Origin: a virus
Direction: 5' to 3' (one strand)
IMG/VR virus record: IMGVR_UViG_3300025009_000135
Location: 1-53,650 of that record
DNA: 53,650 bases
In this document: positions 1 to 53,650 of the stretch, in pieces
Layout of the letters: each line of letters begins with the position of its first letter
Numbering within the stretch: the stretch's first letter is position 1
The notes under the pieces: model-generated
Database searches by the model: none
What the model saw: only the letters and a program-made list of their open reading frames with translations
What the model was told of the DNA's origin: nothing
Translations under genes and position numbers: made by a program

Positions 1-13
1 CCCGAAAGGTACT
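1..13. repeat. 13-bp terminal direct repeat (contig overlap)
   Basis: Bases 1-13 (CCCGAAAGGTACT) are identical to bases 53638-53650. A perfect short repeat at both contig ends is what an assembler leaves on a circular or circularly permuted genome. It is too short to be a convincing biological terminal repeat. Read across the join, the origin-like region and the terS promoter become one continuous intergenic region. Confidence 0.85.
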
Positions 14-32
14 TGCGTCGTGTCTAATTTTC

Positions 33-62
33 TAGACAGTACCTAATTCTTTTCTGTATATA
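33..62 (+). promoter_or_regulatory. Rightward promoter, diverged copy of the phage late-type motif
   Basis: TAGACA (33-38) is followed after 18 bases by TATATA (57-62). The -35 hexamer is identical to that of the four leftward late promoters, but the -10 lacks their CTAT extension. The hexamer also forms an inverted repeat with TGTCTA at 21-26. It would transcribe into the iteron region rather than directly into a gene, so it could make an origin transcript or a long leader. Confidence 0.45.
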
Positions 63-362
63 CAATTAGCTTAATTCATACCGCTATAACTTCATAACAT
101 GGTAGCCATTATGTATCTATATATAGTAATATTACCACGCCGCTACCACTCATAATTATATACAGTGCAAAGAATTACATAGCATTTTTCCTCATTTGGT
201 AGCGTGGTAGTGGTAGGATAGAGACAGATACAATATGATCTATAGACCTTTATACCTCTCTTCTTACCTCTCTCTCTTTACTACTAACTACTATACTCTC
301 ACTACCATCCTTACAAGTAATAATAATAATAATCTAATTCTTTATAATATAAATAAATAGAG

Positions 363-401
363 GTGGTAGCGAAGTGGTAGCGAAGTGGTAGCGTGGTAGC
401 G
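363..401. repeat. GTGGTAGCG iteron cluster
   Basis: GTGGTAGCG occurs at 363-371, 374-382, 385-393 and 393-401, the first three with an exact 11-bp period, about one helical turn. An inverted copy CGCTACCAC is at 141-149, and partial copies (GGTAGCG, TGGTAG) lie at 198-216. Helically phased repeats of this kind are typical binding sites for replication initiators or repressors. The binding protein is unknown. Confidence 0.6.
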
Positions 402-638
402 GCGCGACAGAATAGCGTATTGTGTCAAATAGTAAATAAGTGTAGATAGCACAAAGAGATAAGTTATTCTATCACCTTGTGGCTTGTCATTTTGGTAGCT
501 TCTCGTCGCGTTTACACTCTGCACAAAAAACCATTTGAAAAATCAAATTCTATTACGACACCAACGTCAGCAAAAAGGGCCGTTACCAAAATGAGGGGAT
601 TTTCGACCCTTTCGCGGCGCCATTTTGAACCAACCTCG

Positions 639-664
639 GCATGTATACTTTTTTATACAGTGCA
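639..664. promoter_or_regulatory. Palindromic operator-like site with TATACAGTGCA
   Basis: Arms around GCATGTATA and TATACAGTGC form a near-perfect inverted repeat separated by a T-run. The 11-mer TATACAGTGCA (654-664) recurs at 159-169 in the same orientation. The site lies about 75 bp upstream of the first early promoter, so a regulator binding here could act on the early genes. No such regulator is identified. Confidence 0.35.
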
Positions 665-715
665 GAAAACACGCGACAAAATGGCGAGAAGGTGCTATAT
701 ATAGACGATGGACGC

Positions 716-745
716 TTGACAAAAAAGGCGGGGAAATGTTAGGAT
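716..745 (+). promoter_or_regulatory. Early sigma-70-like promoter before the first gene
   Basis: TTGACA (716-721), an 18-bp spacer, then TAGGAT (740-745). The predicted start is near 752, leaving a short leader before the AGGAGG at 764-769. The -35 is a perfect host consensus, unlike the TAGACA of the late promoters, as expected for immediate early transcription. Confidence 0.6.
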
Positions 746-774
746 GTTAGGTGATTGAAGGCGAGGAGGCTAAT

Positions 775-1065
775 ATGGTCATGGAAATAACAAACGCCGT
801 ACTGATCGAAGTGCGAAACGAGCGCGATAAACAAGACTCAAAATGGGGTATGCAAAATCATCATCCTGCATGGTGGTTGTCAATTCTTGGCGAGGAATTC
901 GGCGAAGTATGCAAGGCCGTATGCGAAAATAACGATACTGGCGAATGGTCATACCGAGAAGAATTGGTTCAGGTCGCCGCCGTTGCCGTTGCTATGATCG
1001 AATGTTTTGACCGTAACGGCCCCGATTGGTGGAACTTGAAAGGCATAAAAGACGGATTGTCTTGA
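775..1065 (+). CDS. MazG-like nucleotide pyrophosphohydrolase-related protein
   Basis: A 96-aa protein. The region ILGEEFGEVCKAVCE followed by YREELVQVAAVAVAMIECF matches the helical EExxE...ExxD-like pattern of the MazG-like proteins common in phages. Such proteins are thought to hydrolyse non-canonical or regulatory nucleotides. The ATG at 775 is chosen because AGGAGG (764-769) lies 5 bases upstream; a GTG at 751 and an ATG at 781 are alternatives. It is the first gene of the early block, directly behind promoter 716-745. Activity is not demonstrated by sequence alone. Confidence 0.7.
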   Translation: MVMEITNAVLIEVRNERDKQDSKWGMQNHHPAWWLSILGEEFGEVCKAVCENNDTGEWSYREELVQVAAVAVAMIECFDRNGPDWWNLKGIKDGLS

Positions 1066-1307
1066 CCATAAAATCCGCCCTTCACTTACACCTAGACACC
1101 ATCGCCACGCCAACAATCTTCACCGGCTGGCAACTATTTGAGGCCATGGAAAAGCGGACGCATCGCAAAACCTACCCCGGTACGCTGCTGGAATATGCAC
1201 GGGAATATTGCGCCTTAAGCGGGGCGGAACTGGAATGTATCGAGCCGAGAGAGTCGAGATATCGGTATGTTCCTGGGGTGCGGATTGGTGGGGCGATTCG
1301 GGATTAG
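1062..1307 (+). CDS. Hypothetical protein, translationally coupled
   Basis: An 81-aa protein of unknown function. The TTG at 1062 overlaps the TGA of the MazG-like gene (TTGA), the same 4-base coupling used through most of this block. The sequence contains FTGWQLFEAM followed by TYPGTLLEYAREY, which looks like a small helical, perhaps winged-helix, fold. It ends in GGAIRD, a tail shared with the methyltransferase encoded next. A longer frame from TTG 1026 is open but would overlap the upstream gene by 40 bases. Confidence 0.65.
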   Translation: MTIKSALHLHLDTIATPTIFTGWQLFEAMEKRTHRKTYPGTLLEYAREYCALSGAELECIEPRESRYRYVPGVRIGGAIRD

Positions 1308-1331
1308 TGGAAACGGCCACAAGGAGAAGTG

Positions 1332-1898
1332 ATGAAAGTATTAGTTGCGTGTGAATACAGCGGCACCGTCCGCGACGCTTTCATCGCCCGGGGACACGAC
1401 GCCATATCGTGCGACCTGTTGCCGACCGACAGGCCAGGGCCACACTACCAAGGTGACGTGTTTGACATTATTGACGATGGTTTTGATTTGATGATTGCTC
1501 ACCCGCCCTGCACTCACCTCGCGGTGTCCGGCGCGCGGCATTTCGCGGCAAAACGCGCGGATGGTCGCCAACAAGAAGCGATAGACTTTTTCATGCGCCT
1601 GGCACAAGCCGATATCCCAAAAATTGCTATAGAAAACCCAGTTTGCATTATGTCAACGGTCTGGCGCAAACCAGACCAGATCATCCAGCCATGGCAATTT
1701 GGGCACGGCGAAACAAAGTCAACGTGCCTATGGCTCAAAGGCCTACTGAAACTCGTGCCCACGAATATAGTAGACGGTCGCGACAACAGAATCCACCGCC
1801 TACCGCCGACGCCTGACAGATGGAAGCTACGCAGCACAACATACCAAGGCATAGCCGACGCCATGGCCGCGCAGTGGGGCGGGGCGATTCGGGATTGA
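1332..1898 (+). CDS. C5-cytosine DNA methyltransferase-like protein
   Basis: A 188-aa protein. It opens with VLVACEYSG, a motif I-like SAM-binding loop, and carries HPPCTHLAVSG (PPC motif IV with the catalytic cysteine) and AIENPV (ENV motif VI). The family is frequent in phages and annotated as DNA cytosine methyltransferase. It is shorter than classical enzymes of more than 300 aa and lacks an obvious long target-recognition domain. ATG 1332 follows AAGGAG; a GTG lies at 1329. Likely role: protecting phage DNA from restriction or regulating it, inferred from family membership. Confidence 0.75.
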   Translation: MKVLVACEYSGTVRDAFIARGHDAISCDLLPTDRPGPHYQGDVFDIIDDGFDLMIAHPPCTHLAVSGARHFAAKRADGRQQEAIDFFMRLAQADIPKIAIENPVCIMSTVWRKPDQIIQPWQFGHGETKSTCLWLKGLLKLVPTNIVDGRDNRIHRLPPTPDRWKLRSTTYQGIADAMAAQWGGAIRD

Positions 1899-1946
1899 CT
1901 ACCTTACGAGGCGAGAAAAGCCGCACAAATTCAGCAAAATACCCTA

Positions 1947-1975
1947 TTGACAGAATCGCGCTAATGCCCCATAAT
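1947..1975 (+). promoter_or_regulatory. Sigma-70-type promoter
   Basis: TTGACA (1947-1952), a 17-bp spacer, then CATAAT (1970-1975): 11 of 12 consensus bases at optimal spacing. The predicted start is near 1982, 15 bases before the ATG at 1997. It separates the methyltransferase from the following hypothetical genes and would drive the long downstream operon. Confidence 0.8.
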
Positions 1976-1996
1976 GACAATATCAAGGGGGACGAG

Positions 1997-2188
1997 ATGA
2001 CCATAGGAAGCAAGGAACACTACGAAATTATGTCAGATTTCGAGCGAGACTTCAAGCACTTACGCCTTGACCGTGAAGAAAAGTCTAACTGGACGCATGG
2101 TTGTATATATCAGGATGGAATGGCTAATAATCTTTTTAGGGCATATTCGCTTGGTTATGCATCCGGGCGACTAAACTATATTCAATAA
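1997..2188 (+). CDS. Hypothetical small protein
   Basis: A 63-aa protein rich in charged residues (DFERDFKHLRLDREEKSNW), ending in RAYSLGYASGRLNYIQ. It starts at ATG 1997 after GGGGGACGAG, directly behind promoter 1947-1975. The frame is open upstream to 1820, but that part overlaps the methyltransferase and precedes the promoter start point, so it is excluded. Function not recognised. Confidence 0.65.
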   Translation: MTIGSKEHYEIMSDFERDFKHLRLDREEKSNWTHGCIYQDGMANNLFRAYSLGYASGRLNYIQ

Positions 2189-2195
2189 CCATACC

Positions 2196-2214
2196 GCCCG
2201 GCCCAGCGCCGGGC
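2196..2214 (+). other. GC-rich intergenic hairpin
   Basis: GCCCGGC (2196-2202) pairs perfectly with GCCGGGC (2208-2214) across a 5-base loop. It sits between the stop at 2188 and the start at 2234 and has no U-tract, so a factor-independent terminator is unlikely. mRNA stabilisation, processing or partial attenuation are possible. Confidence 0.45.
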
Positions 2215-2233
2215 ATTTCCACAAAGAGGCCCT

Positions 2234-2383
2234 ATGCCCGTATCAACCGCAACTAAATTCCTAATCGCCGCGCCATTCATCGCCGCATTCAGCCTTATGA
2301 CGTGGTATAGTTATACGCAAGCTGAAGCAAAATACCTCGAGCGCATGGTAGACAGAACGATGGCGAGGTATAATGTCCGGTGA
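2234..2383 (+). CDS. Small membrane protein
   Basis: A 49-aa protein, easily missed because it is short. ATG 2234 follows AAAGAGG. One hydrophobic segment (KFLIAAPFIAAFSLMTWY, about residues 8-25) is followed by a charged tail, so it is probably an N-in or signal-anchored inner-membrane protein. The stop overlaps the ATG of the next gene (2373), consistent with coupling. No family recognised. Confidence 0.55.
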   Translation: MPVSTATKFLIAAPFIAAFSLMTWYSYTQAEAKYLERMVDRTMARYNVR

Positions 2384-2888
2384 TGGGCGATGGAAGGCAA
2401 TGATGGACGATAGGATGAAGGTGATACGCGAGGCGCTTGAAGATGCTTTGCTAGAGATTCAATACCATATAGGCGGGCTTGACGCATCATCAAAGACATG
2501 GGAAGCTATTGCATCAATCAATTTAGCCTTCGCCGCCCTCGATTCGCTGGCCATTAAGTCGGGCGAGCCGGTATCAAACCAGATACTAACTATGCTTAGA
2601 GAAGAGCGCGACGCATACGAAGAGGAAAACGAGCGGCTCAAGAAAAAGCTGTCTGAGGGGGCGAAAGAAACCGCCGACCGGAAGCGCGTGAAGGCCGAAG
2701 AGCGGGAACGTGTGACTGGTGTGTATGAAAACATAATCGCTCGATACATGGTAGATATCGAGACAACGCCGTGCGAAGAATGGCCGAGTGCTAAAGATTT
2801 ATTGGCAAAGATGGTAGCGGACGCCATGCCACTGGATAGGTACTATGAACTACGCGCCGCCATCATGCGCACGGAGGTAGAGGGGTGA
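2373..2888 (+). CDS. Hypothetical coiled-coil protein
   Basis: A 171-aa protein. Residues about 70-115 (from MLREERDAYEEENERLKKK) form a strongly charged heptad-like helix, a probable coiled coil. ATG 2373 follows GCGAGG and overlaps the preceding membrane-protein stop by 11 bases; ATG 2401 is an alternative. Function unknown. Confidence 0.65.
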   Translation: MSGDGRWKAMMDDRMKVIREALEDALLEIQYHIGGLDASSKTWEAIASINLAFAALDSLAIKSGEPVSNQILTMLREERDAYEEENERLKKKLSEGAKETADRKRVKAEERERVTGVYENIIARYMVDIETTPCEEWPSAKDLLAKMVADAMPLDRYYELRAAIMRTEVEG

Positions 2889-3157
2889 ACGAAAAAGAAC
2901 CACTTAGCTATATGAGCCGCGCGGAATTGCAACTCAACATCATGCAAAATATCGAGCGAGAAATAATGCGACTCGGAAAACGCAACTCTGCGCGTTGGTG
3001 GTGGGAGCATTCAAAGAACTGGGTCAAGGTACAGGCTATTCTAAACGGAAACACACGATGCGCTGGAAGTACGTCGTCGGCGCAACAGTGCCGATTCATC
3101 GGTGCCGAACCTGACGGAGCGTCTTTCATCAAGGAGGCCAGCCATGACGCCGAATGA
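2885..3157 (+). CDS. Hypothetical protein
   Basis: A 90-aa protein starting at GTG 2885, overlapping the upstream TGA as GTGA, with GGAGG upstream. It has a WWWEHSKNW tryptophan cluster around residues 39-47 and a low-complexity C-terminus. Its last 14 bases overlap the next gene, which has a strong ribosome binding site. No family recognised. Confidence 0.55.
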   Translation: MNEKEPLSYMSRAELQLNIMQNIEREIMRLGKRNSARWWWEHSKNWVKVQAILNGNTRCAGSTSSAQQCRFIGAEPDGASFIKEASHDAE

Positions 3158-3533
3158 ACGGGATGAAAAATTAGAGACGGTTATATGGTTATTAAATGTT
3201 GCACCATCTCTTTTTAATTCAAAAGACAATTTAATACTTAAAGAACCATTTTACCAAAGCCAAGAACAGCGGTGGATTTTGATGCGAAATGATGCCGTGG
3301 AGTTTTTGAAAAACTACCGCGCTTCCATCGAAGCCCCGCTCAAGGCCGAGATTGAGAGGCTACGGGAGGCTTTGGCGTTTTACGCGTATTCAGTATGGAA
3401 TGACGATTACCTTGGCGGTATAACTTTCCGCGACAAGAAAACTGGCAATCGATACTTAGATACTGGCGACCGCGCTCGGGCCGCCCTCGCCGCCTCGCCA
3501 GTGGAACCGGAGCAACCCGAGGCTACCCAATGA
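3144..3533 (+). CDS. Hypothetical protein
   Basis: A 129-aa protein. ATG 3144 is preceded by AAGGAGG with good spacing, so the open frame upstream of it (from 3102) is not included. The centre carries IEAPLKAEIERLREALAFY, an amphipathic helix, followed by RARAALAASP, a pattern widespread in small phage ead/Ea22-like proteins. Function unknown. Confidence 0.6.
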   Translation: MTPNERDEKLETVIWLLNVAPSLFNSKDNLILKEPFYQSQEQRWILMRNDAVEFLKNYRASIEAPLKAEIERLREALAFYAYSVWNDDYLGGITFRDKKTGNRYLDTGDRARAALAASPVEPEQPEATQ

Positions 3534-4087
3534 CCCGCCTATCAATCGCCATCCTATGCGCCTTCATATCATCCACCCCATACCGCCCGCCGGATCCCGA
3601 GCCGCCGCTCGCCGTTTCCATTATCCAAGAGCGACAGGATATCCGCGCCAATTCCAGCCGCTTGCCCTCCGTTTACACCCAAGCCGCCATAGCCACCAGA
3701 AACCGCCCTGAATTGCTCTATGCCATCGCCTACGCCGAGTCGTCGAACGGTGCCAACCTCGCCCATTCCAACCCCCTCGATGCCGGATGGTTTGGCCTCC
3801 ACGAGCGGAAAGACATCCGCGCCGAAAGGGTGGGCAAATGGGGATGGTACGACCCCGACGACCCCATGCAAGCCGCCACCATCGCGGGCCGCATCTTATC
3901 AGAGCATCGCGCCAACCTCTCGCGGCGATATCCCGACAAAGCCCTGGACGAAATCGAAGCGTTGACCATAACCGCCTACCATAAAGGGCTTGCATGGACA
4001 GTGCGACATGGTGTATACTCAAGGTATGTCAGGCGCGTTGAAGAGGGGAAAGCTTTGGCGCTTGTCGAGAGGAGAAAAGAAAGATGA
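3530..4087 (+). CDS. Lytic transglycosylase-like (lysozyme-fold) protein
   Basis: A 185-aa protein, ATG 3530 overlapping the preceding TGA. The N-terminus MTRLSIAILCAFISS resembles a signal peptide. ELLYAIAYAESSNGANLAH contains the E-S-S of the SLT/goose-lysozyme catalytic motif, followed by AGWFGLHE and by ALTITAYHKGLAW, like the AYxxG motif of transglycosylases. It probably cleaves peptidoglycan in the periplasm and is a candidate endolysin, though it sits in the early block far from the holin and spanin genes. The catalytic glutamate assignment is by motif only. Confidence 0.65.
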   Translation: MTRLSIAILCAFISSTPYRPPDPEPPLAVSIIQERQDIRANSSRLPSVYTQAAIATRNRPELLYAIAYAESSNGANLAHSNPLDAGWFGLHERKDIRAERVGKWGWYDPDDPMQAATIAGRILSEHRANLSRRYPDKALDEIEALTITAYHKGLAWTVRHGVYSRYVRRVEEGKALALVERRKER

Positions 4088-4386
4088 ACGAAGCGAAGTT
4101 TACAGACGGCCCGATTGAGCTGTTCGGTATAGGCGATAAAATAAAGCGACTATGCCCGGCCAAGGACAATATGAGTCTTTTGACCGTGGTAATCGAGTAC
4201 GATGATGACGGGGAGCCTACATATTTCGGAGCAGTAGAAAACCCGGCCGATGCGCATCTTTTTCAGGCCGCCCACGACATGTACGAAGCCCTCCGCGCCG
4301 CCCTATGCGACGATCCCGACTGGCGCAGGCTTGCGGTCGATGCGCTGGCGAAGGCGGACGACCGCGTCGAGAAGGCCAACGCATGA
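4084..4386 (+). CDS. Hypothetical phage protein
   Basis: A 100-aa protein. The segment ADAHLFQAAHDMYEALRAAL matches a recurrent phage motif (AxLIAAAPELYEAL) found in many small uncharacterised proteins. ATG 4084 overlaps the TGA of the transglycosylase gene. Role unknown. Confidence 0.65.
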   Translation: MNEAKFTDGPIELFGIGDKIKRLCPAKDNMSLLTVVIEYDDDGEPTYFGAVENPADAHLFQAAHDMYEALRAALCDDPDWRRLAVDALAKADDRVEKANA

Positions 4387-4985
4387 CCCCCCGCGAACAG
4401 TATGCGGCCCTAAACAAATATTGCGGCCTCGCCATGTCTGCCATCTCTGGATATCGTGAAAACCTGTCCCGCCCCGACTTTGATGAATTGCAATCCGACT
4501 GCTTCTACGCAATCTTTCGAGCAATTGAAGCCTATGACGTGCACCATGTCTCGAAAGCCACAATCGAAACGCTTATACGCAGATATATTCAACAGGCAAT
4601 CAGGCATTTTATTCAGCACCTTGCTTCACGTCGTGCCATGTTTGAATCAGGCACTATCTCAGCGGATCAACCCGCCTACGATAGCCCGGAACCATTGGTC
4701 AATTTCATTCCCGGCCGCAAGGTAGATAGCGAAATTGATAGTGCTATTTCATTCTCATCTCTCCTGGAAGCCGTCGAAACCCCCGCGCATCAAAATGTCC
4801 TGTGGATTCTCGCCCGTACCAAAAACGCCAGCGAAGCCGCTGACGTTATGGAATTGTCACGGCAACGGGTTTCGCAGATAAAGATAGCGGCGATCAGAGC
4901 GGTGAAGAGGAAAATTAAGGATCGGGAGGATTGGGGTTACGGGTCGGAAATGCGCGGAGAGGGTCATGGAGAGGGGAACACGTGA
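4383..4985 (+). CDS. Phage sigma-factor-like protein
   Basis: A 200-aa protein resembling a minimal sigma-70-family factor. FDELQSDCFYAIFRAIEAYD (about residues 33-52) matches region 2, the core-binding and -10-reading part. NASEAADVMELSRQRVSQI (about 147-165) matches the region 4 helix-turn-helix, followed by a basic helix IKIAAIRAVKRKIK. The short linker and lack of region 1 are typical of phage or ECF-like factors. It probably redirects host RNA polymerase, and the TAGACA/TATATC late promoters are the obvious candidate targets. ATG 4383 overlaps the upstream TGA. That it is a true sigma factor rather than a sigma-like regulator is inferred. Confidence 0.65.
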   Translation: MTPREQYAALNKYCGLAMSAISGYRENLSRPDFDELQSDCFYAIFRAIEAYDVHHVSKATIETLIRRYIQQAIRHFIQHLASRRAMFESGTISADQPAYDSPEPLVNFIPGRKVDSEIDSAISFSSLLEAVETPAHQNVLWILARTKNASEAADVMELSRQRVSQIKIAAIRAVKRKIKDREDWGYGSEMRGEGHGEGNT

Positions 4986-5686
4986 ACGACGGACGAATCG
5001 AAAAAATAGGCCGCGCTACAATGATCCTCGGCGACTGCATGGATTATATGGCGGGGCTGGATGATAAGGCGTTTGAGTTGGCGATTGTTGATCCGCCGTA
5101 TGGGATAAATATAAATAACAATATGGGAAGACGAAAAGGCAACAAAAAATCAGACTACGCCCCAACATCTTGGGATAACTCCATACCAAACGAAAAGTAT
5201 TTTGAAGAACTATTCCGCGTGTCAAAAAATCAAATTATATTTGGCGGAAACTATTTTTATTTACCTCCGACCCCGTGCTGGATTTTATGGGACAAAGGCT
5301 TTTCTGAAGACGTTACTTTTGCCCAGTTTGAAATGGCGTGGACTTCTTTTGATTCATCATGCAAGAAATTTGACATGACCAGCGCCGATCCTAAAAATAG
5401 AATCCACCCTACTCAAAAACCCGTCGCTCTGTACAAATGGCTCCTCTCCCGCTACGCCAATCACGGCGACCGCATTTTCGATACCCACGGCGGCTCAGGC
5501 TCATCCGTCATCGCCTGTAATGACCTCGGCTACGATATTACGTGGATCGAAAAAGACGAGGACTATTTCAACGCGGCTGTAGATCGATGTAAAACGGCGA
5601 ATCTGCAAGAGAAACTATTCGATGCACCCGTGCCAATATACAAAGATGCCCCCCTATTCCCCGAGGAAGCGAAAGGCAAAAAATGA
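4982..5686 (+). CDS. Adenine-specific (N6) DNA methyltransferase
   Basis: A 234-aa protein. LAIVDPPYGIN near the N-terminus is the catalytic DPPY motif IV, and RIFDTHGGSGSSVIAC near the C-terminus is the SAM-binding motif I, giving the beta-class order. The N-terminal TMILGDCMDYM is also typical. RIHPTQKPVALYKWLL matches motif X. GTG 4982 overlaps the sigma-like gene's TGA, behind GAGAGGGG. It presumably methylates phage DNA to evade restriction; specificity cannot be predicted. Confidence 0.88.
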   Translation: MNDGRIEKIGRATMILGDCMDYMAGLDDKAFELAIVDPPYGININNNMGRRKGNKKSDYAPTSWDNSIPNEKYFEELFRVSKNQIIFGGNYFYLPPTPCWILWDKGFSEDVTFAQFEMAWTSFDSSCKKFDMTSADPKNRIHPTQKPVALYKWLLSRYANHGDRIFDTHGGSGSSVIACNDLGYDITWIEKDEDYFNAAVDRCKTANLQEKLFDAPVPIYKDAPLFPEEAKGKK

Positions 5687-8517
5687 TTCCTTCCCCATCA
5701 ATAGATTTCACCCACTACAAGCCCCTCCTTGGCCAGTACCTCCGCGCCCGTGGTATTCTCCCGCCAGGCCATACCGGGAATTTTCGCTGTCCAAATCCCG
5801 CCCATGACGACGGCGATACCCCGAGCACCGCAAGCGCCCACTTGTACAACGACAGCACCGACGACGCCCGCGTCAAGTGTTTCGGCTGTGATTTCGTCGG
5901 CGATATCTATGACGTGTGCGGCCTCATCGATGGAATCGGCGATATCACCGAGCAGTACCGAGCTGTAGCCGCCCATTTTGGCGATCCTTCCGACCTTCAG
6001 GCCCCGCGCCCACCCCGTGCCCCGATTGCCGCCCCCGCCCGCTTCCAACCCGACCCCATTGCGCTCACCACCGTATCAACCTACCTCCGCGACATCCGCC
6101 CGGCGTACCTCGCCAACCTCGCGGAATTTGCACAATATCGCGGTATCGCCCCGGACGCCGCCGCACAATGGGCCGCCCCGCTTTTTTGGTGGCCGGGAAT
6201 TGTCGCCGCGCTAAAAGATCCTCGCATCACCCTCGAGGTGTTGACCCTGGCCGGAATCATCGACCCCGCGAAAGAAAAAAGCGCATGGCAACCGGCCGGC
6301 GCAGTCGTCGAGGTCGGCGTTGGATTCAAGCTCCATTATGCCGCGCGGGACAAAGATAAGGTCACTGGCGAGCTATACAACGTCACCCGCAAGCGCGAAA
6401 CGGTAGGCGGGCATACTTTCCCGAGGAACCGCGCTGGACTTCCAGCGGGGCCGCGCCTAGTACTTTGCGAGGGTGAAATAGACGAAGTTTCCGGGCGATA
6501 TGCGGGCATTGACGACCTGCGGGCTATGGGCGGAACGACGGCGCTGGATGCCGATGACGCCGCATTGATTGCCGAGAGCTTCCAAGATGTCGTGCTATGT
6601 TTTGATAACGACGACGCCGGGCGTATAGCCGCCGGAATCCAGCCGCCGAAACAGGCGCGGTACAAATCCGTTCCCGCCTTACTCCGCGAAGCCGGGTATA
6701 AAGGCCGGATAAGCGCGGCCCTGTGGACGGGCGGGGGCAAGAAGGATATAGACGATATGGTGAAGCATGGCCATGCCGCCGAGCTGATCGATGCCATAAA
6801 TAATGCCGTAGAAATCTTTCCCCTAGAACTTCCGAAGCCTGCGCCGACCGCCTCCCCTATGCTTCCTACGCCTCCGCCCGATATTGACGCCCCGCCTTTC
6901 CAATTCCTTGGCTTCGATAAAGACGCCCTGTACTTTCTTCCCAAGCGCCAAAACATCGCCTTCCGTATCTCTCGCGGTGACAAGAGCATCAAGGACAAGC
7001 TCAACGAAATTGCCCCCGAAGATTGGTGGTTTGTCAATTTTAACAAAGAAGTGGCCGACCCCATTAACGGAGGTACAAAAACCATTATAGACTACCCCCG
7101 CGCTATCGCGTGGCTCCGTGAAAAATCAGTATCACGCGGCATGTATAACGACGACCTCCTGCTAGGCGTCGGCGCCCATATCGATGCCGGCCATGCCATC
7201 GTCAATACCGGCCGCGCCATCGTTACCCCCTCCGGCTCCGTGTCAACCTACGAGGAATACACCGGCGAAAATACCTATTGCCGTTCTCGCCTTGAACTGA
7301 AAATACAAGGCACCCCATGGACGCGTGACGATTCTATCAATTTCCTCCGCCAGCTTCAAACGTTCACATTCGAGAACGAACTCGCCTACTATGCCATCGC
7401 CGGGTATTGTGCTATCGCCCCGTTTTCCTCCTTCCTATTCCGTAGGCCGCATATCTGGATTACCGCCAAAAAAGGACAGGGCAAAAGCTATCTACTCCAC
7501 GATCTCATGTACCCCGCCCTTGGGGAAGGCTTCACGTTCTACCGCGACTCCGTGACTACCGAAGCCGCTATTCGCCAAGCGTTACAAAAAGATACCCGCC
7601 CCGTCATCCTTGACGAATTCGAGATTACCGGCAAGTACGACAAAAATACCATCGATTCCGTCATGTCCTTATCCCGTACCGCCTACGCTGGCGAATTCAT
7701 TTCAAAGGGTACCGCCAATCAAACCGGCATATCATTCGCTACAAAAATGATGTTTTGTTTTGCATCAATAAACGTTAACATTTCTAACGCCGCCGACAAG
7801 TCACGTATCATCGTGTGCCGCATGGGCGAATCGCGCGGAAAAATGGTCAAACCTAAAAACCCCGATGGCCTCCGCGCTCGCATGTTTCTCCACCTCGATA
7901 CCCTGCGCGCCGATATCCAAGCCTGTACCGACATGATGACTGACCAAGCAGGCCATGACTCCCGTACCGCCGATACCTATTCCCCATTTTTCGCCGGTTT
8001 TTGGCGCATGCTCTCCGATGCCCCGTTCGGCGATTGTACCCTGCCCGACGATTCCCGAATGCTAGAAAAAATGCGCCGATCCATGGAGCATATCAACGCC
8101 AACGACGAGAGCCTATCGGACGAGGAAACCATCTTCTCAACTATCTTTCAAAAGCGCGTGAGAATCGGCCCGGACGATGAAAAAACCGTCGCCGAGATGT
8201 TGACCGAAAAGGAAGCTATGGGCCGGTTGCTTTATGAGGATTCCATGCAACGCTTCGGCATGAGGCGCACGTCAAGTATCCGCATCGTCGACAATATCCC
8301 CGTGCTGGCAATTTCCGCAAATAATAAAGAGCTGCGCGACATGCTAGTTGACACGCCATTTTTCTCGCGGTATAATGAAGTCTTGAAGCGCCATCCGTCA
8401 TATATCATGAGTACGCCTGTGCGCATTGGAGGAGCGCAACAACAGGCGCTGCTATTCCGCTGGAGCGACCTTGAGGCACAGTATTTTAGAGAGGAACGAG
8501 ATGTCGTGCCATTTTGA
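5683..8517 (+). CDS. Replicative primase/helicase, CHC2-type zinc finger, TOPRIM and P-loop ATPase
   Basis: A 944-aa multidomain replication protein. An N-terminal zinc site uses C36, H41, C66 and C69. A TOPRIM domain follows with VLCEGEIDE (about 261-269) and VLCFDNDDAGR (about 304). The C-terminal half has WITAKKGQGKSYLL (Walker A, about 593-602) and RPVILDEFE (Walker B, about 640), resembling the DUF927/SF3-like ATPases of phage primase-helicases. It would synthesise primers and unwind DNA at the fork, working with the SSB-like protein encoded next. No DNA polymerase gene is present. ATG 5683 overlaps the methyltransferase stop. Confidence 0.85.
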   Translation: MIPSPSIDFTHYKPLLGQYLRARGILPPGHTGNFRCPNPAHDDGDTPSTASAHLYNDSTDDARVKCFGCDFVGDIYDVCGLIDGIGDITEQYRAVAAHFGDPSDLQAPRPPRAPIAAPARFQPDPIALTTVSTYLRDIRPAYLANLAEFAQYRGIAPDAAAQWAAPLFWWPGIVAALKDPRITLEVLTLAGIIDPAKEKSAWQPAGAVVEVGVGFKLHYAARDKDKVTGELYNVTRKRETVGGHTFPRNRAGLPAGPRLVLCEGEIDEVSGRYAGIDDLRAMGGTTALDADDAALIAESFQDVVLCFDNDDAGRIAAGIQPPKQARYKSVPALLREAGYKGRISAALWTGGGKKDIDDMVKHGHAAELIDAINNAVEIFPLELPKPAPTASPMLPTPPPDIDAPPFQFLGFDKDALYFLPKRQNIAFRISRGDKSIKDKLNEIAPEDWWFVNFNKEVADPINGGTKTIIDYPRAIAWLREKSVSRGMYNDDLLLGVGAHIDAGHAIVNTGRAIVTPSGSVSTYEEYTGENTYCRSRLELKIQGTPWTRDDSINFLRQLQTFTFENELAYYAIAGYCAIAPFSSFLFRRPHIWITAKKGQGKSYLLHDLMYPALGEGFTFYRDSVTTEAAIRQALQKDTRPVILDEFEITGKYDKNTIDSVMSLSRTAYAGEFISKGTANQTGISFATKMMFCFASINVNISNAADKSRIIVCRMGESRGKMVKPKNPDGLRARMFLHLDTLRADIQACTDMMTDQAGHDSRTADTYSPFFAGFWRMLSDAPFGDCTLPDDSRMLEKMRRSMEHINANDESLSDEETIFSTIFQKRVRIGPDDEKTVAEMLTEKEAMGRLLYEDSMQRFGMRRTSSIRIVDNIPVLAISANNKELRDMLVDTPFFSRYNEVLKRHPSYIMSTPVRIGGAQQQALLFRWSDLEAQYFREERDVVPF

Positions 8518-8549
8518 CGCGACTGAAATAATAAGGAGGTAACAAGAAA

Positions 8550-8852
8550 ATGACCCACAAGATCCACGACCTATGTATTGTAACCGGCTCATATACCGAC
8601 GCCGAAGGCAAGAACCGCAATCGCTATCAAACGATAGGCGCTATGCTCGAAAAAGACGACGGCGGCAGGTTTATAATTATGGAGCCATGGTTCAACCCGG
8701 CTGGCGTCCACCACGAGCAGGGCAAAGGCATTATGGTATCCATGTTCGATGCTAAGCCGCGAGACGGGAAAGCTCCACCGAATACCGCCGACCAGCCCGC
8801 GCCGCCTCCGCCAGCTGGAGCCGATGATTTTAGCGACGATATTCCATTTTGA
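8550..8852 (+). CDS. Single-stranded DNA-binding-like protein
   Basis: A 100-aa protein. The N-terminal beta-rich part (IVTGSYTDAEGKNRNRYQTI) resembles a short OB-like fold, a proline-rich linker follows, and the protein ends in DDFSDDIPF, the acidic DDIPF tip by which SSB proteins recruit partners. ATG 8550 follows a strong AAGGAGGT. Its position after the primase/helicase supports a replication role. It is shorter than typical SSB, so the OB fold should be checked structurally. Confidence 0.6.
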   Translation: MTHKIHDLCIVTGSYTDAEGKNRNRYQTIGAMLEKDDGGRFIIMEPWFNPAGVHHEQGKGIMVSMFDAKPRDGKAPPNTADQPAPPPPAGADDFSDDIPF

Positions 8853-8865
8853 TCGGAGGTGAAAA

Positions 8866-9774
8866 ATGACCTTTACCAAATACCAACATATTGAACGATT
8901 TGGTACCGACGAGGTAGAAAATATCGAACTCGGCGCCTGCCATGTGTTTCCGAAAATCGACGGCACCAATGGAAGCGTTTGGCTTGACGATGATGGAAAA
9001 ATCCAAGCCGGTAGCCGCAATCGTACCCTGTCCCTTGAGGCCGATAATGCCGGATTCGATGCCGCCATTATTGCTGATCCACGCATAGCCGCCTACCTCG
9101 CCAAACATCCCAACCATCGCATCTACGGCGAGTGGCTTGTCCCGCATTCGCTCAAAACATACCGCGATGAGGCGTGGCGAAAATTCTACATTTTCGACGT
9201 GTGCGTCGATGCCCCCGACGGAGGCGTCGAATATCTCCCGTATTCAGTCTATGCCCCGATGCTCGATGAATTCGGGCTCGACTATATCCCGCTTATGGCC
9301 GAAGTGCGCAACGGATCATTCGAGCAGTACGTCGCACTTCTAGAAAAAAACCAATACCTAATCCAGGACGGCCAAGGCGCAGGCGAAGGAATAGTGATAA
9401 AAAACTATTCATATAAAAACAAGTATGGCCGCACGACATGGGCGAAAATGGTTCGCTCAGAGTTCCGCGAGATCCATTCCCGTACCATGGGCGCCCCGAT
9501 TATCAACGGAGAAAAAATGGTAGAGGAAGCAATCGTCGGAAAGTATTGCACATCCGCCTTGATCGACAAAGAACACGCCAAAATAGTCGCCGAGGCCGGC
9601 GCGTGGTCGTCAAAAATGATCCCACGATTTTTGTCAGGCGTGTTCTACGCGCTCGTATCAGAGGAGGCGTGGAATATCGTCAAGGAGTACAAAAATCCGA
9701 CGATCAATTTCAAGACCTTGCAAGCGCTCGTAATTGACAAGATCAAGAAAACCAGGAAGGATATATTTTCTTGA
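8866..9774 (+). CDS. RNA ligase, T4 Rnl2-like family
   Basis: A 302-aa protein with nucleotidyltransferase motifs: PKIDGTNGSVW (motif I, K30 the predicted adenylylated lysine), AGEGIVIKNY (motif IV, about residues 172-181) and TTWAKMVRSEF (motif V). Family members seal nicks in RNA, and phages use them to repair tRNAs cut by host anticodon nucleases. No polynucleotide kinase partner was recognised, but two phage tRNA genes are present. ATG 8866 is preceded by CGGAGGTG. Confidence 0.82.
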   Translation: MTFTKYQHIERFGTDEVENIELGACHVFPKIDGTNGSVWLDDDGKIQAGSRNRTLSLEADNAGFDAAIIADPRIAAYLAKHPNHRIYGEWLVPHSLKTYRDEAWRKFYIFDVCVDAPDGGVEYLPYSVYAPMLDEFGLDYIPLMAEVRNGSFEQYVALLEKNQYLIQDGQGAGEGIVIKNYSYKNKYGRTTWAKMVRSEFREIHSRTMGAPIINGEKMVEEAIVGKYCTSALIDKEHAKIVAEAGAWSSKMIPRFLSGVFYALVSEEAWNIVKEYKNPTINFKTLQALVIDKIKKTRKDIFS

Positions 9775-10004
9775 CAAAAGACACCCCCGGCTGGACATAC
9801 GCCTATTCCGACGCCCTAGCCATGCGCTATGCCGTTCGTAAAACCCCGCTCGGCCCCGAGGTTATGACGGAGGATAAAGTGCAGTATTCAGTCGGAGAAG
9901 TCGCGGCGCTGTCTATGGCCGGGGTGGAAATATCGATGGCGGTGCATCTGGTTAAGCGGGTGTTTCGGGGCGCGATCGTGGATGCGGAAAGGAACAAGAG
10001 TTGA
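9771..10004 (+). CDS. Hypothetical protein
   Basis: A 77-aa protein starting at TTG 9771, overlapping the RNA ligase stop as TTGA. It begins TKDTPGWTYAYSDALAMRYAV and contains KVQYSVGEVAALSMAGVEI. Its position suggests co-expression with the ligase. Family not recognised. Confidence 0.6.
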   Translation: MTKDTPGWTYAYSDALAMRYAVRKTPLGPEVMTEDKVQYSVGEVAALSMAGVEISMAVHLVKRVFRGAIVDAERNKS

Positions 10005-10381
10005 AAGCTATACTTGCGCTTGAGTTGCGCGATGATGGGTCAAGGCAATACATGAAGCCTGCTCGATATATATGCAATGAGATATATCTAGGACTTGATA
10101 AAATTGTAATTGGCAATACGCCTAACGATGCATGGTGCGCAGAAATAATAGAATTTGATACAAAATATAAATATGTAAGAAGATTTTTACCATTTAGAAA
10201 AGATTACTCACAATCTAATTCTATGGGATCGCGCGGAGTGAGAGCAATTTATACACTTTCAGAAAATAAAATATACGAAGCCAAGGAACATAAAAATAGA
10301 TATTTTTGCATGATAAAAGATTGGGAAATTGTAAAAGTGTCAAAAGCAGAGGTGGCGGAATGGCTGAACGAAAAGCGCTAG
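10001..10381 (+). CDS. Hypothetical protein, AT-rich
   Basis: A 126-aa protein starting at TTG 10001, overlapping the preceding TGA. From here to about 11600 the DNA is visibly richer in A and T, with many ATA, AAA and AAT codons, unlike the flanking GCC-rich genes, which suggests acquisition as a block with the next two genes. It ends VSKAEVAEWLNEKR. It may belong functionally with the downstream PAPS-reductase-like/ParB-like pair, but no function is recognised. Confidence 0.6.
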   Translation: MKAILALELRDDGSRQYMKPARYICNEIYLGLDKIVIGNTPNDAWCAEIIEFDTKYKYVRRFLPFRKDYSQSNSMGSRGVRAIYTLSENKIYEAKEHKNRYFCMIKDWEIVKVSKAEVAEWLNEKR

Positions 10382-11619
10382 GAATAGATGTATTGACCGC
10401 CGCGAGGGAACGGGTAGCATATACACTTAGCCAATTCAAGCGCGTATATATCTCGTTTTCAGGTGGTAAAGATTCGACCGTTATGCTTCACCTTGCCATC
10501 GATGAAGCAAAAAAAAGAAACATAAAAATAGGTGTATTGTTTATTGATTGGGAAGTTCAATACAAGCTTACTATTGATCATTGCTTGAAGATATTTGAAG
10601 AATATAAAGATTACATTATTCCGTATTGGGTTGCATTGCCATTAACAACCGAATGTCCGATATCACAATATGCACCATTTTGGACATGCTGGGATAAAGA
10701 CAAAAAAGATTTATGGATACGACAACCGCCTGAATATGCTATTACCGACTATTCATATTTTGATTTTTATACTTATGGAATGACGTTTGAGGAATTTATA
10801 ATAAAGTTCGGAGAATGGTATGCAACGCAAGGATTTAAAAAGGATGAATCGGCTCAAATATTTGAACCTACGGCTTGTATGGTCGGGATACGAGCAGACG
10901 AAAGCCTAAATCGTCTCCTAAAGGTGAGGGTACACGAAAATAGAGAATATTGGAACGATAAAATATATTTGCTTAATTTGAAATCATCGCTTATGGACGT
11001 TGTATTGTGCCATCCATTATACGACTGGAAGACAGAAGATATATGGAAATATAATGGAAAATACTACAAGTCATACAACAAAATATACGATCTTATGTAT
11101 CAGGCTAAGGTACCAATAAGCAAGCAAAGAATAGACGAATTTTTTGGCCCCGAAGCAAGGCGCGGGCTATGGATGCTTCATGAGATAGAGCCGGAAACGT
11201 GGTCAAAGGTTACAGGGAGAATCGTTGGATGCAATTCAGCCGCTTTGTATTCAAAAGAACACGGGAATATTAATGGTGACAGAAAAATAATAAAACCAAA
11301 TGGCCATACATGGAAATCGTTTGCAGAATTGCTTTTGGCGTCTATGCCTGATAAATTATCTGAACATTATAAAAACAAAATAGCGACATATCTACATTGG
11401 TATAAAGAGCGAGGATATGAACGCGGATTGCCAGACGAAATAGAAGGGGATCTTGAAACAAAAGATAAACACCCATCATGGAGGAGAATATGCAAGGTGC
11501 TACTGAGGAACGATTATTGGTGCAAAGCCCTATCTTTCACCCCTACGAAGGCGACGAGCTACGAAAACTATTTGAAAGTAATGAGAAACAGGAGGGCAAG
11601 ATGGGGAATGTTGATTTAG
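10360..11619 (+). CDS. PAPS-reductase/N-type ATP-pyrophosphatase family protein (DUF3440, IbrA-like)
   Basis: A 419-aa protein. SFSGGKDSTVMLHLA (PP-loop SGGKDST, residues 34-40) defines the N-type ATP-pyrophosphatase fold, shared by PAPS reductase and DndC. Cysteines in TECPISQYAPFWTCWD, PTACMVGIRADES and GRIVGCNSA could bind metal or Fe-S. The long C-terminal half and the adjoining ParB-like gene match the IbrA/IbrB arrangement of E. coli prophages. Chemistry is uncertain: sulfur or nucleotidyl transfer to nucleic acid is possible. ATG 10360 follows AGAGGTGG and overlaps the previous gene. DNA here is AT-rich, so recent transfer is likely. Confidence 0.78.
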   Translation: MAERKALGIDVLTAARERVAYTLSQFKRVYISFSGGKDSTVMLHLAIDEAKKRNIKIGVLFIDWEVQYKLTIDHCLKIFEEYKDYIIPYWVALPLTTECPISQYAPFWTCWDKDKKDLWIRQPPEYAITDYSYFDFYTYGMTFEEFIIKFGEWYATQGFKKDESAQIFEPTACMVGIRADESLNRLLKVRVHENREYWNDKIYLLNLKSSLMDVVLCHPLYDWKTEDIWKYNGKYYKSYNKIYDLMYQAKVPISKQRIDEFFGPEARRGLWMLHEIEPETWSKVTGRIVGCNSAALYSKEHGNINGDRKIIKPNGHTWKSFAELLLASMPDKLSEHYKNKIATYLHWYKERGYERGLPDEIEGDLETKDKHPSWRRICKVLLRNDYWCKALSFTPTKATSYENYLKVMRNRRARWGMLI

Positions 11620-12104
11620 CCAAACACCCAGTATCGCGCGTTCAATGGGTTGCCGCCGAATTTGTATATGCTAATGATTACAACCCAAACAGCGTTGCTC
11701 CGCCTGAAATGAAGCTATTGGAAATATCTATTCAAACCGACGGGTTTACACAGCCGATAGTAACGTGGAAAACCGATGAAGGCTATGAGGTGGTAGATGG
11801 ATTCCATCGCCACAAAGTTGGTAAAAAACTCGGGATGTCTCATCTCCCAATTGTAGTTTTGAATGATGAAAACACAAGCAAGGAAGAGCGTATAGCGGCA
11901 ACGATCAGACACAATCGCGCCAGAGGAAAGCATCAAGTTAAAGCTATGTCAGATATTGTCGTCGAGCTGTCGCGTAGAAACTGGAGCGATGAACGCATAG
12001 GCAGAGAGCTAGGAATGGATGCCGACGAAGTTTTACGGCTAAAGCAAATTACTGGGCTTGCGGAGCTTTTCCAAAATGGCGATTTTTCTCCAGCCTGGGA
12101 ATAA
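11601..12104 (+). CDS. ParB/Srx-fold nuclease-domain protein (IbrB-like)
   Basis: A 167-aa protein. DYNPNSVAPPEMKLLEISI, then DGFTQPIVTW, then YEVVDGFHRHKVGKKLG matches the ParB/sulfiredoxin-fold domain (NPR-like box and DGxHR). KEERIAATIRHNRARGKHQ and a helix-turn-helix (SDERIGRELGMDADEVLRL) follow. In IbrA/IbrB pairs this partner directly follows the PAPS-reductase-like gene, as here, with an 18-base overlap. ATG 11601 has a strong AGGAGGG. It may recognise DNA or act enzymatically with its partner. A terminator follows. Confidence 0.78.
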   Translation: MGNVDLAKHPVSRVQWVAAEFVYANDYNPNSVAPPEMKLLEISIQTDGFTQPIVTWKTDEGYEVVDGFHRHKVGKKLGMSHLPIVVLNDENTSKEERIAATIRHNRARGKHQVKAMSDIVVELSRRNWSDERIGRELGMDADEVLRLKQITGLAELFQNGDFSPAWE

Positions 12105-12141
12105 TTTACTAAACATCCGTGTAGTACTTTTCCACAAAAAT

Positions 12142-12180
12142 CGTGCAAATTCTGCGGAATTTGTGCGGTTTTTGTTTTTT
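12142..12180 (+). terminator. Rho-independent terminator after the ParB-like gene
   Basis: An 11-bp stem with two G-U pairs (12142-12152 with 12157-12167) and a TGCG loop is followed by GGTTTTTGTTTTTT. It ends the transcript running through the PAPS-reductase-like/ParB-like pair, and a new promoter starts just downstream at 12185. Confidence 0.85.
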
Positions 12181-12184
12181 GGGG

Positions 12185-12213
12185 TTGTAAGGCGAGGTGA
12201 GAGGGTATATACT
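12185..12213 (+). promoter_or_regulatory. Sigma-70-like promoter
   Basis: TTGTAA (12185-12190), a 17-bp spacer, then TATACT (12208-12213). It lies just after the terminator at 12142-12180 and would restart transcription for the second part of the rightward block. The predicted start is about 12220, giving a 50-base leader before ATG 12270. Confidence 0.65.
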
Positions 12214-12269
12214 CTATATATCGGGTGGCGAGAGAGTGGCTACCGACAGAAATTGACGAGGGTACTAAG

Positions 12270-12482
12270 ATGACCAAGATTTTTACCGTAGACGTTGGCA
12301 ACGACAAAATCGAATATTTTATGACTATCGATGGCGCTAAAAAAAGACTGTCCGACCACGGATATATCGAAGTTTCCGCCGAAGATTTTAACAACAATAC
12401 CCGTGGCCAATGGCGCCATCCGGCCACGTTCTTTTTTGCCGAATCATACGCGTATCTTGGTTTTGTCAAGGCTAACGACTAA
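12270..12482 (+). CDS. Hypothetical small protein
   Basis: A 70-aa protein, first gene behind promoter 12185-12213. ATG 12270 follows GACGAGGG. It contains FTVDVGNDKIEYFMTIDGA and YIEVSAEDFNNN, suggesting a small beta-alpha fold. No family recognised. Confidence 0.6.
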   Translation: MTKIFTVDVGNDKIEYFMTIDGAKKRLSDHGYIEVSAEDFNNNTRGQWRHPATFFFAESYAYLGFVKAND

Positions 12483-12488
12483 GCAACC

Positions 12489-12508
12489 CGCCCGGCATTG
12501 GTCGGGCG
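12489..12508 (+). other. Intergenic GC hairpin
   Basis: CGCCCG (12489-12494) pairs with CGGGCG (12503-12508) across an 8-base loop. There is no U-tract. It resembles the hairpin at 2196-2214 and also lies in a gap between coding regions, so processing or stabilisation rather than termination is likely. Confidence 0.35.
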
Positions 12509-12536
12509 CATCCTAAATCATCGGAGCCCCCCCCCC

Positions 12537-13118
12537 ATGGCATCCCCCCGCCCCGCAATCAAACGTCAATCTGGCACCTGGTACATTAAAAACTTCGGCC
12601 AGTGGCACCGCGCCGGAAGCTTGTCAGATGCCATAGGTTATTTGTCTATCATCGCTACACTAGCCGCGTCCGTTTCGCTTTCATCATGCGCCTCGCCACT
12701 TGTGGCTTCCTCGTTTCTTGACCTTGATGCCGCGTGGCAAATAACGTGCGAATTTGATCGAATCCCAGACCCGCCCGGAGGTTATTGGAAAAGCCCCGCC
12801 GAGTTTGAAGCCGATGGCGGTGGCGATTGCGAAGATTTTGCCACATACCTTTTATACCTTCTCGGCCCCGATTCTGGCGCCCGCATGGCTGTCATTTCCT
12901 CTCCCGGCCCCGGCGCTCCGTTTCATGCCATTGTGCAGCTTGCCGATGGAACGTTGATCGAACCGCAAATCTATCATGGATATTGGATTGACGCCGTGCC
13001 GCTGTGGACCCTTGAGTATAATACCGTCATGCACCTTGCAACAAACGGAAAAAAATCGCTTGACACGACGAGCCCCGAGGATGTAGAGTTGATGAAGATT
13101 ATAGCGGCTTGCGAATAG
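12537..13118 (+). CDS. Transglutaminase-like cysteine peptidase-family protein, probable lipoprotein or membrane protein
   Basis: A 193-aa protein. YWKSPAEFEADGGGDCEDFA (C98 in GDCEDF) matches the bacterial transglutaminase-like cysteine proteinase core, and APFHAIVQLADGTLIEPQ supplies the expected histidine (H130) and an acidic residue. A hydrophobic stretch (about 34-50) ending LSSC at 48-51 looks like a lipobox, but it lies unusually far from the start, so a membrane anchor is equally possible. ATG 12537 directly follows a run of ten C bases; GGAG lies upstream. Substrate unknown. Confidence 0.65.
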   Translation: MASPRPAIKRQSGTWYIKNFGQWHRAGSLSDAIGYLSIIATLAASVSLSSCASPLVASSFLDLDAAWQITCEFDRIPDPPGGYWKSPAEFEADGGGDCEDFATYLLYLLGPDSGARMAVISSPGPGAPFHAIVQLADGTLIEPQIYHGYWIDAVPLWTLEYNTVMHLATNGKKSLDTTSPEDVELMKIIAACE

Positions 13119-13312
13119 CCGCCAATCAAGAATGCCTACGGCAGGCTTAGCCGGAACCCATTAATTGCCCTCGGGTAAATACAAACAGGAGGCGGCCTAT
13201 TGAAATGGAAGTCTAGGCGGTGCGGCGGCACCTAAAACACGCCAACGATGCTAAGTTTTTGTGTGTAATTGGGCGGCGTCCGTTTCGGAGTTCCCGACGC
13301 CGCCCGTGTTTA
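13119..13312 (+). other. Intergenic leader upstream of tRNA-Gln
   Basis: No clear gene is present. GGGCGGCGTC (13271-13280) pairs perfectly with GACGCCGCCC (13296-13305), a strong 10-bp stem just before the tRNA that may aid processing or act as a weak terminator (GTGTTT follows). AGGAGG at 13187-13192 precedes a possible 11-codon TTG frame at 13200-13235, too short to call as a gene. Smaller GC hairpins lie around 13135-13155. Confidence 0.4.
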
Positions 13313-13384
13313 CGGGAAATAGCCAAGTGGTAAGGCTCCGGGTTTTGATCCCGGTTGTCGGTGGTTCGAATCCACCTTTCCCGA
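13313..13384 (+). tRNA. tRNA-Gln (anticodon TTG)
   Basis: A complete cloverleaf: 7-bp acceptor CGGGAAA/TTTCCCG, D arm GCC-AAGTGGTAA-GGC, anticodon arm CCGGG-TTTTGAT-CCCGG with anticodon TTG reading CAA, T arm GGTGG-TTCGAAT-CCACC. CCA is not encoded and the discriminator base (13384) is A rather than the G usual for bacterial tRNA-Gln. It is expressed within the rightward block, preceded by a 10-bp GC hairpin. It may supplement codon usage or replace host tRNA cut during defence. Confidence 0.9.
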
Positions 13385-13434
13385 AGTCCATCGCCGGAGC
13401 CTAGCCCCGGTATCCAATCAATCGGGAGGGCATA

Positions 13435-13785
13435 ATGCTCAACCCACTCAAGTCCATTTTCGGAGCGGTCGCCGCATTGGCCGCCAGCACGTTCCAACCG
13501 CGCATTCCCAAGGCACTGCGCCACTACGACGACGACGACGCCCCGTCACGTTCTATGCTCGACGAGCGCAAAAACGCCACGTTCGGATGGAAGCGCCACC
13601 GCGAAACAAGCCCCAACGGATTTGGCGGCACCGGCAAGCGCATTGCCCGCATCGGCGGTTACCGCAAAGGCCAGCCCGGCGCTAAGCTCATCCGTAAAAT
13701 GATCCGCCGATATGGGTACATCCCCGTCATGCTGACGCAACCGGCGGTGGTCAAGGCGCTCGGCCAGAAGGAGGTGCAGCCATGA
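13435..13785 (+). CDS. Hypothetical basic protein
   Basis: A 116-aa protein, ATG 13435 behind CGGGAGGG, 50 bases after tRNA-Gln. It is rich in Arg and Lys with an acidic DDDD patch (about 32-35), and the C-terminal part (KLIRKMIRRYGYIPVML) is strongly basic. It could bind nucleic acid, but no family is recognised. Confidence 0.6.
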   Translation: MLNPLKSIFGAVAALAASTFQPRIPKALRHYDDDDAPSRSMLDERKNATFGWKRHRETSPNGFGGTGKRIARIGGYRKGQPGAKLIRKMIRRYGYIPVMLTQPAVVKALGQKEVQP

Positions 13786-14180
13786 TCGGCGCGCTGATTA
13801 CCTGGGGGCTGTGCATCTTGTCATTCCTCGCCGGGTTTATCCTCTGCTCCATGTTTCGCATCGGACGCCTTGATGATGTGGAGCGGACGGAAGCAACTGA
13901 CGCCAGCAAGCCCACCACCGAGACGCCCGCCACCGACGACTATATCGATTGGTCGAAGGTGCCGGATGGGTATGACTGGGTGGCGGTGGATGACCAGCCA
14001 TGCGGAGGACTTACCGCTTGGGCATGGAATAAAAAGCCTAAAATAAAAATGGGAAGCATGTATAAAGACTGGCAAAATGGTGGTAGTTTAAACTTGGTAG
14101 ACGACGCCATCATCGGCCCCCTCCCCCCATGGCGCGAATCCCTCCGCCATCGCCCAACTACCGAAAGTACGCCATCATGA
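13782..14180 (+). CDS. Hypothetical membrane-anchored protein
   Basis: A 132-aa protein. One N-terminal transmembrane segment (IGALITWGLCILSFLAGFIL, residues 2-21) is followed by a soluble part with DGYDWVAVDDQPCGGLTAWA and WNKKPKIKMGSMYKDW, a pattern of aromatic residues seen in several phage hypotheticals. ATG 13782 overlaps the upstream TGA. Confidence 0.6.
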   Translation: MIGALITWGLCILSFLAGFILCSMFRIGRLDDVERTEATDASKPTTETPATDDYIDWSKVPDGYDWVAVDDQPCGGLTAWAWNKKPKIKMGSMYKDWQNGGSLNLVDDAIIGPLPPWRESLRHRPTTESTPS

Positions 14181-14350
14181 CCGCCGTCAACCTGACCCGC
14201 ATCGCCGCCATCGCCCTCGTGGCCCCCGATAGCGACGAAATCCCCCGCGCCGTCGAATCCTATGAGCGCAAAGCCACCCCGGCGCAGATGACTAACCATC
14301 ATATCGGCCCGGCCCGCATCGACCGCAAGCGCGAATGGAGGCGATCATGA
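14177..14350 (+). CDS. Hypothetical small protein
   Basis: A 57-aa protein in the coupled series. ATG 14177 overlaps the preceding TGA and its own TGA overlaps the next ATG. The N-terminus is hydrophobic (NLTRIAAIALVAP) and the C-terminus basic (RIDRKREWRRS). Function unknown. Confidence 0.55.
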   Translation: MTAVNLTRIAAIALVAPDSDEIPRAVESYERKATPAQMTNHHIGPARIDRKREWRRS

Positions 14351-14922
14351 ACGACCACATTCCGGCCGACGCCGCCGAAGCCATAGCCGACAAGCTCCTT
14401 TCCCCGCGCATCGTGTCCCTCGAGCACATATGCGCCCATTCCGCGCCCCTCCCGGCGTCCGAGGGCTTGTGGCTCATCTACAACCTGCGCGCCAAGATGG
14501 CCGAATGCGAGACGATGCGCGCCGACCTCGAGGCAAGAACCCGCGCCGTGTGCATCATCGAATCCGCCATCGACGCCATGCGCGACAACCTCGACGCCGT
14601 GCTCGCGGCTACCACCGAAAGGCCGACGACAGACCGTGCCGAAATGTTACGAGCCATAGACAAGCCTGCTTCCGACGACAGCGAGCGAGCCGAAATCGAA
14701 AGATTCGTCATGAGCGTATGGTTAGCTATTCAGCGAAACATTATTTATTCCGGGCAGTATCTAGGCGTGTTGATATGCAAGCGCCTCGAGGCAGAGGATC
14801 GCATCGAAGAAATCACGGCCATAATAAACGAGCGACTAAAAAGCCGCATGGATATTGTAGCCGAAGAAGTTCAAGCAGACCTATCCTCCCGCCTATCAAC
14901 CACCGAAAGGACAACCCCATGA
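14347..14922 (+). CDS. Terminase-small-subunit-related protein (C-terminal domain paralogue)
   Basis: A 191-aa protein. Residues 118-183 align without gaps to residues 179-244 of the terminase small subunit encoded at 52667-53488: 26 of 66 positions are identical, including ERF/ESF-V, W-x-A-x-QRN, LICKRL and RMD-x-VA. The N-terminal 117 residues show no matching DNA-binding region and instead form a helix-rich domain. Lying in the early block, it could bind the terminase or portal partner and act as a regulator, decoy or assembly factor. ATG 14347 overlaps the preceding TGA. The relationship is seen directly; the role is inference. Confidence 0.7.
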   Translation: MNDHIPADAAEAIADKLLSPRIVSLEHICAHSAPLPASEGLWLIYNLRAKMAECETMRADLEARTRAVCIIESAIDAMRDNLDAVLAATTERPTTDRAEMLRAIDKPASDDSERAEIERFVMSVWLAIQRNIIYSGQYLGVLICKRLEAEDRIEEITAIINERLKSRMDIVAEEVQADLSSRLSTTERTTP

Positions 14923-15155
14923 GCCACAACAACCGCCGTCCTACTCGCCCGTCATTCGGCCCCGGCAAGCCCCGACGTGGCTCCCGCGTAGTCGATTCCG
15001 TCGAAGAGCTGAATGGCGGAAAATGGTACCGCGTTCCGATCCATTGCGGATCATGCGCCCAGTCGTTCCGCTCAACCAAGTGCCAGCATACAGGATGCTC
15101 CGTCAATCGAGAGCTGAACGAGGCAAGGCGAAGGGCCAGCGGCGAAGGCTGGTAA
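14919..15155 (+). CDS. Small zinc-finger-like protein
   Basis: A 78-aa protein. HCGSCAQSFRSTKCQHTGC holds two Cys pairs plus histidines, a probable zinc-binding site, flanked by an Arg-rich N-terminus (NNRRPTRPSFGPGKPRRG) and a basic C-terminus. It probably binds nucleic acid. ATG 14919 overlaps the upstream TGA. Confidence 0.6.
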   Translation: MSHNNRRPTRPSFGPGKPRRGSRVVDSVEELNGGKWYRVPIHCGSCAQSFRSTKCQHTGCSVNRELNEARRRASGEGW

Positions 15156-15165
15156 GGAAAAAATC

Positions 15166-15561
15166 ATGGCCCGCCCCGAGTCCCTAATCCAGCAACAAAT
15201 CGTCGAGCTTCTATCCACGCTCGCGGCGGTGCATGACTTCGTGTTTTTCTCTGTGCCGAATGAATCGTTTCTACTTGGCGGCCTCAATGGCTCCGGTAAG
15301 CAATTCGGCACCCTTGCCACTCTCAAGAAAATGGGAATGCGCCCAGGTGCGGCCGACCTTGTGATCGGCCACGAGGGGAAGATATATTGCATGGAGGTCA
15401 AAGACGCCGACGGCCAGCAATCCGCCGACCAGTTACTATTTGAAGCATGGTGCGTCCGTTGTGGCGTGCCGTACGTCGTCGTGCGATCATCCGGAGAAGT
15501 GCTGTATTGGCTAAGGGAATGGGGAATAATCCCGCAACGAAAAGAAAGGACATCAGAATGA
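15166..15561 (+). CDS. VRR-NUC domain nuclease
   Basis: A 131-aa protein. GMRPGAADLVIG, then KIYCMEVKDADGQQSADQLL, fits the PD-(D/E)xK-type VRR-NUC fold (Asp in AADL, Glu and Lys in EVK, trailing Gln). Stand-alone phage versions are Holliday-junction or structure-specific nucleases, acting in recombination or genome maturation. It lies among recombination and replication genes. ATG 15166 has a weak AAGGAAA upstream. Confidence 0.82.
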   Translation: MARPESLIQQQIVELLSTLAAVHDFVFFSVPNESFLLGGLNGSGKQFGTLATLKKMGMRPGAADLVIGHEGKIYCMEVKDADGQQSADQLLFEAWCVRCGVPYVVVRSSGEVLYWLREWGIIPQRKERTSE

Positions 15562-16424
15562 AGTATAATACCTTTGAACACCCGGTGTTAAAAGAACACG
15601 CAAAAATAAAAAGAATGATAAAACATGGAGAAAAGCCGCGCGGATTTTCATCATTAAAAGATATAATCCTTGAATCATTTAAACTTTCTATTAAAATTAA
15701 AAACGGGACAGCTCAGACGGAAAGTTTAATATTACTAATGTACCACGAAAATAAGTCTACTCATTATTACGTTGAAACGAACGAACTTTATGATTTTTTG
15801 TCTGGGATGCAAATAAAAGAAATTCCCAAGTTAAACTCTGATATTATAGAATCACTTCTTCTTGAGCCTGTAGTTAGGCTTGATGATGGAAGTGAAATGT
15901 GGTGTAACGTTGGGCATATACATTATCAATTAAACGAACCGGCGCTATCATTTTTAATTCTTGTTAGCAAGAGAAACAATAATAATGAACATATAACACT
16001 TTGCCTAATGAGAAACAATGACGTTGTTTATTATGGAGCTAACTTTGATCTTGAAAATATTTATAAAAATGATTGGGGAAATACAAATTCAGATTATCCG
16101 ATTAGTAAAGTAATTTCAGACACGCAATTGGTTATCAATTTTTTAATTTATAAAACAATGTTTCCATGGTTAATAATAAATGATGCTCCATCTGGACAAC
16201 CAGTAGAATATGTGGCATCAACATGCAAAAAAATAAAGACAGAAGAAAGCCTCATAGACAGGTCTGGAGTAACGCCTCATTTTAGGCGCGGACACTTTGC
16301 CCATCTGACTAGCAATAGATATAAAAATGCAAAGGGAAAGTATGTTTTCGTAAAGGCAACATATGTAAAAGGCTTCATGTCAAAAACAGTAATAGATGGA
16401 ATTGACGAACGGAAAGCCATGTGA
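15558..16424 (+). CDS. Hypothetical protein, AT-rich insertion
   Basis: A 288-aa protein. Codon use is strongly A/T-rich compared with its GCC-rich neighbours, which points to acquisition. The C-terminal region carries TPHFRRGHFAHL and KGKYVFVKATYVKGF, a motif (H-x-RRGH, then a lysine-rich strand) recurring in uncharacterised phage proteins. ATG 15558 overlaps the VRR-NUC stop. A host-takeover or defence-related cargo function is possible but not supported by a named family. Confidence 0.6.
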   Translation: MKYNTFEHPVLKEHAKIKRMIKHGEKPRGFSSLKDIILESFKLSIKIKNGTAQTESLILLMYHENKSTHYYVETNELYDFLSGMQIKEIPKLNSDIIESLLLEPVVRLDDGSEMWCNVGHIHYQLNEPALSFLILVSKRNNNNEHITLCLMRNNDVVYYGANFDLENIYKNDWGNTNSDYPISKVISDTQLVINFLIYKTMFPWLIINDAPSGQPVEYVASTCKKIKTEESLIDRSGVTPHFRRGHFAHLTSNRYKNAKGKYVFVKATYVKGFMSKTVIDGIDERKAM

Positions 16425-16627
16425 AACAACGCGGCCCGACAAATTGCAAATTCCGCCATGAATGCTGGCATGGAGACCTGTGCGAATATCGATCAACCGG
16501 CTACGAAGTCAAAGGCGAATGCTTCCACCCTAATGGCAAAGCGCCACAGGAAAAACGCGAGCAGCTTGCCATAGTCCAGGAAGTGCCGACCAATGCGGCA
16601 GAATATCGAGAGGGGGAATTGTTTTGA
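16421..16627 (+). CDS. Small cysteine-rich protein
   Basis: A 68-aa protein starting at GTG 16421 (GTGA overlap). CKFRHECWHGDLCEYRS and a later GECFHP provide Cys and His residues suitable for zinc binding. It resembles the short zinc-binding proteins scattered through this block (14919, 18766, 18964, 21768). Function unknown. Confidence 0.55.
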   Translation: MKQRGPTNCKFRHECWHGDLCEYRSTGYEVKGECFHPNGKAPQEKREQLAIVQEVPTNAAEYREGELF

Positions 16628-17001
16628 GTGAACTATTTTATATGCAAGATTCAAGGTCATACGTCGGCAACGATATGCTATGGTGGAGCCGACACGGGAC
16701 GGGCTACACTACTAATTTAATAAACGCCGAAATATACACAAAAGATGAAGCTACCAAAATGCACGAATCAAGGCATACGGATGTTCCCTGGCCGAAGGAT
16801 TATATCGACGCACGCATTAGGCCCGCCGTAGATATGCAAAAATGCAATTTCAAAGAAGCTCATAAAAAAACAGGCATTAAACGACTAAAGGACAAGCTGC
16901 CTAAAAGAGAAATAATTAAATGTAATAAATGCGGATGTTTTCTATCGATAGAACAAATGTATGGAAACTGTCCTACTTGTGGATCGGATAATCGCCCTTG
17001 A
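16624..17001 (+). CDS. Hypothetical protein with C-terminal zinc ribbon
   Basis: A 125-aa protein starting at TTG 16624 (TTGA overlap). The N-terminus FYMQDSRSYVGNDMLWW and GTGYTTNLINAEIYTKDEAT match a widely distributed phage protein pattern. The C-terminus has CNKCGCF and NCPTCGSD, a four-cysteine zinc ribbon. Possibly a nucleic-acid or protein-binding accessory factor of the adjacent helicase. Confidence 0.6.
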   Translation: MSELFYMQDSRSYVGNDMLWWSRHGTGYTTNLINAEIYTKDEATKMHESRHTDVPWPKDYIDARIRPAVDMQKCNFKEAHKKTGIKRLKDKLPKREIIKCNKCGCFLSIEQMYGNCPTCGSDNRP

Positions 17002-18458
17002 CCGCCCTCCGCCCCTACCAAAACGAAGCCCGCTATCAGGTGAACACGCTCCTGAACGCGGGCCGTCATCCCATTGTCGCCATCCCAACAGGCACCGGAA
17101 AAACAAAAACCGCCGTCCAGATTATCGCCGATCAAATCAGCCTCGGCCGCCGCGTATGGGTGCTCGTGCCTTCGGTCGAAATCCATTCCCAGTGGGTAGT
17201 CGAATCCACCATCGCCAACCTCAACCCCGGCACCATCGATCAAGACGGCGTCAAAGGCCGCGACCGTGGCGTCTATATCTGCATGCCCCTGTCGCTTATT
17301 AACATTTTATCACGTATCCCTGAATCCATATACCCAGATGTTATCATCATCGACGAAGCCCACCATTCCGCCGCCGATACTTGGGAGGTGATTTTCCGAT
17401 TTTTTCCGCACGCCGTCCGCCTTGGTTTGACCGCCACCCCGCGCCGTACCGACCGCCGCCCACTCGCCCCGTACTATGACGATATCGTCCAAACCATCAC
17501 CATGGCCGAAGCCGTCTCCGCCGGATACCTTGCCCGCCCCTTGTGCATCGTCCCGAAGCAATACCATCTCGACGTTTCAATCAAAGACGGCGACTACGAC
17601 CCCGCCGAGCAAGCCCGCCTATTGGGCGAACCTCAAATTATCGGCGACGTGCTCGGATCATACCGCGACATTTTCGCCGGGCTCCCCGTCCTTGTGGCGT
17701 GTTCGACGTTTGAGCATGCAAATATGATGACCGCCGAATTCCGCAAAGCCGGTTGGAAATGGGCGCATATCCATTCCAAGCTTCCAGACGCCGAGCGAAA
17801 AAGAATGCTCCGCGATATCCGCGCTGGAAAATTGAATGGCCTTTGTACCGTAGGCATCGGCATCGAAGGCATGGACATCCCCGGCCTTTATGGCCTCATC
17901 TGGCTACGGCGCACCCTGGCCCTAACCATCTATCTGCAATTTGTTGGCCGCGTTCTCCGCCCCATGCCAGGCAAAAAATATGGCGTCATCCTCGACCCCG
18001 TAGGCAATCTTTTTATCCACGGCTTCCCCGAATCAGATCGCGTATGGACACTCGAAGGCATCAACCCTCCCGACCCCGACCAAGCCGCGCCAGCCATGAA
18101 AGAATGCCCATTCTGTGGCACGTACAATGCCACCGCGAATGAAGTCTGCCATTTTTGTGGCCGCGTAATAGTTGGTGAAGATGCGGAGGCGGCCCGGCGC
18201 GACAAGAACCAGCGCCACCTACCGGCTATGGTCGATGGCGAATTGGTTGCGGTCACGTCGGACGGCATGGCGCAATCTTTGTCCGACCGTGCCGAAAAAA
18301 TCCGCATGGAAAGCGCCGATGAACTGGCCCGCGAGGACGAACGAAAAGAGCATCCGCCCGAGGTGTTGACGCGCAATGCAAAGCAGGATATACTACGTGT
18401 CGGGTTGTTTGCGAATCGGCGCCCGTTGTTCCGTGAGGCGCTGGAGAATTTGAAGTAA
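16998..18458 (+). CDS. Superfamily 2 DEAH-box helicase with zinc finger
   Basis: A 486-aa protein. Motif I PTGTGKT (30-36), motif II DEAH (119-122), motif III-like GLTATPRRTD (about 145) and a C-terminal QFVGRVLRP (motif VI) define an SF2 helicase. CPFCGTYNATANEVCHFCGR near residue 370 is a zinc ribbon. Phage relatives act in replication, recombination or R-loop removal. TTG 16998 overlaps the TGA of the zinc-ribbon gene. Confidence 0.87.
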   Translation: MTALRPYQNEARYQVNTLLNAGRHPIVAIPTGTGKTKTAVQIIADQISLGRRVWVLVPSVEIHSQWVVESTIANLNPGTIDQDGVKGRDRGVYICMPLSLINILSRIPESIYPDVIIIDEAHHSAADTWEVIFRFFPHAVRLGLTATPRRTDRRPLAPYYDDIVQTITMAEAVSAGYLARPLCIVPKQYHLDVSIKDGDYDPAEQARLLGEPQIIGDVLGSYRDIFAGLPVLVACSTFEHANMMTAEFRKAGWKWAHIHSKLPDAERKRMLRDIRAGKLNGLCTVGIGIEGMDIPGLYGLIWLRRTLALTIYLQFVGRVLRPMPGKKYGVILDPVGNLFIHGFPESDRVWTLEGINPPDPDQAAPAMKECPFCGTYNATANEVCHFCGRVIVGEDAEAARRDKNQRHLPAMVDGELVAVTSDGMAQSLSDRAEKIRMESADELAREDERKEHPPEVLTRNAKQDILRVGLFANRRPLFREALENLK

Positions 18459-18472
18459 GGAGGCCCGAAGCC

Positions 18473-18742
18473 ATGAAGATCGAAATCGAAGTATCCGACA
18501 AAAACGAAGCCACCGCTGAGCCGTGGTGGGTAATTGTAGACCCGAAGCAAATGATGGCTCCCGATCCATATGCCGTCATGATGAGCATGGTGACAGGCCC
18601 GTTTTTTAGCAGGGAAGAAGCGAGGGCTGTACTTGAAGCAAGGCGCCATCATTACTCCCCGCGCGCCGTCGTCTATTGCGCGTCAGGATGCTATACCACG
18701 CAGTACCGCAAAGCATGCCGCGAGGCCGAGGAAAAGGCCTAG
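18473..18742 (+). CDS. Conserved phage hypothetical protein
   Basis: An 89-aa protein. EPWWVIVDPKQMM, TGPFFSREEARAVLEARRHH and AVVYCASGCYTTQYRKACRE match a family common in phage early regions with no assigned role. ATG 18473 follows AAGGAGG. Confidence 0.7.
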   Translation: MKIEIEVSDKNEATAEPWWVIVDPKQMMAPDPYAVMMSMVTGPFFSREEARAVLEARRHHYSPRAVVYCASGCYTTQYRKACREAEEKA

Positions 18743-18765
18743 CTGTCGTCAAAGGAGGCCCCCAA

Positions 18766-18951
18766 ATGTTCACCCGCTCCATAACCCCAACGTGCCCGAA
18801 ATGTGGCAAAAAGTTCACTATTGAATTGCTCAACGCCGAGCGTGAAATCTTGGCATTAAAGCGGGAGATATCCGACCTCAGGGCGAGGCTTGCGGCGATG
18901 TCGCAAGATTGTGGATCGCTTGACGACTTAAAGAAAATGTTTGGAATGTAA
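18766..18951 (+). CDS. Small zinc-knuckle/coiled-coil protein
   Basis: A 61-aa protein. CPKCGKKF near the N-terminus could bind zinc with another Cys or in a dimer, followed by a leucine-rich helix (LALKREISDLRARLAAM), a probable coiled coil. ATG 18766 follows AAAGGAGG. It may be a dimeric transcriptional or assembly regulator. Confidence 0.6.
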   Translation: MFTRSITPTCPKCGKKFTIELLNAEREILALKREISDLRARLAAMSQDCGSLDDLKKMFGM

Positions 18952-18963
18952 GGAGGCCAAAGA

Positions 18964-19161
18964 ATGATATGCCCATGCTGTAAATATGATGAGGAGTTTT
19001 CGCCGACACACAACAAACCCTTCATCGAAATTATCCACCTCGAACGCGGTCCGCTTGTCGCCTCAAGGGGATATGATGGTCAAGCGATATGGTCAGGAAC
19101 TCCCGTCAAAGCATGGATGTGCCCGAAGTGTGGTGTGGTGTTTGGGGAGGTGCAATCGTGA
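18964..19161 (+). CDS. Small zinc-ribbon protein
   Basis: A 65-aa protein with two Cys pairs: CPCCKY at residues 3-8 and MCPKCGVVFGE near the C-terminus, giving a four-cysteine zinc ribbon. ATG 18964 follows AAGGAGG. The role is unknown; similar zinc-ribbon proteins often accompany phage replication modules. Confidence 0.6.
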   Translation: MICPCCKYDEEFSPTHNKPFIEIIHLERGPLVASRGYDGQAIWSGTPVKAWMCPKCGVVFGEVQS

Positions 19162-19454
19162 CCCTACAGGAAAAAATCATCGACTACTACCGCGCCGGAT
19201 ATTCTCAGCGCTCCGACTCCGGCGACTGGACACTACCCAAATACCTACCATCAAAGGTGCGCCTACCTAAAACAGTCCGTAGCGATTCGTTCGGATTCTT
19301 GCCCGAAATCATAGCTCCACCCGGAGACTACGAAACGACAAGCAATAAATACGGCGCGGTATGCGTAATCGTCGGCGATAAAAAACTTGGCGTAAAACCG
19401 GGAGAATTTGAAATACTGGAAATGGTCGAGAATCCCGCGAGGAAGCCGCTTTGA
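19158..19454 (+). CDS. Hypothetical protein
   Basis: A 98-aa protein starting at GTG 19158 (GTGA overlap). It contains KIIDYYRAGYSQRSDSGDW and YGAVCVIVGDKKLGVKPGEFEILEM. It lies immediately before the YqaJ exonuclease gene and is coupled to it by a TTGA overlap. Not recognised. Confidence 0.55.
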   Translation: MTLQEKIIDYYRAGYSQRSDSGDWTLPKYLPSKVRLPKTVRSDSFGFLPEIIAPPGDYETTSNKYGAVCVIVGDKKLGVKPGEFEILEMVENPARKPL

Positions 19455-20665
19455 CCCCTTACTGGTACATCCAAAACGACTTTATCGAAAAGCGCTCTCG
19501 CCGTGTCGGTGCCTCCGATGTCGCCGCCTTGATCCCGAACCCAGAGCGCCCCAACGAATCGCTATCCGGATACGAACGCACCGCAGTGACCGTATGGGAA
19601 GAAAAAACCGGCCGCCGAGCGCCGTCGTCTGTCGGCCTTCCGGCGGAAATGGGACACTGGAATGAAGTCAAAGCAATTGAGTTATTCATCCGTGATATCG
19701 ACGCACCCATGTCTCGCGAATATGCCCTCGAGCGCTTGCGGTACGAAATGCTTCTAGAGCAAGATCCCCGCCGCCGCCCGAGGTCATATCAGTCCACGCC
19801 GTTTAAGCATAACGCCCAATGGTACAATGACGATTTTATCGTGCATCCGGATGGGGTGTATGAGCCGTCGGGAAGCGGGATAAAGTGGGAGGCGTTTGAC
19901 GAGGCCGGGATATTAAAAGCCCACGGATACGCCGTCGACCTGTCAGCCCCTTTCCTAATCGAAGCCAAAACTGCCAGCTACTGGTCAGCCAAGCGCCGCA
20001 ACGGTTCCCTCGTATCAGGCTATGACTTCGACCTCCGCACATGGCAAGGAATTCCCCTCAAGCATTTCGTGCAAATCCAATTCCAGCTCGCATGTCTCGA
20101 TGTCGAAGTCTGTTACCTCCCGCTACTATACGACTCGGCAAGTTTCCACGTATGGGAAATTCGCCGCGATCGCAAAACAGGCGATAGCCTTATCGACCTG
20201 GCCGGCCGCATGGCGTGGCATATCAAACACGACGAGCCGCCTAAAGAAATGGCCATGAACGCCGTCGACATCGCCGCGCTCTATCCCACCCTCACAGACG
20301 ACTTCCGTATGCTCCCTGAAGATGCCACCGATGCCGCAATCGACGCCGCCAGAAAATACCGCCGAGCTAAGGCCCAAGAAAAAGCCTGGAAGCAAAAAGC
20401 CGAGGACGCCTCGGATGCCCTTGCCTGCTACCTCAAGGATACAAAAGAAATCCGCGTTTTGCGTGATGGCGAGATTGTGCCGATTGCAAAATGGATCGAG
20501 AAGAAAGGCTCCGAGCGCATCATGGGCCTTAAGGAAATAAAAGCCTTGACCGATGGCGACAAATTGTGCGATACTCTGCGCGATGCCGGAGCAATCAAAA
20601 CCAGCGAAGCAAGCCGATACGTCGGCGTAATGTTGAAAGATGATGAAGAGGAGGAAGAGGAATGA
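19451..20665 (+). CDS. YqaJ-type viral recombinase / lambda-exonuclease-like nuclease
   Basis: A 404-aa protein. RVGASDVAALI near the N-terminus, GHWNEVKAIELF (the GxxxE signature), an acidic cluster around DDFIVHPDGV, and FLIEAKTASYWS (the D/E-x-K core) followed by FVQIQFQLACLDV match the YqaJ/lambda exonuclease family. With the RecT-like protein downstream it should form a Red-like recombination pair, digesting 5' strands at double-strand ends. The C-terminus ends in an acidic run. TTG 19451 overlaps the preceding stop. Confidence 0.82.
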   Translation: MTPYWYIQNDFIEKRSRRVGASDVAALIPNPERPNESLSGYERTAVTVWEEKTGRRAPSSVGLPAEMGHWNEVKAIELFIRDIDAPMSREYALERLRYEMLLEQDPRRRPRSYQSTPFKHNAQWYNDDFIVHPDGVYEPSGSGIKWEAFDEAGILKAHGYAVDLSAPFLIEAKTASYWSAKRRNGSLVSGYDFDLRTWQGIPLKHFVQIQFQLACLDVEVCYLPLLYDSASFHVWEIRRDRKTGDSLIDLAGRMAWHIKHDEPPKEMAMNAVDIAALYPTLTDDFRMLPEDATDAAIDAARKYRRAKAQEKAWKQKAEDASDALACYLKDTKEIRVLRDGEIVPIAKWIEKKGSERIMGLKEIKALTDGDKLCDTLRDAGAIKTSEASRYVGVMLKDDEEEEEE

Positions 20666-21114
20666 GCGATAAAGCAGAAACGGTATGCCCGACGTGTCAT
20701 GGCAAAGGGCGCATAGAAGCGAATGGCAATCAGTTCCAGGGTAATTGGCACGATATGCCATCAGGATCAACCAATGGCCCAAACAGCTACTTCCCGAGTG
20801 GTTGTATTCCGGGAGGCCCGCATAGGCACGCCATCCCGGATGTCTATCTAGGAACCGTAGTCGGCTACCCACGTACCGCCGCCCACGTCAAAACATGGCT
20901 TGACGAGTGCGCTATGATGGCAATGGGTGGATTGATCGAATCGGCGTTTACTCACATGACAGAAGAGACGGAACGAGGCAAGCCCATGACGCCTGGAGCA
21001 GTTGCGATATGCGAAGAAATAGGAAAGACCGCCTACGTCATCGCCGAAAAAATGCTTGCCGAAAAGCTCCGCCGAGAGAATGAAGCCGCTGAAGGCCAGA
21101 AAGGAAAGGAATGA
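20662..21114 (+). CDS. Hypothetical protein with DnaJ-like zinc motif
   Basis: A 150-aa protein. CPTCHGKGRI (residues 9-18) is one DnaJ-type CxxCxGxG repeat, too few for a full DnaJ zinc domain. The rest is helical. ATG 20662 overlaps the exonuclease stop, and the gene lies between exonuclease and annealase, so an accessory role in recombination is plausible but unproven. Confidence 0.55.
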   Translation: MSDKAETVCPTCHGKGRIEANGNQFQGNWHDMPSGSTNGPNSYFPSGCIPGGPHRHAIPDVYLGTVVGYPRTAAHVKTWLDECAMMAMGGLIESAFTHMTEETERGKPMTPGAVAICEEIGKTAYVIAEKMLAEKLRRENEAAEGQKGKE

Positions 21115-21362
21115 TGATAACGAAAGAAGAATTATTCGACGAGATTGAAATTGACGAAGGCGACGCGGTATTTGTCGTCGTCCAACACAAGAAGCGCCAA
21201 ACGATGCAACGTTTTGCCTTCGGTCATGACGCCATCTCCCTTATTGGCTTGCTTGCCTACCTGCAAGATGATGTCATTCGCCAGATACGCGGCGAGATAA
21301 AAGCAGATATAAAAACAGTGAGCCGCACCGTGTTGGTAGAAAAAACCGAGGAAGAATCATGA
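21111..21362 (+). CDS. Hypothetical protein
   Basis: An 83-aa protein, ATG 21111 overlapping the previous TGA. It is an acidic protein with a hydrophobic middle helix (DAISLIGLLAYLQDDVI). Co-operonic with the recombination genes; no family seen. Confidence 0.55.
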   Translation: MMITKEELFDEIEIDEGDAVFVVVQHKKRQTMQRFAFGHDAISLIGLLAYLQDDVIRQIRGEIKADIKTVSRTVLVEKTEEES

Positions 21363-21586
21363 AACTATCCACCACGCAAACCCTCGGCCCGCTAGTCATC
21401 GAAGCCGGATATTTTTCCGGCAACAATATTACCGGCCCCAGTGCCACGATTCTCGAATACCTTGAAGGCGTCGGATGCCATGGGTATTGCCATGGGTATC
21501 TTGTGCTGTTTTCGGTGTCAATCTTGCGCGTCGTGCTGTCGGTCGGAATTGATTTTGACTGGAAGAGAAACAAAGAGGGGAAGTGA
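21359..21586 (+). CDS. Hypothetical small protein, possibly membrane-associated
   Basis: A 75-aa protein, ATG 21359 overlapping the upstream TGA. A glycine-rich N-terminal half is followed by a hydrophobic segment (YLVLFSVSILRVVLSVGI, about 47-64) that could span the membrane. It ends KEGK, as does the next protein. Confidence 0.5.
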   Translation: MKLSTTQTLGPLVIEAGYFSGNNITGPSATILEYLEGVGCHGYCHGYLVLFSVSILRVVLSVGIDFDWKRNKEGK

Positions 21587-21771
21587 AAAAAATCATCGCT
21601 TATTATTTCTGGCTTGCATTTTCCTATTGCGTCGTAGCCGGTCCCGCGTGGCGATTTGTTCTAGGCGCTAGTTTTCCGATATGGAAATTAGTTGTAATAG
21701 GAATATTGCAGTCTACTATAATCATGGTTCAAATGGTTTTGTTCGGTGGAAAAAACAAGGAGGGGAAGTGA
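21583..21771 (+). CDS. Small two-helix membrane protein
   Basis: A 62-aa protein starting at GTG 21583 (GTGA overlap). Two predicted transmembrane segments: IIAYYFWLAFSYCVVAG and LVVIGILQSTIIMVQMVLF. Size and topology resemble a class II holin, but the gene lies in the early block and a better holin candidate is at 43011-43238. Confidence 0.55.
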   Translation: MKKIIAYYFWLAFSYCVVAGPAWRFVLGASFPIWKLVVIGILQSTIIMVQMVLFGGKNKEGK

Positions 21772-21992
21772 AAACGTGCGAAACATGCAAATTCCTACAA
21801 ATAAAACCAGCACGCGAATGGGTTGAAGTTCCGTGCAAAGGTTTTTGGGGTAAACTTGGAATGACAGATTATGAAATAATCGCCAGCAATACGGAAGTGG
21901 AATACTTTTGCATGGCGCTTCCTGAAAAAACCTACGTCTACAAAAAGGATCGCCAAGAATGCTCTATGTACAAGGAGGCAACCCCAAAATGA
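21768..21992 (+). CDS. Small cysteine-rich protein
   Basis: A 74-aa protein starting at GTG 21768. CETCKF at residues 4-9 and further cysteines (VPCKGFWG, YFCMAL, ECSMY) suggest a metal-binding protein. It ends overlapping the RecT-like start. Role unknown. Confidence 0.55.
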   Translation: MKTCETCKFLQIKPAREWVEVPCKGFWGKLGMTDYEIIASNTEVEYFCMALPEKTYVYKKDRQECSMYKEATPK

Positions 21993-23290
21993 CCAACCCC
22001 ACCCGTACCTGTTGCGGCTTCGTAGTCAAATCCGGCAAGAGCATTCGCCCCGATGGCGCCGTCGTGTTCGGCTACTATTGCGATTCATGCGGCCGAAAAG
22101 GATACGGCGATTCTCCCGCCGAAGCCGCCGCAGCATTTGACGCCTCACGCCCCACCGCCCCCACCGTCAACAAAATCGCCCCACCCCGCCCACTTGTCAA
22201 TGCCGCAGACCTCGCGGCTTGCATTGCCGACCGCTCGTCAGAAATCGCTAGCATAGCCGCCCCGTTTGTCAAAGCCGACCGCCCCGCCTTTGCCCTCATG
22301 GTCAAGAAAACTACGCGCTACGTCATGGGCCTGTCCGGTGACAGCTGGGCGAAGGTATGGGCAACCCCCGAAGGCCGTGACTCAATCATCGCCGCCATGG
22401 AAGAAGCCTTTCAGCTTGGCGCCACGTTGCCGGACATGGGATGCATGGTTCCATTTGGAGGCATTGCCGAATTCATACCCGACGTGGAAGCGTACCGATT
22501 TGCAGTCACTACCGGCGCGTCGGCTCCGTTCTTGTCGCTGGAAATTGAGCCGATATTTAAAAACGACAAGTACCACATAACCCGCAAGGAAGGAGACTTT
22601 TCTATTACATTCGACTCCATCCTTGCCTCAAGAGGCGACGTGATCGCGGTCGCGGTCTATGGCGCGCATCGGTCGGGAAAAACGCTTGGTGAGGTATACC
22701 CCGTCGACCGCCTCGTCGAAAAAGCCCGCGTTCATTCGCAATCATACCGTACCTACCTTCAGGACGTAGCAGCGTTTGAATCGGCAAAGGTGGAGGGCAA
22801 GCTCAAGAAACAGGATGGCCGCGAGTACGTCGAGAAGGCAATCCCAAAGCGCGACGGAGGAACGTGGAACAAGCGCATCTATCTTGACGAACTGACCAAC
22901 CCCTACGACGGCGCCGACCGCCCCGAAATGCTCCGCAAGCTGGCGGGGAAATCATTCCTCGCCCCGTACATCAAAACGCGCAATTCCACCGCCGCGATAA
23001 ACGAACTGCAAGAAGATGATGACGTATCCGCCATGCTCGACGCCGCGCTCGATCAAGCTTTCGACGCTATGCCCGCCGACCGACCGACCGACGACCCGCA
23101 CCCCGAGGACAAGCGCCAATCGTCCCGCCACGCAATCCCAGAGCCAAATGACGATCTTGCTCCTCCGCCTGCTGCCCTTCCATCCGAGAAGCCCGATCTA
23201 GTCACGCGCAAAAAGCCAGACACAAAGGAGGAGCTCTCCGCCGATTCCAAGGAGCCGCCCGCCGACGGAGAGGAGAACGTCTTATTCTAA
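21989..23290 (+). CDS. RecT-like single-strand annealing protein with N-terminal zinc motif
   Basis: A 433-aa protein. An N-terminal CCGF...YCDSCGRKGYG restriction-alleviation-like zinc motif (about 8-40) precedes a RecT-like core: AFQLGATLPDMGCMVPFGGI, EAYRFAVTTGA, a SLEIEPIFKNDKY strand, RGDVIAVAVYGAH, then RPEMLRKLAGKSFLAPYI. The C-terminal tail is acidic and proline-rich. It pairs with the YqaJ exonuclease as in Red/RecET systems. ATG 21989 overlaps the preceding TGA. The RecT assignment is by motif layout, so the confidence is moderate. Confidence 0.65.
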   Translation: MTNPTRTCCGFVVKSGKSIRPDGAVVFGYYCDSCGRKGYGDSPAEAAAAFDASRPTAPTVNKIAPPRPLVNAADLAACIADRSSEIASIAAPFVKADRPAFALMVKKTTRYVMGLSGDSWAKVWATPEGRDSIIAAMEEAFQLGATLPDMGCMVPFGGIAEFIPDVEAYRFAVTTGASAPFLSLEIEPIFKNDKYHITRKEGDFSITFDSILASRGDVIAVAVYGAHRSGKTLGEVYPVDRLVEKARVHSQSYRTYLQDVAAFESAKVEGKLKKQDGREYVEKAIPKRDGGTWNKRIYLDELTNPYDGADRPEMLRKLAGKSFLAPYIKTRNSTAAINELQEDDDVSAMLDAALDQAFDAMPADRPTDDPHPEDKRQSSRHAIPEPNDDLAPPPAALPSEKPDLVTRKKPDTKEELSADSKEPPADGEENVLF

Positions 23291-24030
23291 CCGCCACCAG
23301 ACGAATTGCTACAATCTGTCTTACTGCTATCCTAGCGGCGTGCGCGCAACCATCAGGATACCTAGTCGTCGAAATTGCAACCGAAAGCATATCCGTTTCG
23401 CAAAACGCGCCAGAAGAAGATCCAGAAAAGCCGACCCCAGAATCAGCGCCGGAATCTCCGGCAGAAAGAGAGATACCAATGATCAAGCCGATCCCAGTCT
23501 ACCCCGCCTATATCGTCGAAGGCGCTACCCTGTGGGGCGTTCCGTCAACCTTGCAAGGAACTAGCCATCGAGAACGCATCGAAGTACAAATTGAAGATGG
23601 AACGCCGCCGCCTGGCGCTATGACATTTTCAATCGTTGGCGGATACCTGTATTTGTACATCGATCAAAGAACCGAAACCGAAACGATTATCGATTGCTAC
23701 CGTCAAGCCCTCGGCACCCTTACGGTAGAAATCGTTAACGATGTCCCAATATGGCCCGCCGAATCTCGCGTCGTGCTGGACTCCCCCGCATGGCTCATCG
23801 AAACGTCAACCATCAACGGCGTCGAATGGTCATATATCTATAACCGCTCGCCGGTATTTGATGAGCCTGCTCCGGTACCAAAGGGCCATTTCGTATGCCG
23901 CCGCGAGATGGCAAGCGCGTTCGTCGTGCTGGATAATGGGCTACTGTGGCAAAGCGAGCAGGGGATCGAGTTTTGCAATACGGCTCGGAAGGGTGCGTCG
24001 GTGGTTTGTGAGGGGAGGTTGTGGAAATAG
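23284..24030 (+). CDS. Putative lipoprotein, probable ATT start (conservative start ATG 23479)
   Basis: The frame is open from 23284 with no ATG, GTG or TTG before 23479. Read from ATT 23284, behind GGAGAGGAG with 8-base spacing, it gives a 248-aa protein with a signal peptide and lipobox ending ILAAC, a Pro/Glu-rich linker and a globular domain (VYPAYIVEGATLWGVPSTL onward, ending VVCEGRLWK). The upstream stop at 23288-23290 overlaps this start. If translation begins at ATG 23479 the product is 183 aa without a signal. Function unknown; outer-membrane location or cell-envelope exclusion is possible. Confidence 0.6.
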   Translation: MLTATRRIATICLTAILAACAQPSGYLVVEIATESISVSQNAPEEDPEKPTPESAPESPAEREIPMIKPIPVYPAYIVEGATLWGVPSTLQGTSHRERIEVQIEDGTPPPGAMTFSIVGGYLYLYIDQRTETETIIDCYRQALGTLTVEIVNDVPIWPAESRVVLDSPAWLIETSTINGVEWSYIYNRSPVFDEPAPVPKGHFVCRREMASAFVVLDNGLLWQSEQGIEFCNTARKGASVVCEGRLWK

Positions 24031-24051
24031 ACACCCGCTGCCTATAGAAAA

Positions 24052-24087
24052 ACCCCGGAAGGCCGAAACCCTCCGGGGTATATTTTT
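24052..24087. terminator. Bidirectional terminator between convergent blocks
   Basis: ACCCCGGA (24052-24059) pairs with TCCGGGGT (24072-24079). On the plus strand ATATTTTT follows; on the minus strand TTTTT follows. It lies between the rightward block stop at 24030 and the leftward block stop at 24118, so it insulates both transcripts. Confidence 0.9.
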
Positions 24088-24117
24088 GTCCTACCCCCTA
24101 TCGGGTGTACTTGTCCG

Positions 24118-25113
24118 TTACGCCGCTACAAGAATCACGACATACGGAACGCCTACCGTGTACGACTGATCGCGGGTTTTTAGGCCGACGCGAGGGGTGC
24201 CGTTGGTGCCGTCGGATTCTGGAGCTTCTACCATGTTTGTAGTATATGTTTGCCCTGCTCCATATCTTACCGTTCCACTCGATGCCGCTACCGAAACTGG
24301 GAATCCATAAGATCCGCCCGATATGGAAGATGCAAGTCGCCCTGTATGGAAATGCCCCTGCGTCTGATCCGCTAACACCTCGCCCATCGCGTCAGCCTGC
24401 CCACCCGTTGCATCGATTCCCCTTGGCACCTTGCCACGAGCATCCGCCGCCGTCCTTGATCCGGTAGACCCCGGCATCCATACGCCCTTGAGATGCCACG
24501 CCTCCACAATCGTCGACAGCGCCCCTGAGCCAATCGCCTGCCCATCAAGGTGTACCAAATATGCGTTATAATTAGCCCCGCTCACCCCGCCGAAATTGTG
24601 CAAGCCTAGCGACAAATATTGCGAGTATGCCGCATTGTTAAAATCATGTAATGGCGACGAATCCCCAACGATTACTCGCCCCGAGGTGTGCGCCGCCAGT
24701 AGTTCCCGCTTGTCCGGTATCGCCATCCAGTACGTCGGTTCCGTCAGCGGGTCGTGATTCGTGTTGCTCGTCGACAGGTTGACAAACTGAATTCCATACC
24801 GCATGACGGTCGTGCCCTTGACAGTATACGCCGTCGCCGCCGACCATGCCGACACACCGCCAACGTATACCCCAGCAAGCTCCTCGATGGCCTGCAAAAA
24901 GTCGGAAGCCGTCTCGCTCTCGGCCGCATCAGAAAGTACGCCGCCGGTTTTGTACCGCTTGATTGTCGCCTCAAGAGCGTAGTAAAGATCGTTGCCCCAG
25001 TCGGCTACAACGCCCGAGCCGGTATCGTCGCCGGGATTGTCGCGTATTTTGCCCTCGGAAAATCCGGTAGTAGCGGCGTCGTAGTTTGAAAGAATGGTTG
25101 CTAGCTTTCTCAT
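24118..25113 (-). CDS. Tail fibre / phage tail collar-like protein
   Basis: A 331-aa protein, last gene of the leftward block. The C-terminal half has LVHLDGQAIGSGALSTIVEAW, DARGKVPRGID and DQTQGHFHTG, the layout of phage tail-collar (short tail fibre) domains, ending VGVPYVVILVAA. It likely contributes to host recognition. ATG 25113 follows CTAGGAGG. Confidence 0.75.
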   Translation of the reverse strand: MRKLATILSNYDAATTGFSEGKIRDNPGDDTGSGVVADWGNDLYYALEATIKRYKTGGVLSDAAESETASDFLQAIEELAGVYVGGVSAWSAATAYTVKGTTVMRYGIQFVNLSTSNTNHDPLTEPTYWMAIPDKRELLAAHTSGRVIVGDSSPLHDFNNAAYSQYLSLGLHNFGGVSGANYNAYLVHLDGQAIGSGALSTIVEAWHLKGVWMPGSTGSRTAADARGKVPRGIDATGGQADAMGEVLADQTQGHFHTGRLASSISGGSYGFPVSVAASSGTVRYGAGQTYTTNMVEAPESDGTNGTPRVGLKTRDQSYTVGVPYVVILVAA

Positions 25114-25122
25114 GTTGGCCTC

Positions 25123-25824
25123 CTAGTAGGTGATGGAAATTTTATACGAAGTAGAATCAGAAGAAGCGGTATAAAGGCTCATTGTTCCAAAATCTGGAGT
25201 AACGGTTCCATGATAGTAATCTACAGGTTGTACTCCAAATATTCTTATACTAGTGCTCGACATTCTTTCTGCATAAGAAAAAACAAATCCTAAATTTGTT
25301 CCAGTACTGGTTATTGCTATTCCGGTAACTCGAATCCTATCCCCTATAGTTGCAAGAACCGATGACAGCGCCGCATAAATCTGTGCCACGGTATACGTTC
25401 CGTGAAGATATCCATTAAACGCACTTATCTTTCCAGTACCAACGCCGACATGCACACTGTCCACAGTGTCAGCATTCACCGCATTAGTCGCATTCGTCGC
25501 TAGCGTCGCCGTCGCCGAATTCTTCCCCGTCAACTCCGCTGGTATCCGGTCAAGATGAATCGCCCCTGTCAACTGAGCGGCGTCGTGGAAATCGCTCGGA
25601 TCTTCACCAACAAGCGTATCCGCATCATCCGCATGATCAGCATCGGGCGCCTTGAACGCGGTGAACACCGCCGCCAATTTCGCCCACCATCCGGCCCCAA
25701 AGATGCCCGACCATAGCGCTTTTCTGGTTGCTCCAGTCTGTGATATTTCTATATACTCCGTCCCTGCAAGAGGGAGAGTTCCGCTTGTTAAATCCGGTAT
25801 GTCCTTATAAACAATTTCTGCCAT
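25123..25824 (-). CDS. Tail fibre-like protein
   Basis: A 233-aa protein. It begins EIVYKDIPDLTSGTLPLAG and contains an alanine/aspartate-rich shaft (ADHADDADTLVG, ATLATNATNAVNADTVDSVH) typical of trimeric tail fibres, then a beta-rich C-terminus. Its A-of-TG start overlaps the stop of the gp48-like gene. Receptor-binding or fibre role inferred from location and composition. Confidence 0.65.
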   Translation of the reverse strand: MAEIVYKDIPDLTSGTLPLAGTEYIEISQTGATRKALWSGIFGAGWWAKLAAVFTAFKAPDADHADDADTLVGEDPSDFHDAAQLTGAIHLDRIPAELTGKNSATATLATNATNAVNADTVDSVHVGVGTGKISAFNGYLHGTYTVAQIYAALSSVLATIGDRIRVTGIAITSTGTNLGFVFSYAERMSSTSIRIFGVQPVDYYHGTVTPDFGTMSLYTASSDSTSYKISITY

Positions 25825-26669
25825 TATGCGCTCCTTGTGTCTCCGTCACTTGTACTTCGCGTGTCGCCATCGCTTGTAATTCTAATAACCCTCTGCGCCA
25901 CCTGAGCAACACACCACCGCCCAAGATACTTAATCGCCGTTACCAGCTTGATTAAATACTGCACCTGCTCTTCTGCAATAAAAAGCATCTCGTCAGCAGT
26001 CGCCAGTCGATCCGCAAAAGGTGACAAGAAAAACACCCCGCCCCATAATTGCGGGTCTGTGGGCAATCCTCTCAAAGCGGGCTGTGGATTCGTGTAGTTT
26101 TCGTTTGCCGTTCCGAATTGCGTCGATCCGCCGAATTGCGTCGATCCGCCAAATTGCGATGTCGAAGCAATGACCCGTGATCCCCGCCTGTTGGCGCTCG
26201 ATGTGATAAGCACTCCGGGCACCGTCGAAGGATCAATGCGGCTCGGCATTGTTCCCCATTGCGTCGTTTGATCAAATTGCACTGAACCGAACTGCGTTTC
26301 TTCTCCGGCAATTGGAACATTTTCAATCACGTATAGCGGAAATCCGGCAGCTTGAATCTGCTGCTGCAGCCATCCCGAACCACCGGAACCATACTGCGAC
26401 GCTCGTTCAACCAGTCGGGCCACTCGCTCGTCGTCGGTCAAATCGCCAAGCGATGCGATTCCATACTTCCCCTCAAGGTCGGAAAGCGTTTCGACGTCGG
26501 TTGCTGTAGATGGGACGGTTGCCGACTGGACTAGCCCCAAGTACTCCCATACCCGACCGAATTCGCGCGACAAGCCGGCCCAAAGCTTGCGAATGGTTGG
26601 CCCTCCAAGGATGCCACCGGCAAGCCCGATGCGGCGCATGGTTGTCGCTATGCTGTCACTTATTGCCAT
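25824..26669 (-). CDS. Baseplate/tail protein, Mu gp48-like (YmfQ/DUF2313-like)
   Basis: A 281-aa protein directly after the baseplate J-like gene, the position of Mu gp48. LADLEGKYGI-like text (SDLEGKYGIASLGDLTDDERV) and ASQYGSGGSGWLQQQIQAAGF match that family. It has an unusual GGSTQF tandem repeat and a duplicated TSDGDTRS at the C-terminus. Confidence 0.7.
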   Translation of the reverse strand: MAISDSIATTMRRIGLAGGILGGPTIRKLWAGLSREFGRVWEYLGLVQSATVPSTATDVETLSDLEGKYGIASLGDLTDDERVARLVERASQYGSGGSGWLQQQIQAAGFPLYVIENVPIAGEETQFGSVQFDQTTQWGTMPSRIDPSTVPGVLITSSANRRGSRVIASTSQFGGSTQFGGSTQFGTANENYTNPQPALRGLPTDPQLWGGVFFLSPFADRLATADEMLFIAEEQVQYLIKLVTAIKYLGRWCVAQVAQRVIRITSDGDTRSTSDGDTRSA

Positions 26670-26696
26670 CTCCGCGTCCTTCCTTGCGCCTCGTGG

Positions 26697-27830
26697 CTAT
26701 ACCCGGTCAACAAACGTCACCGTTCCGAGCTTTGCTTTTTCGCCGCCATAAAGCACGTACGACGATAGCTGTAGGTCGCCAGAATCGCGTACTACAAGAT
26801 CGAGGATGCTCGCCCCGCCTTCGCTGGCCACGTCAAATACCGCCGACGACACGCCTGAATCCGTCATGGTGTCATTTCGCAATAGCGATACGCCTTCATT
26901 GTACGGCGACAAGTCAAGCATGTAGTCAGTCAACGCCGACTCAATGTCCGTTTTGATTTGTGCCGTGCCATCCTTAATATCGATGGTCACGTCAAAAACC
27001 TTCCGCGTGATCGGATAGCATGTCACCACGTCGCATATCGGCTTGCGATCAAGTAGCCCCGTTTCAGGATTGCTCGTAACATACGACAGTAATGTCGCGA
27101 GTTGCGCGGTGGTCGGTATGCCGTCGGTCTCGTTGTCGACCTCTCCATAAATCCATACCTCAAGGGGTGCGCTTCCTGCAACCGGCGATACCCAAATGAA
27201 ATGAGGCGCCTCGATACCCCATAGGTAGTAGTCCGCCGGTGATCCACCAGTATAGCGCCGTTTGTACCTCGCAATGACTCGCGCACGGAATGACGCCTCA
27301 CTCTCCTTGTCGTCGCCGTCCGTCGTCGTATCGACCACCACCGCCGCTCCTGTCAGCACTGGGTCGGGCGTGATGATCGATAGCGCCTCGCCGTCGGCGA
27401 TGTTTCCGGAGTCGCCAGCCGATACCGCCGTGAGGGTGCAGAGCTTTAGGCCGCCCGCGATAGTTCCGCCGGTCGTGACGGTGTAAACTTGATTTGTTGA
27501 CGACTTGAACGCCGTGCCGACTGTGACCGACTCGCCCGTGGTGCCGTATACGTTCGCCGTGATGACCGCCGCAACCGCTGGCGTAGGAGATATGCCGACA
27601 AGCTTCCCGAGTAGCACCAGAGCCGCATAGTCCGCCGTCTCGGGGAAAATCTGTTTGTAGACCCAAAGTATCGCGTTATACAAAAGTATCACGACACCAG
27701 CAACGGCTCGGGCCACGACCTTGTTGAACGCCTTGGCTAGGCTCGGCGTGGTCTGGCCGGTGTCGCCTTCGATATCGGATATGATGCGATTGGCTATTTC
27801 GGTAGCGCTTGGAATTGTTGGTAGTGCCAT
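26697..27830 (-). CDS. Baseplate J-like protein (Mu gp47-like)
   Basis: A 377-aa protein. ESEASFRARVIARYKRRYTGGSPADYYLWG is the characteristic baseplate J segment, followed by VWIYGEVDNETDGIPTTAQ. It forms a baseplate wedge component of contractile tails. Its ATG (27830) overlaps the gp46-like stop. Confidence 0.87.
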   Translation of the reverse strand: MALPTIPSATEIANRIISDIEGDTGQTTPSLAKAFNKVVARAVAGVVILLYNAILWVYKQIFPETADYAALVLLGKLVGISPTPAVAAVITANVYGTTGESVTVGTAFKSSTNQVYTVTTGGTIAGGLKLCTLTAVSAGDSGNIADGEALSIITPDPVLTGAAVVVDTTTDGDDKESEASFRARVIARYKRRYTGGSPADYYLWGIEAPHFIWVSPVAGSAPLEVWIYGEVDNETDGIPTTAQLATLLSYVTSNPETGLLDRKPICDVVTCYPITRKVFDVTIDIKDGTAQIKTDIESALTDYMLDLSPYNEGVSLLRNDTMTDSGVSSAVFDVASEGGASILDLVVRDSGDLQLSSYVLYGGEKAKLGTVTFVDRV

Positions 27831-28258
27831 TATCTATACCCCTTAGCGGTCAGTGTTCCTTTTTCCCAGTTGATAGAAAAGCGAGTTTTTCCAGTTGGCG
27901 CCACAATGTCGACTGACCATCCAATTGAATACGCGGATATAATCTGGCCTGTAACCGTAACGCTCGACGCGGCTTTCGACGACACCAGAAAAGCAAGCGC
28001 CCGCTCGATGGCCTTCTCGCCGTTGACTTCCGTCTCTTCATTGACGCGAGCATTTTTGACGACGCCCGGAAACGCCGAATTCATGCGCTCGTCCGGGTTG
28101 TCGGTCATGCCGTTCATGGGGCCGCCTTCTCCGAATATGGCCAAAAGGACGCAGGTCTCGAAGCCGTCAGTCATAAGCGGATGGCCGTTCTCGTAGACGA
28201 TATCGCATTCGTTTGTTAGCGGGTCGTAGGTTAATAGCACGTCGCCGGTATATGTCAT
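27830..28258 (-). CDS. Baseplate protein, Mu gp46-like (GP46)
   Basis: A 142-aa protein. DVLLTYDPLTNECDIVYENG and FETCVLLAIFGEGG match phage GP46 proteins, part of the baseplate wedge. Order gp45-x-gp46-gp47-gp48 follows Mu. Confidence 0.8.
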   Translation of the reverse strand: MTYTGDVLLTYDPLTNECDIVYENGHPLMTDGFETCVLLAIFGEGGPMNGMTDNPDERMNSAFPGVVKNARVNEETEVNGEKAIERALAFLVSSKAASSVTVTGQIISAYSIGWSVDIVAPTGKTRFSINWEKGTLTAKGYR

Positions 28259-28467
28259 GTCAACGACCCTGTTCCGGTAGTCGCACCGGTACCTGTTGCG
28301 GGAGTTACCTGCACGGCTATACCTGCATTGACAGTAGCGCTTAATACCGCCGACCTGATAATGTCAGCCATAGTATCTGCAAATGCGTCCTCGGTCATTG
28401 CGCTATTTTTTGCCGAATTGTATAGCGCCAATAACGATGCTTTTATCGTGGCCTTGACTACTGCCAT
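28255..28467 (-). CDS. Small baseplate-cluster protein
   Basis: A 70-aa protein between the gp45-like and gp46-like genes. It begins VVKATIKASLLALYNSAKN and has a Thr/Gly-rich tail. Similar short proteins occur at this position in other contractile phages. Function not known. Confidence 0.6.
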   Translation of the reverse strand: MAVVKATIKASLLALYNSAKNSAMTEDAFADTMADIIRSAVLSATVNAGIAVQVTPATGTGATTGTGSLT

Positions 28468-28961
28468 TATATATCCTTTACGAGCAATTTGAACCGCTCG
28501 CCGATTGCGGTAAGATTTGCTATACTTGTCGGCATAAGCGCGTGATTCGTAGGGCTTCCGAACGTTTGTATTGCAAGTATTTCATTGATCAAGTCATTTA
28601 TTAAACCGGCAAGATTTTCGGCCGCGTTTTTTATTCCTATTTTCCCATCGCTATCAAGTAGCATAAATGCTTTTTCCGATCCATCTGCATCAGTAGAGTA
28701 GACCTTGGTCGCGCCGGGATTTGCTGGCGGGTCGACGCTATAGGTATATGCTCCAATAATAATTGACAGGCTTCCAATACGGATTCGGACGCCTTTGGTT
28801 TTTTTCGACGGCCTAGAGACGAACCCATGCGCCGCGTACACTTCGGCATCAAGGCCGCGCTCGGCATCGCCTGAAGCGGTAGCTACTACCGACGGCCCCT
28901 CGGCGCGGTCTATAGTTTCTATTTCGGTACTGGCAATAGAGATGAAATTTGCTCGCTCCAC
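28467..28961 (-). CDS. Baseplate spike-like protein (Mu gp45-like)
   Basis: A 164-aa protein. GTG 28961 is chosen because it overlaps the upstream TAG as TAGTG with GGAG 8 bases upstream; the frame is open to 29033. HGFVSRPSKKTKGVRIRIG resembles the gp45 OB-like head. Following the gp44-like gene it should form the membrane-piercing central spike. Confidence 0.68.
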   Translation of the reverse strand: MERANFISIASTEIETIDRAEGPSVVATASGDAERGLDAEVYAAHGFVSRPSKKTKGVRIRIGSLSIIIGAYTYSVDPPANPGATKVYSTDADGSEKAFMLLDSDGKIGIKNAAENLAGLINDLINEILAIQTFGSPTNHALMPTSIANLTAIGERFKLLVKDI

Positions 28962-30319
28962 TATTGTATCTCCAAGAATCCCGGCTGCTTGGACGGGCCA
29001 CTTGCCGGGGGCCGGGCCGGATATCCATACCACGGGAACGGCTCGCGCGGCATGGTAAGCGTATACGACTCGGGTAGCACTAGCTGCATTTCCGCAACGT
29101 CGCCGCCTCCGTCGTCCTTGGTAAGCTCGACGGATTCTGTAATGTACTCGGCCTCTTTGAACAAGAATGCTCCGGGCGCTTGCAGGGTCAGCTTTTGATT
29201 CTCAGCCCATAGTTCGCCATTGGCATTGCGCCAACCTGCCACGCGCACGGGTATCGATATCGACTCGGCAAAGCTTTTCGCCATGCGCCATTGCGCCGCC
29301 GTTTTAATGTTGCCTTCCTCGGCTTCGGACGCCTTGAACGCAAAGCCGCGAGGGCGGGAGACGGCCGAATCGTTGAGCGTGACTGATACGCCAGAGACGC
29401 CTGATTCTTCGGTCAATCCAATCCATTTTGAATACCGCTTGGAGCCATCGAACGACGACGCGACGGACAAGAGCGGGTAGACGCCTTGAATAAGCGAGCA
29501 CGCCGGGCGGTCTTCGGTATTGGCGCGGCATAGAAGCAAGTTGCCATCGGGCATGGAAGTAATCAAAAAGCCTTTTTGCTTGGCAAGGTCTTGCAGGAAT
29601 TCTCCGTCCGGTTGCGTGGCATCTTGCTCGACTCGACCGAACGCATCGCCGACCGCCGTTTGCGTTACGACGCCGCCGGAACCGTTAGACGAGTAACACG
29701 TGATACCATACGGCGCGGCGACTTCGCGGCAAATATCGAGGAGCGTCAGGCCACTTTTGAATACTAGATTTTTGCGCATACCCATACATTCGAGCATTTC
29801 GCCAGGCATCGTTCGGCACTCGATCTTGGCGACGGTTCCGGCGTCAGATTCGGAGTAGTCCCACTTCGACGCGAGCGCGGTGATATACAGTTCACCGCCG
29901 ATATACAGTTGCGCGGTGTACCAGGTGAACGGGCGGAGAAGGTCGACCATCGTGCGGTTGTACGGATCAAATGGCAATTCAAAAATAAACCCGCTGGCGA
30001 TTTGGTTCATTTGGCGACCGATACGGCCGGTTTTCACGCCTTCTAGCTTGACACCATTGAGGCGGATTTCAATCTGCGTATCGAAGTCGGCTGTTATTGT
30101 TTCGTTATTATAACGATTTTTATAGAGCGGAAGAAAAAGCGAGTCACCTCCGAATACTACCGGAATGCCTTCTAGGGATAGCGTGCGGTCTTTTAGCGTA
30201 TCATAATTGGCGGCTACGACAAACGATGAAAGGTCGCGTCCATAGGCGAGGCGGGATATTGTGCGGATCGTGTCGCCATAGACGACGGTGTACCATGATC
30301 CTTGCGTGGGCTTAGGCAT
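28961..30319 (-). CDS. Baseplate hub protein (Mu gp44/gpP-like)
   Basis: A 452-aa protein. A LysM-like N-terminus (WYTVVYGDTIRTISRLAYG), then hub domains with SGLTLLDICREVAAPYGI and FLQDLAKQKGFLITSMPDGNL, as in Mu gp44. It probably forms the trimeric hub onto which the spike docks. Confidence 0.82.
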   Translation of the reverse strand: MPKPTQGSWYTVVYGDTIRTISRLAYGRDLSSFVVAANYDTLKDRTLSLEGIPVVFGGDSLFLPLYKNRYNNETITADFDTQIEIRLNGVKLEGVKTGRIGRQMNQIASGFIFELPFDPYNRTMVDLLRPFTWYTAQLYIGGELYITALASKWDYSESDAGTVAKIECRTMPGEMLECMGMRKNLVFKSGLTLLDICREVAAPYGITCYSSNGSGGVVTQTAVGDAFGRVEQDATQPDGEFLQDLAKQKGFLITSMPDGNLLLCRANTEDRPACSLIQGVYPLLSVASSFDGSKRYSKWIGLTEESGVSGVSVTLNDSAVSRPRGFAFKASEAEEGNIKTAAQWRMAKSFAESISIPVRVAGWRNANGELWAENQKLTLQAPGAFLFKEAEYITESVELTKDDGGGDVAEMQLVLPESYTLTMPREPFPWYGYPARPPASGPSKQPGFLEIQ

Positions 30320-30653
30320 ACTCCCTCACAATCAGGCCGTGCGCTATTGCCCGTCGTTTCATGTCAGCGGTACCGGTTCCACCGGGGAACAATATGCAGA
30401 TATCCGCGTGTTCCGCCATGGCTTCGTTGCGGATAGGGCCGGCAGCCTTGCCATAACGATACCAGTCGGCGGGGAATATCAACACGGAAATTCCGTGGTA
30501 CTCGGCCCATCGCTCGCCAAAATTGTCAGCTCCGCTCGCGCCTCCGGACACGACTGCATCTATCCCGAGGCTGTCGCGTAGACTGTCGAGCCATGCGGCC
30601 TCGGCTTTTCCGCCTTGGTAGTTGCGCCCTCCGGCTATGATTGCCTTAGGCAT
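30312..30653 (-). CDS. SLOG-domain protein (YspA/DUF2493-like)
   Basis: A 113-aa protein. AIIAGGRNYQGG, VVSGGASGADNF and ADWYRYGKAAGPIRNEAMAE are the nucleotide-binding motifs of the SLOG/DprA-related fold. Such proteins sense nucleotides or NAD-like ligands. It is inserted inside the baseplate operon between the gpN-like and gp44-like genes, overlapping both, an unusual place for a non-structural protein. ATG 30653; an open frame extends to 30689. Confidence 0.8.
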   Translation of the reverse strand: MPKAIIAGGRNYQGGKAEAAWLDSLRDSLGIDAVVSGGASGADNFGERWAEYHGISVLIFPADWYRYGKAAGPIRNEAMAEHADICILFPGGTGTADMKRRAIAHGLIVREYA

Positions 30654-31968
30654 ACCAACACAACTCCCGACCGCCCGGTATCTCGACAAATTCCGCGCCG
30701 ACTATTTTATTTGTCCGGCAATAGAAGTCGAGCCGCGCAAGGTCGCCATATCGTACCCATGTTTCCGTCAACGGGTCAGACGGGGCGATGAGCCGATACG
30801 TACGCCGCGAGGCAAGGGAGAAGGCGCGATCTAGTAGCAGGGCCTGTCCGTTGTACACCGCGCCGTAGAGGTCGCTTCCTACGTCATGGTCGGGGACGAA
30901 TAGCGTCTTGATCCCGCCGGACAGGGCAAGCGCGGTTGCATCCATTTGGGCTAAGTATTCGGCGTAAGTGTCCGTCATAGCATCAAGCGAACCGGCCACG
31001 CCGTCTCGGGTTTCGTAGGTGACATTGACCGCCGCGAGCGCAACCGACGCCGCCGACATAGCGCCCATGTACTGATATGTGAGCGCCAGGTTCAGGCGCT
31101 CGGCGCTTGTTGAGGCGTTGGCGATATCGGTGCCGTATTGGTCGATGAGATCGGACGCCATTCCGAGGTAGCCGTTGACAATATCGACGGTGGTTTGCGG
31201 TACCGACGCAATGGTTTGGAAAATTTGGCCGAATTGCGAGAGAATGACGACGGGGGATGCGCCTTCATCGATTGCTGAATAAAGGTCAGCGACAAGCGCG
31301 TCGATTTCTTCACGGACATCGGCTATGAGATCCTTGGTGCCATCGATAAATCCCGTCACGGTTGCGAGCTTGCCCTTAATAGACGCCTTGAATTTGGCAT
31401 AGGCGACTTTGCTTGACGTGACCATCTTCTGCGCGCGCTCAAGGGCGTTAGCGTCGATCTTTTTTGTTGCGTCGGCAATGCCGCTTGCGGACAGTTTCGA
31501 GCTCTGGCCGAATGTTTGTGATTTTGTTTCGCGGAACTCGACGGTAACGCGGGCAATGCCGACGCCGCCGCCGATGAATGATTCGTTTTGCTCGGGGGAG
31601 CCAAAGGGAATGACGGCGACATCGCCCCATCTTGGATGGTTGAGGATGCCGGGGGCGTCGGGGGTATAGCGCTCGTACATGGAGGCGTAAAAGGCGTCGG
31701 CTTCGGTATCGCAATTTTCTCCGACGAAGTATACCTCGAGGGAAAAAACATGGAGGCTTGAACCCATATCCTGGAGAATCGTTTCGTCAGAGTCGACCAC
31801 TTCATGGACGGCGGTTTTTTTCGTGCGCGAACGGGAGAGGGAATCGAAAAGAAAAGATGACTCCACGCCAGACGGGGAGGTAAACCGGCCAGCGCGAAGT
31901 CGGGATACGAACGCCGGGACGGAAGCGGCATCCACGGCGGGCAGGTCTAGGGTTAGGACATCGCTCAC
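30646..31968 (-). CDS. DNA circularisation / tail protein (Mu gpN-like)
   Basis: A 440-aa protein, GTG 31968 overlapping the tape-measure TGA. AGRFTSPSGVESSFLFDSL and DSDETILQDMG, then VYFVGENCDTEADAFYASM, match the N-terminal domain of the Mu gpN-like DNA circularisation/baseplate family. A long helical middle follows. Position after tape measure is conserved in Mu-like tails. Confidence 0.78.
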   Translation of the reverse strand: MSDVLTLDLPAVDAASVPAFVSRLRAGRFTSPSGVESSFLFDSLSRSRTKKTAVHEVVDSDETILQDMGSSLHVFSLEVYFVGENCDTEADAFYASMYERYTPDAPGILNHPRWGDVAVIPFGSPEQNESFIGGGVGIARVTVEFRETKSQTFGQSSKLSASGIADATKKIDANALERAQKMVTSSKVAYAKFKASIKGKLATVTGFIDGTKDLIADVREEIDALVADLYSAIDEGASPVVILSQFGQIFQTIASVPQTTVDIVNGYLGMASDLIDQYGTDIANASTSAERLNLALTYQYMGAMSAASVALAAVNVTYETRDGVAGSLDAMTDTYAEYLAQMDATALALSGGIKTLFVPDHDVGSDLYGAVYNGQALLLDRAFSLASRRTYRLIAPSDPLTETWVRYGDLARLDFYCRTNKIVGAEFVEIPGGRELCWYA

Positions 31969-33530
31969 TGGAGCCTCCCGTATGATAGCGAAGGCTGGGC
32001 GGGGCCGCCTGGCGTGGTAGAAACTGCGGCGCCGCGCTCGGGGCGGACAAAGACCTCGGAGACTGAACGCGACTCGGAATAGGATCGAGACTCGGCGCCG
32101 TAGGTAGTCGGGCTGGCGTAAGCGGGGGCGGCATTTCCGGTCAAGAATTCGTTCATGTTGCTTTGGAATCCCTTGATTGCGCCGAGAGCGGGGGCGAGCT
32201 TGCTACTCATGCCGGGGATTTTGGACATGAGCGACAGGAGGCCGACTATCGCGTCGATTACAAGGTTAATCGGGGCGAGTAGACCGGCCATGAACGCTTG
32301 GCCGATTTCAAGAATTACGGCCCATATTTCCTTTCCAATATCGATAAATGGTTGCATGGCGGCGACTATTTCTTCCCAGTATTGGACAATGAGAACGATT
32401 GCGGCGATAAGGGCGATGATAGCGACAATAATCCACGTAGTCGGGTTGAGCATCATTACCGAATTATATATCGCCATGGCTACGGCTACGGCTTTGATAG
32501 CTACCACAAGGGTCAGGAGCATCGGCGCGAGGGGCGATACAAACTTGACGACATCGATAACCGTTCTTCCGAACGACAGCATTGAGTCTATGAGCTTTCC
32601 AATATCAACTTTGTCAAGCCATTCTCCAAAGCGGTCAGCGTTTTCAGATATATACGCCGACAGCTTGTCGATAAGTGGGTTAATTTTATCAAGAGCTTGG
32701 ATTCTGAATTCTAGCAACTTTTTGACGACCGGCTCTATGGCCTTGCCGAGCAATTCCCATGAATCGCCGCGCAAATTCGCTTCCTGTAATTTTAGTCCGG
32801 CGGTGGTTTTTGCAATGGCAGCAGCGGTTCCGCCGTACTGCTTTTCTATTTCGGTAAGTATTATATCTTGCGCTTGCGTTATTTTACCACTTTCAACCAT
32901 GCGCTTTATCATGGCTTTTTGCGTGACGGAAAACTGGATTCCGGAGCGAGATAAAGCCCCGAGGTTGGCAACAGGGTCGTTTAGGGCTTTCGATAGCGCT
33001 ATGGTTGTAGCCCGTAGCGATTCTTCACTGGTATTCAAGCCGTTCAGTTTTGCGGAAACATCGACGACGGCTTGCTGGGCGCGGTCGAATGCCGAGCCGG
33101 TGATATTAGTGAACGTCAGCATTTGCGCCGTTACGCCTTGAAGTATCGCTTCGTCGCCGATGAATGTATTTTTTTGTATGCTTGACGCTTGAGCTTCAAG
33201 CTGGGCGAGGCTACGGCCTACTGTTCCGCCTGTCGACAAAAGAGTTGCTTCGACCGATGCTATAGCGGCGGCTTGATGGTTCCACGCTTCGGTTGCCTTG
33301 TTGGCGGCTATGGCAATGCCAACAACGGCGGCGACAGCGGAGGCCCCTATACCAATTGCCGCGCGGTCGATCCCTTTCGACAATTTTGTGATATCTTTCC
33401 CGACGCCACCAAAATGCTTCTTCATAGTCTTTGAAAAACCAAGCATCTTAGTTTGCATTTTGTTCATAGGGCCGGTTATGCCATCGCTAAGCGAGAGGAT
33501 GGATTCTAGCGAAAATCTTTTAGACGCCAA
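31965..33530 (-). CDS. Tape measure protein
   Basis: A 521-aa protein. TTG 33530 is selected because GAGAGGGG lies 6 bases upstream; the open frame to 33605 has no such site. It is long and helical with a hydrophobic Ala/Ile/Val-rich region (LVVAIKAVAVAMAIYNSVMM and IVAIIALIAAIVLIVQYW, about residues 330-385) and Ala-rich flanks, as in tail length rulers. It lies after the frameshifted chaperone gene and has its own late promoter at 33620-33648. Confidence 0.82.
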   Translation of the reverse strand: MASKRFSLESILSLSDGITGPMNKMQTKMLGFSKTMKKHFGGVGKDITKLSKGIDRAAIGIGASAVAAVVGIAIAANKATEAWNHQAAAIASVEATLLSTGGTVGRSLAQLEAQASSIQKNTFIGDEAILQGVTAQMLTFTNITGSAFDRAQQAVVDVSAKLNGLNTSEESLRATTIALSKALNDPVANLGALSRSGIQFSVTQKAMIKRMVESGKITQAQDIILTEIEKQYGGTAAAIAKTTAGLKLQEANLRGDSWELLGKAIEPVVKKLLEFRIQALDKINPLIDKLSAYISENADRFGEWLDKVDIGKLIDSMLSFGRTVIDVVKFVSPLAPMLLTLVVAIKAVAVAMAIYNSVMMLNPTTWIIVAIIALIAAIVLIVQYWEEIVAAMQPFIDIGKEIWAVILEIGQAFMAGLLAPINLVIDAIVGLLSLMSKIPGMSSKLAPALGAIKGFQSNMNEFLTGNAAPAYASPTTYGAESRSYSESRSVSEVFVRPERGAAVSTTPGGPAQPSLSYGRLQ

Positions 33531-33619
33531 TCGTTTCCCCTCTCGGTTTAAAACGGGTACCGGGTTGCAGCCGGCCCTGCAGCTTGCTCCGCCATTGGTG
33601 GGCAAGTATCACTACTATA

Positions 33620-33648
33620 GATATAGGCAACAACCTGCAATCTGTCTA
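33620..33648 (-). promoter_or_regulatory. Late promoter for the tape-measure/baseplate unit
   Basis: On the minus strand TAGACA (33648-33643), a 17-bp spacer, then TATATC (33625-33620) followed by TAT. The predicted start is near 33612, giving an 80-base leader to TTG 33530. It lies just below the terminator of the preceding unit. Confidence 0.75.
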
Positions 33649-33657
33649 GGTCTTGAC

Positions 33658-33685
33658 AAAAAACGCCCGTCATTACTGGCGGGCG
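33658..33685 (-). terminator. Terminator after the tail assembly chaperone gene
   Basis: CGCCCG/CGGGCG stem (33664-33669 and 33680-33685) followed on the minus strand by six T. It ends the capsid/tube unit immediately upstream of the tape-measure promoter. Confidence 0.85.
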
Positions 33686-33690
33686 CGTAG

Positions 33691-33966
33691 TCAATTTCTA
33701 TTTTTTTCGATGCGCTCGCGGATCAATTCGGCCATGCGTTCAGGCTTTGGTAGACTTCGCGGCTTGCCTTTTTCGGGGTGCAGGTATTCGTCGCGCAGTT
33801 GCTCCTCGACGGCTTGCCATTCGTAGATACGATAGTATCGGTCGACCTGTCTGGCGGTCATGGATTCGATACGCTCTATCGGGAGCGATCCGCCAAAATG
33901 CACCGCGAGCAGGCCGGTCAACAGGTCGTCGCTTGTGGGTTCCCGGTATTCTCTCCGGGTTACGAG
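33691..33966 (-). CDS. Tail assembly chaperone, -1 frameshift extension (T-type)
   Basis: This frame is open from the slippery site to 33691 (91 codons). It is entered by a -1 shift from the upstream chaperone frame, giving a fused product of about 223 aa. It contains VHFGGSLPIERIESMTARQV and YYRIYEWQAVEEQLRDEYL, resembling the GpG-T/Mu gp42-type second part that binds the tape measure. A TTG at 33921 could give separate initiation but has no good binding site. Confidence 0.72.
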   Translation of the reverse strand, partial: LVTRREYREPTSDDLLTGLLAVHFGGSLPIERIESMTARQVDRYYRIYEWQAVEEQLRDEYLHPEKGKPRSLPKPERMAELIRERIEKNRN

Positions 33967-34361
33967 AAAAAAACTTGATTCAGCGCGGAGATTACAGAAA
34001 AGTCACGGCCTTTTATTCGGCTTGCTTCGGCTATGGAAAGCCCGGCGGCTTTTGCGTATATGGCTTCTACCATCGATATTTTTTCGGTATCCTTAAACTT
34101 CTCGATGGTGCGTTTCTCTTCAAGGGTCAGCTCTTTTATTTCGACCAGTTCGCGGTTGCTTTTGTCCATGACGAGCGGGGCGGCGAGCTTGAGAGTGAAG
34201 ACTTCGCGGTCGGCATCGAAGGCTAGGCGCTCCGACATGACAGGGCGGACAAGGGTTTCAAGAGCGGCGGTGAAATCTTCGGTATCGGTATTGACATCGA
34301 GGACATCAGCCCATTCTTTTAGGGTGGCGATTGCTTCGTCTTTCGTGATCTTCGTTTCCAT
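33960..34361 (-). CDS. Tail assembly chaperone (Mu gp41/lambda G-like)
   Basis: A 133-aa protein. KLAAPLVMDKSNRELVEIKELTLEE is typical of E-set tail assembly chaperones that follow the tube gene. It terminates just after a slippery sequence, allowing a shorter and a longer product. ATG 34361 follows CTAGGAGG. Confidence 0.78.
   Translation of the reverse strand: METKITKDEAIATLKEWADVLDVNTDTEDFTAALETLVRPVMSERLAFDADREVFTLKLAAPLVMDKSNRELVEIKELTLEEKRTIEKFKDTEKISMVEAIYAKAAGLSIAEASRIKGRDFSVISALNQVFFS
33966..33972 (-). promoter_or_regulatory. Programmed -1 ribosomal frameshift site
   Basis: In zero frame the mRNA reads GTT TTT TTC TCG TAA. The heptamer T TTT TTC is a canonical X XXY YYZ slip site within a run of seven U. 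Slipping continues as Leu-Val-Thr-Arg into the frame ending at 33691, bypassing the TAA two codons on. Confidence 0.78.
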
Positions 34362-34376
34362 GGTTTACCTCCTAGG

Positions 34377-34423
34377 AAAAAAGTAGCCCGGCTGGGTGCG
34401 CACCGTTGGGAGGCGTGCCGGGC
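34377..34423 (-). terminator. Terminator/attenuator between tube and chaperone genes
   Basis: GCCCGGC (34386-34392) pairs with GCCGGGC (34417-34423), with a self-complementary GGTGCGCACC in the loop, followed on the minus strand by six T before the chaperone binding site. Partial read-through would lower chaperone output relative to tube. Confidence 0.7.
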
Positions 34424-34430
34424 CTTGTGA

Positions 34431-34802
34431 TTACGCTATATCCAGCGTACCGTGCATTTCCAGCGACACGATACCGTTAGAATTTTCTAGTCCGCCATCG
34501 TTACCTATCGCCATCGTGCCTATGAGCAGGTCGCTTCCGGGCGTCGAGCATGACACCGATACGAACCGGCCTGAATTCTGTATGACCTTAAGCTTTTTGT
34601 ACGTATCCGCATTGAGGGCCACGTCCTGCTTGAGCATGCCGATATGGGGATTGGATTCGCCGTAGACTTGGCCATTGCCCGCGAGGTGGACGACGCCAGC
34701 GCGGCCCGACAGCGTATAAGACAGCTCGCTACCCTCGGCGGGGTCAAGCTCCATGCCATCGACTATCAATTCACGGGCGACGCCCTGTAAAACTTCTGCC
34801 AT
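34431..34802 (-). CDS. Tail tube protein (Mu gpM-like)
   Basis: A 123-aa protein directly after the sheath gene. GVARELIVDGMELDPAEGSEL, a glycine-rich GRAGVVHLAGNGQVYGES and a beta-rich remainder fit the tail tube family of Mu-like phages. It polymerises as the inner tube within the sheath. Confidence 0.8.
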   Translation of the reverse strand: MAEVLQGVARELIVDGMELDPAEGSELSYTLSGRAGVVHLAGNGQVYGESNPHIGMLKQDVALNADTYKKLKVIQNSGRFVSVSCSTPGSDLLIGTMAIGNDGGLENSNGIVSLEMHGTLDIA

Positions 34803-34819
34803 TGCTTGTATCTCCTTTC

Positions 34820-34844
34820 AAAAAACAGGCGGCTCACAACCGCC
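34820..34844 (-). terminator. Terminator/attenuator between sheath and tube genes
   Basis: GGCGG (34828-34832) and CCGCC (34840-34844) form a stem with a 7-base loop, followed on the minus strand by six T and then the tube AAGGAG. A short stem, so probably partial. Confidence 0.6.
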
Positions 34845-34853
34845 CGCGTTGGT

Positions 34854-36374
34854 CTAGTACAGGAATCCAAGCCGTACCGCGATGATGCGCAAAGCCTCGG
34901 CGGGGTCATCGGTAACGGTGCCATCTATGCGGCTGTTATACGTCGCGTTGATTTCGGCGCTGATTGTAGCCTTCACGTCGTCGGGGTTTTTCGTCCAGCC
35001 TTCGGCGGCCCAGTTGTCGACGAGGGCGTACATGTCGGCCACGACTTTGTTCGGCTTGATGACGTAATCCTTGCCGGTTACGATGTCGTTCGATCCTACC
35101 ATTCCACGAGTGTACGGATCGGAAAGGAATTTCTGTTCGGCCTGATGCGCCTTGACCTGGCGAAGCGTAAGCTGGACAAGGGCGAACCACTCTTCGGTGG
35201 CGGCGCCGGCGCTGGTAAGGCGGTACGATAGCGCGATATCTCCGAGCATGAGCGTACCGGACGGCGAGAGCTTGCAATAGCCACCGCCAGCACGGAACAG
35301 GGCATCGACGCGGGGATAGGTGTCATCGAACACGCCGGACTTGACGGCGACGGGAAGCTCTAGGCCCATGAACGGGCGGCCAGGGTCAAGGCTGGCGGAC
35401 GCGGCGACAAGGCCGAGGACGGCAGCGCCGAATTCAGGGGCTGGGTGAAGGCATCGCGGATCCCATACGGGGGCGATATGGCGCGAGTTAATCGTCGCAG
35501 GGATGGCGAGGAAGGCGGAATACGCGGGCTTGACGTAGCCGACGACGGAACCCGCGAGGCGGTTTGGGCTGGCTTCCATGCGAGCGGTCAGGGCCGACTT
35601 GTATACGCCGAGCGCAGTGGAATCCTGATACGGGCACGTGATAAGCGTATACCACGTATTGCCGAGGTTGTCGACCCCAGAGCCAGCATCGAACACGCCG
35701 GTCACTACGGGGTCGCCAGTGCCGCCGGTGAAGTAGTTGAGCGCAGTAAAGGTGACGGCGCCTCCTGAGGGGTTGAGGGCAAGCTGGGAATCGCCATCGG
35801 GGTTGAGCATCATGTAGTGCTGATTGCCGTTAGTGCCGAGGTTCTTGCACGTCAGCGTGACAATATTTTCCGAGCCGGTACCACCGACAGCAGCGGTAAA
35901 CGGGGCGGAAATGTCGGCGGTGATAGCGGCTACAAGCGCGGCGGCCTGGTCATCGTCGGACATGCCAGAGGAGACGTTGAGCTGGTAAAGCGTGCCGCCT
36001 ATAGATACGGGCCAAGTGCCGGGGCCGGTCGTCGCGCCGGTAAAGGTGACGGTGCCGACAGCGGGGTCGCCAGTCGGGGCGGGGACGGCGACGCAATAGA
36101 CGTTTTCGGAGAATCCGCCGAGGGCGTCAAATATCCATAGCGCTTGGCGGTGAATCTCGGAGCCGTAACCAAAGTAATCAGCGACTTCATCGGCGGTGAA
36201 TTTCTGGACGATCTGGCCTGCAGTGACGCCGGTTTTTGCGGCAAGGAACTGGCCAACTATGAGCATCTTTTCGGGAATGTACGGCGACGCGGTTGAGCGC
36301 TTGACGCCTTTTAGCTCGATCTGGCGCATACTCGCCCGCCGGTATGACGGGAAGATTTCAAAACTGATGGGCAT
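34854..36374 (-). CDS. Tail sheath protein (Mu gpL-like)
   Basis: A 506-aa protein. It begins PISFEIFPSYRRASMRQIEL, matching the N-terminal start of Mu-like sheaths, with PEKMLIVGQFLAAKTG and DEVADYFGYGSEIHRQA. A central insertion (PSGGAVTFTALNYFTGGTG) is typical. The C-terminus TDDPAEALRIIAVRLGFLY also fits. Presence of a sheath makes this a contractile-tailed phage. ATG 36374 follows CAAGGAGG. Confidence 0.88.
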   Translation of the reverse strand: MPISFEIFPSYRRASMRQIELKGVKRSTASPYIPEKMLIVGQFLAAKTGVTAGQIVQKFTADEVADYFGYGSEIHRQALWIFDALGGFSENVYCVAVPAPTGDPAVGTVTFTGATTGPGTWPVSIGGTLYQLNVSSGMSDDDQAAALVAAITADISAPFTAAVGGTGSENIVTLTCKNLGTNGNQHYMMLNPDGDSQLALNPSGGAVTFTALNYFTGGTGDPVVTGVFDAGSGVDNLGNTWYTLITCPYQDSTALGVYKSALTARMEASPNRLAGSVVGYVKPAYSAFLAIPATINSRHIAPVWDPRCLHPAPEFGAAVLGLVAASASLDPGRPFMGLELPVAVKSGVFDDTYPRVDALFRAGGGYCKLSPSGTLMLGDIALSYRLTSAGAATEEWFALVQLTLRQVKAHQAEQKFLSDPYTRGMVGSNDIVTGKDYVIKPNKVVADMYALVDNWAAEGWTKNPDDVKATISAEINATYNSRIDGTVTDDPAEALRIIAVRLGFLY

Positions 36375-36406
36375 TACTGGGCCTCCTTGTGTCCTGTTGT
36401 TCCCGC

Positions 36407-37051
36407 TTACGGGGCCGGGGTATATGTATATTTACTGCCCCAGTTTTCCAGGGCTTGTTCAAATGCTAGGTTGATTTCCGTAAGGGCGACGGTCGGTGCA
36501 TCGTCGGACGGGGTATAAGCGGCGGTCGCGTCGAAGCTGTAACGAGCGGGGGCATAGTTGCCGGTCGAATCTTCGCCCTCTTGTGTGTAAATTGTTAGCG
36601 TTGCGGCGCCGAAGTTCGGGACAACTTGCCCAGCTGTAAATCCAAGGTCGCCGTTTTTCATACGGGTGATTGCGTATTCTACTTGCGCCGTAAGAAGGTC
36701 GAGGCGAGCTGCGGAGGCTTCATCGACAGGAACAAGTACGGTTGTTTCTAGCTCGGTTTCAGGGTCGATGGTCGTTTGCTCTTCATGGGTGCCGAGGACG
36801 TACATATCGATATTGACCGATATTTTTTTCGCGATGTTTTGACGAGAACCACCACCGCCAGACGTTACGGAATCGACCATGACATTGACGAGCGCGACGC
36901 TTTGCTGGTTTTCGATCCACGGGCGCCATCGGCTATGCGTTACGGTAAAATCACGGTATACATTGACGGCGGCCTCGGCGGTTGCGACCTCTTGGAGCGC
37001 GGTGACAATATTGGCCTTGAGAGTAGCATGGGTGGGCATTGCGACGGCCAT
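36407..37051 (-). CDS. Putative tail terminator / head-tail completion protein
   Basis: A 214-aa protein between head-completion genes and the sheath, the usual place of the tail terminator. NVYRDFTVTHSRWRPWIENQ and a C-terminal VALTEINLAFEQ are seen, but no signature is decisive. Assignment is by position. Confidence 0.55.
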   Translation of the reverse strand: MAVAMPTHATLKANIVTALQEVATAEAAVNVYRDFTVTHSRWRPWIENQQSVALVNVMVDSVTSGGGGSRQNIAKKISVNIDMYVLGTHEEQTTIDPETELETTVLVPVDEASAARLDLLTAQVEYAITRMKNGDLGFTAGQVVPNFGAATLTIYTQEGEDSTGNYAPARYSFDATAAYTPSDDAPTVALTEINLAFEQALENWGSKYTYTPAP

Positions 37052-37438
37052 TTAGACTATCCTCGCGGTCAGTTTTTTAAGCATCATGGTGATATGGCCG
37101 AGCGTGCGGTCATGCGCTAGGCCTTCTACGATCCATGTTGACTCGTCGCCAACAGAATTAGTAAACCGACAACGCCACGTACCGGCGGTATCGGCGGGGT
37201 TGGCATCGGGAAACTGGTCGACTCCATCCTTGTCATATCGTGAGACGGAGAAGGCAACGCGGCGGGCGACTACAGGTAGCCCGGTTTGGGGGTCGATATC
37301 GAAGTTGACATCGATGAAGAATCCATAGACGGGATACTCGACGCCAGCAGGTGAAGTGAATACGGCCGGCACGGAAAAACCGGATGGAGAACCGAGGATG
37401 CGGGCATTGTCTTTGCGGGCGCGGTCGTATAAACTCAC
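37052..37438 (-). CDS. Putative head-tail joining / minor tail protein
   Basis: A 128-aa protein starting at GTG 37438 (overlap with the upstream TGA). VFTSPAGVEYPVYGFFIDVNFDID and VARRVAFSVSRYD resemble stopper or neck proteins. Function by position. Confidence 0.55.
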   Translation of the reverse strand: MSLYDRARKDNARILGSPSGFSVPAVFTSPAGVEYPVYGFFIDVNFDIDPQTGLPVVARRVAFSVSRYDKDGVDQFPDANPADTAGTWRCRFTNSVGDESTWIVEGLAHDRTLGHITMMLKKLTARIV

Positions 37439-37683
37439 AAGTTTTCCTCGTAAAACTTTTTTACCTCTGGCGAATCAACACGGGCCACAATGGGCGCGGG
37501 CTTGGATTTCTTGACGGGGGCGGCGGGCGCTTCATCATCTTCGACAAGGCCCTGCCTGATTGCACGAATAAGGGAATTAGAAACGGCCCAGTGATCTACG
37601 AGGACTTGCGGGACGGGGTCGCCCGCCCTGACATGGAGGGATACGCCGCCGATGGCGGCATTGATATCTATTTTAGCTTTCAT
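37435..37683 (-). CDS. Small capsid-cluster protein
   Basis: An 82-aa protein right after the major capsid gene. ATG 37683 has AGGAG 8 bases upstream; a GTG at 37692 is open. It has a globular N-terminus and a Pro/Lys-rich linker, then VDSPEVKKFYEENL. Possibly a connector or decoration factor. Confidence 0.6.
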   Translation of the reverse strand: MKAKIDINAAIGGVSLHVRAGDPVPQVLVDHWAVSNSLIRAIRQGLVEDDEAPAAPVKKSKPAPIVARVDSPEVKKFYEENL

Positions 37684-37697
37684 CGGCGGCACTCCTT

Positions 37698-38951
37698 TTA
37701 CCAGGCGGGGAGAGTGGCTTTCTGGATGAATCCAGACAGGCCCTCGGCGTTATACAGGCCCTCGGCGAAGTAGTACGCGTACTCTTCTTGGGCGAGCGTG
37801 GAGACATCGGGCTGCATGTCGACCTCGGTCGTGAGGCCCTGCTTGACGACGATGTTCATGTACCTGTTCGGCTTGACAAGATACATATACGTATCGCCGA
37901 CGCCGGAGTAGGTCACGGACTCGTCGCGCATGTCGATGACATCGCCATCGTAAGCCACGATTCCGGCGATTTCACCAATGGCGCCAAGGCGCTTGTTATT
38001 GGTGTTTTCCGGGAGGCCGCTGATGACGCGGGCGACGTGGCCGGCATTGCGGCCGGAGCAGAGAAGGTATGAACCACGAGGATCGATGAGGCGCTTGGTG
38101 ATCGGGTCTTTGCGCTGGCCGAGGCCATCAATCATATTCTCTATGGTATCGTAGAGCAGTTCCTGCCTGCCGGCTCCAGTCGTGGTGGCGGAGGCCGTCC
38201 ACTTCGCGGTGCCGACGGTGCCGTAAATATCCGCGAGGATGGGGGACATGGCGAGGTCGTCGAGCTTGGCGTTGTAGCCGGTGGCGACAGCGTCGTTCAA
38301 GGCGGTCATGTCGAGGCTCTTGTCGAACATCGCGGCGAGCAGATCCCAGCGGAATCCGGCGGCGTAAATGTTGACGTTAAACGTGCCCTTGAGAGCCCTG
38401 CTCTTGTCGCCTTGGTTAACAGGCTGACCGGAGCCGTTATGCTCCTTGAACACGATGCCGTAGGGCATGAACTCAACGATGGAGTTGGTGCGGTCGGCGT
38501 CGGGGCGGTTGGTTACGGCGTAGAAAAGCTGGCGGACGGTAGGAAGCGCGTTCTTGCGCTGGGTGATGTCCATGCGCATCGCGTCCCAAAGCTGCGCCCA
38601 GTCGGGGAGCAGGGTATTGCCGGTCGTGGCGCCCTTAGGTACACCAGCACCAAAACGACCAGAGGCGACGCGCTCATAGGCGGACTCGGTGCGGCCATCG
38701 GCCCACGCCTGCGGGACGTGGATGGCACCGCCGTACAGCGCGGCCTTAGAATAGTCGGTGCCCATCGATCCAAGACGAGTCGGGGCGGAAGCGCCCTTGC
38801 CAAACACGCGGTCGTAATTGGCTCCGGAAGGGTCACGGTACTTCGAACCTATGCGGCGCTCGGACATGACAACCGGGTTGGCATAGTTCGGGCCGAGGCT
38901 GGCAAGCGCCTGGCGCATCTCGCGCTTATCGTAAATCTTGATTTCGCTCAT
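37698..38951 (-). CDS. Major capsid protein
   Basis: A 417-aa protein following protease, scaffold and decoration genes. SIVEFMPYGIVFKEHNGSGQ, LIDPRGSYLLCSGRNAGHVA and YLVKPNRYMNIVVKQGL fit HK97-fold capsid subunits. No long N-terminal delta domain is evident since a separate scaffold exists. ATG 38951 follows AAGGAGG. Confidence 0.83.
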   Translation of the reverse strand: MSEIKIYDKREMRQALASLGPNYANPVVMSERRIGSKYRDPSGANYDRVFGKGASAPTRLGSMGTDYSKAALYGGAIHVPQAWADGRTESAYERVASGRFGAGVPKGATTGNTLLPDWAQLWDAMRMDITQRKNALPTVRQLFYAVTNRPDADRTNSIVEFMPYGIVFKEHNGSGQPVNQGDKSRALKGTFNVNIYAAGFRWDLLAAMFDKSLDMTALNDAVATGYNAKLDDLAMSPILADIYGTVGTAKWTASATTTGAGRQELLYDTIENMIDGLGQRKDPITKRLIDPRGSYLLCSGRNAGHVARVISGLPENTNNKRLGAIGEIAGIVAYDGDVIDMRDESVTYSGVGDTYMYLVKPNRYMNIVVKQGLTTEVDMQPDVSTLAQEEYAYYFAEGLYNAEGLSGFIQKATLPAW

Positions 38952-38982
38952 TAGTTACTTCCTCCTTACTTTTTTGCGGGGG

Positions 38983-39723
38983 TTAAATATAATAGACGTA
39001 CACGATACCGGCATCGGCGGCGGCGTGGGTGACAAGGCTCATGGCATCGGCGCCAACAAGAAGCTTGGTGTCATCGACGGCGGCAGCCATGCGGGTCAGG
39101 GCGCCATCGGTGGCCATAACGAGCGCAGTATGGACGGCGGAAGCTCCGTTGTTGAGTACGACGGTACCCCCAGAGTTGGCGGCGGTAGCGATGGCCACAA
39201 CATCGACGATGCGAGAGCCTACGGGAATGTCGAGAACCTTGCCGGTGGTATGGAAGTCATCCCCGGCGAGCAGGTCGGCGCGAATGACTTTGAGAACTGA
39301 GCCAGGCAAGGCATCGGAGGCGCCAGGGGCGAAGGGGCGGAAGGTGACGGCAGTCTGCGCGCCTCCGGTGCCGAACTCTCCCGTGATTTTGCCTACGGGG
39401 ATGGTGCCGGTCGCGGGAGCATCGACAAGAGTTCCTGCGGCGGACGATCCACCGGACAGGAAGTACAGAATATTCCCGGCGGTGAAGGTATCGGTAGCTT
39501 CGACCTGGGCGGTAGAGACTTCGACGCTCGGGTCGAGAAGCTGGATGCGGCCGGTTGCGGCATTGGCGATGCCGTCGAACTCGGCGACATATCCGAAGTA
39601 TCCGCCAAGGTACACAAGCTCACCAAAGAGCGCGGTGCGGCCGAGGTTATTCGTGACGACAACTTGCGCGCCGTCCTCGCGAATCTGGAAATCGTAATTG
39701 TAGTCATAGCCAGTCATGGACAT
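38983..39723 (-). CDS. Capsid decoration-like protein (DUF2190-like N-terminus)
   Basis: A 246-aa protein between scaffold and major capsid genes. FGELVYLGGYFGYVAEFDGI and TGRIQLLD resemble DUF2190-type decoration proteins. The C-terminal half (LDIPVGSRIVDVVAIATAA) is an additional beta-rich domain. Likely an outer-shell stabiliser. Confidence 0.62.
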   Translation of the reverse strand: MSMTGYDYNYDFQIREDGAQVVVTNNLGRTALFGELVYLGGYFGYVAEFDGIANAATGRIQLLDPSVEVSTAQVEATDTFTAGNILYFLSGGSSAAGTLVDAPATGTIPVGKITGEFGTGGAQTAVTFRPFAPGASDALPGSVLKVIRADLLAGDDFHTTGKVLDIPVGSRIVDVVAIATAANSGGTVVLNNGASAVHTALVMATDGALTRMAAAVDDTKLLVGADAMSLVTHAAADAGIVYVYYI

Positions 39724-39757
39724 TTGTTATCCTCCTATCTTTCTTTCGTTTCTTTCG

Positions 39758-40099
39758 TTACGCTTTGGGCTTAATCCAGCCGGAACCGGGCTTATCGACA
39801 GGCGCGGCACTTTCTCCGGTAGCGGTATCGCTCGACCCGGCGTTAACGGCCTTAGCGCTTTCGGCGGCGGCAAGCACGAGGTCGGACACGGCAAGCGCTA
39901 TGGCTTCACGGCTTCGGCCATCGGCGATAGCGTTATCGATAAGCTCGACAGCGGCCCCGAGGGTGGCATATTTCGTGCGCATTTCGTTGAGCGCTTTCAC
40001 GCGGGTGCGCTCGGCGGCCACGGCGTCGGTCTTGAACTTTTCGACCTCGGCGACGGCGGCTTCCCCCTGGGCAAGAAACTCGGTCAAATTCTTAGGCAT
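39758..40099 (-). CDS. Scaffold protein nested in the protease gene
   Basis: A 113-aa in-frame product starting at ATG 40099, preceded by AAAGGAGG with good spacing inside the protease gene. PKNLTEFLAQGEAAVAEVEK and RTRVKALNEMRTKYATLG are helical, charged segments typical of scaffolds. The design matches lambda C/Nu3: free scaffold plus protease-fused scaffold. Confidence 0.72.
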   Translation of the reverse strand: MPKNLTEFLAQGEAAVAEVEKFKTDAVAAERTRVKALNEMRTKYATLGAAVELIDNAIADGRSREAIALAVSDLVLAAAESAKAVNAGSSDTATGESAAPVDKPGSGWIKPKA

Positions 40100-40825
40100 G
40101 GTATCTGCCTCCTTTATTTTGCCCTCGGCTCCGGGGGCGGGTGTATTGTTACTCCCGGTCGAGCCGGGGAGAAGGGACATCATCGCGGCGGCGCGGAGAG
40201 AGTCGGCTTTCGGGTCGGCCTTCTTCATGGCGGCGGCTTGCATGGATTCGAACTTCATACGGGCGGTGGACAGGGCGGCGGCTTTCTTACCATCGGCGGG
40301 AGCGCTGTCGGGCTCAGAGGCGGGTACGATATCGTCGACGAATCCGGCGGCTTTGATTTCATCGCCGAATAGCCACGTTTCAGAATCCATCATCTTTTTG
40401 ATTTCTGGCTTGCTTTTGCCCGTGCGCGCGGCATAGGCATTGGCCATAAGGGAGGCAAGGCCAGACAAAAAGTCGGCTTTTTTCTGCATGTCTCTATAGT
40501 CGCCAATCATTACCGACCACGGATTGTGGATCATGTAGACGGCGTTGTCTTCGGCGAGCACCATGTCGGCAACATCGGACGAGGCGATATACGAGGCCAT
40601 AGACGCGGCAAGACCCTTGAGGGTAATAAGTATTTGCGATTTGGGGTTGGCTCGCTTATAATCGCGGATGGCGTTGAATATCTCAATACCGTCAAAGACA
40701 TTCCCGCCCGGTGAGGCTATGGCTATATCGAGGTCTTCACCTTTGGCGGCGCGGAGGTCATCGGCTATACCGGATGCGGTAATCTCCCATCCGATTTCTC
40801 CGGATATATTTATGCGCTTAGACAT
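39758..40825 (-). CDS. ClpP-like prohead protease with C-terminal scaffold
   Basis: A 355-aa protein. KGLAASMASYIASSD carries the S14 catalytic serine and AVYMIHNPW the histidine, with SPGGNVFDGIEIFNAI as the oxyanion region. The C-terminal third is a helical scaffold expressed alone from an internal start. ATG 40825 follows AAGGAGG. It matures the procapsid by degrading scaffold. Confidence 0.88.
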   Translation of the reverse strand: MSKRINISGEIGWEITASGIADDLRAAKGEDLDIAIASPGGNVFDGIEIFNAIRDYKRANPKSQILITLKGLAASMASYIASSDVADMVLAEDNAVYMIHNPWSVMIGDYRDMQKKADFLSGLASLMANAYAARTGKSKPEIKKMMDSETWLFGDEIKAAGFVDDIVPASEPDSAPADGKKAAALSTARMKFESMQAAAMKKADPKADSLRAAAMMSLLPGSTGSNNTPAPGAEGKIKEADTMPKNLTEFLAQGEAAVAEVEKFKTDAVAAERTRVKALNEMRTKYATLGAAVELIDNAIADGRSREAIALAVSDLVLAAAESAKAVNAGSSDTATGESAAPVDKPGSGWIKPKA

Positions 40826-40870
40826 TGCGCCTCCTTGGTCTTTTCTTAAAAACAAAAACACGTACATATA

Positions 40871-40899
40871 GATATAGGCAGTAGACCGAAATCTGTCTA
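40871..40899 (-). promoter_or_regulatory. Late promoter for the protease/capsid/tail unit
   Basis: Minus-strand TAGACA (40899-40894), a 17-bp spacer, TATATC (40876-40871) followed by TAT. The TAG of the -35 is the stop codon of the upstream gene (40897-40899). The predicted start is about 40863. Confidence 0.8.
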
Positions 40900-41505
40900 G
40901 GGGGTATGTGATTTTTCAAGTTCTTCGACACCAGCATATACGGGAATGCCTAGGTTTTTAGCAATTCGTATTTCTTCGGTAGCGCCTTTTGAGTTTTCCC
41001 ATCCAGAAAGCGCAAGTATTCCGTCAACATCCATTATGGCTTTTATATCTTCGCGCATATAATCTTGCCACAGTTTATGTTTTGATAATACCCCGAGAGC
41101 AAAGGGATTAACCGGAGTATATCCATTTTGAATAAGTAGTTTTGATGCTAGATCAAATTCAGGCTTATTGTATTTTTCAATTCCTGTTATCGGCCCTGAT
41201 ATGTATATTTTTTTATTGTTTTGTCTTGGGCGATAATCAAACCATCCGAGAAACAACAGGCAACAAATAGCGTGAGCGGTGTGTGGTAATCCGCTTTCAT
41301 CGTCTATAATTTTACCCATAAGACGCGCCCATATATGGCGTATCGCGGCAGAAATATATCGTATTTTTGCCATTGGTACGCGCATCCAGTTATTCGGTTC
41401 ATATTTTAGAGCGCCCATAGAAAGCACTTTTGCTACATCTTCTAGAGGCTCGGGCGGTATCAGATCAAATCTTGGTTTACCTATATCGTATTTTACGCCT
41501 TCCAT
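40897..41505 (-). CDS. Fusion of dATP/dGTP pyrophosphohydrolase-like (DUF5664) and deoxyribosyltransferase-like (DUF4406) domains
   Basis: A 202-aa protein. Residues 1-97 (KPRFDLIPPEPLEDVAKVL, KYEPNNWMRV, SAAIRHIWARLMG, LPHTAHAICCLLF) match DUF5664 MazG-superfamily proteins. Residues 98-202 (KKIYISGPITGIEKYN, YTPVNPFA, REDIKAIMDVDGILALSGWE) match DUF4406, nucleoside 2-deoxyribosyltransferase-like. The pair would act on nucleotide pools or modified bases. ATG 41505 follows GAGGAGG. Confidence 0.75.
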   Translation of the reverse strand: MEGVKYDIGKPRFDLIPPEPLEDVAKVLSMGALKYEPNNWMRVPMAKIRYISAAIRHIWARLMGKIIDDESGLPHTAHAICCLLFLGWFDYRPRQNNKKIYISGPITGIEKYNKPEFDLASKLLIQNGYTPVNPFALGVLSKHKLWQDYMREDIKAIMDVDGILALSGWENSKGATEEIRIAKNLGIPVYAGVEELEKSHTP

Positions 41506-41539
41506 TTATACCTCCTCGGTTTAATTTGTGCACTTTGTA

Positions 41540-42523
41540 CTATTTCGACGCCCCGTATAGAGAAGTCCATTCGGGGGCGACTTTGATAATATGCCCATCG
41601 CGAACTTTTATTTCGATCATCCAGTAGCCGACGTATGCGGCTAGCTTTTTTCGGCGCATCCAGGGAGTTTGGTGTTCGAGGCATCCAGTCATAATAGCTT
41701 GAACGTTGCGAAGGTTTGGAAAGTATCCGGCTTTGTGGTCGTGACCGGTTAGGATCATATTTGGTTTAGTTCCACCCTCAAGGGATTCAACTATTTTTTG
41801 TAGCCGATAACTTAAGGCATACGAACTTCCATCTTCACCGTGCCACAGGTCGACGCGGGCGCCGTTGAAGTAAACGCTTCCTTCATGCTCGCCGAGGTAT
41901 TCGGCATCGGGTAGCATTCGGCATATATCTTCGACAATGAGCGCTCCGGCATCGCCCTTGCTCATGTACCAAAGGTCATGATTTCCAGAGATTGCTTTGA
42001 CCGGGCCATGGAACGCAGAGAGAAGCGATACGGCGGCGGCGCGCTGGGCTTTGTAGCCTAGATGGGTTAATTCGTAAATATGCCCGTCGCGTCCGCTCAT
42101 GCCTTCGGTTATGTCGCCAGGCAAGAGAAGCATTTCGCATCCTTCGCGGTTACAATCGTCGATAGCGGCAGCTATTTCTTCCTCGTTAGTATAGTTGCTT
42201 CCAATATGCAAGTCAGACAGCCCTCCGAATTTGTACCATTCGCCGGAAAAGTCTACTGCGGTTTTGTGGTGCTCGTCATGGTGCTTGCTTTTGTCGTCAA
42301 GCAGGGCCTTAATTTCGGCGTCGGAATACGCGGCGGCTAGGCGCTCGATCATTTTATCACGGGATTGAAAGTCAACGGGTTTTCCGGTAATGGCCTTGGC
42401 TTCTCGAACGCGGCGGCGCACGGTTTCACGTTCAAGGCCGAGCTTCTCAGCGGCCCCGTCTATGCCAAGATCGCTTGCGGCATTTGAAATTTCTTGCAAT
42501 CGTTCGGGGCTTATTACTCCCAA
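41540..42523 (-). CDS. Metallophosphoesterase with N-terminal helix-turn-helix
   Basis: A 327-aa protein. GLSDLHIGS, LLPGDITEG, ISGNHDLWY, DLWHGEDG and LTGHDHKAGY are the calcineurin-like metal-binding motifs. An N-terminal helix-turn-helix (DGAAEKLGLERETVRRRV) suggests DNA binding. TTG 42523 is preferred as it follows the upstream stop directly; TTG 42538 is open. Could be a nuclease or phosphatase. Confidence 0.8.
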   Translation of the reverse strand: MGVISPERLQEISNAASDLGIDGAAEKLGLERETVRRRVREAKAITGKPVDFQSRDKMIERLAAAYSDAEIKALLDDKSKHHDEHHKTAVDFSGEWYKFGGLSDLHIGSNYTNEEEIAAAIDDCNREGCEMLLLPGDITEGMSGRDGHIYELTHLGYKAQRAAAVSLLSAFHGPVKAISGNHDLWYMSKGDAGALIVEDICRMLPDAEYLGEHEGSVYFNGARVDLWHGEDGSSYALSYRLQKIVESLEGGTKPNMILTGHDHKAGYFPNLRNVQAIMTGCLEHQTPWMRRKKLAAYVGYWMIEIKVRDGHIIKVAPEWTSLYGASK

Positions 42524-42524
42524 T

Positions 42525-43004
42525 TTACCACCATCCAATCAATCGACCAGCAATCACCACGAGGGCGACGGCGGCGGTCGGTACGGCTATTTTGGTTGCC
42601 GTTTTGTATATCCTTACCTCGAGGGCGAGCGCGTTAATTTGTTTCTCCGCTTGCGTTTGGTACGCTTCGAATTGTGCCGAGAGCTTTTCGTATCGCGTCG
42701 TGAGCGAGTCTAGTTTCATCGAGGTCTCCGTCAATGCCGCGTCTGATTTGTCCAGCGATATCGATGCTCGCTGCAGAAGATCGCGTGAGGTCTCTAATTC
42801 GGCTTGCAAGTTCTCGGTTTGCGTCTTCCGCTCGGACAAGCGCGCTTCCAATCTCGTCAAGCTCTCGTCGGCCAGCGTCAATAGTTGCTCGGTAGTCATC
42901 GGCTTGAGCGTCGAGCTTTGCGGTATCGCTGGCATGACGAGGAAGAAGCACGCCGCAAGCAAGAGCAATGCCGAGGACAAAGGCGACGGTCGCGGTAAGT
43001 ACAT
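42525..43004 (-). CDS. Putative spanin, u-spanin-like (lipobox and C-terminal membrane segment)
   Basis: A 159-aa protein. The N-terminus has a hydrophobic segment with LLLLAAC (lipobox-like), a long charged coiled coil (SLTRLEARLSERKTQTENLQ onward) and a C-terminal membrane segment AVPTAAVALVVIAGRLIGWW. Outer-membrane lipid anchor plus inner-membrane anchor is the u-spanin layout. FFLVMPA after the Cys is unusual for a lipoprotein. It overlaps the 42634-43014 gene in another frame. Confidence 0.62.
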   Translation of the reverse strand: MYLPRPSPLSSALLLLAACFFLVMPAIPQSSTLKPMTTEQLLTLADESLTRLEARLSERKTQTENLQAELETSRDLLQRASISLDKSDAALTETSMKLDSLTTRYEKLSAQFEAYQTQAEKQINALALEVRIYKTATKIAVPTAAVALVVIAGRLIGWW

Positions 43005-43014
43005 AGCGTTTCAC
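42634..43014 (-). CDS. Putative i-spanin-like protein
   Basis: A 126-aa protein. GTG 43014 overlaps the holin stop as GTGA. An N-terminal membrane segment (YVLTATVAFVLGIALACGVL) and a long charged helix (RATIDAGRRELDEIGSALVR onward) give Rz/i-spanin topology. Nearly its whole length overlaps the u-spanin-like frame. The coupling favours this as a real gene. Confidence 0.6.
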   Translation of the reverse strand: MKRYVLTATVAFVLGIALACGVLLPRHASDTAKLDAQADDYRATIDAGRRELDEIGSALVRAEDANRELASRIRDLTRSSAASIDIAGQIRRGIDGDLDETRLAHDAIRKALGTIRSVPNASGETN

Positions 43015-43238
43015 GGCTTCTTGACGGCTGACACTACGGCGGCCACGTCGCTCCATGTTGTAAAGAACATAAGTAGGAGCGCGCCAGCGAGGCATGCGAC
43101 AGACGGAATGAACACGTACCATCCGGGAGCGCCGGGAATTGCAATTGCTCCAAGGGCTACGGCGGCAAGGGAGAAAAAGGCGGCGAGGATTCGGCGCATA
43201 GAGACGGCACCGTCTGATTCTTGGAATGGGCCTATCAT
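43011..43238 (-). CDS. Putative holin
   Basis: A 75-aa protein with two transmembrane segments (ILAAFFSLAAVALGAIAI and VFIPSVACLAGALLLMFF) and a short charged C-terminus, directly before spanin-like genes. Class II-like holin topology. ATG 43238 overlaps the preceding TGA. Assigned by topology and location. Confidence 0.62.
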   Translation of the reverse strand: MIGPFQESDGAVSMRRILAAFFSLAAVALGAIAIPGAPGWYVFIPSVACLAGALLLMFFTTWSDVAAVVSAVKKP

Positions 43239-43570
43239 ATTGCATTCCTTACTGTATCTTGGATAAAAAATTTCGCTTCTTCACGGAACGGGATGTCGTT
43301 GCCAAATGCTGAGTCGTACAATCCTTCCACAAGGAAGGTGCGGTATTCGCCATCCGCGTACACGATGTCATCGCCCGATATGACAAAATCGTGATAGTTA
43401 CCGGATATCGAAACGGCCACGCGGTCGCGCCCGTTGACGACTGCCTTGTCGGGGTTTGTCAAAGACCACACGCATGATGTCGGGGTAAACAGTTCGTTGT
43501 CCATATCGCGGAACGTAACTCTTAAAACGATAGCGGCCGATTCGTTCGGTCGCGTGGTTAAAGTGATCAT
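43235..43570 (-). CDS. Putative virion-associated protein
   Basis: A 111-aa protein, beta-rich (AAIVLRVTFRDMDNELFTP, DDIVYADGEYRTFLVEGLYD), between the repeat protein and the holin. It resembles small phage structural proteins such as those with Ig-like folds. No family is certain. Confidence 0.55.
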   Translation of the reverse strand: MITLTTRPNESAAIVLRVTFRDMDNELFTPTSCVWSLTNPDKAVVNGRDRVAVSISGNYHDFVISGDDIVYADGEYRTFLVEGLYDSAFGNDIPFREEAKFFIQDTVRNAI

Positions 43571-43573
43571 ATA

Positions 43574-45274
43574 TTACCTCGCTTCTATGGCTATTTTTTG
43601 CGGCTTGGCGGTGATTGACACATGGGGCGCATATCCATCGATTGCCAAGTGCTGGATTTTGGCGGTGATTTGTATGCGCGCGGTATAGGATACTGCTGTT
43701 CCGATTGTCAAAGTTCCTGACACCAAAGAAATCGAAACGACAGCTCCGGCTAATAGTTTGCCGACAGACAGCGATCCGGATGCTGACGATGTTGCTTGGA
43801 CGTTGCCTGAAAGACCTGTCTCGGTAAGTTCGCCCGAAGTTGAAGATTCCGCATGCACCGATCCTGACAATGGCTTACCGACAGAAAGAGAACCAGACGC
43901 GGAGCTGGTTGCGATTATTGACCCGGACAAGTCTGCCGATCCCGCAAGGGTACCGGAGGCGGTGGAGACGGCCGAGACCAGTCCAGACAGCGGCTTGCCT
44001 ACCGACAAGGAGCCGGACGCTGCGGAGCTGGCTGAGACGCTTCCGGATAAGGATGCTGATCCTGATAGCTCGCCACATGCGGAAGACGTTGCGGTGACAT
44101 TTCCGGCAAGGGGTTTTTCAACCGAGATGGTGGCGGCGGCTGATGATTCTGCGGCGACTGTTCCCGATAAAAATTTGCCAACAGACAAGGCACCCGCCAC
44201 CGTCGAGGCGGCGGCTATGGCCCCCGCGAGTGGCTTTGATACCGACAGCGCGCCGCTTGCCGCGCTCGATGCCGAGACTTCCCCGGCGAGGGGCTTGCCG
44301 ACGGACAGCGCGCCGGAGACGGTAGAGGTTGCGGATACGGAGCCTTCGAGGTCTGCTCCACTACCTGCCGTGTACTCGTCTACACCGATGTCGCACGTAG
44401 TACCTGCTCGAGCGTCTCCATCGATATCGGTTGCTGGTACATTTGCGTCCGATGACGGCCCGATGCCGGAGTCATACAAATTGCCTGAATTGAGTAATGT
44501 AAAATTGCCATTGGCTGGATCTGAAAACTCGTTAGTCCATGCCCCGCCAGACGGGGTAACAGGGTTGCTACCGTCGCCGTCATCCGATGCACAATAGCTT
44601 ATCGTTATCGTGCCGTCAAAGTCATCAGTGCTTTCAAATACTGCACTGTTAACTACAGTTACTGTTCCTCCGTCGCGTTCAACACCATCATCAGCATAGG
44701 CGGCCACGCAGTTGTAAATAACCATTGTGCCATTGATGGCATAAAATCCTTGGCTTGACGAAGCGCGAGGAGTGCCGCCGTTAAACGAGATACAGTTTTC
44801 AAACTTTACGGAAGCACTTGTTGTGGAAGTGACAAAGCCCGATCCGCCACCTTGATAACGTGCGTAGCAATTTTTGACAACAATCCCCGTATTAGCGGTG
44901 TTAGTCTCATAGCAGAATCCGGCAGTAGTACAATCAAGTTGCAAGCCGTCGATTACGGTATAGTCTTGTTGTACGCGGAAGTCACGAGTATCGTCCATTT
45001 GAAGGATATATTTCGAGCTGTCGATACCAGACTTTGATGCGCGGTTTGCCGAGTCAGTAACGACCTTGACATAATAATCAGCCGACGTTATAAACCCGGT
45101 CAACACTACAGCGGTCGTATCCGGGCCACCAGACCAGTCGTCTTCGATGGATATGGTTAAGATACCTTCCATCGTGACAAGGTTTGCATTTGCCGACACT
45201 TCGCCCGTAATCGCCGCCTGAAAAGATGTATAGTCTCCGCCACTCGGGCGGACGGTTACGGTTTTATTGGCCAT
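43574..45274 (-). CDS. Beta-helix protein with 20-residue tandem repeats (possible spike or decoration)
   Basis: A 566-aa protein. Residues 1-300 form a right-handed beta-helix-like region (VIDGLQLDC, IVVKNCYA, VKFENCISF, MVIYNCVAAY) ending DIDGDARAGTTCDIGVDEY, the choice-of-anchor-Q type signature. Residues about 309-527 hold some 11 copies of a 20-aa Ser/Ala/Gly repeat (LSGSVSASSAASGSLSVGKP). Probably a surface-exposed virion protein. Confidence 0.65.
   Translation of the reverse strand: MANKTVTVRPSGGDYTSFQAAITGEVSANANLVTMEGILTISIEDDWSGGPDTTAVVLTGFITSADYYVKVVTDSANRASKSGIDSSKYILQMDDTRDFRVQQDYTVIDGLQLDCTTAGFCYETNTANTGIVVKNCYARYQGGGSGFVTSTTSASVKFENCISFNGGTPRASSSQGFYAINGTMVIYNCVAAYADDGVERDGGTVTVVNSAVFESTDDFDGTITISYCASDDGDGSNPVTPSGGAWTNEFSDPANGNFTLLNSGNLYDSGIGPSSDANVPATDIDGDARAGTTCDIGVDEYTAGSGADLEGSVSATSTVSGALSVGKPLAGEVSASSAASGALSVSKPLAGAIAAASTVAGALSVGKFLSGTVAAESSAAATISVEKPLAGNVTATSSACGELSGSASLSGSVSASSAASGSLSVGKPLSGLVSAVSTASGTLAGSADLSGSIIATSSASGSLSVGKPLSGSVHAESSTSGELTETGLSGNVQATSSASGSLSVGKLLAGAVVSISLVSGTLTIGTAVSYTARIQITAKIQHLAIDGYAPHVSITAKPQKIAIEAR
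43694..44350 (-). repeat. Tandem 60-bp coding repeats in the beta-helix protein
   Basis: About 11 repeats of 60 bp encode 20-aa units with consensus L-[SA]-G-x-V-x-A-x-S-S-x-S-G-x-L-S-V-G-K-P; one unit is 19 aa. Copies have diverged, so they are old or under selection, and the array could change length by recombination. Confidence 0.75.
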
Positions 45275-45282
45275 GTCCTACT

Positions 45283-45663
45283 TTAATCCAGCGAGACCGC
45301 CAGCGCTCCGGCGGCATAGGTAACCGGGTCGCCCGTGTTGATCGTCTTGGATGCGGTCAACGCGGTGATATCCGTGAGTAGGTTGCCTCCAGTCGCCGCG
45401 TCGTACAGGGCGAAGCGGGTCAGCTCGCCCCAGTCCGTGTTGCCGGTGCCGAAATCGATGATCGCCGTGTTGGCGGCGACACTCGGATCGGCATCGCTAG
45501 CGGCGTCCCAGCCGTCGCAGATTTCGCGGGCATAGCCTGTTCCGGCGCACTCCGCTGATGCGGTCAAAAGCGCGACGTAGATATGCGTCGGCTGAGTAAG
45601 CGCGGTGCCTTTGAGGGCGTGGTTGAGAAGGGCTCGCTGATAATACCTTGAAAATCCTGCCAT
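45283..45663 (-). CDS. Phage virion protein, gp80-like
   Basis: A 126-aa protein. TQPTHIYVALLTASAECAGTG, AREICDGWDAASDAD and NTDWGELTRFALYDAATGGNLL match a family of phage structural proteins annotated as tail-fibre or gp80-like. ATG 45663 has AAGGAGG upstream. Confidence 0.68.
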   Translation of the reverse strand: MAGFSRYYQRALLNHALKGTALTQPTHIYVALLTASAECAGTGYAREICDGWDAASDADPSVAANTAIIDFGTGNTDWGELTRFALYDAATGGNLLTDITALTASKTINTGDPVTYAAGALAVSLD

Positions 45664-45690
45664 GATATAGCCTCCTTAGTTTTGTTCAGA

Positions 45691-46323
45691 TCAAAAATGC
45701 GGGCGTATCTGTACGCCTACGCCCGTCCAATATTTCATGAATTCTGCAATCGGATAGCGGTTATTCCATCCGGTTTTTGACAGATCATACTTGCCCGATG
45801 TTCGGTCGCCGTATGGATCGTCGATGATAACTTCGCGCACCTTGCCAAGTTCTAGCGAGATGGAATCAAAAACGTTTGCGTCTTGCTCGGTGGTAAAACC
45901 GACGATGTTGACGATATGGCCGCCAGCCGTCAGCTTTGTTGAGGCGGCAAACGGAACGCCTCGAACGATTCCATGCAGGGCTTCGCGGATTGTCCAGTTC
46001 CAGCGCGGTCCGATAAGCGGGCGCTGTTTCGGGTACCATAGTGCATTGACGGCCCACGCGATGACTTCCCAAAACTCGTTGGGGTTTTGGCCTTGAGCTT
46101 TCGGGTCGGCGCGGAGCATGATTGTTTGAGCGTCGCCGGTTTGGCATTGCGCGGTCAAGGCGTCTTCGGGCTGCGGGTATTGGTCACTCGCGGGGAACGT
46201 CCAGCCAGCGAGGGCGAGAGCTTCGACGGTGGCGGTTGGCTTGCAGGTGATTGCTGGGTCGATGGTGTTATTGCGCTGGGAGTAGTAGTTGGCTTTGGTC
46301 GGGGAGAGGTTGTATTCGCGCAT
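45691..46323 (-). CDS. C39-like cysteine peptidase, possibly virion-associated
   Basis: A 210-aa protein. YYSQRNNTIDP and CKPTATVEALALAGW (Gln and catalytic Cys), GGHIVNIVGF (His) and EVIIDDPYGD (Asp) form the C39-like papain-fold layout. In phages such domains may cut peptidoglycan cross-links, so this is an endolysin or virion lysin candidate. Confidence 0.7.
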   Translation of the reverse strand: MREYNLSPTKANYYSQRNNTIDPAITCKPTATVEALALAGWTFPASDQYPQPEDALTAQCQTGDAQTIMLRADPKAQGQNPNEFWEVIAWAVNALWYPKQRPLIGPRWNWTIREALHGIVRGVPFAASTKLTAGGHIVNIVGFTTEQDANVFDSISLELGKVREVIIDDPYGDRTSGKYDLSKTGWNNRYPIAEFMKYWTGVGVQIRPHF

Positions 46324-46338
46324 TTATCCGGCTTCCAA

Positions 46339-47112
46339 TTACTCAAACGATATAGCGGTTAGGCATTCGATAACCATACCGCAATGGACAATTGCACCAG
46401 CAGACGCTCCAGCTCCAAGCACACGGATATCGGTATCCGGTCCGACAACAATGTTGTATTTTTCAAGATTGAGCTGAACAGACAGGCCGGCTGGAAATTC
46501 TGAATAAAACTCGCGTCGCGGGGCAAACGCATTGCCATAGTCTTGCACTTGGATTGTGATTGTTCCGGCATATGTTCGAGCCGATAAGTCAAGGCTTGAT
46601 ACACGCCATAATCCGCCGGTAATATTAGGCGTGGTATAAAAGCACGTAGTACCCTGGCAAACGGTAGCGGGCATTCTGACTATAGCTGACGCAATAGTAA
46701 ACGTTCCTGGAACGCCTGGAGTAGAGTACGTTCCTCCGGTACCAGTTTTTACAGCATATATGTTTCCGGCATTAACAAGCCCATCCCCATATGCTTCGAC
46801 CTTGATAATAAAAACGCGGTACCATGTTTTGACGGTTGTGACTATTGTGGTTCCATCCATGGCAATGGTTTCTGTTTGGTATTTTTTGTCAGCTCCGAGG
46901 CCATAAATGGTTACTGACCGCGCGCCGGTACCAGCTGAATCGTCGTCTGCTGATGAGCTTGATATATCAAGCTTGGTTGCAGTGGCAAGCAAACCGCCTT
47001 GATTAAGCAAAATGTTACAACCGCCAATATCAGCCATAGTAGTAAGGCCGGTATCCAATCGACCTTTTACGACAATATGCTTGCTATTATAATTCTCTGA
47101 TACTATTGACAT
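46339..47112 (-). CDS. Putative structural protein
   Basis: A 257-aa protein, beta-rich and glycine/threonine-rich (VTIYGLGADKKYQTETIAMD, GTITIQVQDYGNAFAPRREF). It sits between a membrane protein and the C39-like peptidase. Likely a virion protein; no family recognised. Confidence 0.55.
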   Translation of the reverse strand: MSIVSENYNSKHIVVKGRLDTGLTTMADIGGCNILLNQGGLLATATKLDISSSSADDDSAGTGARSVTIYGLGADKKYQTETIAMDGTTIVTTVKTWYRVFIIKVEAYGDGLVNAGNIYAVKTGTGGTYSTPGVPGTFTIASAIVRMPATVCQGTTCFYTTPNITGGLWRVSSLDLSARTYAGTITIQVQDYGNAFAPRREFYSEFPAGLSVQLNLEKYNIVVGPDTDIRVLGAGASAGAIVHCGMVIECLTAISFE

Positions 47113-47493
47113 CTATTCCCCCTCTACGTCATCGCCCCGCACGCGCGAGCGAAGAAATAAATTGAATTGCGTATCGGCAAGGTCGAGCATATCGGTTGCT
47201 TTTTTTACATTGCCGTTGATATTTCCGGTTGCCACTTCTAGGACTGTTCGCAATACTTTCGCTTGGATTATTTGGGTATCCATAATAGCGTCTTGCACGG
47301 AACTGGATTGCCGGATCATTTTTGACAGCGCGGCCGTATCTTTTGCTTCTTGCGCGCGGAGGTTTTCAATAGCTTTCGATTCTGGACTTTCAACGCTAAC
47401 GCGCCGGGCCAGAAACGTGCGCACCCACCCCATAAGCCACATAAGTACGGCGGTTGCTCCAGCTATCAATAAGGCTTTTGTAATATCATCCAT
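47113..47493 (-). CDS. Membrane-anchored helical protein
   Basis: A 126-aa protein. One N-terminal transmembrane segment (ALLIAGATAVLMWLMGWV) and a long helix with ENLRAQEAKDTAALSKMIRQ. ATG 47493 overlaps the previous TAA (TAATG). Function unknown. Confidence 0.58.
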   Translation of the reverse strand: MDDITKALLIAGATAVLMWLMGWVRTFLARRVSVESPESKAIENLRAQEAKDTAALSKMIRQSSSVQDAIMDTQIIQAKVLRTVLEVATGNINGNVKKATDMLDLADTQFNLFLRSRVRGDDVEGE

Positions 47494-47735
47494 TACATGG
47501 CCCTAAGGGGAAGGCGCTTTTTAATCGCCTCGACATCGGAACGGAGCTGCTCGATATCACGCTCAAACCGGACATTGATATCATGCTGGTGCTTGAAGTT
47601 AATTCCCATATCACGCGACATGGTTTCGGTAACTCCGCCCAGTTTGGCAAGCATGACACAATTGTATTCCAGCAACTCGCGGTCAGAAGCTGCCGACACG
47701 TCAATCACGTTTTCAGTTATATTCTTGATCGCCAT
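47493..47735 (-). CDS. Small coiled-coil protein
   Basis: An 80-aa protein. ATG 47735 follows AGGAG, just after the portal stop, so the longer open frame is not used. MSRDMGINFKHQHDINVRFE and IEQLRSDVEAIKKR form a helix. No family recognised. Confidence 0.58.
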   Translation of the reverse strand: MAIKNITENVIDVSAASDRELLEYNCVMLAKLGGVTETMSRDMGINFKHQHDINVRFERDIEQLRSDVEAIKKRLPLRAM

Positions 47736-47736
47736 G

Positions 47737-49434
47737 CTATTTGTCTCCTGTTTGGGTTTGATTATTTTGGGTTGCTGGTTGCGTTGCGGCTTGCGTTGCC
47801 GCCGCTGTTGCTTTTTGCGTTGATGGCGTTTGAACTTTGGCGAGGCGGTCAAACTCGTCCTTGATGGTGCGTAGGTTTTCGGAATAGTCGCCGCCATTAG
47901 TTTCGGCGGTAATCATGTCGCCGGTCTTGTAGCCGCGATCCTGCTCAAGCATATTTGCTTGGACGAGGTTCTTCGGGTCCATGTTCGGAAGGCGGTTGCC
48001 TACCCATATCGCGTTCGTATACGCTAGGCGCATTTCTTCGGAATCGGAATAGCCAGGCGCTTCGATACGGCCGCGCGGGAGTTCTCCGGCAAGCCACATT
48101 TGGTAAATGTCGTCTTCAAAATCGAAGCCGTGGTTTTCACGGAAGCGGGTTACGGCCATCCAGAACATGAGTAACTCGCCGCGAGCTCCGGAATATGATT
48201 GATTGAAGTTGAGCTGGACGGCGGAGATTGGCATGCCGCGACCGCTGGAAAGGTTTTTGAGCACGGTATCGTAGAACGTGCCGAAGTTGACGTTTGGGCG
48301 CTTGGTATCGAACGAATGGGGGGTGTGCCCGGCCGGAAGGGCATCAAGGACTACGCCGCCTTTCGTGAAATCGAGGCTTGCGGCGTGGTTGATATATTCC
48401 TGCGTTGCGGGGTCGGTGCTAACGGTTTCGGATTCGGTGGCCGACTTGGTACGAGCCGCGCCGCCGCCGAGTATGGGCTCGCCGTCTGAATCCTCGGGGG
48501 GCTCGATAAACATTGCGAAGATCGCGTTAACGATTGCGGCTTGAATTTCAAGTCCTTCGTACTGGCCGATTTTGGCTAGCTCTTCGATACAGTTGGCGAA
48601 GTACGGGACGCCGCGACGCTGTTTTTCGTTGGTAGTCAAGAAATTGTGAATCATCATAACGCGGCCGGACTTGGGGCCGAACCGTGAGATGCGGGTTGTT
48701 TCGCCGGTTTTATCGTCGTAGATAAAGTATGCTATTGCTTGCCCGTAGCCGTCGTATTCGATACCGTTAACAACTTCATTGCCCGGGGTGTTGGTATAGC
48801 CACCGGTGATATTTTCCGGAGGAATGAGCTGGATAGTCAAGGGGTTGGCGCGGCTAGTGTTGGAATACCGCAAGAGGGCGAAGTACTCGCCGTCCTGGAG
48901 GAGGTAGTCGAAGGCGGCGCGGGAAAGCTGGGGGAGGTTACGGCGGGTATTGTATTCGGGGGAGTAGGAATTTGACCATAAACGGTAGCGCTGCTCGGTA
49001 TTGCGTACCCATGCGGCGCGCCACTCGGGGGACAGGCGGCCACGAGGATCGATAATATCCCAGTAGGGTTGAGCGCGGAGGCGAAGGCCAGATCCGACGA
49101 CGGTCTCCGCGAGGCGGCCTGCCATGGCGGCACCGGCGGGAGACTCGAACAGGGCAATGCGGGACAGGCGGCGGAGGCGGTCGTTACTGGAGGCGTAGAC
49201 GTTGGAGTATCGCGTCATGGAGCCTATGGATTTTTCGGATGTCGGATATAGTTCGTTCTGGAGGCCAGACAATGAGGCTTGCGGCTGGTTGCCAAAAATG
49301 GCACGCATGGCGGCGACACGTCCGGCGTTCTCGGCACGCATACGCTTTTCTCTGGCGGTATCGCGCTGGAGAGTTGCCATACGCTCCTCATGAGCGCGGG
49401 CTGATTTTGTTTTGAACAGGTCAGTAATTTTCAC
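47737..49434 (-). CDS. Portal protein (lambda gpB-like)
   Basis: A 565-aa protein. MTRYSNVYASSNDRLRRLSR, FDYLLQDGEYFALLRYS, LIPPENI and FGTFYDTVLKNLSSGRGMP match lambda-type portals. The C-terminus is Gln/Thr/Ala-rich. GTG 49434 follows AAGGAG. It forms the dodecameric DNA gate bound by terminase. Confidence 0.87.
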   Translation of the reverse strand: MKITDLFKTKSARAHEERMATLQRDTAREKRMRAENAGRVAAMRAIFGNQPQASLSGLQNELYPTSEKSIGSMTRYSNVYASSNDRLRRLSRIALFESPAGAAMAGRLAETVVGSGLRLRAQPYWDIIDPRGRLSPEWRAAWVRNTEQRYRLWSNSYSPEYNTRRNLPQLSRAAFDYLLQDGEYFALLRYSNTSRANPLTIQLIPPENITGGYTNTPGNEVVNGIEYDGYGQAIAYFIYDDKTGETTRISRFGPKSGRVMMIHNFLTTNEKQRRGVPYFANCIEELAKIGQYEGLEIQAAIVNAIFAMFIEPPEDSDGEPILGGGAARTKSATESETVSTDPATQEYINHAASLDFTKGGVVLDALPAGHTPHSFDTKRPNVNFGTFYDTVLKNLSSGRGMPISAVQLNFNQSYSGARGELLMFWMAVTRFRENHGFDFEDDIYQMWLAGELPRGRIEAPGYSDSEEMRLAYTNAIWVGNRLPNMDPKNLVQANMLEQDRGYKTGDMITAETNGGDYSENLRTIKDEFDRLAKVQTPSTQKATAAATQAATQPATQNNQTQTGDK

Positions 49435-49464
49435 CGGGTTGACTCCTTGCGGCTTCTCGCCGGG

Positions 49465-49716
49465 TTATGGCGTATAGTTGACATGCAATATTTGCGCGCC
49501 GGCATAGGTGCCTGATTTGATTTCATAGGCTTTGAGCCACAGGGCGAGGTATTTTGACGCTTTGTCGGGGTCGGGCGGGGTAACGGCTTGGCGGCCTTGG
49601 GTAGTGTCGAGGGAGTAGCCACCGGTCACGGCACCGTCGACGGCATCTTGATACGTGGCGATTTTGGCCGCGATCTGTTCGAGGGTGTAGTATTTAGCTA
49701 TTTGGTACGCGTTCAT
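49465..49716 (-). CDS. Small head-tail joining-like protein (gpW-like position)
   Basis: An 83-aa protein. YTLEQIAAKIATYQDAVDGA and YSLDTTQGRQAVTPPDPDKA resemble small phage head-completion proteins that sit between terminase and portal. ATG 49716 follows GAGGGG. Confidence 0.65.
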   Translation of the reverse strand: MNAYQIAKYYTLEQIAAKIATYQDAVDGAVTGGYSLDTTQGRQAVTPPDPDKASKYLALWLKAYEIKSGTYAGAQILHVNYTP

Positions 49717-49744
49717 GGCTACCCCTCTTGGTCGGAATCAAAAA

Positions 49745-49814
49745 GCCGGATGAAGGAATCGAACCCCCACAGCGGAGTTACAGGCTCCGCGTCCTACCGC
49801 TAGACGAATCCGGC
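49745..49814 (-). tRNA. tRNA-Thr-like (anticodon TGT)
   Basis: A 70-base cloverleaf on the minus strand: acceptor GCCGGAT/ATCCGGC, D arm around GTCTAGCGGTAGGAC, anticodon arm CGGAG-CCTGTAA-CTCCG with anticodon TGT, T arm GGGGG-TTCGATT-CCTTC. Odd points: C at position 33 instead of the near-universal U, a discriminator T, and no CCA. It lies in the 5' leader of a late transcript. Confidence 0.78.
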
Positions 49815-49823
49815 ACAGTATGG

Positions 49824-49901
49824 GATGCGTCCGGTCGGCCCGGTGCGGGGTAGCCTTATCCCCGACGACTGATGCCGCCTTACCCTTGCGGCCTCCGCAT
49901 C
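49824..49901 (-). ncRNA. Cloverleaf-like structured RNA at the 5' end of a late transcript
   Basis: Closing stem 49824-49829 with 49896-49901 (6 bp) encloses three perfect hairpins: 49874-49878/49888-49892, 49846-49850/49860-49864 and 49831-49834/49840-49843. Loops are not tRNA-like (no TTCGA, no clear anticodon). On the minus strand it starts within a few bases of the promoter start point and is followed by the tRNA-Thr-like gene. Perhaps a degenerate tRNA or a leader element. Confidence 0.5.
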
Positions 49902-49912
49902 TCACGCATATA

Positions 49913-49941
49913 GATATAGGCGTCTAGTTCAAATCTGTCTA
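49913..49941 (-). promoter_or_regulatory. Late promoter for the tRNA/portal/lysis unit
   Basis: Minus-strand TAGACA (49941-49936), a 17-bp spacer, TATATC (49918-49913) then TATATG. The predicted start is near 49906. It lies 8 bases after the stop of the gene at 49949. Confidence 0.8.
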
Positions 49942-49948
49942 GGGGGTA

Positions 49949-50671
49949 CTATTTTTTATCCAGCTCAGACAGTTTCTTTTTGGCTCCGATAATCCAAAGC
50001 TTGTCGATTTCGGCTTCGGTTAATTCTTTGACGGCTCCCTCGAATAGCGGAGCGGGCTTGATTTGGACAGAGTCGCGGTCGGCATAGCGGACCATGGTCA
50101 CTTTTTTGCGCGTGACGTGGAAGATGGCATCGGGCGATTGGTACATGCCGGGCTTAAGGCCGCGCTTGGCTAGGCTGTAGAGAAGGGCGTACTGTTGGCG
50201 TACGTTCGGCGTTCCAAGCTGGCGCTGATATTGATTGATTGTTTTCGCCAAGCGGAACCGAGGGGCGACGGGTTTGTTTTGATCGCCTTCGCGGGCGGTG
50301 GCGAGCGGAACAGGGACGCGGGCGCCTGAGCCTTTGGCGCCTTTTTTCTTTCCGCCTATTTCCATGGCCGCAAGGTAATGGTCGCCTCCGCGCAGTTGCT
50401 TGACGCCGACTATAGCATTCACGTCATCCATACGGCGGAGGGTTTTCTTGTCAGATCGGTACGCTTTGGCTTGTAGAACGACGACAGAGCCGAGGGTAAA
50501 TTTCTCATTGCGAAGGCGGGTTTTGCCGCGTAGGGCTTTTTTGTAGCGGACAGCGATAAGCTTGGCGCCCATGGTCATAGCTTCGGCGCCCGCTTCTTGC
50601 AGTGCGATTCCGGCGCGTTGGAGGCGGCCCAGGATCTCGGGAAAATTGTCTTTGTAGTATTGGCTACTCAT
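49949..50671 (-). CDS. Putative virion assembly protein (HK97-gp10-like?)
   Basis: A 240-aa basic protein after the large terminase. LQRAGIALQEAGAEAMTMGA resembles the start of HK97 gp10-type neck proteins, and the middle is Lys/Gly-rich. ATG 50671 has GGAG upstream; a TTG at 50692 is open. Family is tentative. Confidence 0.5.
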   Translation of the reverse strand: MSSQYYKDNFPEILGRLQRAGIALQEAGAEAMTMGAKLIAVRYKKALRGKTRLRNEKFTLGSVVVLQAKAYRSDKKTLRRMDDVNAIVGVKQLRGGDHYLAAMEIGGKKKGAKGSGARVPVPLATAREGDQNKPVAPRFRLAKTINQYQRQLGTPNVRQQYALLYSLAKRGLKPGMYQSPDAIFHVTRKKVTMVRYADRDSVQIKPAPLFEGAVKELTEAEIDKLWIIGAKKKLSELDKK

Positions 50672-52670
50672 TGTATGACTCCATGATTTCAAAGAATTTT
50701 ACCCAGTCGACGGCAACTTCGGTTTTTTTGTTGGCGCGGCGGGCTTTGTTGATCGCTTCGTAGTACTCGGCGCACAGGTAGAATCGGGCAGCGTAGTTCA
50801 TTTTCATAACGTCGAGGGGTTCGTTTCGGCGCTGGTGGGGGTTTTGGATTACGTGGGTTATCTTGCCATTCTTGCCTACGACTTCGATCATTTCTTCGGC
50901 GACTAATTGCTTGTAGAAGTCGGTATGGAGGTCAGCTGGGAAGTGGATGTAATACCTGGGGTATGGTGCGTCAGCGGTGGCGCGGTCGCGCTCGAGGCTG
51001 GCGTACACCATTTTTTTGAAACGTTGATCGTTGATGAGGATTGACGGATTGGCGATAGGGCTTGGGCTTTTTTTGTACGTGCGCCCGACAATTTGTTGAT
51101 CGCGGCCAAATACGGGGAAGACGCCATTCGGGGAATTTCGGCGCGGGGGATACATTCCGCATATTGACATGACAGCATCGGTGGAGAATCCGGCATCGAC
51201 AAATACGACCTTAGGCGCGCCAAGGTTGACGCCGTCCTCGCGGGTAGCTTCGTCGGTTATGGTTTGCGCCCACCTCCGCCAGCAATCGTCATCGGGGTCG
51301 GCAGGGTCGCCTTCGAAAGTCCAATATTTGAGCATCCAAGCTTCGTCGTTTTTACCCCAACCTACCAACGCGGATTCGATGCGGTTGCTTTGTACGTCGG
51401 TGGCGTGGGTGGTAAAAATGACGCCTTGAGGAATTCGGGTGTCGTCTTGCTTCCACGGTTCGGCACGGCGGGCGAGGACATGCGGCTCGGGGGTTTTTAC
51501 GGTGACATCGGAGCATTCGGCAAGCGAGTCGTTGATGAAGTCGGGGTACAGGATCGGGTCGTCTTTGACGCGCCAGTATTGCATGACGATATCAAGCCAC
51601 GAGCGGGTCGGGGAGTATAGGGCGTTGACTTGGCACGACCATAGGCCGGGACGGTCGGGCTTTTTTTGCGGGGTATATTCGGCGGTGCCGCCTTGCTTGC
51701 GGGTCAACAGGAGCTTAAACTTTTCGTGTTCGCGGAGAATGTGATCACAATCGATATTTTGGCAACGGTAGAAAGTTGGGTCATGAGTCACGCGGCCGTC
51801 ATCGTCCATGTCCACGCGGGGGGAGCCGTCTTCGTTTTTGTCCCAGTCCATGCCGGCCCAGACAAACGGCTGGCGATGGTTGCATTTGGGACAGACCCAG
51901 GTGAAGAGGCTTTTTGTACCGGACTCGAACAGGGGCAGAATCTGCGAGGTTGCTTTTTCTTTCGGGGTTGAGTTGTAATAGATGCGCCGATTGACGCCGT
52001 AGTTGTCGGTTCTTCGGACCACTTTCTCGACGGGGTTGCCTTTGCCTTTAAGGGACTGGGGGTACACGTCTATCTCTTCAACAATGGCAATTCTCGCCGG
52101 CATGGATCGGAGCTGACCTTCCGAGTTCGGGCCGACGGCGCGGATATGCGTGCCCTTGTAAGACTTGACGCCCTTGGTATCGCCGGTTGCACGGGCACCG
52201 CCGGATTTTTTGACGATTGGTTTAATGTGATGGCGAAGGCCGGACGCCTCAAGAAGCGGGTCAAGTCGCTTCTCAAAAGTTTCTTCGGCCATGGTTTGAT
52301 CGCCGGATATAAAGAGCTGCGGGCCGATACCGTAGTAAATATAATAGGCGATTAGGGCAAACGAGAGCATAGACATGCCGAGCTGGTTGGATTTGATGAT
52401 AGCGATTTCTTGTGTGAGGGAGCGGATTGACATGCGGTCGGCTATTTCATGGAGGTATGGGGTCAGGCGGAATGAGTACGGGCCTTGATAGTCGCCTTCG
52501 ACAATAACGATATGATCTTCGATCCAATCGGAGGCGGGCATGTTGGGGATACCGCGCGGCATGGTATCGACTAGGGCGGAGAGAAAGCGGATAAAGTCAT
52601 CTTGCTGTTCTGGGGTGCGGATGCTTTCGACTTGGTGACGGTGAATCGGGAGCTTGATGGTGGAGGTCAT
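50664..52670 (-). CDS. terL: Terminase large subunit (GpA-like)
   Basis: A 668-aa protein. IAIIKSNQLGMSMLSFALIA is the ATPase P-loop region in GpA style, IAIVEEIDVYPQSLKG holds the Walker B and adjacent acid, and DAGFSTDAVMS fits the nuclease motif. CPKCNHRQP...CQNIDCDHIL forms a zinc site. It packages DNA into the prohead through the portal. ATG 52670 overlaps the terS stop. Confidence 0.88.
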   Translation of the reverse strand: MTSTIKLPIHRHQVESIRTPEQQDDFIRFLSALVDTMPRGIPNMPASDWIEDHIVIVEGDYQGPYSFRLTPYLHEIADRMSIRSLTQEIAIIKSNQLGMSMLSFALIAYYIYYGIGPQLFISGDQTMAEETFEKRLDPLLEASGLRHHIKPIVKKSGGARATGDTKGVKSYKGTHIRAVGPNSEGQLRSMPARIAIVEEIDVYPQSLKGKGNPVEKVVRRTDNYGVNRRIYYNSTPKEKATSQILPLFESGTKSLFTWVCPKCNHRQPFVWAGMDWDKNEDGSPRVDMDDDGRVTHDPTFYRCQNIDCDHILREHEKFKLLLTRKQGGTAEYTPQKKPDRPGLWSCQVNALYSPTRSWLDIVMQYWRVKDDPILYPDFINDSLAECSDVTVKTPEPHVLARRAEPWKQDDTRIPQGVIFTTHATDVQSNRIESALVGWGKNDEAWMLKYWTFEGDPADPDDDCWRRWAQTITDEATREDGVNLGAPKVVFVDAGFSTDAVMSICGMYPPRRNSPNGVFPVFGRDQQIVGRTYKKSPSPIANPSILINDQRFKKMVYASLERDRATADAPYPRYYIHFPADLHTDFYKQLVAEEMIEVVGKNGKITHVIQNPHQRRNEPLDVMKMNYAARFYLCAEYYEAINKARRANKKTEVAVDWVKFFEIMESYNE

Positions 52671-53488
52671 TTCTTCCTTCTCCCCTCCGCGCTTTTCTTT
52701 CCGCCCGTCGCCGGTTCCGGCTCTTCCTCGTCCTCTTCGATATCCGCTTTTTGCGTCATGCGCCCGGCTAATATAGCTTGGATTTCATGCGCGACGTTAT
52801 CCATGCGCTTCGATATGTCTCCTTCGAGCACGTCCATGACTTCGGTTTCGTGGCCGACCATGCCAAGACGTTTGCAGATCAATGACGCTTGCTTCGGGGC
52901 CACGTCGATATAGTTTCTTTGGAGCGCTTGCCACAATTCCAAAACAAACGACTCGAATACTTCGCGCTCTCCAAGGGTGCCGTGCATCTTATCTAGGTTG
53001 GCTTGCTTGAGCTGGGCGTCGGCTTTTATTTTTTGGGCTTCGTACAGATTTTTTCGGAGGACTTCGATCATTTCGGCGGGGGAAAATGCGGGGTTGCCTT
53101 CGCCTTCTTCGGACTGAAGTTTGTCGATTCCCATGATTGAGGCGAGGATGTCGCCGATACCTTGGCGGCCGGGCTTGTCTTTGGCGGCTGGGCGTTCGGT
53201 CTCGTCGCTGGAATCCTTGCGCCGAGGGGTTGGCTGATGTTCTGGCTTGCGTGGACGGCCTCGCTTGGCTGGGGCGGGAGGATCGCTTGGGGGTGGCGGC
53301 GGCGGGGCATTGAGGGCCATGAGGCCGGACGGGTTATGTTTGAGGATATAGGACTGATTGACTGGGTTGTCTGTATCGATGCGGCCGTCGGCGTCGGCGA
53401 TCAAGGTGCCTTTGGCGACGAGCTGATTGATTGATGCGCGGTTGACTTTGCAGACGGCAGCAAAGCGGGCTTGTTTTAATAGCGGCAT
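52667..53488 (-). CDS. terS: Terminase small subunit
   Basis: A 273-aa protein. The N-terminus (ARFAAVCKVNRASINQLVAK) is a helix-turn-helix like Nu1-type small terminases. A Pro-rich linker (60-110) leads to a helical C-terminal domain (FVLELWQALQRNYIDV, LICKRLGM, RMDNVAHEIQAIL). That domain is duplicated in the early protein at 14347-14922. It recognises packaging sites and binds TerL. Confidence 0.75.
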   Translation of the reverse strand: MPLLKQARFAAVCKVNRASINQLVAKGTLIADADGRIDTDNPVNQSYILKHNPSGLMALNAPPPPPPSDPPAPAKRGRPRKPEHQPTPRRKDSSDETERPAAKDKPGRQGIGDILASIMGIDKLQSEEGEGNPAFSPAEMIEVLRKNLYEAQKIKADAQLKQANLDKMHGTLGEREVFESFVLELWQALQRNYIDVAPKQASLICKRLGMVGHETEVMDVLEGDISKRMDNVAHEIQAILAGRMTQKADIEEDEEEPEPATGGKKSAEGRRKK

Positions 53489-53637
53489 AATGGCCTTGAG
53501 GTAGAGAAATGCGGTGTTTTATTTGATGACTTAGCCATACAAATAGATATAGGTAACAACCTAACATTTGTCTAGTAGTAAGCACCGCGCAAAAAACGTT
53601 AGGCCGTTGACTGACCAGTCAGTTTATTCTTTTGGCG
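53489..53637. other. Upstream region of terS, continuing into the origin-like region
   Basis: No gene is seen. It holds the terS late promoter, an inverted TGACT...AGTCA around 53608-53621, and AT-rich sequence. On a circular map it joins positions 1-774 to form a divergent intergenic region of about 920 bp. Confidence 0.55.
53546..53574 (-). promoter_or_regulatory. Late promoter for terS/terL
   Basis: Minus-strand TAGACA (53574-53569), a 17-bp spacer, TATATC (53551-53546) then TATT. The predicted start is near 53539, giving a 50-base leader to ATG 53488. Confidence 0.8.
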
Positions 53638-53650
53638 CCCGAAAGGTACT

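Follow-up and report, generated by a model that had tools for sequence, protein, structure and literature searches.

A phage gene that joins a private N-terminal part to a diverged copy of the C-terminal half of the phage's own small terminase subunit

The paralogue and its gene block

The window analyzed here is the whole stretch of 53,650 nucleotides of the IMG/VR virus record IMGVR_UViG_3300025009_000135, the one metagenomic record from which the gene under study is known. The C-terminal half of this gene product resembles the small terminase subunit (TerS) encoded elsewhere in the same record, and the gene is referred to below as the paralogue. The paralogue and its neighbours are arranged as follows:

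14347..14922 (+): chimeric gene, TerS C-terminal-like paralogue of 191 aa (ATG at 14347, TGA at 14920-14922)
14347..14655 (+): private N-terminal part, paralogue residues 1-103 (sequence comparison, GC3, AlphaFold2)
14656..14898 (+): TerS-like C-terminal domain, paralogue residues 104-184 (BLASTP, AlphaFold2)
14177..14350 (+): GC-rich ORF of 57 aa directly upstream, overlapping the paralogue start codon by ATGA
14919..15155 (+): Cys-containing ORF of 78 aa directly downstream, overlapping the paralogue stop codon by ATGA
15166..15561 (+): endonuclease or Holliday-junction-resolvase-like gene of the same block (phrog_824, 1.9e-16; phrog_93, 4.9e-8; phrog_5702, 4.8e-5)

The reading frame was found exactly where the initial annotation had placed it; it is intact and preceded by a Shine-Dalgarno sequence (GGAGG) 5 bp ahead of the ATG. 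According to PHROGs, its surroundings comprise helicase, exonuclease and resolvase-like genes, and judging from this gene content the paralogue would be expressed early. The resolvase-like gene, two ORFs downstream, had been labelled VRR-NUC, a name for which there was no Pfam match, but the PHROG matches do agree with a nuclease of the endonuclease or Holliday junction resolvase-like kind. Its vicinity, together with the start and stop codon overlaps of the paralogue with its neighbours, could be taken to mean that replication or recombination is coupled to packaging, the large terminase subunit (TerL) or TerS being tethered to processed concatemers via the resolvase-like nuclease and the helicase; we regard this as very unlikely, adjacency being the sole argument for it and functions mixing freely in phage operons. 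A role in anti-phage defence was discarded, as PADLOC gave no match.

Beside the resolvase-like gene lies an orphan gene of 288 aa (15558-16424) with the lowest GC3 (0.27) among the record's listed genes, a candidate for recent insertion. An RNA ligase gene (8866-9774; phrog_548, 4e-43) is situated shortly past the primase/helicase, and at 10306-12104 a PAPS-reductase-like gene (GC3 0.36) overlaps a ParB-like gene, an arrangement that resembles an IbrA/IbrB-like pair.

Packaging genes and record ends

The terminase genes and the terminal repeat lie at the following positions:

52667..53488 (-): TerS, Nu1-like, 273 aa (phrog_57, TerS profile, AlphaFold2), consisting of a winged-HTH (residues 1-50), a linker, a coiled coil (137-169), a C-terminal hairpin (175-240) and a charged tail (246-273)
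52754..52996 (-): TerS residues 165-245, the segment in common with the paralogue (BLASTP and search against the own record)
50664..52670 (-): TerL of the gpA type, with ATPase and nuclease domains (PF05876, 5.3e-46; PF20454, 2.8e-44)
53638..53650 and 1-13 (no strand): 13-bp direct repeat CCCGAAAGGTACT, found nowhere else in the record

TerS matched phrog_57 (9.5e-8) as well as a profile compiled from 41 TerS proteins that are encoded upstream of distant TerL genes (probability 96, E 4.9e-9), the latter match spanning both the winged-HTH and the C-terminal half. Lambda TerS in turn matched the family profile that includes the TerS of this phage (E 3.4e-6), and by these comparisons the protein is of the lambda Nu1 type. 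Its residue 165 aligns approximately with residue 101 of lambda TerS, the alignment itself being approximate beyond lambda residue 113. In lambda TerS the N-terminal part binds DNA and residues 100-181 interact with TerL (PMC6739421), oligomerisation being located mid-protein and TerL binding at the C-terminal end (PMC9026076). Given this layout and a match that begins near lambda residue 101, the paralogue contains only the non-DNA-binding half.

The TerS start lies 162 bp away from the record end (lambda nu1 starts at bp 191), and given this distance the 13-bp terminal repeat is likely a filled-in cohesive (cos) end, so that an entire cos genome may be present in the record. A lambda-like cos phage would fit both the record ends and the position of TerS. 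The paralogue does not adjoin terL and cos, as it lies on the other strand, roughly 36-38 kb away along the record. The distance of some 38 kb from terS given in the initial annotation holds along the record (37.7 kb) but shrinks to about 14.5 kb when measured across the record ends.

The left end of the record also carries a cluster of TGGTAGC-type direct repeats at 193-411, which recur every 11 bp at 360-403 and of which inverted copies lie at 133-150. The gene at 40897-41505 (-), inside the structural block, appears to encode a fusion of a dATP/dGTP pyrophosphohydrolase-like and a nucleoside 2-deoxyribosyltransferase-like part. A 566-aa protein encoded at 43574-45274 (-) has a C-terminal half rich in SVSASSAASGSLSVGKPLSG-type repeats.

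Homology, mosaic composition and predicted structure

Paralogue residues 104-184 align without gaps to TerS residues 165-245, with 30 of the 81 positions identical (BLASTP, E 2e-13). When the paralogue was searched against its own record, TerS came second (E 3.4e-11) and there was no third place; the Smith-Waterman score of the pair (127, z 18.5) was far above the maximum of 65 reached in 5000 shuffles. The two proteins were also the top pair in an all-against-all comparison of 362 ORFs of the window (8.9e-10 with the low-complexity filter on, the runner-up pair having 3.5e-4) and are the only convincing paralogue pair within the record. The count of 26 identities out of 66 reported earlier for paralogue residues 118-183 against TerS 179-244, including the QRN, LICKRL and RMDxVAxE blocks, was reproduced exactly at an offset of 61. 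The homology, however, begins about 14 residues earlier than had been noted, and the supposed 117-residue domain of its own shrinks to a private N-terminal part of about 103 residues, the BLASTP match starting at residue 104. A significant profile match had been asked of the two segments: the pair match is significant, but the paralogue alone misses a profile of the TerS family from which this phage was left out, and its link to the TerS family runs via the phage's own TerS, which does match the family profile.

The lack of the TerS DNA-binding N-terminus was borne out, with paralogue residues 1-104 and TerS residues 1-165 being dissimilar (shuffle p 0.09); a hint of TerS-like signal in the private half obtained with MAFFT was dismissed as not significant (P 0.16). 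No winged-HTH was detected in this part either, which gave no family-profile match and is predicted, with low confidence there, to be all-helical and devoid of wing strands. As the winged-HTH was looked for and not found, the paralogue should not be classed as a TerS. The C-terminal helical region for oligomerisation or TerL binding does appear to be present, by its likeness to the phage's own TerS.

The paralogue is a mosaic in composition. Residues 1-96 have a GC3 of 0.86, more than any other of the stretches listed, vs. 0.52 for residues 97-191, and the best change-point, at codons 87-94, gave a log-likelihood gain of 14.9 (maximum of 2000 shuffles: 11.4). Since this shift falls near the homology start at residue 104, the TerS-like half looks joined to sequence of a different origin; the short ORF upstream of the paralogue is GC-rich at third positions as well (0.79). 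The nucleotide identity of only 50% in the common half indicates that the split between the two copies is old, and a saturated pS of 0.79 vs. a pN of 0.42 shows that the amino-acid sequence was kept in both after they separated. In a tree of the C-terminal domain the paralogue and TerS were sisters (support 99/93), a placement that involves long branches. A non-functional or decaying product, in which terS 3' sequence was captured via illegitimate recombination, would account for the sharp composition shift within the gene and agree with the lack of relatives that could display conservation. It is nevertheless quite unlikely in view of selection on both copies long after the split, the intact ORF and its Shine-Dalgarno sequence.

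In the AlphaFold2 model of TerS the winged-HTH and the coiled coil (137-169) are followed by a helical hairpin (175-208 and 214-240). The paralogue is predicted to form helices at residues 7-31, 37-91, 97-105, 111-146 and 150-188, the private part being all-helical with one long helix (37-91) at low to middling confidence, and its hairpin of helices 111-146 and 150-188 would coincide with that of TerS at the same offset of 61. This model is of moderate quality (pLDDT 73, pTM 0.39) and, because TerS rows were present in its alignment, it is consistent with the sequence result and not independent of it. Fold searches with the paralogue and TerS models against the PDB gave no significant match, and the middling Z scores obtained for the helical hairpin carry little meaning.

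So simple a predicted hairpin could have been re-used as a plain self-oligomerisation module, with the actual job residing in the private N-terminal helices and no contact with the terminase at all. This is the main rival to a packaging modulator, although we consider it rather doubtful. In its favour, the paralogue shares neither the charged tail of TerS (246-273) nor the coiled coil just ahead of the common segment, and its gene is placed amid helicase, exonuclease and resolvase-like genes. On the other hand, 16 of the 30 identical residues are polar or charged, above the apparent need of pure packing, and the closest sequence is the phage's own TerS and not another protein. Many of the polar residues common to both copies depart from the family consensus (QRN, CKR, RMD), which would be expected if the paralogue and TerS face the same partner.

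Relatives, known analogues and a possible role in packaging

No relatives of the paralogue or of TerS were found in phage, plasmid, IMG/VR and GTDB contig collections. The IMG/VR scans used peptide and DNA patterns that required exact short matches, so their null results are limited, and the sole pattern match, inside a SWI/SNF-type helicase, was rejected. The genome search consisted of four draws (385, 153, 369, and 297 genomes) centred on Alpha- and Gammaproteobacteria, run without a positive control and thus likewise of limited weight as a null result. Its sole match, a weak one of 43 residues, fell in a long reading frame at a locus that gave no TerL match, and was taken as chance. The nearest TerL relatives among the matches listed were about 25-31% identical. 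When 18 other phage records were compared with their own TerS, 17 had no second copy of any part; these were distant phages only, some of the records being incomplete. In the remaining one, a 37-kb IMG/VR record (G020), the second TerS is not a partial copy but full-length and beside its own TerL, the record containing two related phage packaging modules in tandem (L185 and L186), each with TerS and TerL. Judging from these distant phages only, a stand-alone C-terminal TerS paralogue seems uncommon.

Among known proteins, the lambda Nu1-type TerS (phrog_57) is represented in the C-terminal half of the paralogue by a diverged copy of the phage's own version, from which the gene differs by the lack of a winged-HTH and of a terL neighbour, by another N-terminal half and by another operon. 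Rpp of Gram-negative phage-inducible islands, a partial TerS mimic with the potential for a TerS heterocomplex (PMC6739421), can be regarded as the closest functional analogue, and the paralogue as roughly its converse. Rpp mimics the DNA-binding half of TerS (PMC6739421) and seems to be without the TerL-binding C-terminus (PMC9026076), whereas the paralogue keeps the C-terminal half, lacks the DNA-binding half and is phage-encoded. Mimicry of the TerS DNA-binding dimer is not seen in the paralogue, which is dissimilar to the TerS N-terminus, and a phmmer search with it against all PDB sequences (E <= 1) gave zero matches, Rpp being deposited there as 6HLK and 6HN7 (PMC6739421). The SaPI TerS homologue, which recognises the SaPI genome (PMC6739421), and Ppi are likewise extra proteins that alter which TerS partners TerL, but they are encoded by satellites.

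Satellites do contest TerS, with Rpp binding the helper TerS and Ppi blocking the phage TerS (PMC6739421), and the paralogue could accordingly be imagined as a decoy against satellites or superinfecting relatives with similar terminase subunits, whose packaging it would poison. We consider this unlikely: the IMG/VR scans gave no satellite or relative with such a TerS, and because the paralogue most resembles the phage's own TerS, self-interference would be expected.

The reading we favour, to which we give a little less than an even chance, is that the paralogue is a TerS derivative without DNA binding that associates with TerS, TerL or both and modulates packaging. The 3' half of terS, taken either from this phage or from one closely related to it, would have been copied into the replication/recombination operon and attached to the 3' end of an unrelated, GC-rich segment coding for helices, so that the N-terminal helices replace the winged-HTH and the C-terminal hairpin may retain a surface for association with TerS itself and/or with TerL. 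Co-produced with the replication proteins, the paralogue would be incorporated into TerS oligomers, or would engage TerL but fail to bring it to cos, and the cutting and packaging of replicating DNA would thereby be delayed or damped. Such damping is plausible since surplus TerS inhibits packaging in the T4 and SPP1 systems (PMC9611059). Of the two contacts, mixing with TerS is likelier than TerL binding, because the tail after residue 245 is absent and the last 22-30 residues of lambda and P22 TerS are required for TerL (PMC9026076); going by sequence, the contact with TerL may have been lost in the paralogue. A more specific and doubtful version would make the paralogue a self-encoded dominant-negative TerS, reduced to the oligomerisation/TerL-binding half and made during replication, that holds the terminase off cos until late infection.

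The timing of the switch from replication to packaging in phages is poorly understood, and a self-encoded partial TerS would, if true, be a direct device for timing or quality control.
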